Assembly: GCA_030647195.1 (NCBI GenBank)
Contig: JAUSKD010000011.1
Span: 1 to 33,303 of the forward strand
Source of the DNA: Candidatus Peribacter sp.
Lineage (GTDB): Bacteria > Patescibacteriota > Gracilibacteria > Peribacterales > Peribacteraceae
Direction of reading: 5' to 3'
Length of the DNA stretch: 33,303 nucleotides
Shown here one piece after another: positions 1 through 33,303 of the stretch; within the stretch, counting starts at the first letter, position 1; the number at the start of each line of letters is the position of its first letter. Both the position numbers and the translations under genes were made by a program. Under the pieces are notes generated by a model, which saw nothing but the letters and a program-made list of their open reading frames with translations, was not told the origin of the DNA and did not search any database.

Positions 1-217
1 CGAGTCCATCGTTGTCTGTGTCACCGAACGTGAATTTTCCATGGCCTTCCACGGGAACCCACGCATCGGTCACGATGCTCGTCGCTTCGGCTCTGATCCA
101 CACCCGTCCCCAGTCAACACTGAGCAGCATCCGTTGCTCAAGACGCTCGAACCGCAGAAGGCATCCGGTCTTCTGCGCGAAAGGTGTACTCCGCTTCTTC
201 ACGGTATAACTTTCCAT
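1..217 (-). CDS. LEPR-XLL-type surface protein, N-terminal fragment
   Basis: Reading the minus strand from an ATG at 217, 72 codons stay open to the window edge, so only the N-terminus is present. An in-frame TGA lies three codons upstream, which fixes the start. Around residues 23-35 the protein reads FERLEQRMLLSVD, which matches the LEPR-XLL motif found near the N-terminus of large repetitive exported proteins (family knowledge). The last visible residues include GDTDNDG, an Asp/Asn-rich stretch like those in calcium-binding adhesin repeats. No Shine-Dalgarno lies at normal spacing. Probably the beginning of a long surface protein; its function cannot be told from this piece. Confidence 0.6.
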   Translation of the reverse strand, partial: MESYTVKKRSTPFAQKTGCLLRFERLEQRMLLSVDWGRVWIRAEATSIVTDAWVPVEGHGKFTFGDTDNDGL

Positions 218-792
218 TCTCGATCAGACTTCTGTCCTTTCCCATGAAACCCTGTTACGGCTGTTCATCCTCCTTTCAAAGAGAAATGCCGGTAGTGCGA
301 ATGAGCAAGTTCCCATGAACTCGCTTGAACCCTCAGTCGCACTCAGAGCTCACAGCAGAGTATTCTACAATTATTGACGAATTCGTCAATTATTCGCCAA
401 TTGTAATGAATGGTGAGAATCAACAAACAGAACACAGAAACAGAACCGGTTGGAAAGGCGGGATGGGAGGGAAGTGGAGAGAACCGTCGCGAAGCACTGG
501 GTGGCTCCGAGAGAAGCTTGCGCTCCTCGGCCGTGGGCTTGAGCATCCCGAGAACGACAGTGAGCGTCATTTGAAAGCGGGTGAAGGGTGTGGGAGTGGG
601 CATGGGCAAAAAGTAGCGTCACTCGCCGCTCGCAAAACAGTGTCGCATGTCTCGCAGAAGAACCGGGTCAATGCTCGGGACACTTCTGCCACCTCGTACA
701 CAGGGCTTGTGAATAATCTTTGACATGCCTTACCGCACTTCGGTCACCTTACATCAAGCGCATCGCAGTGAAATCCGAAAGACTGTCGCCCT
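218..792. other. intergenic region, no convincing gene
   Basis: This 575-nt stretch separates the truncated surface-protein gene from the phosphofructokinase gene. Short open frames exist on both strands but show no domain or signal peptide, and they overlap each other. The only clear structure is the AT-rich palindrome cluster at 368-404. A minus-strand frame around 530-560 gives VVLGMLKPTAEERKLL, faintly like the start of an IS605-type TnpB, but it degenerates at once. Confidence 0.5.
368..404. promoter_or_regulatory. palindromic operator-like site
   Basis: ATTGACGAATTCGTCAAT (373-390) is a perfect 18-bp palindrome. Its right arm ATTCGTCAATT (381-391) is followed directly by a second copy with one change, ATTCGCCAATT (392-402), and the cluster is bounded by ACAATT and AATTGT. 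This arrangement is typical of a dimeric repressor site, but no regulator gene is adjacent. It could also be a remnant of a mobile-element end. Confidence 0.4.
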
Positions 793-1971
793 ATGGAAAA
801 CACTGCCAGCTCTCTTCATATCTCTTTTCCAAAGACGAATCGCATCGGCCTCTTCACCGGTGGTGGCACCGCTCCGGGACTCAACGCCGTCATCCACGGT
901 GCCTCACAGGAAATTCATCGTGCAGGAGGCGAGGCAGTCGGTATTCTGGACGGATGGGCGGGGATGCTCGAGCGCAAACGTCTCATCGACCTGCGATCCC
1001 TTACAACCGCAGAACTGCATGCACTGCTCCAGAGAGGAGGCAGCATACTGGGCAACTCCCGCACCAAGATCGACCTCAAGAAACACCCCGAGCAGGGAGA
1101 ACAGCTGGCCCGTACCGCAGGTGAGTATGAGTTGGATGGAGCCATCGCCATCGGCGGCGATGACACGCTGGGACAGGCTTCGGAAATCAACGAACGCAGG
1201 ATCATCAGTGCAGAGGATTTCTTCAATGGCGTTCCAAAGACGATCGACAATGATCTGATGGGAACCGAGCGGACATTCGGATTCGAGACAGCCGTCCATC
1301 AGGCGATGCAGCAACTGGTGCACCTGCGTGCTGATGCGGAAACACAGCGTCGCGTCGCGGCGATCGAAATCATGGGGCGCGACGCCGGATGGATCACGCT
1401 CCACGCAGGCTACGTCGGAGGGGCGGACATCACACTCATTCCGGAATTCCCCATTGCCGAAGAGGCACTGATGCAGCGCATCGGGGAAATCTACGAGCAG
1501 CGCAAACAGCAGACAGGCGGCGGATACGTGATGATCGCCATCGCCGAAGGGTACGAAGGCGCCGAAGATGCCGCCAGAAAAGACCCCTTCGGCCACGCGA
1601 AAAAGGGTGGATCGGCCAAGACACTGCTCAAGAAAGTCAAAGAACGCACCGGCTACGAAACGATGGAACAGGTCGCGGGTTACGATGTGAGGAGTCGCCC
1701 GCCGCTCTCACAGGATGCCATCTTCGCGGCAGAACTCGGCGCAACCGCCGGCCATCTCGCCTCACAAGGCACGTACGGTCGCATGATCACGCTCCAGAAC
1801 GGTCGCATCACGCATGTCCCTCTGTCTGAAGCCAAGAGCGGCCGTATGGTCGGGATCGAACACTACGACCCCGAGACGATGCGCAAGCGGGATCTTCCCC
1901 CCTCCATCATCGCAGAACTCTTCAGGTGCAGCGCGGAAACAGAGCGGATACTCGCTGAGGGAAGCAGATGA
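793..1971 (+). CDS. pfp: 6-phosphofructokinase, probably PPi-dependent type
   Basis: 392-residue PfkA-superfamily protein that phosphorylates fructose 6-phosphate at C1 in cytosolic glycolysis. Visible motifs are GGGTAPGLN (residues 23-31, phosphoryl-donor loop), GGDDTLG (121-127), PKTIDND (148-154, with the catalytic Asp) and MGRDAGW (194-200). In this family, Asp in GGDD and Lys in PKTIDND mark PPi-dependent enzymes, whereas ATP-dependent ones carry Gly at both places. The downstream block (TFGFETAV, then HAGYVGGAD) resembles the Amycolatopsis-type PPi enzyme. If correct, the step is reversible and saves ATP, which suits a fermentative cell. The ATG at 793 has no strong Shine-Dalgarno. The gene ends 20 nt from the convergent SLH gene. 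The family is very sure; the donor is inferred from two residues. Confidence 0.93.
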   Translation: MENTASSLHISFPKTNRIGLFTGGGTAPGLNAVIHGASQEIHRAGGEAVGILDGWAGMLERKRLIDLRSLTTAELHALLQRGGSILGNSRTKIDLKKHPEQGEQLARTAGEYELDGAIAIGGDDTLGQASEINERRIISAEDFFNGVPKTIDNDLMGTERTFGFETAVHQAMQQLVHLRADAETQRRVAAIEIMGRDAGWITLHAGYVGGADITLIPEFPIAEEALMQRIGEIYEQRKQQTGGGYVMIAIAEGYEGAEDAARKDPFGHAKKGGSAKTLLKKVKERTGYETMEQVAGYDVRSRPPLSQDAIFAAELGATAGHLASQGTYGRMITLQNGRITHVPLSEAKSGRMVGIEHYDPETMRKRDLPPSIIAELFRCSAETERILAEGSR

Positions 1972-1991
1972 TCTGGTCGTTGCGGCGCTGA

Positions 1992-2654
1992 CTACCGCCA
2001 CGTTATTGGAAGGTCCTCGAGGGTCCTCGATGGCCTGTCCGTGATACCAGTCCGGAGACGATAGATCATCTCTGCCATCTGCGTGCGTGTGATGTTCTGA
2101 TCGAGACTGCCGATGACCAGAGGAATCGCTCCACGGTTGGCGAGATACTTCACGAACGGTGCATACCACTCCCCGTCGACCTGCGGGAGCGAACGGTCGT
2201 AGCGAATATTGCCGCCCTCATCGATGCGATCCGCGGAGACGAGAATCTTTGCTGCTTCGACAAAGGTTATGCCCAAGCTCGGCATGAAGCTGCCATTCGG
2301 ATAGCCGTTGATGATCGCGCTCTGCACCGCGACACACAGATACGGTGAATACCACTCATTGCGGCCGGCATCCGAAAACGAGTAGATATGATTGGGATCG
2401 CAGCGTTGCCATGCCTGAGGGGTGAACGTCGCCCCAATGACAATCTTGGTGAATTCAGCGCGATTGATGAACCGGTCGGGGAGGAAATTGCCATCGGGAT
2501 ACCCGCTGACGATGCCCTGCGACTGCACATAGTGCACCGCTTCGTAGAACGGGGAATTGGGAGGTACATCCGGAAAATCCTGAGGTGAAGCAGCGGCTGC
2601 CACAGCCGGCAACAGCGCACAGAAGAGGATGGAGAACACAGAAAGCATGCGCAT
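1992..2654 (-). CDS. exported triple S-layer-homology (SLH) protein
   Basis: 220-residue protein starting at the ATG at 2654, where a classic signal peptide begins (hydrophobic SVFSILFCALLPAVAAA, likely cleaved after the Ala run). The mature part is essentially three SLH modules. The first runs from DFPDVPPNSPFYEAVHYV to FINRAEFTKIV and contains GIVSGYPDGNF. The second contains NEWYSPYL and INGYPNGSFMP. The third contains GEWYAPFVKYLANRG and ITRTQMAEMIYRL. SLH triplets bind pyruvylated secondary wall polymers and anchor proteins to the envelope. Nothing but the anchor is present, so it may be a spacer or partner for a separate surface protein. An extended -10 (TGC plus TATACT) precedes it. 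A longer reading frame upstream lacks protein-like character. Confidence 0.85.
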   Translation of the reverse strand: MRMLSVFSILFCALLPAVAAAASPQDFPDVPPNSPFYEAVHYVQSQGIVSGYPDGNFLPDRFINRAEFTKIVIGATFTPQAWQRCDPNHIYSFSDAGRNEWYSPYLCVAVQSAIINGYPNGSFMPSLGITFVEAAKILVSADRIDEGGNIRYDRSLPQVDGEWYAPFVKYLANRGAIPLVIGSLDQNITRTQMAEMIYRLRTGITDRPSRTLEDLPITWR

Positions 2655-2677
2655 GAGAGTTTTGGGAGAGTATGGGC

Positions 2678-2686
2678 AGTATAGCA
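2678..2686 (-). promoter_or_regulatory. extended -10 for the SLH gene
   Basis: On the minus strand TGCTATACT is an extended -10 (TGN plus TATACT). Transcription would begin about 17 nt before the ATG at 2654. No clear -35 is visible. Confidence 0.4.
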
Positions 2687-2824
2687 GGGACACGGGCGCC
2701 AACAGGCTGTGCTTCCGGTTCCGGAACGAAAGCAGTAACATGACGGACCGTATATGTACCATTTCTCTCTCAATGATATGAAGTCCACCCTGTTCCCGCA
2801 TGTCATTGCCGCCCTCAATGCACA

Positions 2825-4828
2825 ATGAATGTCATCCGCCGTTTCATCGACGGCCAGTACATACGCTACTGCCTTCTCGCTCTTCTTCTGCTGGGATGCG
2901 CTATGGAGAGCAGGGACGTATGGCAGAGAATCGCCGTGGAGTTCCACACAAGAACGGATGATTTTCTGATCGCGGGAAGAGCGATCTTGAATGGATATAT
3001 CCCCTACAAAGATCACCTGGATGTCAAAGCCCCGGGGGCGATCTTCATCGGGGCTCTCTCGCTGCTCGTCACCGGCGACTACCGGTTCGAGTGGGCATTG
3101 AAGATCGGCATGCTGCTCGCAATCCCGGTCCTGATGATGATCCTCACCTTCCGGGGGGCACGTACACAGCACGGGCTCCTGAAGTGGTTACTCATGGCAT
3201 CGGCATTTTTGATGGGATCCGAATTCATGCTGTACACGGTCGCACGCGGAGGGAATAACCTGAATAACGCGGAACCCTTCGGGATCTTTTTCGCCCTGCT
3301 GTACCTCCTGACCATCGCATGGGACCGGGAAAAAGTGTCGCGGCTGAGGATCGGCCTCGCTTCCCTGTTCCTGCTCTGTACTATCGGCATCAAAGAGCCG
3401 TTTCTGTTCACGCTGCTCGCGATGAGCCTCGTGCTGTCACGGAACACGCGCTTCTTCACTCGCACATTTCTCATTCCACTGGGTATTGCGATGCTCTCCG
3501 GAACACTCATCCTTGCAGTGCTCGGTTATCTCATTCCCTACCTCACGGTCGACATCCCCACGATCCTCGGTGACCGCATGACCGCCCCCAGCTCCCTCCA
3601 GTTCCGGGGACTGATGTCTTTCCGCATCGTCGAAGACATCACGCAGTACTCCCCCGTCGGACCAATGATGGGATATTTCGTCCTTCTCTTGTGGAGCACG
3701 CATCCCCTGTTTAAGTTTGAAGATAGTCGAAAACACCTCTGGATGGCCTCTGTCGCCGTTTTTCTGCTGTCGTCCTTCGTGTACTTCTCGGGGATATTCT
3801 GGATTGTCTGGGAGAGACTCCATTACACATTTTCCATCCAAAGCTCCCTGGTTCAGTGGCTGATTATCAAGTACATCGCCAGTCTCGTGCTTGTGATCCC
3901 GCTGCTTTGGATGCTCTTCAGCCGCTCAAAAAAACTCTTTGGAGCAGTACTGCTCTCGGGCATTGCGTTGTATCTGACCACAATCGCCATTGGTTCGGGT
4001 AGTTTTCTCGCACAGCATTTCCTTCTCGCTGTACCGGTGTATGCAGGACTGTTCGTGCTGTTCAGTGAACAACCGAAATTCCTCTTTCCGCTCTTCCTCA
4101 TCGCCCTTGCCCCGTTCTTCCATCCCAAAACGGATTACGCGCAACTCACCCGAAGCGCAGAGGACGCTGCATTCTATTCCACGCAGTACAAATCCATTGC
4201 GGCGGAAGCAGACCGCCTGATGGATCGCTGCAATTTCGAACAATACTATGCCCTCGGCGGCATTGCGGGGATCAACACATACACGAAACATTCCCCCACG
4301 GATCTGGCCTATGCCGAGGTATCGGATAATGCCGCATTACGGAAAAGATTCATGGAACGGCTGCAGATGGCTCCGGTGATCTTCACGGATGATGACTATC
4401 TTCAAAACACCAAGGACGCAGATGTCCGAGCAACTCTCGAAAAATACTTTGCGCAAGAACCTTCTGCGTGCGCGCAGGACTTTGCGTTCACGGACCACCG
4501 GATGATCATGCTCTTCCGAAAAGATTCGGAAGATCCAATGGCAAGCCCCCCCCCTGAACTTCCAAAACTCCAACTAAAACACTTTATCGAAGAAATCAAC
4601 GGCCAATCGCCTATGAGCGCTCAGGAACTAAAAAGTATTACTCGAACAATTGTAAGAGAACTCGGACTCAATGTTACCGAAGATTCAACCACAATACTGG
4701 TACGAATGGAGAAAAAATCTATCCGACTGACCATCCAAGATATTTCAACGTCCACTGTCTTGGGAGTCATCGTTGTGAATCGGGCAGACGGAACAATCCT
4801 ATCGAAATCGACAGCGGCACAACCATAA
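2825..4828 (+). CDS. polytopic membrane protein, GT-C glycosyltransferase-like
   Basis: 667 residues with many hydrophobic helices between about residues 15 and 430, followed by a soluble C-terminal part. After the first helix, TDDFLIAGRAILNGYIPYKDHLD and VKAPGA follow the pattern of the first extracytoplasmic loop of GT-C enzymes (ArnT/PMT-like), with an acidic pair near a helix end and a G-x-x-PY-x-D signature. Such enzymes move sugars from polyprenyl-phosphate donors onto surface acceptors. From about residue 574 the character changes: a run of nine C (4546-4554) is followed by a noticeably AT-richer tail of roughly 90 residues without helices. The gene is divergent from the SLH gene and followed by an opposing tRNA. 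The membrane topology is sure; the transferase role is inferred from one motif. Confidence 0.75.
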   Translation: MNVIRRFIDGQYIRYCLLALLLLGCAMESRDVWQRIAVEFHTRTDDFLIAGRAILNGYIPYKDHLDVKAPGAIFIGALSLLVTGDYRFEWALKIGMLLAIPVLMMILTFRGARTQHGLLKWLLMASAFLMGSEFMLYTVARGGNNLNNAEPFGIFFALLYLLTIAWDREKVSRLRIGLASLFLLCTIGIKEPFLFTLLAMSLVLSRNTRFFTRTFLIPLGIAMLSGTLILAVLGYLIPYLTVDIPTILGDRMTAPSSLQFRGLMSFRIVEDITQYSPVGPMMGYFVLLLWSTHPLFKFEDSRKHLWMASVAVFLLSSFVYFSGIFWIVWERLHYTFSIQSSLVQWLIIKYIASLVLVIPLLWMLFSRSKKLFGAVLLSGIALYLTTIAIGSGSFLAQHFLLAVPVYAGLFVLFSEQPKFLFPLFLIALAPFFHPKTDYAQLTRSAEDAAFYSTQYKSIAAEADRLMDRCNFEQYYALGGIAGINTYTKHSPTDLAYAEVSDNAALRKRFMERLQMAPVIFTDDDYLQNTKDADVRATLEKYFAQEPSACAQDFAFTDHRMIMLFRKDSEDPMASPPPELPKLQLKHFIEEINGQSPMSAQELKSITRTIVRELGLNVTEDSTTILVRMEKKSIRLTIQDISTSTVLGVIVVNRADGTILSKSTAAQP

Positions 4829-4852
4829 GAGACTGGCCGTAGACCCGACCAA

Positions 4853-4938
4853 TGGTGCCGGAGGAGGGAATCGAACCCTCAACGCCTTGCGGCACACGAT
4901 TTTGAGTCGTGCGCGTCTACCAATTCCGCCACTCCGGC
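4853..4938 (-). tRNA. tRNA-Leu (CAA)
   Basis: Class II tRNA with acceptor GCCGGAG pairing with CTCCGGC, an encoded ACCA end, D arm GCGGAATTGGTAGACGC, anticodon stem CACGA/TCGTG around loop CTCAAAA, and a long variable arm starting TGCCGCAAGGCG. The T arm is GAGGG/CCCTC. Anticodon CAA reads UUG. The long variable arm together with the GGTAGACGC D-loop identifies leucine. Confidence 0.95.
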
Positions 4939-4991
4939 ACGAGAAAATGCTACATCCTCATGCGTTCCAGCGGAAGATCGCAATTTTCTTC

Positions 4992-5216
4992 CTACTGTGG
5001 CTGCCCTTCCCCCTGCTCGAGCAACCGCAGGACGCCGTACACGGCGTTCGTCATCTCGAAGCTGATGCCTCCCAGCCGCTGAGCCACGACACGCACAAAA
5101 GCATTTTTCCACATCGCCCCGGTCCCTTCCAAAACAACCTCCCTACGGGCAACTTCTGTCTCCACCTGGTAGACCATCTCGGCGATGAGCTTCTGCTCCG
5201 GAGAGAATGCGATCAC
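4992..5216 (-). CDS. hypothetical small helical protein
   Basis: 74 residues from a GTG at 5216; an in-frame TAG four codons upstream excludes a longer version except through ATC. The sequence (MIAFSPEQKLIAEMVYQVE and onward) is amphipathic and rich in E, V and R, with regular heptad-like hydrophobics and no signal peptide, helix-turn-helix or metal motif that I can name. It is divergent from the MurL-like gene, and the same-strand tRNA-Leu lies just downstream. No good Shine-Dalgarno. I do not recognise the family. Amino-acid use looks protein-like, so I consider it a real gene with moderate confidence. Confidence 0.5.
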   Translation of the reverse strand: MIAFSPEQKLIAEMVYQVETEVARREVVLEGTGAMWKNAFVRVVAQRLGGISFEMTNAVYGVLRLLEQGEGQPQ

Positions 5217-5300
5217 ACCGATGTTCTAGCACTCCCAGGCCACGGCGCAAGCACTGCGCTTCTTTAAGAGAATATCGCGCACGATACCTTCCAATCCCGC

Positions 5301-5306
5301 TATGAT
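5301..5306 (+). promoter_or_regulatory. -10-like TATGAT before murL
   Basis: TATGAT ends 11 nt before the ATG at 5318, so the leader would be only about five nt. No good -35 match is visible. Confidence 0.35.
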
Positions 5307-5317
5307 AGGGCCTCCCG

Positions 5318-6664
5318 ATGAAGCAGTTCCAAACCTTCATTTTCGATTCCTGTGCCCTTGATGCTGAGGCAGGGAAAATAGAGCTCCGCTACTCGCTGGA
5401 CGATGAAGTGTTTTTCACCGAGACACTCCTACTACCCGAGGACTATCAGCTGCAGGCACCCAGTGCGGAGCAGGATGCGGCACTCGCGGCCCTGCACCTG
5501 ATCGGCGGCATCAGCTACTTCAAAACCTGTCTGCCGAAGAAGATAGAGATCCGCGCAGGATCGCTCACGCAGCAGCAGGCCCAATTCTGGAATACGGTGT
5601 ACACGAAGGGCCTCGGGGAATTCTTCTTCAAAAACCAGATCGATTTTCGTGGTCTCATCAACTTCCCCGCCGGCCCCCTCACCCCTGCCCTCTCCCCGCG
5701 GGAGAGTGTGGCGCAAAGCGCCGGGAGAGGGGCCCGACTCTTAGTCCCCATCGGCGGCGGCAAAGATTCCACGGTCACTGCGGAATTACTCAAGAAGGCA
5801 GGATACGACGTGACGCTCTTTCGGATAGGCAAGCATCCGCTCATCGAGCAGACGGCGAAGATCGCAGGGCTGCCGCTGCTCACCGTAGAGCGCCATCTCG
5901 CCCCCGAGCTCTTCAAACTGAATGCGGAAGGCGCGCTCAACGGGCATGTGCCCATCACGGGGTACCTCTCGTTCCTGAGCATCGTGATTGCAGAGCTCTA
6001 CGGATTCCATGCAGTCGTGATGAGCAATGAGCGCAGCGCCAACGAGGGCAACGTGGACTATCTGGGCGAACAGATCAATCACCAGTGGAGCAAGAGCCTC
6101 GAATGCGAGCGACTGCTGCAACAGTACGCCAGAGGAATAGGCACCAACGTGGAGTACTTCAGTCTGCTCCGGCCCCTAAGCGAGCTCTCCATTGTGCAAA
6201 TGTTCTCCACCCTGCCGCAGTATTTCTCATGTGTCACGAGCTGCAATACCAACTGGAAAATCGCAAATCGCAAATCTCCAATCGCAAATCGCTGGTGTGG
6301 GAACTGTCCCAAGTGTGCGTTTGCGTTCGCCATGTTCGCCGCCTTTCTGCCGGAGAAAACACTGCAGGAGATTTTCGGAAAGAACTTTTTCAACGAGGAA
6401 TCACTCCTGCCCTTTTACCGGCAACTGCTCGGCCTCGAAGGCTTCAAGCCCTTCGAGTGTGTCGGCACGATTGAGGAGACGGCAGCCGCTTTCCTGCTTG
6501 CAGAGAAACGCGGGGAGAGTGATACATCCAAAGCCATGCAGATCTTTCTGAAGGAGGTGAAGCCGACCATCAACGATGGCAAGAAACTCATCGAAGAGTG
6601 CCTCCGACCTTCATCCGACCACTGCATTCCAAACCCTTTTCAAAAGCTTACAGCTCACAGCTGA
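5318..6664 (+). CDS. murL: MurL-like UDP-MurNAc-L-Ala-L-Glu epimerase
   Basis: 448 residues. MurL activates the terminal L-Glu of UDP-MurNAc-L-Ala-L-Glu with ATP and epimerises it to D-Glu, replacing glutamate racemase (established in Xanthomonas). Supporting sequence: a PP-loop-type nucleotide motif GGGKDS (residues 146-151), the block NERSANEGN (237-245), NHQWSKS, and a Cys cluster WCGNCPKC (326-333). The next gene, 10 nt downstream, is a MurD ligase, the same pairing as in Xanthomonas. Two low-complexity inserts interrupt conserved regions: PLTPALSPRES to GRGA (about 119-139), from a palindromic DNA repeat, and KIANRKSPIANR (about 314-325), from a heptad array. The C-terminus KLTAHS also comes from a heptad array that holds the stop codon. 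The MurL name rests on motifs and context recalled from memory. Confidence 0.75.
   Translation: MKQFQTFIFDSCALDAEAGKIELRYSLDDEVFFTETLLLPEDYQLQAPSAEQDAALAALHLIGGISYFKTCLPKKIEIRAGSLTQQQAQFWNTVYTKGLGEFFFKNQIDFRGLINFPAGPLTPALSPRESVAQSAGRGARLLVPIGGGKDSTVTAELLKKAGYDVTLFRIGKHPLIEQTAKIAGLPLLTVERHLAPELFKLNAEGALNGHVPITGYLSFLSIVIAELYGFHAVVMSNERSANEGNVDYLGEQINHQWSKSLECERLLQQYARGIGTNVEYFSLLRPLSELSIVQMFSTLPQYFSCVTSCNTNWKIANRKSPIANRWCGNCPKCAFAFAMFAAFLPEKTLQEIFGKNFFNEESLLPFYRQLLGLEGFKPFECVGTIEETAAAFLLAEKRGESDTSKAMQIFLKEVKPTINDGKKLIEECLRPSSDHCIPNPFQKLTAHS
5679..5735 (+). repeat. palindromic PLTPALSPRE-type repeat inside murL
   Basis: The DNA here contains TCTCCCCGCGGGAGA flanked by outer arms CCCCTGCCCT and GGGAGAGGGG, able to form a long stem-loop. 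It is translated in frame as PLTPALSPRES followed by GRGA. Similar peptides occur in many unrelated bacterial proteins as read-through of an intergenic palindrome (general knowledge). Here it sits directly before the GGGKDS loop. Confidence 0.7.
6257..6291 (+). repeat. CAAATCG heptad array inside murL
   Basis: Five consecutive 7-bp units: AAAATCG, CAAATCG, CAAATCT, CCAATCG, CAAATCG. Translated as part of KIANRKSPIANR, immediately before the CGNCPKC cluster. Confidence 0.85.
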
Positions 6665-6665
6665 T
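6645..6665 (+). repeat. AGCTNNN heptads across the murL stop
   Basis: Three units AGCTTAC, AGCTCAC, AGCTGAT. The stop codon TGA of murL (6662-6664) lies in the last unit. Confidence 0.75.
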
Positions 6666-6674
6666 CGCTTCCCT

Positions 6675-7985
6675 ATGCACATTCGTGAACTTGCCGGCAA
6701 GAACGTCTGCATCCTCGGCTTCGGCAGAGAGGGACAGGCCATGCTCAAAGCGCTGGAAGAGCACGCACCCGGCTGCGAGGTCACGGTCGCGGATCAGAAT
6801 GCGGCAATCACTCTGCCGCATGGCTCACGCCACTGGCTGCAGGTGGGAACAGGCTGGCTCAAGAATCTCGAACGCTTTGATATTCTGATCAAATCCCCCG
6901 GCATTCCACCAAGCGAAGAGCTTGCAGCTTATAGCTTAAAGCTTTCGTCTCCGACACAGATCTTCTTTGATTCCATCGCAAACACTGGGGCGACGGTTAT
7001 CGGAGTGACAGGTTCCAAAGGAAAGAGCACCACGGCCTCTTTACTCTTTCACATCCTCCAAACAAGCCAACAAGCCAACAAGCCAACAAGCTACCTCGTC
7101 GGCAACATCGGCGAACCTGCCATCGCGCACATCGCGGATGCCGCGCCCGGAACAATTTTCGTGATGGAAATGAGCAGTTACCAGCTCATGGATCTGAACT
7201 TGAGCCCACACATCGCTGTTGTCACCGCGTTCTTCCCCGAGCATCTGGACTACCACGGGTCCGTGGAAGCGTATAAAGAAGCGAAGAAGCATATCGCGCG
7301 CTTCCAGAGGCCCGGAGACAAAGTCTTCTTCGCTGCGGATTCGGAGGGCGCGCGCGAGATCGCATCGGAAGGCATCGGGAAGAAGATCCCCTTCTCCGCG
7401 GCGGATGCACCCGTAGCGATTGAGGAGACGAAGCTCATCGGCATGCACAACGCGAGTAACATCGCCGCGGCCTTTCTCGTCAGTCGGGAACTCGGTGTTT
7501 CGAAAGACAGAGCCATCGCGGCAATCCGGTCGTTCGCCCCGCTCCCGCACCGCCTGCAGTCACTCGGTGTCCGTCACGGCATCGAATGGGTGGATGATTC
7601 CATCTCCACTACCCCGGAATCCGCCATCGCCGCGCTCAATGCTCTGGGAGACCGTGTGGCAACGATCATCCTCGGCGGGCAGGACCGCGGCTACGACTTC
7701 ACGACGCTCGCGGAGCGACTGAAACACTCGAGCGTGCAAACCGTCATTCTGCTGCCCGAGAGCGGCAAACGAATTCGGGAATCACTGGAAAAGGTAAATT
7801 TCCATGCGCGCGTACTGGATGCGAACAACATGGAAGAAACCATCACATTCGCAAAGCAACCTCAAAGCTCACAGCTCAAAGCTCACAGCTTCCCCATCGT
7901 CCTCCTCTCTCCAGCCTCCCCCAGTTACGGACATTTCAAAAACTTCGAGGACCGTGGGGATCAATTTGCTCAAGCTGTGGGGTGA
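6675..7985 (+). CDS. murD: MurD-family UDP-MurNAc-L-Ala:glutamate ligase
   Basis: 436 residues from the ATG at 6675, where the Rossmann-like NVCILGFGREGQA begins near residue 10. It joins glutamate to UDP-MurNAc-L-alanine with ATP in the cytosol. Motifs: GSKGKSTT (113-120, ATP loop), MEMSSYQL (164-171), HLDYHGS (190-196), MHNASN, DDSISTTPESA and LGGQDRGYDF. Canonical MurD usually has NDSKATN where this protein has DDSISTT; together with the adjacent MurL-like gene this suggests the MurD2 type that adds L-Glu, with later epimerisation. It contains three repeat-derived patches: two AGCTNNN arrays (SLKLS and SSQLKAHS) and a 4 x 8-bp array (SQQANKPTS). Frames upstream of 6675 belong to murL. The ligase family is very sure; substrate chirality is inferred. 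Confidence 0.92.
   Translation: MHIRELAGKNVCILGFGREGQAMLKALEEHAPGCEVTVADQNAAITLPHGSRHWLQVGTGWLKNLERFDILIKSPGIPPSEELAAYSLKLSSPTQIFFDSIANTGATVIGVTGSKGKSTTASLLFHILQTSQQANKPTSYLVGNIGEPAIAHIADAAPGTIFVMEMSSYQLMDLNLSPHIAVVTAFFPEHLDYHGSVEAYKEAKKHIARFQRPGDKVFFAADSEGAREIASEGIGKKIPFSAADAPVAIEETKLIGMHNASNIAAAFLVSRELGVSKDRAIAAIRSFAPLPHRLQSLGVRHGIEWVDDSISTTPESAIAALNALGDRVATIILGGQDRGYDFTTLAERLKHSSVQTVILLPESGKRIRESLEKVNFHARVLDANNMEETITFAKQPQSSQLKAHSFPIVLLSPASPSYGHFKNFEDRGDQFAQAVG
6919..6946 (+). repeat. AGCTNNN heptad array inside murD (first)
   Basis: Four perfect-register units AGCTTGC, AGCTTAT, AGCTTAA, AGCTTTC, translated as LAAYSLKLS between the substrate-binding domain and the ATP-binding domain. Confidence 0.8.
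7062..7093 (+). repeat. 8-bp tandem repeat inside murD
   Basis: Four copies of ACAAGCCA in a row; the last has T for the second C of the CC pair. Translated within TSQQANKPTS just after the P-loop helix. The unit is not a multiple of three, so gain or loss of one copy would shift the frame of an essential gene. Confidence 0.85.
7866..7893 (+). repeat. AGCTNNN heptad array inside murD (second)
   Basis: Units AGCTCAC, AGCTCAA, AGCTCAC, AGCTTCC, translated as SSQLKAHS before the last strand of the C-terminal domain. Confidence 0.85.
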
Positions 7986-7986
7986 T

Positions 7987-8015
7987 TTGACAATAGTAAT
8001 AAATACTGTAATAAT
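7987..8015 (+). promoter_or_regulatory. sigma70-like promoter, leaderless start
   Basis: TTGACA (7987-7992), a 17-nt spacer, then AATAAT (8010-8015). The expected start of transcription, about seven nt after the -10, falls on the A of the ATG at 8022. This is the best -35/-10 pair in the window, placed immediately after the murD stop. Confidence 0.75.
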
Positions 8016-8021
8016 GCATAT

Positions 8022-8315
8022 ATGCACTCAACCGATATTCAGGAATTTTTGACGGTGGCAACGGCCGCAGTAGAAGCAGGCACAGGGCCGCTCTCTAAGG
8101 AGAATGAAGAGCGTGCGAAGCGCGTTGCCCGTGCGTATTTCGAGCTCCAACAGGGTAATCTCACGGGATTGGCGCAGGTCACACTGGAGATCGCCAGACT
8201 GAAAGAGAGAGACCAGGCCCCCAAATCCGCGCAAGCGCTCAAGGTGATTGCCGAAACGCTGCGCTTCTGCAGAGAAGTCCTGCCACCGCGCCCTGACTAC
8301 GAGGAGGCCGCCTGA
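8022..8315 (+). CDS. hypothetical helical protein, leaderless
   Basis: 97 residues (MHSTDIQEFLTVATAAVEAG and onward), predominantly helical with charged faces, no signal peptide, membrane segment or recognised motif. A strong promoter ends six nt before the ATG, so the mRNA should be leaderless. The tail overlaps the end of the convergent grpE by 19 nt. I do not recognise the family. The consensus promoter suggests a well-expressed cytosolic protein, and the gap to murD (36 nt) is filled by this promoter, so it is probably its own transcription unit. Confidence 0.7.
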   Translation: MHSTDIQEFLTVATAAVEAGTGPLSKENEERAKRVARAYFELQQGNLTGLAQVTLEIARLKERDQAPKSAQALKVIAETLRFCREVLPPRPDYEEAA

Positions 8316-8827
8316 TCCGCCTGGACCGTCCCGTCCCCTACTCTCACCTTTGCCGGCCGGAGGACTCTTCCGTTGAACTCGTACCCTTCTTCGAAGGACT
8401 CGATGACCTTTCCCTGTTCGCCCGGTCCCGTCTGCAGCACCTCGTGACGGGTGGGGTCGAGCGTCTGGCCGTTACTTTCCATGCGCTTGAGCCCCAGATC
8501 ACCGAGCATGCGCACCAAATCACTTTCAATCGTCACGATGCCCTTCACCCACTCGTGATTCTTCAGGTCCTCCGGCAGATGCGTGAATGCACGCTGCAGG
8601 TTGTCGAGTGTGGGCAGCATCTTCGTCATCGCTCCGGCCAGCGCGAACTTGGCGACATCCTGCCGCTCGCGTTCCAGCCGGTCCTTGGCGTTCTGCAGAT
8701 CCGCCTGCGCGCGCCCGGCAATATCCTTCAGACGATCTGCCTCTTTCTTCAGGGTATCCGCCTCCACACGAAGTTTCGTCACCTCCGGTGACTCACGGGC
8801 CGGTTCGGGTTTCTTGGCAGCAGGCAT
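8297..8827 (-). CDS. grpE: GrpE nucleotide exchange factor
   Basis: 176 residues. GrpE releases ADP from DnaK during protein folding in the cytosol. The N-terminal part (about 15-60) is a long charged coiled coil (VTKLRVEADTLKKEADRLK). The centre carries the four-helix segment with MLPTLDNLQRAF, and the C-terminal beta domain contains NGQTLDPTRHEVL and the ending GYEFNGRVLRPAKVRVG, all typical. Length is normal. The ATG at 8827 is chosen over a GTG at 8833 because the promoter (TTGTCG, 16 nt, TAACAT) would start transcription at about 8828. No dnaK or dnaJ is adjacent. Its end overlaps the convergent small gene. Confidence 0.95.
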   Translation of the reverse strand: MPAAKKPEPARESPEVTKLRVEADTLKKEADRLKDIAGRAQADLQNAKDRLERERQDVAKFALAGAMTKMLPTLDNLQRAFTHLPEDLKNHEWVKGIVTIESDLVRMLGDLGLKRMESNGQTLDPTRHEVLQTGPGEQGKVIESFEEGYEFNGRVLRPAKVRVGDGTVQADQAASS

Positions 8828-8834
8828 CGTCACT

Positions 8835-8862
8835 ATGTTACGGATTTAAAAAGCGGCGACAA
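8835..8862 (-). promoter_or_regulatory. grpE promoter
   Basis: On the minus strand TTGTCG (8862-8857), 16 nt, TAACAT (8840-8835), ending seven nt before the ATG at 8827. The predicted mRNA is essentially leaderless. Confidence 0.55.
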
Positions 8863-8881
8863 GTGAATGGCGGAAACAGAT

Positions 8882-8907
8882 AAAAAAACAGGCCCCGATG
8901 GAGCCCG
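8882..8907 (-). terminator. Rho-independent terminator of the small lipoprotein gene
   Basis: On the minus strand CGGGCTCC, loop ATC, GGGGCCTG forms a stem with two G-U pairs followed by seven T (8888-8882). It lies 25 nt past the stop of the 62-residue lipoprotein gene. Confidence 0.65.
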
Positions 8908-8932
8908 TTTTGCATCAGCGATTGCAGACGCA

Positions 8933-9121
8933 TTACTGCACCACCACGTTTCCTTCGGCATCGATCGTTGCATCCACTTCGGGCACCTGCTGGTCAGCGG
9001 ACGAAATGCTGGAGCTGGAAGAGGAACTGCTTTCCTCTGTGCCTCCTTCGACGACGGATGCGGTGCCGCATGCGCTCAGGAGGAAAAGCGAAAGCCCGAC
9101 AAAAATCATGGAGCGTTTCAT
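8933..9121 (-). CDS. small Ser-rich lipoprotein
   Basis: 62 residues. MKRSMIFVGLSLFLLSAC is a lipoprotein signal peptide with lipobox LSAC, so the mature protein would be diacylated on Cys and tethered to the membrane. The remainder is a linker of eight consecutive Ser followed by an acidic tail ending VDATIDAEGNVVVQ. No catalytic motif. The signal peptide closely resembles that of the upstream cupredoxin-like lipoprotein (both start MKRS and end LLSACG), suggesting duplication of the export leader. A terminator follows. Function unknown. Confidence 0.75.
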   Translation of the reverse strand: MKRSMIFVGLSLFLLSACGTASVVEGGTEESSSSSSSSISSADQQVPEVDATIDAEGNVVVQ

Positions 9122-9233
9122 GAAGAAATAGGGGAAAGAAATGAAAAATGCTCTTCACCATAAGGGCGACCGGAAAGTGGGGCAAGAAAAAGCCCCTGAG
9201 TTTTCTTAATGCTCTTTTTGCATCATCGAAAAA

Positions 9234-9251
9234 GACGGGTATCCACCCGCC
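9234..9251 (-). terminator. terminator of the cupredoxin lipoprotein gene
   Basis: On the minus strand GGCGGGT, loop GGAT, ACCCGTC, then TTTTT (9233-9229). Seven pairs including one G-U. It lies about 28 nt past the stop of the CuA-like gene. The plus-strand reading is followed by CTTTT, so it may act weakly in both directions. Confidence 0.65.
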
Positions 9252-9278
9252 TTTTCCTCTGAAAGCCGAAAAAAGCGA

Positions 9279-9692
9279 TCACTCAACCACAATGGTCCCC
9301 GTCATATCGCGATGACCTTCGCCGCAGAGCACGTTGCACTTGAACGGGAAAGAGCCGGCTTTGTCCGTCGGCAAATCCGCGGTGACCGTCTGTCCCTCGT
9401 TGAATTTCACATCCAGACCGAGGTCCGGAACGCCGATACCGTGGTTCCCGCTGACACCCACGAACTCCAGCTTCACCTTCTCGCCCACTTTGGCGGTGAT
9501 GACGGAGGGGGTGAACGCCCAGTTGCTGGCCTCGACGCGAATGACACGCGCCTCACCCTGCACGGAAGACGCTGCTGACACGGCAGAACTGGCGGAGGAG
9601 GCAACATCACCCGTGGCCGGCGGCTTCGTCTGCCCGCAGGCTGAGAGGAGCAGGCTCCCGAGAACGAGAGAGACGAGAATGGAACGTTTCAT
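9279..9692 (-). CDS. CuA-like cupredoxin lipoprotein
   Basis: 137 residues from the ATG at 9692, where MKRSILVSLVLGSLLLSAC gives a lipobox. A Ser/Ala-rich linker leads to a single cupredoxin domain (about residues 50-137). The copper loop reads CNVLCGEGHRDM, i.e. C-x3-C-x3-H-x2-M, as in the CuA site of cytochrome oxidase subunit II, with an upstream His in GNHGIGVPDLG. The Glu usually found between the two Cys (it binds by its backbone) is Val. It probably binds copper outside the membrane and passes electrons or guards against copper. No oxidase subunit I, haem-copper or quinol genes are nearby, so the partner is unknown. TTGTCA, 17 nt, TAGGGT (9746-9718) is a possible promoter. Confidence 0.85.
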   Translation of the reverse strand: MKRSILVSLVLGSLLLSACGQTKPPATGDVASSASSAVSAASSVQGEARVIRVEASNWAFTPSVITAKVGEKVKLEFVGVSGNHGIGVPDLGLDVKFNEGQTVTADLPTDKAGSFPFKCNVLCGEGHRDMTGTIVVE

Positions 9693-9717
9693 AACAGAAG
9701 GGGGGAAAGGAACGCCC

Positions 9718-9746
9718 ACCCTACCAATCAGAGGGAAACATGACAA
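9718..9746 (-). promoter_or_regulatory. possible promoter of the cupredoxin gene
   Basis: On the minus strand TTGTCA (9746-9741), 17 nt, TAGGGT (9723-9718). The leader would be about 18 nt, longer than for most genes here. Confidence 0.35.
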
Positions 9747-9789
9747 GGAAATGGGTGGTGACGCGGTGGTTACAGATGAATACTCTTTG

Positions 9790-10077
9790 CTATTGGTAAC
9801 ATTCTGAGTTTAGTTTTCCCAAAATCTCATTCAATTTATACCCTGAATCAAATACAACGCTCTGCTTTCGTTGCAATTCATCCGGTTTAACATCTATACA
9901 ATACGTTCTGAGGTCTTTGATTGCATTGTTGTAATTTGAGATGGCATCGACAACAGAGCTTTCAGGAAATATTTTTATCTTGAAAGAAAGCAATCCCTGG
10001 TTCGTTCTAAGATTTTCTGCAGCTCTGAACATTTCGTCACTTAGGACTATTGCAGATTGCCATCGTATGTGTAACAC
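9790..10077 (-). pseudogene. C-terminal part of a split AT-rich gene
   Basis: 95 codons from a GTG at 10077 (reading LHIRWQSAIVLSDEMFRAAEN and on). It overlaps the preceding frame by 31 nt and reads like its continuation: helical, with FKIKIFPESSVVDAISNYNN and a Tyr/Lys/Asn-rich composition unlike the GC-rich neighbours. I think the two frames were one gene, membrane anchor plus soluble helical domain, now separated by a frameshift or sequencing error. If intact, it would be a second gene with overlapping start. Function not recognised. Confidence 0.5.
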
Positions 10078-10397
10078 ACATTACCAGCTCCAATTTCATA
10101 GTTCACGGCATAAGAAATTTTTGGAATAAGCTCAATAATCTGGCCAGCATACTGTTCTCTCTTATCGCAAAAATCCTTGTGGGCACCTGAATAGGCGCCG
10201 TAAATTGCAACGAATAATGTGATGATGCCTCCGACGATTTTACATCCTTCATAAACAGTCAGGTGCTTACCCACCCATTGCTTGATACCGAAAAAACCAA
10301 TCCGCTTCTCGAGTAATCGCACGGTGAATAGAAAGATCAAAGCTGAGAGGATACCGTTCGCAAGAGGTATCGCCGCAATTTTGATGAACGTATCCAT
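10047..10397 (-). CDS. AT-rich membrane protein, N-terminal part of a split gene
   Basis: 116 residues with two hydrophobic segments (about 7-27 and 53-72) separated by a short basic loop, then a helical stretch DKREQYAGQIIELIPK. The frame ends at a TAG just where the overlapping second frame begins. Base composition is clearly more AT-rich than the flanking genes, and the gene begins 34 nt from the 3' end of tRNA-Met, a common place for integrated DNA. Probably acquired horizontally. I know of no specific family; topology suggests a membrane-anchored sensor or accessory protein. Confidence 0.55.
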   Translation of the reverse strand: MDTFIKIAAIPLANGILSALIFLFTVRLLEKRIGFFGIKQWVGKHLTVYEGCKIVGGIITLFVAIYGAYSGAHKDFCDKREQYAGQIIELIPKISYAVNYEIGAGNVCYTYDGNLQ

Positions 10398-10430
10398 GAA
10401 TTAACGAAAATTGATTCTGGAAACCTTATG

Positions 10431-10506
10431 TGGTGTCACGGGCCGGGATTGAACCGGCGACCCCAGGCTTATGAGTCCTGTGCTCTACCAACTGAGCTAC
10501 CGTGAC
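10431..10506 (-). tRNA. tRNA-Met (CAT), elongator type or Ile2
   Basis: 76 nt: acceptor GTCACGG/CCGTGAC, encoded ACCA, D arm GCTC/GAGC, loop CTCATAA with anticodon CAT, T arm GCCGG/CCGGC. A1-type mismatch typical of initiator tRNA is absent (G1-C72 pairs), so it is elongator Met or a lysidine-modified Ile. The pair next to the loop (31-39) is A-G, a mismatch. Confidence 0.9.
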
Positions 10507-10599
10507 ACGGGAGGCAGACTACCAAAAGAATGGATCGTACGGAAGCTCAGCACAGGAAGAATCCACTGCGATTTCGAGGATCAGATGCCAAAAGTAGGG

Positions 10600-10605
10600 C
10601 ATAAT
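10600..10605 (+). promoter_or_regulatory. -10-like CATAAT before the hydrolase gene
   Basis: CATAAT ends eight nt before the ATG at 10614, leaving a leader of about two nt. No -35 match. Confidence 0.4.
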
Positions 10606-10613
10606 AGCCGCAC

Positions 10614-11345
10614 ATGAAACCCGTCCTGCTCTGTCTCCATGGCTGGGGCGGCTCGAAAGAGTCTTTCGCGGAACTCCGCGCCATGCTGGAAGGCGAAGAT
10701 CTGCTGATCCTCACGCCGGACCTGCCCGGCTTCGGCTTGGAGCCGGAACCGGATCGGGCTTGGAGCGTGGATGACTACGCCGATTGGGTCGAAGCCTGGT
10801 TGCAAAGACACGCACCCACGGAGGGGTGCTCTACATTATTGCTGGGACATTCTCACGGAGGCCGCATCGCCATCAAACTAGCTTCCCGCTACCAGCTACA
10901 AGCTACCAGCTACAAGCTCGAACATCTGTACCTCTGCGCCGCCGCAGGGATCCGCCACCGGTCACTCAAGCGCTTACTCGGCAGGATGCTGGCCGGAATC
11001 GGACATGTCATCTTCGCCCTCCCCGGACTTTCACGGTTGGAACCATTGGCAAAAAAAATGCTCTACAAGCTCCTCCGTGAGCACGACTACGAGCGGGCCT
11101 CGCCGATGATGCGTCAAACACATGCGAAGGTGACTGCCGAAGACCTGACTCCCCTCCTCTCGCAGATCACTGTGCCCACCGATCTCTTCTGGGGCGAGGA
11201 CGACACGTACACTCCCCTCGAAGACGGCTACACGATGCACGAAGCCATCCACGGAAGCGTGCTGCATACCTTTGCGGGAACCCGCCACCGCGTGCACCGC
11301 GATCGCGCCCCCGAAATCGCCTCGGTGATTCGTGACCACCTCTGA
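10614..11345 (+). CDS. alpha/beta hydrolase
   Basis: 243 residues, full alpha/beta-hydrolase fold. HGWGGS (residues 9-14) forms the oxyanion loop. GHSHGG (79-84) is the nucleophile elbow with Ser80. GEDDTYTP (194-201) gives the acid, and RHRVH (224-228) holds the catalytic His. No signal peptide, so probably cytosolic; substrate unknown. Between the elbow helix and the next strand the protein carries SRYQLQATSYKLE, encoded by an AGCTNNN heptad array (10880-10921), an insertion unlikely to be ancestral. The gene leads a plus-strand run of envelope genes and is separated from the membrane-fused Mur ligase by an array of seven heptads that begins in its own stop codon. Confidence 0.9.
   Translation: MKPVLLCLHGWGGSKESFAELRAMLEGEDLLILTPDLPGFGLEPEPDRAWSVDDYADWVEAWLQRHAPTEGCSTLLLGHSHGGRIAIKLASRYQLQATSYKLEHLYLCAAAGIRHRSLKRLLGRMLAGIGHVIFALPGLSRLEPLAKKMLYKLLREHDYERASPMMRQTHAKVTAEDLTPLLSQITVPTDLFWGEDDTYTPLEDGYTMHEAIHGSVLHTFAGTRHRVHRDRAPEIASVIRDHL
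10880..10921 (+). repeat. AGCTNNN heptad array inside the hydrolase
   Basis: Six units: AGCTTCC, CGCTACC, AGCTACA, AGCTACC, AGCTACA, AGCTCGA. Translated as SRYQLQATSYKLE in the loop after the helix that follows the nucleophile. Confidence 0.85.
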
Positions 11346-11391
11346 TCCCTTCTTCCTTAGTCCTTTTCCCTTAGTCCTTCGTCCTCATCCC
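11343..11391 (+). repeat. NNNNTCC heptad array filling the gene junction
   Basis: Seven consecutive 7-bp units: TGATCCC, TTCTTCC, TTAGTCC, TTTTCCC, TTAGTCC, TTCGTCC, TCATCCC. It begins on the TGA stop of the hydrolase and ends four nt before the GTG of the next gene. It contains no ribosome-binding site. Confidence 0.9.
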
Positions 11392-11395
11392 AACC

Positions 11396-12928
11396 GTGTC
11401 CCTCCTCCTCATTCTCCTCACCCTCACGGCCACCCTCTCGCCCCTCCTGACGTTCGGAACGCTCTGGCAGGTGAAGGAATGGCGGATTGACCGCCTGCGC
11501 GCGCACTTCAGAAGTGAGGGCCTGTTCCTGCAAACCTTCGGCTTCCTTAAACCCTTGATCCTGCTGCTGGCCCTGCCCGTATTACTCCATCGGTGGGTGC
11601 CGCACGATACATGGACGATTGGCGTGCTGTCGCTTCTGACCATGCTCACGGTGATCCGGCTCGCGGCGAACCGCCAGCCCCGTCCCGTCTGGACGATGAA
11701 GGCCATCGCCCTCATGGGTGGAGCGGTGATCTTCGTCCTGCTCGCTGCGCTGCTGGTTCTGGTACTCCCTCCGGAATATGTGCCGGCTCTGGCGGTGATT
11801 CCGCTGCTTGCACCACTCGCGCTCCTCCTCTCGTGGAGCCTCTTTCTGCCGGTCGACATCCTCCTCAAGCGCCGCATCATGCGTTCCGCCCTTGCCTTGA
11901 GAAACCGCAACGATCATCTGATCGTCATCGGCATCACGGGGAGCGTGGGAAAAACAACCACAAAGGAGCTCCTGCTCCACCTCCTCCGGGATCAGGGGGC
12001 CGCGTCCACCCCCGCGTATGTGAACTCCGAGATCGGCGTGGCACGCTGGATCATCCAGACACTTTCGGGTGCATCAGTCCCCAAGATCCTCATTGTAGAA
12101 ATGGGCGCGTACCGCAGCGGAGAAATCCGCCGTCTCTGCCAGATTTCACGCCCGCTCATCGGCATCATCACCTTCATCGGATCGCAGCACATGGCCCTCT
12201 TCGGCTCGCAGGAGAAGCTGCTCGCGGCCAAAGCGGAGCTGTTCGATACCCTTCCTCCCGAGGGGGCGGGCATCGTGAACGGCGATAGTCCGTTTGCTCC
12301 TGAGCTGCGGAAGCACGCACACTGCCGGACCGTGACCGTGGGGACGGGGGGCCCGGCGGACCTGGAGGCATTCGACATCGAGGAAACTGCAACGGGCCTG
12401 CGCTTCCGCACCGGCAACACCATGATCACGACTCCGCTCCATGGCACCCACAACGTGACGAATATCCTCCTCGCGATGGCGGCCGCCGAAGTGTTGGGCA
12501 TCAAGCGCCCCGAGATCGCACGCCGGCTCCCGAGTTTCAGGCCACCGGAGCACACCTTCTCGGTCAGAGCGATCGGATCGGTTACTCTGCTCGACGATAC
12601 ACACAACGCCAGTCAGGCCAGCTTCAAGGCGAGTATCGGCTGGTCCAAGTCTCAGCCCGCCGAAGAGAAAGTGCTGCTGACGAGCGGACTCATCGAGCTC
12701 GGGGAAGACGAGGATCGCGTCCACTCACAACTGGGCGTGGAGGCAGCCGGTGTGTTTGACCGTGTCATCTTCGCCCATGCGCGGCATGCGCGCTCCTTCG
12801 CGCGCGGTTACGGCAAACCCGTTGAAATCCTCTCGAAGAAAACACAGCCGGTCTCGCCCCGGTCCCTCTTCATCTGCGTCGGGCGCATTCCCGAAGAAAC
12901 CGTCCGCCGTTTACTTCCCAAGTCCTAA
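11396..12928 (+). CDS. membrane-fused Mur ligase (MurF-like)
   Basis: 510 residues in two parts. Residues 1 to about 165 contain five or six hydrophobic helices (for example LLLILLTLTATLSPLL and IFVLLAALLVLVLP). From about 170 a Mur ligase follows: TGSVGKTTTKE (181-191, ATP loop), VEMGAYRSGEIRRL, HGTHNVTNILLA and LLDDTHNASQASF, the order of a MurF-type central and C-terminal domain. The usual N-terminal UDP-sugar-binding domain is replaced by the membrane part. It may therefore ligate an amino acid or peptide to a lipid-linked precursor at the membrane rather than to a soluble nucleotide (inference). Start is GTG at 11396, directly after a heptad array, without Shine-Dalgarno. The stop TAA lies inside the next array. 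Confidence 0.85.
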   Translation: MSLLLILLTLTATLSPLLTFGTLWQVKEWRIDRLRAHFRSEGLFLQTFGFLKPLILLLALPVLLHRWVPHDTWTIGVLSLLTMLTVIRLAANRQPRPVWTMKAIALMGGAVIFVLLAALLVLVLPPEYVPALAVIPLLAPLALLLSWSLFLPVDILLKRRIMRSALALRNRNDHLIVIGITGSVGKTTTKELLLHLLRDQGAASTPAYVNSEIGVARWIIQTLSGASVPKILIVEMGAYRSGEIRRLCQISRPLIGIITFIGSQHMALFGSQEKLLAAKAELFDTLPPEGAGIVNGDSPFAPELRKHAHCRTVTVGTGGPADLEAFDIEETATGLRFRTGNTMITTPLHGTHNVTNILLAMAAAEVLGIKRPEIARRLPSFRPPEHTFSVRAIGSVTLLDDTHNASQASFKASIGWSKSQPAEEKVLLTSGLIELGEDEDRVHSQLGVEAAGVFDRVIFAHARHARSFARGYGKPVEILSKKTQPVSPRSLFICVGRIPEETVRRLLPKS

Positions 12929-12992
12929 GTCCCAAGTCCTATTCCCTCTTCCCGATTCCCTCCCTTCGTCCTTAGTCCTCCGTCCTATGTCC
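12919..12992 (+). repeat. NNNGTCC heptad array spanning stop and start codons
   Basis: CAAGTCC, TAAGTCC, CAAGTCC, TATTCCC, TCTTCCC, GATTCCC, then a 4-bp slip (TCCC), then TTCGTCC, TTAGTCC, TCCGTCC, TATGTCC. The TAA stop of the Mur ligase and the ATG start (12987) of the aminotransferase both lie inside units. Confidence 0.9.
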
Positions 12993-14246
12993 CTCCTCCG
13001 TCCCATCCACCACACGTTCGCCCCGCATGTGAATGCCGGCTACGTGCTGCGCACTCTTGCGCTCCTGTTCCAGCCGTGGAAGTGGAAAGAAGGACCACAG
13101 CGTGAGGCATTGCGCTGCGCTCTCGCACAGAAGTTTGACGCCGACGTGTTTCTGTTCGCCTCCGGGCGCGAGGCGCTGGCTGCTCTCTTCAAGGCAGTAA
13201 AAGACCCGTCGCACGCCGAAGTGATCGTGCAGGCCTACACCTGCGTGGTCGTGCCCAACGCCATTCAGGCGGCCGGCAAGACGCCGGTCTACGCCGACAT
13301 CGAGCGGGAATCGCTGAATCTGTCCGTGGAAGACGTCGAGCGTCGCCTGACCCCCCGAACTCTGGCCGTCATCTGCCAGCACACCTTCGGCATCCCGGCT
13401 GATACGCACAAGCTTCGGGCACTCTGCGACCGCTACGGTCTCTTGCTCATTGAGGACTGTGCGCACGTCATTCCGGATGACACGGGACCGCAGACGATCG
13501 GCAAGGACGGGGATTTCATCCTGCTCAGCTTCGGGCGCGATAAGGCGATTTCGGGTATCACGGGGGGCGCCATCCTCTCGCGCCGGCCCGATGTGTCGGT
13601 CCGGCTCAAGGCAGAGGAAGGAGCGGCCCGTTCACTCTCACTGCTCCGCATCAAGCGCTTCCTCCTTTACCCGCTTGTATACGCCGTCGCCCGGCCGCTG
13701 TATGGCATTGGCCTCGGCAAACCCCTTCTCGTCCTCGCCCGCACCATCGGCGCCCTCGTGCCGATCCTGACGAAAGAGGAGAAACGGGGGCACATGTCCC
13801 CGGCCCTCCACAGGCTGCCCAACGCCTGCGCGGCTCTCGCCCTCGTAGAGCTTTCACGGCTCAAGGAAATCAACGATCACCGCCGTCGCCTCACCGCCCT
13901 CTACCTCTCAGAACTCCTCAAATCGCAAATCTCAAATTCTGCAATCCCCAAATCTATTCATCCCGCTCTCCCGCTGCAGAAATTCCCGCTTTTCGTACAC
14001 GGAGCATCTGCCATCCGTCACACGCTCAAGAAACACAACATCCACCTGAATGACGGGTGGACCGGCTGCGTGGTGTGCCCTGCGGGAACATCGTTGGATG
14101 AAGTGAGCTACACGAGAGGGCTTGATCCGGAGGCGGAACAAGCCTGCGAGCAGATCCTGTCGCTCCCCACGCATCCGACCATGACAGAAGCTCAGGCCCA
14201 AACACTCATGCAGGCACTGTCAGAAACACTAACAGAAGGGTGCTGA
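12987..14246 (+). CDS. DegT/DnrJ/EryC1-family PLP aminotransferase
   Basis: 419 residues, fold type I PLP enzyme of the sugar-aminotransferase family. FASGREALAALF (about residues 55-66) binds the cofactor phosphate; AYTCVVVPNAIQAAG and YADIERESLNL follow the usual order; IEDCAH holds the ring Asp; SFGRDKAISGITGGAI carries the Schiff-base Lys. Such enzymes aminate keto sugars used in surface glycans. Residues LKSQISNSAIPKSIHP (about 311-326) come from a CAAATCG array inserted before the C-terminal domain. The ATG at 12987 lies in the upstream heptad array, and longer frames overlap the previous gene. Context: between a Mur ligase and a FemAB transferase, pointing to envelope glycan work. Confidence 0.9.
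   Translation: MSLLRPIHHTFAPHVNAGYVLRTLALLFQPWKWKEGPQREALRCALAQKFDADVFLFASGREALAALFKAVKDPSHAEVIVQAYTCVVVPNAIQAAGKTPVYADIERESLNLSVEDVERRLTPRTLAVICQHTFGIPADTHKLRALCDRYGLLLIEDCAHVIPDDTGPQTIGKDGDFILLSFGRDKAISGITGGAILSRRPDVSVRLKAEEGAARSLSLLRIKRFLLYPLVYAVARPLYGIGLGKPLLVLARTIGALVPILTKEEKRGHMSPALHRLPNACAALALVELSRLKEINDHRRRLTALYLSELLKSQISNSAIPKSIHPALPLQKFPLFVHGASAIRHTLKKHNIHLNDGWTGCVVCPAGTSLDEVSYTRGLDPEAEQACEQILSLPTHPTMTEAQAQTLMQALSETLTEGC
13919..13955 (+). repeat. CAAATCG array inside the aminotransferase
   Basis: CAAATCG, CAAATCT, CAAATTC, a 2-bp slip, CAATCCC, CAAATCT. Translated as part of KSQISNSAIPKSIH. Confidence 0.8.
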
Positions 14247-14252
14247 AGCCGC

Positions 14253-14280
14253 TTGCTCCGGTCCAAGACGGGTTTACACT
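14253..14280 (+). promoter_or_regulatory. promoter-like pair before the 142-residue gene
   Basis: TTGCTC (14253-14258), 16 nt, TACACT (14275-14280), ending nine nt before the ATG at 14290. Confidence 0.45.
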
Positions 14281-14289
14281 CTGCTCCCT

Positions 14290-14718
14290 ATGCCTAAAAC
14301 GCCGGAATGTGATTGGGAAGCCGCGCGCACGCTCGAACGGGAACTACAGTGGTTCTCGGACCAGCTCGTCCGTGCAGAGAGCAAGGCGGCGCTCCGGCGG
14401 ATCATGAATCTCGTACATACCAAACGCCGCGCGCAGGGTCTTAATGCCTACGCCGAGATGCACGAGCTCTTCGGGCTCAACCACAACGTCACCAACTACG
14501 CCATCGTGCTCTGGCTTGAGTACCTTGAACGGAAAATCATGGCCATCTTCGATATTGGCGACTGCCCGTCAGGTTTGAGAAGGGAACGAGTGATCCCGGC
14601 TCTCCCTTTCCCCACGGAGCAACCACCCCCCGTCCACCCGCGCATCGCCCCGCAAAATTTAGACCAGCTTTCACCCACCTCATTCCTGTGCAGAAAAATG
14701 GAAAATGGCCTACACTAG
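14290..14718 (+). CDS. hypothetical protein
   Basis: 142 residues (MPKTPECDWEAARTLERELQ and on). The first 95 residues are helical and charged, with ALRRIMNLVHTKRRAQGLNAYAEMHELFG and a Trp/Tyr-rich helix IVLWLEYLERK. The last 45 are Pro-rich and probably disordered (FPTEQPPPVHPRIAP). No signal peptide or membrane segment, and no family recognised. Its own -10-like element and the promoter for the next gene (inside its final codons) suggest separate starts within the run of envelope genes. Confidence 0.65.
   Translation: MPKTPECDWEAARTLERELQWFSDQLVRAESKAALRRIMNLVHTKRRAQGLNAYAEMHELFGLNHNVTNYAIVLWLEYLERKIMAIFDIGDCPSGLRRERVIPALPFPTEQPPPVHPRIAPQNLDQLSPTSFLCRKMENGLH
14711..14716 (+). promoter_or_regulatory. 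-10-like TACACT before the FemAB gene
   Basis: TACACT ends 11 nt before the ATG at 14728 and overlaps the last codons of the preceding gene. Confidence 0.4.
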
Positions 14719-14727
14719 CCCCGCAGA

Positions 14728-15834
14728 ATGACAGTAACCGAAGCCACCAATCCGCAGGAGTGGGATGCCTTCCTCTCGGCACAAACATACCGCCCCTTCC
14801 TGCAGAGCTGGACCATGGGCGAGGTCTACCGCGACACGCAGCAGGAACCCATCCGGCTGGAAGTGCGCGATGAAGGAGCGATTGTCGCCATCTGTCTGGC
14901 GATCCTGGTGCCCGCCCGGCGCGGTCGTCATCTCTCGATTCCCTACGGACCCGTCCTCAGCTCAAAGCTCACAGCTCACAGCTCACAGCTTGCCTTCGAC
15001 TCCCTCATTCAGGAACTCACCAGCGTCGCGCGTACACACCAGTGCGCCTTCATCCGTATGAGTCCGTTCTGGCCTTCCGAGTTCCCGAGTTCCCCAGTTC
15101 CCTCCGCCGTCCCCTCCCCCCTCCACCTGCTCGCCGAATACCTCTGGTACCTGCCACTTACAACACCGGAACCATGGAATTTAGAGCTCACAGCTCACAG
15201 CTCACAGCTACAAGCTCGTACAGAGGAAGAACTCCTGATGGCCATGCGCAAGACCACGCGCAACCTCGTGCGCCGCGCGGAGCGCGACGGAGTCACGATC
15301 GAGGCCTCGCAGGACCCGAGCCGGGAGATCGACCATTTCATCGCCCTTCACGACGAAACCCGCCAGCGCCACGGTTTCACCCCGTACACCAATACTTTCT
15401 TCCGCTCACAGGTGCGCCGGTTCGCCGAGCGCGGGGAGTGCACGCTCTATCTCGCACGCTACCAGGGCGAGGTGGCTGCGGCCTCTATCCACATGCACGC
15501 CTTCGGCGAGACGAGCTACCACCACGGCGCCAGTACGCACCGGCTCTCCAAGGTCCCGGCGAGCTACCTGCTGCAATGGACGGCCATTCGTGATGCGCTC
15601 AAGCGTGGAGACCGCGTGTACAACTTCTGGGGCATCGCCCCCGTGACACTGGATGCCGACGGCTCACCAACGGTCACGGATCACGATCACCCGTTTTCGG
15701 GAGTGACACTCTTCAAGACCGGGTTCGGGGGCTCTCTGCTCCCTCTGACGCACTGCATGGATTTCCCGCTCAGTGCGCGCTACCATCTCACTCGCGCCTT
15801 CGAACTCTTCCGCAAGTGGCGCCGCGGCTTCTAA
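14728..15834 (+). CDS. FemAB-family aminoacyl transferase
   Basis: 368 residues with the two-GNAT-domain layout of FemA/FemB/FemX, which add amino acids from aminoacyl-tRNA to the side chain of lipid-linked peptidoglycan precursors. Supporting segments: FLQSWTMGEVYR and SIPYGPVL near the N-terminus, MRKTTRNLVRRAERDGVTIE at the start of the second half, then FIALHDETRQRHGFTPY, YHHGAS, and NFWGIAP near the end. Three low-complexity inserts: SSKLTAHSSQLA (AGCTNNN array), FPSSPVPSAVPSP (TTCCCNAG-like array) and ELTAHSSQLQA (AGCTNNN array). They lie in the first GNAT domain, presumably in surface loops. Cytosolic face of the membrane. The family is sure; which residue is added is unknown. Confidence 0.88.
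   Translation: MTVTEATNPQEWDAFLSAQTYRPFLQSWTMGEVYRDTQQEPIRLEVRDEGAIVAICLAILVPARRGRHLSIPYGPVLSSKLTAHSSQLAFDSLIQELTSVARTHQCAFIRMSPFWPSEFPSSPVPSAVPSPLHLLAEYLWYLPLTTPEPWNLELTAHSSQLQARTEEELLMAMRKTTRNLVRRAERDGVTIEASQDPSREIDHFIALHDETRQRHGFTPYTNTFFRSQVRRFAERGECTLYLARYQGEVAAASIHMHAFGETSYHHGASTHRLSKVPASYLLQWTAIRDALKRGDRVYNFWGIAPVTLDADGSPTVTDHDHPFSGVTLFKTGFGGSLLPLTHCMDFPLSARYHLTRAFELFRKWRRGF
14959..14990 (+). repeat. AGCTNNN heptad array inside femAB (first)
   Basis: AGCTCAA, AGCTCAC x3, AGCT. Translated as SSKLTAHSSQL. Confidence 0.9.
15078..15104 (+). repeat. TTCCCNAG array inside femAB
   Basis: TTCCGAG followed by TTCCCGAG, TTCCCCAG and TTCCC: units of seven to eight bp, translated within FPSSPVPS. 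Confidence 0.65.
15185..15219 (+). repeat. AGCTNNN heptad array inside femAB (second)
   Basis: AGCTCAC x3, AGCTACA, AGCTCGT. Translated as ELTAHSSQLQAR. Confidence 0.9.
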
Positions 15835-15875
15835 AACCGCAGCCACGAAGGGCTGCTCTGCGATTTCTGCCCTTC

Positions 15876-15902
15876 CTCACCTTCCTTTCTTTCCTGTCCT
15901 TC
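15876..15902 (+). repeat. 9-bp pyrimidine array before the small membrane gene
   Basis: CTCACCTTC, CTTTCTTTC, CTGTCCTTC: three 9-bp units ending two nt before the ATG at 15905, in the place where a ribosome-binding site would be. Confidence 0.75.
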
Positions 15903-15904
15903 TC

Positions 15905-16207
15905 ATGGCCAAGCCTCTCCCCCCGCAGACAACCGAAGACAAGCTCGACCGCATCGTCGCGATTTTGGATCGCATGAACCGTCGCGACAGGCTGCGCACG
16001 ATCGGAGGTTTCATCCGGGGCGTCTTCAGCATCATTCCGATCATCATCGTCGTGTTCTTCACGTGGTACACGATTAAGTACGGCGATCAGCTGCTGGAGA
16101 AGATCACCTCGATGGCCGCGCAGCAGGCCGGAAAAGTGGCACAGCAGAACGCCGTCAGCGACTTCATGAAGGAGTTCAACGCGATCAACCAGAAACTGCA
16201 GAAATAG
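15905..16207 (+). CDS. hypothetical single-pass membrane protein
   Basis: 100 residues from the ATG at 15905. A charged N-terminal helix (TEDKLDRIVAILDRMNRRDR) is followed by one membrane segment (about 45-65, VFSIIPIIIVVFFTWYTI) and a Gln/Lys-rich C-terminal amphipathic tail (AAQQAGKVAQQNAV). The arrangement suggests an inner-membrane protein with coiled-coil potential on either side. No family recognised. Last gene of the plus-strand envelope run; its TAG stop overlaps the first unit of an AGCTNNN array. Confidence 0.7.
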   Translation: MAKPLPPQTTEDKLDRIVAILDRMNRRDRLRTIGGFIRGVFSIIPIIIVVFFTWYTIKYGDQLLEKITSMAAQQAGKVAQQNAVSDFMKEFNAINQKLQK

Positions 16208-16283
16208 CTTATAGCTGTTAGGTGTTAGCTTTTAGGGACGGTTGCTTAACCTATCAGCTAATAGCGACAAGCTCACAGCTACT
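16206..16283. repeat. two AGCTNNN arrays filling a convergent junction
   Basis: AGCTTAT, AGCTGTT, AGGTGTT, AGCTTTT, AGGGACG, then after a gap AGCTAAT, AGCGACA, AGCTCAC, AGCTACT. The stop codons of both convergent genes (plus 16205-16207, minus 16281-16279) lie in or against the outer units. No other terminator is visible here. Confidence 0.8.
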
Positions 16284-17724
16284 GACCTTTTACCATCGTG
16301 ATCACTTCCTGATCGGTGGCGGTTGGCGAAACCAGGAAACTCGGGAGCCTGAGCAGTTGCTCGCGCTGGAATGTGCGATCCGGGGCAACCCCCACCCCGA
16401 GCAGATACCCGGCCTGTGCGGCGTACTGGGCCACCCGCTCGTTCACCCCGCCCTCGGGGTACCCGACGATGCGCACCTGTCCGTGCGTGTAGTCCTCGAG
16501 AAGCTTGCGGCTCTGCGCGAGCTCCAGCTCCACCTGCGCATTGGTCAGCGACCGCAGGTCATCCCCCGTGTGCCCGCCCGACTCGATATCAAACCCGTTG
16601 GCGAGGAGGGTTAAGAGTGTCTTTTCGGTGATCCCCGAGAGCCCCAGCTCCTTCGTGGGAATGAAGAGCGTGGCCTTCACGCCCGCCGCTGTGAGCGCAT
16701 CCGAAGCCGTGCGCACGTTCTGCGCGGTCAAATCCGACACTGCGATGACGACGGCCTTGGGCGGCAGGCGAATATCCTTCTCCTGCTGCTTCAAGAGCAA
16801 ATCAGCGAACTGATCCATGGTGAGGAACGACACGCCTTCCGCCTTGAGCTTGGGCAGATGCCGGATGAGCGCGTCGAGCGAACCCTGCTGCGAAAGACGG
16901 TAGTGCAAAATCGGCAGCGTAAACGTGTTCTGCCGCACGAGGAAATTCGGCAGGAACGGTGAGAGGTACTGCATGGCCACATAGCCCTCCTTGCCCTGGA
17001 ACGAAATGCGCGCCCAGTTATCGTCGTGACTCACGGGTTTGACGAAGGCCTGCCCCGGCAATTCGCCCAGCTTCTCGCTGTCGCTGTCCGCTCCCTTGCG
17101 GACGTTCACGAAGCCGAAGTTCACGTAGTACTGACCGGCAAACGCCTCCTTCTCCTTTTTCAGCTGCTCCTCCGACACGATCTTGGCGATGTAGCGCTGG
17201 GAGAGGTAACCCTCGCGATTGTCCGTCATCCGCACCTTCGCCCATGCTGCGTCCACGAATTCCAGCACGGTCACGGAATCGCCCCTGACCAGCCGGGCCA
17301 GCTGCGACGACGTCACGTTGGAAGAGGACCGCACGTTCAGAAATTCATTGGTGACCTGGTAGCTGTCCTTGCTCGCTATCCCCGGCCCCGCCCGCACTGC
17401 GTCATACGTCTTCATGAGCGAGAGATCGAGTACCGGCGGTTCTGTGGGGAGTTTCTGCCCTGTCGTCAGATCCATCACGGCCCCCGATGCCGCCTCCGAC
17501 GTCACCTCTGTCCCCGATCCCGCCATGTCGGCCTGCTTGGCCAGATCCCTAAACCGGGCCAGATCCTCGGCGGTGAAAGAGAATTCCTCTTCATTCCCCG
17601 GCGTTGAGGCCGATCCACATCCCGCAAACAGAATGCCGAACGAGGCAATCAGGAGGAACGCGATGAAGGAACGGGTGGTGACGGCAGCCATAGAACGACG
17701 GGGGGGCTGATAATACCGGGACAT
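16279..17724 (-). CDS. lipoprotein with two SH3 domains and a degenerate deacetylase-like domain
   Basis: 481 residues. The signal peptide FIAFLLIASFGILFAGC ends in a lipobox. A linker (about 40-110) precedes two bacterial SH3 domains: one from NEFLNVRSSSNVTSSQLARL to EGYLSQRYI, the other from FGFVNVRKGADSDSEKLGEL to EGYVAMQYL. SH3 domains of this type bind peptidoglycan. The C-terminal 220 residues follow the NodB polysaccharide-deacetylase pattern, but the usual TFDDG reads AVSDLT, and the HTxxH metal pair reads HTGDD, while the later YPEGG is kept. One catalytic Asp is therefore lost and one metal His is replaced by Asp, so activity is doubtful. An alternative ATG at 17691 fits the -10-like TATTAT (17715-17710) better. 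Outer face of the membrane. Confidence 0.85.
   Translation of the reverse strand: MSRYYQPPRRSMAAVTTRSFIAFLLIASFGILFAGCGSASTPGNEEEFSFTAEDLARFRDLAKQADMAGSGTEVTSEAASGAVMDLTTGQKLPTEPPVLDLSLMKTYDAVRAGPGIASKDSYQVTNEFLNVRSSSNVTSSQLARLVRGDSVTVLEFVDAAWAKVRMTDNREGYLSQRYIAKIVSEEQLKKEKEAFAGQYYVNFGFVNVRKGADSDSEKLGELPGQAFVKPVSHDDNWARISFQGKEGYVAMQYLSPFLPNFLVRQNTFTLPILHYRLSQQGSLDALIRHLPKLKAEGVSFLTMDQFADLLLKQQEKDIRLPPKAVVIAVSDLTAQNVRTASDALTAAGVKATLFIPTKELGLSGITEKTLLTLLANGFDIESGGHTGDDLRSLTNAQVELELAQSRKLLEDYTHGQVRIVGYPEGGVNERVAQYAAQAGYLLGVGVAPDRTFQREQLLRLPSFLVSPTATDQEVITMVKGQ
17710..17715 (-). promoter_or_regulatory. -10-like TATTAT near the SH3/deacetylase start
   Basis: On the minus strand TATTAT lies inside the first codons of the longer reading frame and 18 nt before the internal ATG at 17691, supporting the shorter start. 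Confidence 0.3.
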
Positions 17725-17733
17725 GGGATGGAG

Positions 17734-17775
17734 GGGAATAGGGGGTAGGGCGTAGGGAGTAGGGAGTAGGGAGAC
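17734..17775 (+). repeat. GGGNNTA heptad array
   Basis: GGGAATA, GGGGGTA, GGGCGTA, GGGAGTA, GGGAGTA, GGGAGAC: six 7-bp units between argS and the SH3 lipoprotein gene. On the minus strand this is TACTCCC, close to the NNNGTCC family. Confidence 0.9.
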
Positions 17776-17784
17776 GATCGAGGA

Positions 17785-17802
17785 GCACCCCTTCGCGGGT
17801 GC
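17785..17802 (-). terminator. hairpin after argS, no T-run
   Basis: GCACCC, six-nt loop, GGGTGC, 13 nt past the argS stop. The lack of a T-run makes it a weak terminator candidate; it may protect the 3' end. Confidence 0.35.
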
Positions 17803-17815
17803 GGCGGAAAAGGAG

Positions 17816-19516
17816 TTACATGCGTTCGGGAACGCGCAGCGTGAGGAGTTCGGCCCCGGTCTTCAGCACCCGGGCAGCGAGGGATGTCAGCGAGAGCCGC
17901 AATGTCCTCTGCCGCTCCTCGGCCTTGAGGATCGGCTCAGAGTTATAGAAGGAATTGAATTCCTGGCAGAGCGCATAGAGATAATTCGCCAGCGTGTGCG
18001 GCATGCGTTGCGCACGGGCATCCTCCAGCACGGCCGGGAACGTAAGGAGTGTCCCGATGAGGGAACGTTCGCGGTCCGTCAGGGCTTGCGACTTTTGAGG
18101 GAGCGCAAAATCGTTCGTCTCCGCCTTGCGCAACACCGAGCAGGCTCGTGCATGCGTGTACTGCAGGTACGGAGCGCTGTTGCCATCGAGCGAGAGGACT
18201 TTCTCCCAGTCGAAGATCAGATCCATCTTGCGGTTCTGGCTCAGGATGCCGTACACCAGCGCCCCCGTTCCCATCATTTCGGCGAGAGATGCTTCGTCAT
18301 CGGTCTGGATGGAATCGCGGTGTGCGGTAATCGCCTCCTGGGCGCGCGAAACGGCCTCGTCGAGCACGTGCTCCAGCTTGAGGACGGTTCCCTTGCGCGT
18401 GCTCATGGCCTGATCGGCAAACCGCATGCGTCCGAAGACCACGTGCTCCAATAGCGGGAGCTTCCAGTCGAGGCGGCTGACCGTCTTGAACAGCTGCTGG
18501 AAGTAGAGCTGCTGCGCCACGTCGACCACGTACAGGATCGCCTGGGGATGGAAGGTATCGATGCGGTAGCGGATCTGCGCCAGGTCGCGCGTGGCGTAGA
18601 GCGTGGCGCCGTCGCCTTTCTGCACGAGGAACGGCGGCAGCTTCTCCTCATCCTTGAACGTTACGATGAGTGAGCCCTCCTCCCCCTCTACGAACACTTT
18701 TTTCTTCCTCCCCTCTTCCAGGATCGGCTGCATCTTGTCTTCGTAGAAGCTCTCGCCGATATCAGTATCGAAGCGAACATGAAGCCGCTCGTAGATCGCT
18801 GCGAGCGACGCCTTGGTCACCTTCACCACGCCCTCCCAGAAGGAACGGAGGTTCTTGTCACCCTGCTCCAGCTTCAGAAACGCCGCACGCGCAGCATCAT
18901 CCAGAGTCTTGTCCTTCTCCGCCTCTGCATGAAAACGCACGTACAGCTCCAAAAGCTCGTCCAAGGAGTACTCAGAAACGGGCTTGCCCTTGCCCCACTT
19001 CTCCCATGCGACGGCAAGTTTGCCGAACTGTGTGCCCCAGTCACCAATGTAATTCCATCCGACCACCTCGTACCCGAGATGCCGGTGCAGGTTACAGAGA
19101 CACTGCCCGACGACAGTCGAGAGAATATGGTGCACGCCAAGCGGTTTCGCGATGTTCGGCTGTGAGTAATCGATGATCACAGGCCCCTTACCCTTGCTGG
19201 CCGGTCTGGGAGAACACGCCTCCTCCGTGATCGATAATTCCCGGATGAGCGCCTCCGGCGTGAGCCATACGTTCACGTAGCCCGCCCCCGCCACCTCCGC
19301 CTTTTCGACACCCGGGCTCTTCTGCAAAGCATCGCAGAGAACCTGCGCCACCTCCTGCGGCTTCTTTTTGAGGTTTTTGGCTAACTTAAGAGCAATGGTC
19401 GTGGCCGCGTCGCCTTGCGCTTTTTCCTGCGGCCGCCTCCACTCTACGACGAGATCCCGAAGGGAATACTTGTCTTGAAGCGTAATTCTGGCCTTTTCTG
19501 CTAACTCCTCGAACAT
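17816..19516 (-). CDS. argS: arginyl-tRNA synthetase
   Basis: 566 residues, normal length, class I synthetase charging tRNA-Arg. The N-terminal additional domain (1-90) includes GAGYVNVWL. The catalytic core has YSQPNIAKP (117-125), NYIGDWGTQFGKL, YATRDLAQIRYR, and MSTRKGTVL in place of KMSKS, as is usual in ArgRS. The DALR-type anticodon domain ends LRVPERM. The HIGH site, normally HVGH or HIGH in this family, reads GVHH (127-130): the first His is Gly and the Gly is His. The reading is clear at nucleotide level (GGC GTG CAC CAT). This may be a lineage-specific active-site variant. The ATG at 19516 is preceded by an AT-rich region. Confidence 0.95.
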   Translation of the reverse strand: MFEELAEKARITLQDKYSLRDLVVEWRRPQEKAQGDAATTIALKLAKNLKKKPQEVAQVLCDALQKSPGVEKAEVAGAGYVNVWLTPEALIRELSITEEACSPRPASKGKGPVIIDYSQPNIAKPLGVHHILSTVVGQCLCNLHRHLGYEVVGWNYIGDWGTQFGKLAVAWEKWGKGKPVSEYSLDELLELYVRFHAEAEKDKTLDDAARAAFLKLEQGDKNLRSFWEGVVKVTKASLAAIYERLHVRFDTDIGESFYEDKMQPILEEGRKKKVFVEGEEGSLIVTFKDEEKLPPFLVQKGDGATLYATRDLAQIRYRIDTFHPQAILYVVDVAQQLYFQQLFKTVSRLDWKLPLLEHVVFGRMRFADQAMSTRKGTVLKLEHVLDEAVSRAQEAITAHRDSIQTDDEASLAEMMGTGALVYGILSQNRKMDLIFDWEKVLSLDGNSAPYLQYTHARACSVLRKAETNDFALPQKSQALTDRERSLIGTLLTFPAVLEDARAQRMPHTLANYLYALCQEFNSFYNSEPILKAEERQRTLRLSLTSLAARVLKTGAELLTLRVPERM

Positions 19517-19756
19517 GGATGAAAAACAATGTGATGAACAAAAGTTATGATCAGGAATCGACGCAAATGTACCACCAAAAGCCTCATATGCGAGTTGAAA
19601 ACAAAATTTGATCTTGCATACAAAAAATCTTCATGTTTTGAACACAAAATGTATGCGAAACGACGATTTTCCACTCATGGAAAATTTCTGTGTTCGCTGA
19701 TGGGGAAATTGAGCTCGGTTGTGCTGAGGAATACTGAAGGACTACAATGCAAATCC
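19517..19756. other. AT-rich divergent intergenic region
   Basis: 240 nt, much more AT-rich than its surroundings, between divergent argS and the coiled-coil lipoprotein gene. It holds an inverted repeat GCATACA (19616-19622) / TGTATGC (19650-19656) enclosing an imperfect inner pair CATGTTTTG / CACAAAATG. This could be a regulator site or a structured leader of argS. An open frame runs through it in phase with the lipoprotein but shows no protein character. Confidence 0.4.
19719..19748 (+). promoter_or_regulatory. promoter of the coiled-coil lipoprotein gene
   Basis: TTGTGC (19719-19724), 18 nt, TACAAT (19743-19748), eight nt before the GTG at 19757. It decides this start over the longer upstream frame. 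Confidence 0.55.
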
Positions 19757-20536
19757 GTGAAGAAAGGGATTGTTCTCCTGGCTCTGGCAAGTGCTCTCCT
19801 GTGCGGCTGTGCCTCTTCTGCCGTTCAAACTCCGACCCCGCCGGTCAGCGGAGGAAAGAGCGCCACTGTCGTGCTGGATACCCTCGTGAAAAACCCCGGC
19901 AAGCCGCGTCCGAGCGGCACACTGGGTATTTTTGCGTCTCTCTACCTTGCAGAGCACCTCTTCCTGTCCACGCAGAGCGCCATGCAGGGGGTGCAAGAGA
20001 CACTGCACATCATTCGCTCGCAAGAGCAGCCGCTGGGTGATGAGACATTCACCCTGCTCCAGACGCTTGGCGATGCCCTGGCCGTCAACGTCGTCGATCT
20101 GTTGAACCGGAGCGATAACCGTCTGGAAACACTGGATCGTTACGTGGCGGCTCTGACCAGCACCGTAGAGAACGGCAGACAGCGTAGCGGAGAATTGAAA
20201 GCGTCACTCGAGACCCTTGCCGCGGAGAAAAAGAGTCAGCGGACGCTGGTCAACGAAATCACCAAAGCCCAGAAAGCCGCCGTAAAAGCCAAAGACTTCG
20301 CCACAGCGGGAGCCAAGCAGGAGGAACTGGTGAAGGCGCAGGCCGACCTCTCGGAAACGACACTGAAAGAAAGCCAGACGAAGTCCTCGCAGAAGCAGCT
20401 GACGGATTCCCTGACGCTTGCGGAAAAGCGGCTTTCTGCCATTGAGAAGAACCGGGAAATACTGCTCGCCGGGCTCCAAATCACGGATACGCAGGGCCTG
20501 ACAGAACTGGGAGTACTGCGGGAGACCCCGAAGTAG
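19757..20536 (+). CDS. coiled-coil lipoprotein
   Basis: 259 residues starting at GTG 19757, where KKGIVLLALASALLCGC forms a lipoprotein signal. The mature protein is helical: residues about 50-120 look like a globular helical bundle (LFLSTQSAMQGVQETLHIIR), and about 125-245 are a long Lys/Glu/Ala/Gln-rich coiled coil (QRTLVNEITKAQKAAVKAK). No enzymatic motif. It probably hangs from the membrane into the periplasm-like space or cell wall. It stands directly before the VirB4-like gene, which however has its own strong promoter. Function unknown; a structural or stalk role in the envelope is possible. Confidence 0.75.
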   Translation: MKKGIVLLALASALLCGCASSAVQTPTPPVSGGKSATVVLDTLVKNPGKPRPSGTLGIFASLYLAEHLFLSTQSAMQGVQETLHIIRSQEQPLGDETFTLLQTLGDALAVNVVDLLNRSDNRLETLDRYVAALTSTVENGRQRSGELKASLETLAAEKKSQRTLVNEITKAQKAAVKAKDFATAGAKQEELVKAQADLSETTLKESQTKSSQKQLTDSLTLAEKRLSAIEKNREILLAGLQITDTQGLTELGVLRETPK

Positions 20537-20563
20537 GGCTCAGAAACCGGCCAAAGGTCTGGA

Positions 20564-20592
20564 TTGCCTCAAAAGGCGAATTTTGCTATAAT
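20564..20592 (+). promoter_or_regulatory. virB4 promoter with extended -10
   Basis: TTGCCT (20564-20569), 17 nt, TATAAT (20587-20592) preceded by TGC. The ATG follows 13 nt later, with AAGGA (20595-20599) at ribosome-binding distance but close to the expected transcription start. Confidence 0.75.
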
Positions 20593-20605
20593 TTAAGGAT
20601 TTCGT

Positions 20606-22717
20606 ATGCCCTCTCAGACCACCCCTTCGAAACCGGCTCATATCAACCTCCTGCTCCTGGCGATTGATGAACTCCTTGGCATCCAGAGGGCTGCCGAGGA
20701 CGCCATGGCGAATGCCAGGGACAGTGAGCGGGAATTCACCGCCGATGAGCGCGTCGCCCTGCAACGTTACGAAGAGGGCCTGCAGAAAACTCTCGACATC
20801 ATCGCACCGGCCGGCATGGAGGTGAAACGCGATGAGGTGATCCTGAATGACCTCCACTCCCGCACACTCTTCGTCTACAACTGGCCCAACTACGCCTTCC
20901 CCAACTGGCTGTCGGAGACGCTCAATTTCGACGCACAGCTCGAAATCTCGCACTACATCTACCCCGCGAGCAACAAGGCCATCATGAAAATGCTCCGGAA
21001 AAAAGTGGCCGAAATGCGCTCTTCTATCCGCATGCTGGAACAGCGGGGCATCGTGCGCGATCCCGCTCTCGAAGCGGCGCTGCAGGACGCCGAGGAGCTC
21101 CGAGACCTGCTGGCGCGCGGTCGGGAAAAGCTCTTTCAGTTCGGCATGTACATCACGATCTACGCGGAGGATACGGTGCGACTCAAGAAGCTGCAGACGG
21201 ACCTGGAGTCCATCCTGGGTGGCAAGCTGATGCTCACGAAGCCGGCCATGTTCCAGATGGAACACGGCTGGATCTCGACCCTGCCGCTCTGCTTGGACGA
21301 GCTCGGAATCAACCGCAACATGAATACGTCTCCGATCGCGACGAGCTTCCCCTTCTCGAGCCCCGATCTCACGGATGATCACGGCATTCTGTACGGCATC
21401 AACCGCCACAACGATTCACTGGTGATCTTTGACCGCTTCGACCTCCCCAACGCGAATGCGACCGTCTTCGCCACCTCCGGCGCGGGAAAATCCTTCACGG
21501 TGAAACTGGAGATCCTGCGCTCGCTCATGTTCGGCACCGACGTGTTCGTGCTCGATCCGGAAAATGAGTACGTGGAACTGTGCAAGACCGTTGGCGGAAC
21601 GTTCATCCCGCTCTCGCTGCAGTCGAGCTTCCGCATCAACCCCTTCGACCTGCCGAAGTCCGTGCGCGGGGACGAGGCGCAGACCGGCGAGACGCTGCGC
21701 TCCGCGGCCATCACGCTCCACGGACTCTTCAAGCTCATGCTCGGCACGCTCACACCCGCCGAGGACGGCGTGCTCGACAAAGCGATCCTCGACACCTACG
21801 CACTCAAGGGCATCACCCTCACGACACCCGACCCGTCCAAGACCACGCCACCGACACTCGGCGACCTCGTGGATGTGCTCAAGACCACCGAGGGCGGCGA
21901 GCACATGGCCCAGACGCTCAAGAAGTACACGGAAGGCAGCTTCGCCGGACTCTTCGACCAGCCGACGAACGTGGAGCTGAACAATACGATGATCGTCTTC
22001 CAGATCCGCGACCTGGAGGAGCAATTGCGCCCGATCGCGATGTACGTCGTCTTAAACTTCCTGTGGAACCGCATTCGCGCCGACTTCAAGAAGCGCTTCC
22101 TCGTCATCGACGAGGCATGGAACCTGATGCAGCACGAAGATTCCGCACGTTTCCTCTACGGACTCATCAAGCGCGCCCGCAAGTACTGGCTGGGCGTCAC
22201 CACGATCACGCAGGATATCGAAGACTTCGTGAATTCCCCCTACGGCAAACCCATTATCACGAATGCCTCCCTCCAGATCCTGCTCAAGCAGTCCGCCACG
22301 GCCGTGGATAACCTGCAGAAACTGTTCTACCTGACGGACGGCGAGAAGTACCTGCTGCTCAACTCCGACGTGGGACAGGGGCTCTTCTTCGCCGGCAACA
22401 AGCACGTGGCGATTCAGGTCGTCGCGAGTCCGAAGGAGCAATCCATCATCACCACGAAACCGGAAGAAGTGGCCGCCATGCTCAACTACAAGCGCGAAGA
22501 AAAGAATCGTACACAGAAGCCTCTCATCCCGGACGTCCTCCCGACGATGCCGACAACGGAAGGCACCATCGATATTTCGACACCGGCGCCTGCGGAGTCC
22601 GCAGCCAAAGAAGCACCAGAATTTGCGCCAACGGAAACAGATGCTACGCCTCCTCTGCCTGAGGAAGAGAAGCCGGAACCTCCGGCTGCACCACCGTCCA
22701 GCGCACCTCAGGCTTGA
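20606..22717 (+). CDS. virB4: VirB4-like type IV secretion/pilus ATPase
   Basis: 703 residues. VirB4 ATPases energise type IV secretion, conjugation or pilus assembly at the inner membrane. The N-terminal domain (about 60-290) precedes the motor domain with Walker A ATSGAGKSF (289-297), VLDPENEY (315-322), Walker B RFLVIDEAW (497-505) and the TQD segment ITQDIEDFVNSPYG. The C-terminal 80 residues are Pro/Glu/Ala-rich and probably disordered. The tail-encoding DNA overlaps the end of the convergent DHH gene by 74 nt. Good promoter, and a Shine-Dalgarno AAGGA six nt before the ATG. No other vir genes adjoin it, but a three-gene VirB2-like operon lies about 5 kb away. Confidence 0.9.
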   Translation: MPSQTTPSKPAHINLLLLAIDELLGIQRAAEDAMANARDSEREFTADERVALQRYEEGLQKTLDIIAPAGMEVKRDEVILNDLHSRTLFVYNWPNYAFPNWLSETLNFDAQLEISHYIYPASNKAIMKMLRKKVAEMRSSIRMLEQRGIVRDPALEAALQDAEELRDLLARGREKLFQFGMYITIYAEDTVRLKKLQTDLESILGGKLMLTKPAMFQMEHGWISTLPLCLDELGINRNMNTSPIATSFPFSSPDLTDDHGILYGINRHNDSLVIFDRFDLPNANATVFATSGAGKSFTVKLEILRSLMFGTDVFVLDPENEYVELCKTVGGTFIPLSLQSSFRINPFDLPKSVRGDEAQTGETLRSAAITLHGLFKLMLGTLTPAEDGVLDKAILDTYALKGITLTTPDPSKTTPPTLGDLVDVLKTTEGGEHMAQTLKKYTEGSFAGLFDQPTNVELNNTMIVFQIRDLEEQLRPIAMYVVLNFLWNRIRADFKKRFLVIDEAWNLMQHEDSARFLYGLIKRARKYWLGVTTITQDIEDFVNSPYGKPIITNASLQILLKQSATAVDNLQKLFYLTDGEKYLLLNSDVGQGLFFAGNKHVAIQVVASPKEQSIITTKPEEVAAMLNYKREEKNRTQKPLIPDVLPTMPTTEGTIDISTPAPAESAAKEAPEFAPTETDATPPLPEEEKPEPPAAPPSSAPQA

Positions 22718-23648
22718 GCGCGCCCTGAACCGAGAACCCCGCCGCCCGACGGTGCCCGCCCCCGCTGAACGTGCCCGCCATCGCCGAAACGTCCACGTCA
22801 TCCCGCAGTGTGCGCAGGGAACCTTTCACCGCGCCACCGCGCTCCGAGAGGACCATCGAGAACCGCATGCCGGGCACGGCGTTCACGTAGTCGATCGCGC
22901 CCGTGAGCTCGGAGTAACCGGCACCCGTGGCGCGGAAATCCGATTCGCGGACGGCCGAGATCGCCCCGCCCTCCTCGGTGATCTGGATATTTTCGAGCAC
23001 CCGCCCCCAGAGCTTGAGCGTCGAAACCTGCGCCGTGCGGAACACCGCCTGCACGATCTCCTGCCGCCGTGCCCCGGCGCGGAGCAGGCGGGCGACCGTG
23101 CGGTACACCGTGGACGTGGTATTGCTGTGCAGGAGCCCGCCCGTGTCCGTGTAGACGCCCGTGAGCAGACACGTGGCGATATCGGGCGTGAGCGCCCACG
23201 AAAGCATATCGGCGACACCCACCACGATCTCGCAGGACGAAGCGGCCGAAGGATCCACGAGGTGCACCGTCCCGAAACGGGAGTTATCCGGATGATGGTC
23301 GATGACCACGGAAGGAATGCTGCCGTCGAACAGCTGCGGATGAGAAATATGCATGTCGGTGAGCTTGGGTTCGGCGCAATCGAAGAACACGACCCGATCC
23401 CCCTCCTGTAGCACGGGCGCACCCTGCACACGAACGGCCCCGGGCAGGAATTGCAATCCGGCAGGAACACCATCGATACAGTGGAACGAGACGGGAATCT
23501 GCGGCCACAGGGATTCGAAGAGCATGCCTCCCCCCAAGAGCGCCCCCGCCGCATCCCCATCGGGATTGCGATGACAGATGCAGACGATCCTCCCTGCCTG
23601 AGACAGGAGGGAACGCATCTGCTCGGCGTCCTTGCGGAGGATCGACAT
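22644..23648 (-). CDS. nrnA: DHH/DHHA1 phosphoesterase (NrnA-like)
   Basis: 334 residues from the ATG at 23648. Family members degrade short RNA oligonucleotides or cyclic dinucleotide products and dephosphorylate pAp, in the cytosol with Mn. Motifs: ICHRNPDGDA (first metal motif), FFDCAEP, VIDHHPDN (DHH), GVYTDTGGL, and the DHHA1 glycine motif FSGGGHRRAAGF near the end. The ATG is chosen because TACACT (23664-23659) ends 10 nt upstream; an ATG at 23675 would lie before that element. The last 24 codons overlap the tail of virB4 on the other strand. Family sure, exact substrate not. Confidence 0.9.
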   Translation of the reverse strand: MSILRKDAEQMRSLLSQAGRIVCICHRNPDGDAAGALLGGGMLFESLWPQIPVSFHCIDGVPAGLQFLPGAVRVQGAPVLQEGDRVVFFDCAEPKLTDMHISHPQLFDGSIPSVVIDHHPDNSRFGTVHLVDPSAASSCEIVVGVADMLSWALTPDIATCLLTGVYTDTGGLLHSNTTSTVYRTVARLLRAGARRQEIVQAVFRTAQVSTLKLWGRVLENIQITEEGGAISAVRESDFRATGAGYSELTGAIDYVNAVPGMRFSMVLSERGGAVKGSLRTLRDDVDVSAMAGTFSGGGHRRAAGFSVQGALKPEVRWTVVQPEVPASLPQAEEA

Positions 23649-23658
23649 AAAGGAGCGG

Positions 23659-23664
23659 AGTGTA
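23659..23664 (-). promoter_or_regulatory. -10-like TACACT before the DHH gene
   Basis: TACACT on the minus strand ends 10 nt before the ATG at 23648. Confidence 0.4.
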
Positions 23665-23705
23665 TCGCTTCGCATGATCCCGGCAACGCGCTTTCAGTTG
23701 CGTGA

Positions 23706-23754
23706 AAAATGCGAGTGTCACCTGACACACGTTTGTTGATTCGTTTCAACGTGT
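23706..23754 (-). terminator. double hairpin after rbfA
   Basis: Directly after the rbfA stop the minus strand reads ACACGTT, 14 nt, AACGTGT (7-bp stem), then GTGTCA-GG-TGACAC, then TCGCATTTTT. The final T-run supports intrinsic termination, though it starts four nt after the stem and the second hairpin has a two-nt loop. Confidence 0.45.
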
Positions 23755-24075
23755 CTACGAGCCCTCCAGCAACCGATCGATCCTCGCACCCCGTTCCGAG
23801 CGCGGGTCAATGCGAAAGCGGATCTTGGGGACGCGATGGATCTGGAGTGTGCGTCCGAGAGCCGTGTGAAGATCCTTGAGTCTCGAGGTGAGGAAAGCAA
23901 CGGCCTGATCGGGCGAAGCCAGCGCGCTGATGAGACAGGTCGCATACGACAGATCGGCCGAAACCTCGACTTCGGTGAGCGAGACCATGCCGCAGGCATG
24001 CGGGCACTCCCGCAGGAGCGGTGCGACGACTTCGCGGACCACGGAGCCGATCATGGCGGGACGGCGGGAAGACAT
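23755..24075 (-). CDS. rbfA: ribosome-binding factor A
   Basis: 106 residues from the ATG at 24075, the normal length for RbfA, which binds the 30S subunit during late maturation of 16S rRNA. The KH-like fold is visible: an N-terminal helix IGSVVREVVAPLLR, strand LTEVEVSADLSYATCLIS, helix AVAFLTSRLKDLHTALGRTL and the final IHRVPKIRFRIDP, which corresponds to the usual R-x-x-P-x-L-x-F-x-x-D ending. A longer frame upstream runs into CAAATCG repeats and is not protein-like. TATCAT (24096-24091) ends 15 nt before the ATG. The gene is divergent from fmt, another translation gene. Confidence 0.88.
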   Translation of the reverse strand: MSSRRPAMIGSVVREVVAPLLRECPHACGMVSLTEVEVSADLSYATCLISALASPDQAVAFLTSRLKDLHTALGRTLQIHRVPKIRFRIDPRSERGARIDRLLEGS

Positions 24076-24090
24076 AGTCGGGAGACACTG

Positions 24091-24215
24091 ATGATAAATC
24101 GCCAATCGCAAATCCCCAAGTGATAAATGCACGCAATTTGCGATTTCCCGATTTGAAGAATTGCGATTTGAAACAAACAAATCGCAAATCGCAAAATACC
24201 CAAATCGCAAATCGT
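24091..24215. repeat. CAAATCG heptads in both orientations between rbfA and fmt
   Basis: Copies of CAAATCG/CAATCGC occur in plus orientation (24103-24118 and 24178-24215) and as CGATTTG-like units in minus orientation (24131-24170). The opposite orientations could pair into a long stem in either transcript leader. Confidence 0.7.
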
Positions 24216-24252
24216 CCTTTGCCCCCTGTCCTGCGTCCTCATCCCTATCCTG

Positions 24253-24258
24253 TACACT
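24253..24258 (+). promoter_or_regulatory. -10-like TACACT before fmt
   Basis: TACACT ends seven nt before the ATG at 24266, so transcription would start at or next to the A of the start codon. Confidence 0.45.
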
Positions 24259-24265
24259 ACCTCCA

Positions 24266-25144
24266 ATGTCTCCCCTCTCGATCGCCTTCTGCGGCACGCC
24301 GGAATTCGCTGTGCCATCCCTCCAGGCTCTTCTGGAGCGGCCTGAGGACTTTCGGGTGAGCCTCGTCATCACGCAATTGGACCAGCCCGTGGGGCGCAAG
24401 CAGGTGCTCACGCCACCGCCCGTCAAAGTCTTTGCCGAAGCGCACCGCCTGCCACTCATCCAACCCGAGAACATCAACGATGAAGTCACAAGCTCACAGC
24501 TAAAAGCTATCAGCTGTGATGTCCTCGTCACGGTCGCCTACGGCCAGATTTTCTCCCCTGCCCTGCTCCTGCTCCCGCGGCTCGGTGCCGTGAACGTACA
24601 CCCATCACTCCTGCCACGCTGGCGGGGAGCCTCTCCCATTCAACACGCGATCCTGTCGGGCGACGGTGAAACCGGAGTGACCGTGCAAAGGATGGCGGAG
24701 GCACTCGATGCCGGCCCCGTTCTCGCACAGGAACGCATGACACTCTCGCCGGAAGAAACGTTCGAACACCTGAGTCAAACCCTCGCAGATATGGGGGCCG
24801 CGCTCCTGTCCGCAACACTCGTCAAACCCTTCTCGCCGACGGTACAGGATGAAACGAAGATCACCCTCTGCCGCAAGCTCTCGCGCAAAGACGGCGAGGT
24901 GAATCCGTCCGAGATGACCGCGGAGGAAATCCACCGCCGCGTGCGCGCCTTAACTCCCTGGCCGGGCGTCACGGCACCATTCGGCGGCTCACGCGTGAAA
25001 ATCCTGGCAACTTCCCTCGTGGCCGAGCCCGAAGCGCTGGAGGTTCCCTGCAAGGATGGCCGCACGCTCTACGTGCTGAGCGTCCAGACACCCGGTCGCA
25101 AACCCATGAGCGGCAAGGCGTGGTTGCGGGGACATGCGAAATGA
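24266..25144 (+). CDS. fmt: methionyl-tRNA formyltransferase
   Basis: 292 residues. It formylates Met-tRNAfMet for initiation. IAFCGTPEFAVPSL starts the Rossmann formyl-transfer domain. VTVAYGQIFSPALL and NVHPSLLPRWRGASPIQHAIL contain the catalytic Asn/His and the SLLP-x-x-RG folate-binding block. The OB-fold C-terminal domain begins about residue 205 with WPGV. One AGCTNNN array (24491-24518) is translated as SSQLKAIS between strands of the N-terminal domain. The ATG at 24266 matches the family start; upstream residues are translated repeats. Formylated initiator may matter here because many messages look leaderless. Confidence 0.95.
   Translation: MSPLSIAFCGTPEFAVPSLQALLERPEDFRVSLVITQLDQPVGRKQVLTPPPVKVFAEAHRLPLIQPENINDEVTSSQLKAISCDVLVTVAYGQIFSPALLLLPRLGAVNVHPSLLPRWRGASPIQHAILSGDGETGVTVQRMAEALDAGPVLAQERMTLSPEETFEHLSQTLADMGAALLSATLVKPFSPTVQDETKITLCRKLSRKDGEVNPSEMTAEEIHRRVRALTPWPGVTAPFGGSRVKILATSLVAEPEALEVPCKDGRTLYVLSVQTPGRKPMSGKAWLRGHAK
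24484..24518 (+). repeat. AGCTNNN heptad array inside fmt
   Basis: AGTCACA, AGCTCAC, AGCTAAA, AGCTATC, AGCTGTG. Translated as VTSSQLKAISC. Confidence 0.85.
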
Positions 25145-25234
25145 GGGCAGAAAAGTGAGGGAAAGTGAGAAAAGGCAGGAAGGTGAACGTGAGAGTCCCT
25201 TTCTGCCCTTTCTTTCCTTTCTTTCCTTCCTGTC
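25141..25234. repeat. inverted 9-bp arrays between fmt and the PurA-like gene
   Basis: The right half is CTTTCTGCC, CTTTCTTTC, CTTTCTTTC, CTTCCTGTC (25199-25234), ending at the stop of the PurA-like gene. The left half (25141-25190) carries the complementary purine version, for example GGCAGAAAAG and GGCAGGAAGG, starting at the fmt stop. The halves can pair into a long imperfect hairpin and may act as a shared transcript end for the convergent genes. Confidence 0.7.
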
Positions 25235-25235
25235 T

Positions 25236-25520
25236 TCAGAGTTTCGTTTTCATTTCCTGCAGCGCCGCTATGATCGGATCCAGATCCTCGGAATCGAACA
25301 TGATCGTGGTCTTGCGGCCGCCGCGGCTCTTTTCTGAAATTTTCAGGAACTTGCCGTTCCCCGACTGCTTTAAGTCGATGTAGAACGTGCGCTGGCGCGC
25401 GTGGATCGTGACGGAGTGGATCTCGTCGGCATACTGCCGTCCACCGCCGCCTCCACCGCCTCCGAATGCGGGAGCACCCTGCGGTGCGCCGCCCGTGAGT
25501 TCCGCCATGGGATCGAACAT
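25236..25520 (-). CDS. PurA/DUF3276-like nucleic-acid-binding protein
   Basis: 94 residues from the ATG at 25520 (an ATG at 25508 is also possible). After a Gly/Ala-rich start with eight consecutive Gly, residues about 30-94 form one PUR repeat: EIHSVTIHARQRTFYIDLKQ (strands), GKFLKISEKSRGGRKTTIMF (strands), and DLDPIIAALQEM (helix). PUR-alpha-like bacterial proteins bind single-stranded nucleic acid, usually as dimers through the helix. The Gly run is encoded by CCACCGCCGCC-like triplets and may vary in length. The family call is from pattern memory; the fold looks right. Confidence 0.75.
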   Translation of the reverse strand: MFDPMAELTGGAPQGAPAFGGGGGGGGRQYADEIHSVTIHARQRTFYIDLKQSGNGKFLKISEKSRGGRKTTIMFDSEDLDPIIAALQEMKTKL

Positions 25521-25641
25521 AGAAATAAGGGGAAAAGATGTAAGAACCACACTCCCTCTCCGCCCCGCATTATTGCTCGCAAGAGTGCGGGGGTCCGGAC
25601 CGATGGACGTTTCGTATTCCCTACTCCGTCACACCTTTCTT

Positions 25642-27159
25642 TTAGGAAAGTGGCGCAAAGAGGATACGCGGCTCCCCTACTTTTTTCCAGTCTTTTTGCC
25701 CTCCCCATTTCTTCATGGCAGGAGTGATGACGAAGTCCTTTTCGAGCATCTTTTCGGCATAGGGAACCCCCAACTGACGCGAAATCTCCTGTGCGGTTTG
25801 CGGGATGAAGGGCAAAAGTAGCAGCGAGAGATGACGCAACCGTTCGGCAAGATTGGAGAGTTCCGCTTTCTTCTCATCTGCGGGGAGCGCCCACACCTTG
25901 CGCGCATCAATGTACTCGTTCGCACCAACTGCGATTTTCAGTGCTTCCTGCACCGCATCCGCAAGCCGAAAATCATTCATTGCGCCCTCGTACGTTTGCC
26001 ACACGTTGCCTACAGAATCCTTTCCGCAATCCACCAGAGTCCCGTCTTCTTTTTTGAGGAGGACGAGGACACGATTGAGAAGATTGCCGATCTTGTTTCT
26101 CAGTGCCGCGTCGTACAGCTCTTCGATCCTCTTCCACGAGAAATCCCCGTCATTGCCCACCGGTACCTCGTGCGAAAGATAGAACCGCAGCGGGTCGGCA
26201 TTGCCGTTGAATTTCTGCAGTACCTCATCCGGCATCACGACGTTGCCGATACTCTTGCTCATCTTCTGGCCCTCGCTCGTGAGGAAGCCGTGGATGAGCA
26301 GGCGGTCGGGCGTGCGCACACCCGCATGTTTGAGCATCGCCGGCCAGATCAATGCGTGGAACCGCGCGATATCCTTGCCGATCACGTGCGTGACGGTGGC
26401 CTCGTCCCACCACTGGCGCTCCTCGTTCTTCGTGAAAAACCCGAGTCCCGAGATGTAGTTGGTGAGCGCGTCGCACCACACGTACATCACATGCTCCGGT
26501 TCGTCGGGCACGGGAATGCCCCAGCTCAGGCTCGACTTCGGACGCGAGAAGGACACATCCTCCAGTCCCGATTCGATGAGCGAGAGTGTCTCCTGCGCGC
26601 GCACGCCGGGAACGATGTGGTATCCGCCCTTCTTCGTCAGCAGATCCTTGAGCCACTTGGTCTCTTTGCCAAGGAGGAAAAAATAGTTCTCTTCACTCAC
26701 CTTCTCGGGCACGGCGTTATGGATTTGGCACTTGCCGTCCACGAGGTCACGTGTCGTCATGAAACGCTCGCAGCCCGCACAGTAGAGACCGGTATAGGTG
26801 CGCTTCTCGAGCACCTTCTCCGCAATCAGCTTCTTCCAGAGAGCCTGCACCGTGGGCCAGTGCCTCTTCTGGTCCGTCGTGCGGATGAAGACATCGGAAG
26901 AAATCTGCAACCTCTGATACAGGTCGATGTAGAGCGGGACATTCCGGTCCACGAGCGCCTGCGGGGTGATGCCCTCGTCTTTCGCCTTGCGCTCGATCTT
27001 CACGCCGTGCTCATCGGTGCCGATCTGAAAGCGCACGCTGTCGCCCCGAAGCCGGAACCACCGTGCGACGACATCAGCCAGCACCTTCTCCATCACATGA
27101 CCCATGTGCGGAGCCGCATTCGGATAGTCGATCGCCGTCGTAATGTACTGGCGCGCCAT
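25642..27159 (-). CDS. metG: methionyl-tRNA synthetase
   Basis: 505 residues from the ATG at 27159 (RQYITTAIDYPNAAPHMGH). Class I synthetase charging both Met tRNAs. The HIGH motif reads HMGH (about 17-20), and KMSKS is in GQKMSKSIGN. The connective domain has a zinc knuckle with CAGC and a later CQIH, i.e. a C-x2-C plus C-x2-H set. VWCDALTNYISGLGF is the Met pocket region. The C-terminal helical anticodon domain is present, but no tRNA-binding OB appendage. Upstream residues in the open frame are repeat-derived. Downstream is the PurA-like gene on the same strand. Confidence 0.95.
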   Translation of the reverse strand: MARQYITTAIDYPNAAPHMGHVMEKVLADVVARWFRLRGDSVRFQIGTDEHGVKIERKAKDEGITPQALVDRNVPLYIDLYQRLQISSDVFIRTTDQKRHWPTVQALWKKLIAEKVLEKRTYTGLYCAGCERFMTTRDLVDGKCQIHNAVPEKVSEENYFFLLGKETKWLKDLLTKKGGYHIVPGVRAQETLSLIESGLEDVSFSRPKSSLSWGIPVPDEPEHVMYVWCDALTNYISGLGFFTKNEERQWWDEATVTHVIGKDIARFHALIWPAMLKHAGVRTPDRLLIHGFLTSEGQKMSKSIGNVVMPDEVLQKFNGNADPLRFYLSHEVPVGNDGDFSWKRIEELYDAALRNKIGNLLNRVLVLLKKEDGTLVDCGKDSVGNVWQTYEGAMNDFRLADAVQEALKIAVGANEYIDARKVWALPADEKKAELSNLAERLRHLSLLLLPFIPQTAQEISRQLGVPYAEKMLEKDFVITPAMKKWGGQKDWKKVGEPRILFAPLS

Positions 27160-27204
27160 AGAACGCGCACAGCGTAGCACCAATCTTCGACTTTGCTGAA
27201 GGAC

Positions 27205-27240
27205 TAAATCGCAAATCGAAAATCCCCAAATCGCAAATTC
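27205..27240 (+). repeat. CAAATCG heptads between metG and the VirB2-like operon
   Basis: TAAATCG, CAAATCG, AAAATCC, (C), CAAATCG, CAAATTC, immediately followed by the 9-bp pyrimidine array. Confidence 0.8.
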
Positions 27241-27250
27241 CTCCCCTCCT

Positions 27251-27304
27251 CTTACATTCCTCACCTTTCTCACCTTCCTTACTTTCCTTACCTTCCACGC
27301 CTTC
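27251..27304 (+). repeat. 9-bp pyrimidine array at the end of the VirB2-like operon
   Basis: Six units: CTTACATTC, CTCACCTTT, CTCACCTTC, CTTACTTTC, CTTACCTTC, CACGCCTTC. It ends one nt before the stop codon of the last operon gene (27306). Confidence 0.85.
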
Positions 27305-27305
27305 T

Positions 27306-27656
27306 TCATCCCCCAGTCACTCCGATGATGAGCTGCCCCACGTACGTGATGACCGACCATCCCATGATCGCGAGGACGAGTCCCCCGAGGGCATACTCGA
27401 TGATCTTCTTCGCTTCATCCTTGGCGGCCTCGCCGCCGGTCACCAGCTTCACCGACGCGTAGAGCACCGCCAGCACGGCCCCGCCGCCGACCAACTGGAA
27501 GATGAATGTAGCCGTGCGGCCGGCCAGATCCATGAGGAATGTCTGCCCTCCCCCACACGCCCCGAACGTACTGCAGTACGCTCCCCACACGCCGAGATCG
27601 GCTGCAAGCGCCGGCTGAGAGAAGAGGCCGAGGAGGATTTCGAAGAGGTGCGTCAC
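27306..27656 (-). CDS. VirB2/TrbC-like pilin-type membrane protein (third of operon)
   Basis: 116 residues with a GTG start at 27656 that overlaps the previous stop by four nt (GTGA). An N-terminal hydrophobic leader ends LALAADL-like (LFSQPALAAD). Two membrane segments follow (about 47-70 and 86-110) joined by a polar loop GGEAAKDEAKKIIEY. The length, leader and helix-loop-helix layout fit VirB2/TrbC conjugative pilins. A Cys pair (CSTFGAC) lies before the first helix. It shares the loop pattern (G, acidic, Lys, then an Ala-Gly helix) with the two genes before it. It probably forms a pilus or channel subunit powered by the VirB4-like ATPase. Confidence 0.75.
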   Translation of the reverse strand: MTHLFEILLGLFSQPALAADLGVWGAYCSTFGACGGGQTFLMDLAGRTATFIFQLVGGGAVLAVLYASVKLVTGGEAAKDEAKKIIEYALGGLVLAIMGWSVITYVGQLIIGVTGG

Positions 27657-28237
27657 AGGCCCAGATTGAGAACGGCATGCACGATGGCATTGGCGGCATT
27701 GATGGTGAGCGTGCCGATGATCGCCCAGAGGATCGCATTCACCGCCTTCTGATAGGATTCCGCTTTACCCCACGCGATGACGAGCCGGATCGCCGAGTAG
27801 ATGACAATGCCCATGAATGCCACGTTGAGAAGCGACAGGATGGCGCTCACGACCACGGCCATGAAATCCAGGTGCGGTGTTGCGGCCGAGGCAAGCGGAG
27901 CAGCCCGTGTTTGCACAAAGGTGACAATGGCCTGCGAGGCGAGTGCGAGCATGAATCCGCCGAGGGCATAGAGCAGCGTTGTTTTTCCCTTGGTGCCTGC
28001 GCCCTCGTCACCCATGCTCAAAATCATCTGCATGCCGCCGATGATCACGAAGATCACGGCCCCGCCACCGGCGAACCCGACCAGCAGCGATCCGATCACC
28101 GGGATGAAAGGAAGGGCCATGTTCACGGGCGCGCATCCTCCCGGTACTCCCACGCAGGGATCCTGTGCGGGCGGAGCCGCCAGCGCCGTCGTGACGAGGA
28201 ACGAGAACAGCCGCGACAGGAACAGAGAGAAGGTCAT
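27653..28237 (-). CDS. VirB2-like polytopic membrane protein (second of operon)
   Basis: 194 residues from the ATG at 28237, which overlaps the preceding stop (ATGA). Signal peptide FLSRLFSFLVTTALAA, then a short exported stretch with a Cys pair (DPCVGVPGGC), then four probable membrane segments. The first pair carries the pilin-like loop SMGDEGAGTKGKTTLLYALGG; the second pair repeats the theme with WGKAESYQKAVNAILWAIIG. It therefore looks like two VirB2-type helix pairs fused in tandem. It could be a VirB2 dimer or a small VirB6-like channel component. Confidence 0.75.
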   Translation of the reverse strand: MTFSLFLSRLFSFLVTTALAAPPAQDPCVGVPGGCAPVNMALPFIPVIGSLLVGFAGGGAVIFVIIGGMQMILSMGDEGAGTKGKTTLLYALGGFMLALASQAIVTFVQTRAAPLASAATPHLDFMAVVVSAILSLLNVAFMGIVIYSAIRLVIAWGKAESYQKAVNAILWAIIGTLTINAANAIVHAVLNLGL

Positions 28238-28629
28238 TTGAAGAACATGGAATTGAGCGTGCGCAGAATGAATCCGGCAAAGAGCAGAATGGCGATGCCG
28301 GTGATCGCCCACCGCATGTGGCCGATGCCCTTCGACCTCAAGCCGCTATCCGCTCCCGACAGCATGATCATGAATCCGCCCAAGAGCACCCACAGCACGC
28401 AGAGACCCATGGCCACGTAGATCAGCCACGCAGCCGCATCGTTGAAGTACGAGAGAAACGTGCCGAAGCCCGAAGTTACCGCGATGTTCGTCTGGTTCCC
28501 GAGCGGCGCGAGCAGGTCGATGCCCCCCTGATTCCGTTGCGGAAGCGCATTCTGCGAAAACACCGAAAGAGGCGTTGCAAAGGCGGCAACGATGAGGATT
28601 CCCGAAAGAAAGGTTTCGCGCAGACGCAT
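28234..28629 (-). CDS. VirB2-like pilin-type membrane protein (first of operon)
   Basis: 131 residues from the ATG at 28629. Signal peptide LSGILIVAAFATPLSVFSQ, an exported linker, then two membrane segments (about 66-87 and 104-124) with the loop MLSGADSGLRSKGIGHMRW. The layout matches VirB2/TrbC pilins and the two downstream genes, which are translationally coupled by 4-nt overlaps. An extended -10 (TGC plus TATAAT) ends six nt before the ATG, so the operon mRNA is probably leaderless. The longer frame to 28731 starts upstream of the promoter and is not used. Confidence 0.78.
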   Translation of the reverse strand: MRLRETFLSGILIVAAFATPLSVFSQNALPQRNQGGIDLLAPLGNQTNIAVTSGFGTFLSYFNDAAAWLIYVAMGLCVLWVLLGGFMIMLSGADSGLRSKGIGHMRWAITGIAILLFAGFILRTLNSMFFK

Positions 28630-28635
28630 CAGGAA

Positions 28636-28644
28636 ATTATAGCA
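28636..28644 (-). promoter_or_regulatory. extended -10 of the VirB2-like operon
   Basis: TGCTATAAT on the minus strand; transcription should begin at the A of the ATG at 28629. No -35 match, as is common with extended -10 promoters. Confidence 0.65.
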
Positions 28645-28735
28645 TATTTGCCCCTCGTGAGCGAGTCCCGATAAGGGCTGAGAAACGGGCTGCCTGCTTG
28701 CGCTTCGGCGCTTGCGTCCGTAGGATTTCACCCGC

Positions 28736-28812
28736 GCGGATGTAGCTCAGTTGGCTAGAGCGTCGCCTTGCCAAGGCGAAGGTCGCGGGTTCGAACCCCG
28801 TCATCCGCTCCA
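28736..28812 (+). tRNA. tRNA-Gly (GCC)
   Basis: 77 nt: acceptor GCGGATG/CATCCGC, discriminator T, encoded CCA, anticodon stem TCGCC/GGCGA around TTGCCAA. Anticodon GCC reads GGC and GGT. Confidence 0.95.
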
Positions 28813-28832
28813 TTTTGGAGTGTGACTAACTG

Positions 28833-28906
28833 TGGAGCGGGATACGAGAATCGAACTCGCGTCTCAAGCTTGGGAAGCTTGCATACTACCACTGTACTAA
28901 TCCCGC
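28833..28906 (-). tRNA. tRNA-Gly (CCC)
   Basis: 74 nt: acceptor GCGGGAT/ATCCCGC, discriminator T, encoded CCA, D arm GTAC/GTAT, anticodon stem CAAGC/GCTTG around TTCCCAA. Anticodon CCC reads GGG. Convergent with tRNA-Gly (GCC), 20 nt apart. Confidence 0.95.
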
Positions 28907-28956
28907 ACAGGACATGCGCATAGTAAACGGCTTTCTAGTACATGCAAAGGCTCCGA

Positions 28957-29042
28957 AAGCTTGCATGCTACCACTGCCTGCCCGTCCGAAGTTCTGAGTG
29001 AAACGAAGAACGAAGGCGGGTACTAATCCCGCACAGGACATG
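28957..29042 (-). pseudogene. partial tRNA-Gly (CCC) copy split by a palindromic insert
   Basis: 28957-28976 and 29021-29042 together reproduce 28875-28916, i.e. the 5' half of tRNA-Gly (CCC) plus its upstream flank, with one mismatch in 42 positions. A 44-bp segment (28977-29020) interrupts the copy inside the D arm. The copy lacks the anticodon-to-T-arm half and cannot make a tRNA. Confidence 0.85.
28977..29020. repeat. 44-bp palindromic insert in the tRNA copy
   Basis: Outer arms CCTGCC and GGCGGG pair (one G-T), and inner arms GTTCT and AGAAC pair around GAGTGAAACGA. It is REP-like in form. The boundaries are exact because the intact tRNA next to it shows the uninterrupted sequence. Confidence 0.8.
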
Positions 29043-29089
29043 GCGAAGAATACACAATAAAACACCGACGATCTACGGGTGGAGTGGGA

Positions 29090-29095
29090 TATACT
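29090..29095 (+). promoter_or_regulatory. -10-like TATACT before the PAP2-like gene
   Basis: TATACT ends nine nt before the ATG at 29105; a GGGGG run lies between them. Confidence 0.4.
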
Positions 29096-29104
29096 GGGGG
29101 AACC

Positions 29105-29791
29105 ATGCGATGGTTCCATTCCGACAATCACCGCTTTCTCTGGAAGGACCGCAGGTTCCTCCTCTCGGTTCTGATCGGCCTTGGCATCCTGATCATCGGG
29201 CTGGAATGCTCGGAACTCGCGCGACATCACCTCCAGAACGCGCTGCGCGGCGAATGGGAACCCGATCTCCTGCTGGATCACCTTCCCGTCATGGAACTGG
29301 CATATTTTCTCGCATGGGGGATGGAACTCCTGTTGGGCTTTCTCTTCGTCATCATGTTCCTCTATCCCGAGTACCTGCCCTTCTCGCTCAAGACCATCGG
29401 GCTCCTGTACCTCATACGATCGTTCTTCATCATTTTAACACCGCTCGGAACGCGTCCCGACCAGGTGCTCGCCCCCAAGGAAGAACTCTTCTACAACCTC
29501 GCCTACGGCAGCAACGAATTCTTCTTCTCGGGCCATGTGTCGTTTCCCTTCATGCTCGCACTCATCTTCTGGCACAGGCCGCTGATCCGTTACGTTCTGC
29601 TCGTATCGACAGTCCTCTTCGCCGTTGCTGTGCTCCTCGCGCACACGCACTACTCCATCGATGTCTTCGCGGTTTTTTTCATGGTGCCCACGATCTTCGG
29701 CTTGAGCCGGTTCCTCTTCAAACGAGACGTGCTCTACACGCATGAGCAGTACACCAATGCGGAGGCAAAATACATTCCGCCCATGGTATGA
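29105..29791 (+). CDS. PAP2-like membrane phosphatase / phosphotransferase
   Basis: 228 residues from the ATG at 29105, five or six membrane helices. FFFSGHVSFPFMLALIFWH matches the SGH core of PAP2 enzymes, and AHTHYSIDVFAVFFMVP matches the last core (H-x3-D), as in the PAP2_C/sphingomyelin-synthase branch. These enzymes remove or transfer phosphate or phospho-headgroups on lipids at the outer membrane face. The N-terminal basic-aromatic region (RWFHSDNHRFLWKDRR) is cytosolic. The gene overlaps the following GT2 gene by four nt (ATGA), so both are co-translated, suggesting a joint role in lipid-linked glycan metabolism. Confidence 0.82.
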   Translation: MRWFHSDNHRFLWKDRRFLLSVLIGLGILIIGLECSELARHHLQNALRGEWEPDLLLDHLPVMELAYFLAWGMELLLGFLFVIMFLYPEYLPFSLKTIGLLYLIRSFFIILTPLGTRPDQVLAPKEELFYNLAYGSNEFFFSGHVSFPFMLALIFWHRPLIRYVLLVSTVLFAVAVLLAHTHYSIDVFAVFFMVPTIFGLSRFLFKRDVLYTHEQYTNAEAKYIPPMV

Positions 29792-30501
29792 AGAGCATCA
29801 GCGCTATCATCCCCGCGCATAACGAAGAGAAGTACCTGGCAGACTGTCTCAGAAGTCTCGTCGCGCACCGGCCACCCAATCTGTGCGAGATCATCGTCGT
29901 GGATAACGCCAGCACGGATGCAACAGCGAAGATTGCGGCCGGTTTTCAGGGCGTGAAAGTCATTTCGGAACTGAAGAAAGGACTCACGCATGCGCGCCAG
30001 CGGGGCCTCACGGAGGCACGCGGAGAGCTGCTGGCCTACGTCGATGCCGACACGCGCATTCACGCGTCATGGTTTCAACAGATCAATGAGCATTTTTCCG
30101 CCCATCCTTCGCACGCCGCGCTGAGCGGACCGTACGCCTACTACGACCTGCCGCGCTGGCAGAGACTGCTGGTGAACGTGTACTGGCGTCTTGCCGCACC
30201 GACCTCTCTGATCACCGGCTACATGATCGTGGGCGGGAATTTCGTCGCGCGAAAAGATGCGCTGATCGCTATCGGCGGCTTCGATACGACCATCGCCTTC
30301 TTCGGTGAGGATACGAATATCGCCCGGCGTCTGAAAAAGAGCGGCCCCGTGCGGTTCAAGAGAAAATTTTTCATCTACTCCTCCGGCCGCCGCTTGGCCG
30401 GGGAGGGCATCCTGTTAACCGCCAGAACGTACGTCATGAATTTTCTTTCAGAAGTCCTGTGGCATCGGCCCTTCACGAAAAAGTACACCGATGTCCGCTA
30501 A
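29788..30501 (+). CDS. GT2-family glycosyltransferase
   Basis: 237 residues, GT-A fold. ISAIIPAHNEEKYLADCL is the nucleotide-binding start; VVDNASTDAT and YVDADTRIH (DxD, metal and sugar phosphate) follow. GGFDTTIAFFGEDTNIARRL is the ED-x-x-x-x-R acceptor region. No membrane helices apart from a weakly hydrophobic C-terminus. It transfers a sugar from a nucleotide donor to a lipid or glycan acceptor at the cytosolic membrane face. Coupled to the PAP2-like gene by ATGA and followed 15 nt later by a DedA gene. Confidence 0.92.
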   Translation: MKSISAIIPAHNEEKYLADCLRSLVAHRPPNLCEIIVVDNASTDATAKIAAGFQGVKVISELKKGLTHARQRGLTEARGELLAYVDADTRIHASWFQQINEHFSAHPSHAALSGPYAYYDLPRWQRLLVNVYWRLAAPTSLITGYMIVGGNFVARKDALIAIGGFDTTIAFFGEDTNIARRLKKSGPVRFKRKFFIYSSGRRLAGEGILLTARTYVMNFLSEVLWHRPFTKKYTDVR

Positions 30502-30516
30502 CCCGTTCCCCTCCCC

Positions 30517-31113
30517 ATGATCAGCGCCTCTCCCGTCGCACTCCTGCTGGCCTACCGGTACTGGATTCTCTTTCCTCTCGCGCTCGTCGAGGGACCCGTC
30601 GTCAGCATCATCGCAGGATTGCTCGTTGCGCGCGGCACATTCGCGCTCATCCCCGCGTACACCATCATCTTCCTCGGCGACGCCATTCCAGACGCTCTGT
30701 ACTACATGTTCGGCCGGCTGAGCCACCGGGGGAATTTCCTCAAGCGCCACGGACACCGTTTCGGCATCACGGAACACCGACTCGCCGCCATGGAGCACCT
30801 GTGGCAGCACCACACCGTAAAATCCGTGATGCTCTCGAAGTGGGCCTACGGCTTGAGCACCGTGTTGCTCATCAGCGCCGGCCTCGTGCGTCTGCCCTCC
30901 CGAAAGTACTTCTCCTATGTGGTGCCTCTCGCCATGGCACAGAGCGCAGTGATGCTCACCATCGGCTACTACTTCGGCTCTTCCTATCAAATCATCGGCA
31001 GATACATCGAAGGAGCGGGTTGGATTGTCACCGCGGGAGTCGTGATATTCCTGGTCATCTATTTCTTCGCTACGCGGTACGCCAGGCGCATCTTCCTGCA
31101 GGAAACCAAATAA
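30517..31113 (+). CDS. DedA-family membrane protein
   Basis: 198 residues, VTT/DedA domain with about five membrane segments. ALVEGPVVSIIAGLLVARG corresponds to the conserved first re-entrant motif (E-x-x-x-P-x-x-G), and FLGDAIPDALYYMFGR to the G-D-x3-Y-x2-G-R motif. SKWAYGLSTVLLISAGLVRLP matches the third block. DedA proteins move or flip lipid carriers such as undecaprenyl phosphate (established for several members). That fits its place between GT2 and GT4 genes and a PAP2-like enzyme. Confidence 0.9.
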   Translation: MISASPVALLLAYRYWILFPLALVEGPVVSIIAGLLVARGTFALIPAYTIIFLGDAIPDALYYMFGRLSHRGNFLKRHGHRFGITEHRLAAMEHLWQHHTVKSVMLSKWAYGLSTVLLISAGLVRLPSRKYFSYVVPLAMAQSAVMLTIGYYFGSSYQIIGRYIEGAGWIVTAGVVIFLVIYFFATRYARRIFLQETK

Positions 31114-31115
31114 CC

Positions 31116-32264
31116 ATGCGCATCGCCTTCTTCTCCGATTTCTCTCTGGCACAAGTGACGGGCATCAGCGATGTGATCCGGACGCTGATGGAGGGACTCA
31201 AGTCACGCGGGCATGACGTATGCCTCTTCGCACCCTCCGAACGCGCGGGCACCCCGGACACTGAAACCCTCGAACACGTTTCGCTGCCCAGCATCGGCGC
31301 ACCCGGAGCGCCGACCTTCCGCTTTCCCCTGCCGTTCGGCGTTCCCCAGCAACTTCGCGACTTCCGTCCCGATCTGCTCCACACGCACACATTCGGATCC
31401 GTCGGGTTTCGTGCGGTGTGGTCTGCCAGACGCCTGCATGTGCCGCTGGTGGGCACCGAACACACGCTCCCCGCGGAGTACGCGCACTACTTCCACCTTG
31501 ATTACGGATGGGCACGGAAAGCCCTGAAACGCTTCGCCGCGCGCTACTACCAGAAATGCGATGTCGTCACCGCCCCGTCGCGCGCGGTTGCCGATGAGCT
31601 GAAGAACGACGGAGTGACGAAAGAAATCCGCGTGATCGGGAATCCCCTTGAAACCACACTCTTCCGTCCCCTGCCGGACAAGCCTAACCTGAAGAAGCAG
31701 TGGGGCATTGCGAAAACCGCAATCCTCAGCTTCGGCCGGCTCGCAAAAGAGAAGAACATCGGGGAACTGCTCGAGGCCTTCGCACTGCTTCGGAAGAACG
31801 GGACGGATGCCGAGCTCGTGATCGTCGGATCGGGCCCGGAGGAGGCACGGCTCCGCGCACAGGTGGATGCACTCGGGATCGGCGACGCGACGCGGTTTCT
31901 GGGGATGCATCGCGGCGAGGAGCTGGTGCGGGCAATCAACGCCACCGATGTCTTTGCGATTACCAGCCGGTCCGAGAACCAGTCGATGACGACGCTGCAG
32001 GCGATGGCCTGCGGGCTGCCGGTTATCGGAGTCAACCGCGGCGGTCTGCCGGAGTACATCCGCAATGGCGAGAATGGCTTCATCGTCGAGAACGGCGATA
32101 TCGCTGCTCTGGCAGGACGCATGAGTGAACTTCTTGCGAATGCCGACAAAAGAAAAATCCTCGGTGAGCGCGGCCGCCAAATCGCCGCCGAGCACGCGCC
32201 GCAGCGCATCGTCGAGCGGATGGAAGAGCTGTATGCCGCGCTCCTGAAACCCATGCCACGATAA
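31116..32264 (+). CDS. GT4-family glycosyltransferase
   Basis: 382 residues, GT-B fold, starting two nt after the DedA stop at the ATG at 31116. MRIAFFSDFSLAQVTGISDVIRTL is the N-terminal glycine-loop region; HTHTFGSVGFRAVW and VGTEHTLPAEY follow. The donor-binding half has ILSFGRLAKEKNIGELLEAF, VIVGSGPEEARL, FLGMHRGEELV and the E-x7-E type SENQSMTTLQAMACGLPVIG. It resembles diacylglycerol or phosphatidylinositol glycosyltransferases of the GT4 family, so a membrane glycolipid product is plausible. Last gene of the four-gene run, with a hairpin downstream. Confidence 0.93.
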   Translation: MRIAFFSDFSLAQVTGISDVIRTLMEGLKSRGHDVCLFAPSERAGTPDTETLEHVSLPSIGAPGAPTFRFPLPFGVPQQLRDFRPDLLHTHTFGSVGFRAVWSARRLHVPLVGTEHTLPAEYAHYFHLDYGWARKALKRFAARYYQKCDVVTAPSRAVADELKNDGVTKEIRVIGNPLETTLFRPLPDKPNLKKQWGIAKTAILSFGRLAKEKNIGELLEAFALLRKNGTDAELVIVGSGPEEARLRAQVDALGIGDATRFLGMHRGEELVRAINATDVFAITSRSENQSMTTLQAMACGLPVIGVNRGGLPEYIRNGENGFIVENGDIAALAGRMSELLANADKRKILGERGRQIAAEHAPQRIVERMEELYAALLKPMPR

Positions 32265-32266
32265 AA

Positions 32267-32286
32267 GATCGTGGGGGAGCACGATC
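32267..32286 (+). terminator. hairpin after the GT4 gene
   Basis: GATCGTG, loop GGGGAG, CACGATC: seven perfect pairs starting two nt after the stop codon. No T-run follows directly, so termination is uncertain. Confidence 0.4.
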
Positions 32287-32321
32287 TAGAAGCCTTGCGA
32301 CTTCCGTTTTTCTATGACCAC

Positions 32322-32337
32322 GGAGTCCGAAGACTCC
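32322..32337 (-). terminator. UUCG-type hairpin after the Ala/Pro-rich gene
   Basis: On the minus strand GGAGTC-TTCG-GACTCC is a stable UUCG tetraloop hairpin 12 nt past the stop at 32350. No T-run, so possibly an RNA 3'-end stabiliser. Confidence 0.4.
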
Positions 32338-32349
32338 ATTGAGAACTGA

Positions 32350-32988
32350 CTAGACCTGCGCGCCGGTATTCGCTGCGGCATCCGGCTCGCCCGACGCCTC
32401 CGGCGGAGTCTCGGCAGGAGCATCCGTCGACGACGGGGGCGGTTCCACGGCATCGCCGACGGGGGCCGGGGCTTCCGGCTGCGCTGCGGGCTGCTTGGCA
32501 GCCTGCTTCGCCGCCTTCTTGCGCTCGCGCCCGGCACGCGCCGCCTCGGACCGGATATCAGCTTCGACCATCCGATTGAAGCGCTGCTTGCTGACGACGA
32601 CCGGCGGTTCGGCGCAGATGTGCCACTCCACCTTGCGCGGAATCAGGACGGACACCGCGATCCACTGGTCGTGCCTGACCGCATTGACAACCACATGGCT
32701 GCGCGTCGCGTTGCCGTGCACTTCGTACACCACTTGCGATCCCTTGGGAAACGTGATGTTGAGGAACTCGGGCTTCTGGATCACCATCGCGTCAATACCC
32801 TTACCCACATTGGCCCGGGTAGGCAGATTCCGGCCCGGACTCCAAACAACAAGCTCGACCTCTCCCTCGGGATTGGCCCACACGCGAACGTGGGCCTTAT
32901 CCAGGAAACGAGCACGGTGAGAGGCTGCGGCAGATCGGGCAGCCAAACCCAGAACGCTATCGAACAGACGACCGATTGTGCTGAACAT
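32350..32988 (-). CDS. hypothetical protein with disordered Ala/Pro-rich tail
   Basis: 212 residues from the ATG at 32988, which has one of the few proper Shine-Dalgarno sites here (AAGGAG, six nt spacing). Residues 1-140 look folded and beta-rich (KAHVRVWANPEGEVELVVW, then VVYEVHGNATRSHVVVNAV). A short basic helix (RERKKAAKQAAKQ) is followed by an acidic Pro/Ala/Glu tail. No signal peptide or membrane segment. I do not recognise the fold. Neighbouring 12-bp inverted repeats (32271-32282 and 33026-33037) bracket the gene. The strong ribosome-binding site sets it apart from most genes in the window and may mean a different origin or regulation. Confidence 0.7.
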   Translation of the reverse strand: MFSTIGRLFDSVLGLAARSAAASHRARFLDKAHVRVWANPEGEVELVVWSPGRNLPTRANVGKGIDAMVIQKPEFLNITFPKGSQVVYEVHGNATRSHVVVNAVRHDQWIAVSVLIPRKVEWHICAEPPVVVSKQRFNRMVEADIRSEAARAGRERKKAAKQAAKQPAAQPEAPAPVGDAVEPPPSSTDAPAETPPEASGEPDAAANTGAQV

Positions 32989-33025
32989 GACGATCTCCTT
33001 CTCGTACTCGTGGTAGTAAAAAACT

Positions 33026-33037
33026 GTGCTCCCCCAC
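33026..33037 (+). repeat. 12-bp inverted repeat partner (GTGCTCCCCCAC)
   Basis: Exact reverse complement of GTGGGGGAGCAC at 32271-32282, bracketing the Ala/Pro-rich gene at about 770 bp spacing. Confidence 0.5.
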
Positions 33038-33231
33038 TGTATCCTCATTCTCGGCTCGTACTTCCCCTACGATCCAAATGAGAACAAGCAGGTTCGTGAG
33101 CCCTCTAAAAATGAGGGTAAGTGGGGGCAAAAATGTGAATGAACGGTGACGGGTATTTAAATAGTTTTTTCATGAAATGTCAATGCTCCACCGGGATTTG
33201 CCTCTCTGCTCAGACAAATGAAATATCCAAC

Positions 33232-33303
33232 ATGTATGAGCAATGGCAGCGCCACGTGAGCCAAGCTTTTACGTGGCAGGGACGAAAGCGACTGCGGAAA
33301 GTC
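33232..33303 (+). ncRNA. rnpB: probable RNase P RNA, 5' end (truncated)
   Basis: The window ends in GCGACTGCGGAAAGTC, which resembles the conserved CR-I of bacterial RNase P RNA (GGAAAGUCC after helix P2). Upstream, GCAGCGC (about 33246-33252) can pair with GCGACTGC with one bulge, as helix P2, enclosing a P3-like hairpin CCACGT/ACGTGG (33253-33258 and 33270-33275). The 5' boundary is a guess near 33232. TTGCCT (33198-33203) with a weak AAATAT 17 nt later may be its promoter. The rest lies outside the window. Confidence 0.6.

Follow-up and report, generated by a model that had tools for sequence, protein, structure and literature searches.

Heptanucleotide arrays in and between genes of Peribacteraceae are consistent with stop-filtered, quickly replaced families of dispersed tandem repeats

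Introduction

Three gene junctions in a 33-kb stretch of a Candidatus Peribacter genome (33,303 nt, referred to as the window; contig 37 of a 1.35-Mb draft genome) are occupied by arrays of tandem heptanucleotides, in two of which stop or start codons of the neighbouring genes are embedded. The initial annotation of this DNA proposed that repeat families whose units form stop codons are confined to such junctions and that the family is chosen by location, as expected under selection against stops. The locus therefore raises the question of whether the arrays represent a device that marks the ends of genes, or whether their location follows from what a reading frame is able to tolerate.

Materials and Methods

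The sample amounted to 1.76 Mb from one genus, consisting of 326 kb from the genome of the window itself, 748 kb of unmasked G003, 374 kb of G004 and 313 kb of G002, and the sampled material represents stretches of draft MAGs. Arrays were called at a lag-p identity of at least 16/21, with a looser threshold of 15/21 at orthologous sites, and genes were called using a home-made codon model; because the calls rest on this model and on lag-p identity, single gene or array calls can be wrong.

Results

Arrays at three gene junctions

The three arrays are located at the hydrolase/Mur-ligase, the Mur-ligase/DegT and the polysaccharide-deacetylase/ArgS junctions, and comprise, together with adjacent genes, the following features.

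10614-11345, plus strand: alpha/beta hydrolase gene, including an in-frame heptad array at 10881-10918
11343-11391, plus strand: junction heptad array of 7 NNNNTCC/NNNGTCC units, opening with the hydrolase TGA stop (26/42 lag-7 matches)
11396-12928, plus strand: Mur-ligase-like gene (Mur_ligase_M), between two GTCC junctions
12916-12939, plus strand: GTCC array (TCCCAAGTCCTAAGTCCCAAGTCC) holding the TAA stop (12926-12928) of the Mur-ligase-like gene
12940-12962, plus strand: weaker heptads (TATTCCC TCTTCCC GATTCCC) and a register shift, linking two GTCC blocks
12963-12992, plus strand: GTCC array holding the ATG (12987) of the DegT-family gene
12987-14246, plus strand: DegT/DnrJ/EryC1/StrS aminotransferase gene
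17734-17775, plus strand: GGGNNTA array that is C-rich when read on the mRNA strand of the two minus-strand genes beside it

All three arrays were found where the initial annotation had placed them, and far beyond chance: lag-7 identity equalling that of the 11343 array occurs at 0.17 per Mb of third-order Markov sequence, and none equalling the 12916 region or the 17734 array was encountered in 6 Mb of such sequence. Based on these controls, a chance origin was rejected. As had been described, the first array extends over seven heptads (TGATCCC TTCTTCC TTAGTCC TTTTCCC TTAGTCC TTCGTCC TCATCCC) from the hydrolase stop codon to 4 nt (AACC) before the GTG start at 11396. The second had been viewed as a single array starting at 12919; it does hold both the TAA stop and the next ATG, but is composed of two GTCC blocks with 23 nt of weaker heptads between them and one register shift. 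The GGGNNTA array is present as described, and it ends some 10 nt ahead of the ATG at 17724.

The order of the genes around the Mur-ligase-like gene is conserved in Peribacteraceae. In all five congeners, both the hydrolase/Mur-ligase and the Mur-ligase/DegT junction contain arrays, the families of which differ; in G010, G008 and G012, where the genes almost abut, neither junction has an array.

Arrays in such positions might be transcript-ending or processing signals. Junction arrays in general hug the ends of coding sequences (median 3.5 nt from the nearest edge), and about half of them (64/124) have an inverted partner within 150 nt. However, the two GTCC arrays fold no more stably than shuffled sequences (MFE 0, z 1.2; z -0.1), the 17734 array yields an unrelated GC stem upstream and no fold beyond shuffles, and hairpins are also found within glmS and carB, both essential genes, and at junctions of divergent genes. 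An intrinsic terminator, a GC stem followed by a T run, was not found at any of the three arrays. As they are unstructured as RNA and lack a terminator, the three arrays are unlikely to end transcripts, and for junction arrays as a class we consider such a role very unlikely.

Judged by its letters, the 17734 array would be a candidate for a G-quadruplex element that regulates the neighbouring gene, as has been proposed for the GGGNATC repeats of Xanthomonas and Nostoc. It contains overlapping GGG-N4-GGG-N4-GGG-N4-GGG matches and hence at least four GGG tracts spaced by 4 nt, its position immediately upstream of a start codon, on the antisense strand, is the preferred one in these bacteria (PMC4692102), and, alone among the arrays here, it belongs to a family that is kept in three congeners (G002, G003 and G004). 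At least four GGG tracts at 7-nt spacing, as in those repeats, occur in this array only, the two GTCC arrays being without GGG tracts. The GTCC, AGCT, AAATCGC and GAATNAN families cannot form quadruplexes, and yet location, pairing and polarity are common to them and to the GGG families. Quadruplex formation was therefore rejected as a general explanation, since the GGG families alone qualify, and a regulatory role of this kind would appear quite improbable.

Abundance of short-period arrays

The arrays are dispersed. Period-7 arrays occur at 68-217 per Mb, compared with 0 per Mb in third-order Markov controls; period 7 ranks first among the non-triplet periods, periods 6, 8 and 9 are also raised, and periods 4, 5, 10, 11 and 13 are near the control level. 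The arrays thus have the character of long simple-sequence (heptanucleotide) repeats, with tandem units in the range of 5-11 nt beyond chance and period 7 prominent. Array density is 45/Mb in coding sequences vs 430/Mb outside, and the 190 period-7 arrays divide into 66 in gene interiors and 124 at junctions. For 62 of the 66 genes with interior arrays, an ortholog exists in another sampled genome. In a phylum-level sample, the GTCC x4 pattern was found in 6/13 genomes of the family, in 0/13 from other families of the class and in 5/261 elsewhere in the phylum.

Arrays of other periods were also noted. The period-9 arrays CCTTTCTTT and TTCCTCACC of the window (25198-25236 and 27238-27308) behave like heptads and include a hairpin at the convergent junction 25145-25235, and telomere-like CCCTAA/TTAGGG hexamer arrays and hairpins occur at junctions in G004 (L119) and G007 (L078) as well as at L100:6821-6916 and L068:8814-8898.

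Stop codons and location

That stop-forming families are found only between genes holds for the 33-kb window and is false for the rest of the genome and the congeners, where, for example, CCGAAGTCCTAAGTCC... resides inside a conserved ORF (L036:14468-14493 in G000; ortholog L122:9244-9290 in G004). The choice of family by location is likewise not upheld, as both families occur in interiors and junctions alike: GTCC accounts for 21/66 (32%) of the interior and 31/124 (25%) of the junction period-7 arrays, and GGGNNTA for 10/66 (15%) and 24/124 (19%), respectively. An association with location does emerge for the units themselves, since consensus units that form a stop on the sense strand account for 10/66 arrays in genes vs 43/75 at codirectional junctions (Fisher p=2.6e-7). 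Such units are therefore depleted, yet present, inside genes, so that confinement to junctions fails; the proposed selection against in-frame stops survives, because interior stop-forming units are not as frequent as stop-free ones.

This selection can be seen unit by unit. Three heptads expose all three frames, and an in-gene array hence survives only without an in-frame stop, which depends on its orientation, its frame and its variable triplets. With respect to orientation, 9/10 interior GGGNNTA arrays have CCCTANN on the sense strand. With respect to frame, stops are avoided frame by frame: the 36 stop triplets of interior arrays all lie in the two other frames. The count of 0 in-frame stop triplets follows from the definition of an ORF; what is non-trivial is that a change of triplets allows the same families to persist. 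Among sense GGACnnn arrays the triplet is TTA in 12/16 in frame 0, 2/13 in frame 1 and 0/10 in frame 2 (p=0.007), and it is frame 2 alone in which GGACTTA would yield TAG (TTA+G). For sense TAAGTCC, 0/11 in frame 0 vs 6/31 in other frames represents a trend only (p=0.17). A total of 27 genes have their stop codon within an array, TAA or TAG in 26 cases and TGA in one; genome-wide, TGA is the commonest stop (561/1220). The location bias may thus in part be survivorship, a consequence rather than a choice. Stop-codon logic alone yields an apparent gene/junction code in repeat DNA, which cautions against taking the location bias of a repeat as a signal.

Gain, loss and replacement in related genomes

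Further arrays of the window, most of them located inside genes, are the following.

6258-6292, plus strand: in-gene array AAATCGC, stop-free in this orientation
7061-7091, plus strand: in-gene period-8 array AACAAGCC in a MurD-like gene
7858-7890, plus strand: in-gene array AGCTCAC in a MurD-like gene; same slot with CCGATTC in G003 and CCCTACG x10 in G002
10881-10918, plus strand: in-gene heptad array GCTACAA/GCTACCA; same slot with CCCTACG in G003 and other families in G002
14959-14990, plus strand: in-gene heptad array AGCTCAC in the FemAB gene (site 1)
15185-15209, plus strand: second FemAB in-gene array (AGCTCAC); orthologs with GAGCAAC x4 or palindromic elements
16206-16273, no strand assigned: heptad hairpin with AGCT family arms and a 16 nt loop at the 15905-16207/16279-17724 junction
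24172-24238, plus strand: heptads of two kinds (AAATCGC, GTCC) that belong to an inverted arrangement and separate the divergent rbfA-like and fmt-like genes

Slots are used recurrently, and families replace one another in them. At FemAB site 1, six genomes have six different period-7 arrays at the same codons, five of them of equal length, with AGCAGNN, AGTACNN, CAACTTT or GGAATCA arrays in the orthologs. Among 107 ortholog comparisons of in-gene slots, an array was present at the same codons in 48, of the same family in 10 and of a different family in 38, where 'different' rests on a cut-off of 6-of-7 in unit similarity. Array length was equal in 7/38 different-family pairs, and thus both new insertion and in-place change are possible. 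Orthologous junctions share 51 arrays vs 27.9 expected (28 of different, 15 of the same and 8 of similar family); at 24172-24238, other families occur in G002 and G004 and none in G003. Within a family, the in-gene pair L036/L122 differs in length by exactly 21 nt, or three heptads, the step predicted by slippage that is limited by the frame. At the ileS slot, G002 has an array of CAAGTCC units and G000 one of AGCTCAA units; in G001, G003, G004 and G005 the slot is empty.

Whole hairpins are inserted at clean sites. In glmS of G002, an 81-nt GTCC hairpin forms a clean insert at a site that is empty in G000, G001, G003, G004 and G006, and an insert of the same kind is present in carB of G002, with an empty site in G000, G001, G003 and G004. 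Both inserts are MITE-like in that a whole palindrome was inserted and the site is empty in relatives. Clean insertion of whole hairpins would fit elements mobilized by a REP-associated (Y1/RAYT) transposase or synthesized by a reverse transcriptase, and four of five congeners have Y1_Tnp and RVT_1 matches. The complete-contig congener G003, however, is as array-rich and has neither; PF01797 is present in G000, G001, G002 and G004 and absent from G003. In addition, no conserved element body was seen in the hairpins, and their loops are not shared between copies except in one orthologous pair. As G003 lacks both enzymes, neither is needed; they were rejected as the writer of the arrays, and an origin of this type is highly improbable.

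Several observations concern inserts of other kinds. Palindromic elements of the CCCCTCTC...GAGGGG and TTCGACAGGCTCAG types occupy FemAB site 2 in G003, G004, G007 and L082/L093 (G012), the same slot being a heptad slot in G000 and G002. A palindromic insert coding for PLTPALSPRE is present within 5318-6664 of the window (about residue 120), approximately at the position of a heptad array in the G002 ortholog (L140:4146-4207). The isoleucyl-tRNA synthetase gene of G002 (L153:2339-6727) includes an internal stretch that resembles phosphoglycerate mutase (repeated RHGE motifs), and has an ortholog of similar length in all congeners.

Hairpins and strand polarity

An inverted partner within 150 nt was found for 84/190 period-7 arrays, compared with about 4 expected. 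In 37/38 period-7 hairpins the left arm has G>C, that is, the purine-rich arm is 5'. Array-free inverted repeats gave 44:39, and this polarity was therefore rejected as a general trait of inverted repeats in these genomes. Similar hairpins are made by arrays of periods 6, 8 and 9, and GTCC hairpins fold into 4-bp helices that alternate, ladder-like, with 3-nt internal loops. Inverted heptad arrays also occur at a distance of about 370-520 nt (L059:15745-16203, L098:18450-18908, L121:1539-1982, L048:14836-15394), where they flank a short stretch in the manner of terminal repeats of a small element.

The outward strand of period-7 arrays is G-rich in 43:4 cases beside starts vs 543:228 at array-free starts. 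Beside stops the ratio is 43:15, made up of 31:4 for paired arrays and 12:11, or no bias, for single ones. A sense-strand pyrimidine rule for all junction arrays was rejected (41/75, not significant as stated), and the pyrimidine bias of junction arrays is confined to start edges and paired arms.

It might be speculated that arrays at start edges serve as translation-initiation elements, for instance as pyrimidine-rich leaders bound by S1 or a different RNA-binding protein, a role that has been proposed for TAACTGA repeats. Single arrays nearest to a start are C-rich on the sense strand by 26 to 2 and, at codirectional junctions, lie at a median of 13 nt before the next start, and a Shine-Dalgarno-like motif is present at 1/38 array-preceded starts vs 155/1118 others (p=0.05). 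Array-free start edges, however, display the same bias in weaker form, so that part of it reflects general composition or avoidance of false Shine-Dalgarno sites, as purine arms contain AGGA; moreover, the units at a given junction change between congeners, and related genera have no array there. A role in initiation is thus judged unlikely.

Discussion

Taken together, the arrays look less like a special stop-making device than like fast-changing repeat DNA under selection against stop codons, because the same families occur in genes in stop-free form and a different repeat is often found at the same spot in relatives. We consider it rather likely that stop-filtered, quickly replaced families of dispersed tandem repeats in Peribacteraceae explain the arrays. 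They would be members of several dispersed short tandem-repeat families of period 6-9, mostly 7, which may arise, spread, contract and be replaced quickly, as single arrays or as hairpins of two inverted arrays. Landing might occur both in genes and between genes, with the present set being what remains after selection. A stop-forming array that lands in the tail of a gene would cause the ORF to end inside the array, which would then be scored as a 'junction' array, and between genes the stop filter would be absent.

Copying probably proceeds by replication slippage and template switching, or by recombination between copies of a family, and most copies probably have no specific function and would persist because they are tolerated. 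Slippage alone leaves several features unexplained, namely the same units at unrelated loci, the conserved tetranucleotide beside three varying positions, the shared arm family around unrelated loops, and the in-place change of family at kept length at FemAB site 1. The strong polarity of the arms and the bias beside start codons point to an active mechanism, or else to a function. Because the units at FemAB site 1 differ at the same codons and arm polarity is fixed at 37:1, it might be hypothesized, tentatively and as a rather doubtful possibility, that a slot retains its heptad array or hairpin on the timescale of species, with the unit being rewritten as a whole by an active process that writes short G/purine-rich repeats outward. 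If so, rewriting would proceed in telomere-like orientation, away from both sides of a break or slot, and independently of any RAYT or reverse transcriptase found here. The arrays place unexpected in-frame inserts in homologues of MurD, FemAB, GlmS, CarB and IleRS, and since families are replaced at the same codons of conserved genes in closely related uncultured bacteria, the origin and spread of heptanucleotide repeats, a long-standing question, become directly testable by comparison of sister genomes.

Several known systems share individual traits with these arrays. Rickettsia palindromic elements are palindromic DNA inserted in frame in conserved genes, and each represents a conserved, longer element; here, in contrast, the arms are heptad arrays and the loops are not conserved. 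The heptads at an intron locus described in a 2002 paper resemble the present ones in being degenerate, in flanking a hairpin on both sides, in varying copy number and in comprising more than one repeat class, but belong to a single intron locus rather than to a dispersed genome-wide set. For Geobacter metallireducens, the consulted sections of the source (PMC2700814) describe tandem heptads dispersed in and between genes, with some classes drawn as hairpins; these sections present few families and report no frame or slot-replacement test.

The TAACTGA direct repeats of Beggiatoaceae are heptads located before starts and over stops (MacGregor 2015, PMC4679880). Forward repeats have stops in all frames and so end ORFs, and reverse repeats occur inside ORFs, such that the stop-codon reasoning of the initial annotation is that already published for this system (PMC4679880). 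The same study cites earlier work that ranked heptanucleotides first in abundance among repeat classes in most genomes, and for which slippage of the polymerase was proposed as the cause. The TAACTGA system consists of one mostly unvaried unit, unlike the many families observed here, and no TAACTGATAACTGA was present in our 219 loci.

Heptameric repeats of the GGGNATC and GGGGA(C/T)T types are known from Xanthomonas and Nostoc (Rehm et al. 2015, PMC4692102). They are dispersed, G-rich and mostly intergenic, form inverted convergent pairs and differ in copy number between species; immediately upstream of starts their G-rich strand is the antisense one, and immediately downstream of stops it is the sense one. 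Period-7 arrays in Peribacteraceae follow the same orientation rule and likewise form inverted pairs. The Peribacteraceae arrays differ in comprising many families, most of which are not G-tract repeats, in periods of 6-9, in the location of about a third of the period-7 arrays inside ORFs, and in the replacement of one family by another within a slot. A published account of these arrays in Peribacteria was not found in the literature searched and, as far as this literature shows, the many families, their replacement at conserved slots in essential genes and the unit-by-unit frame filter are new.
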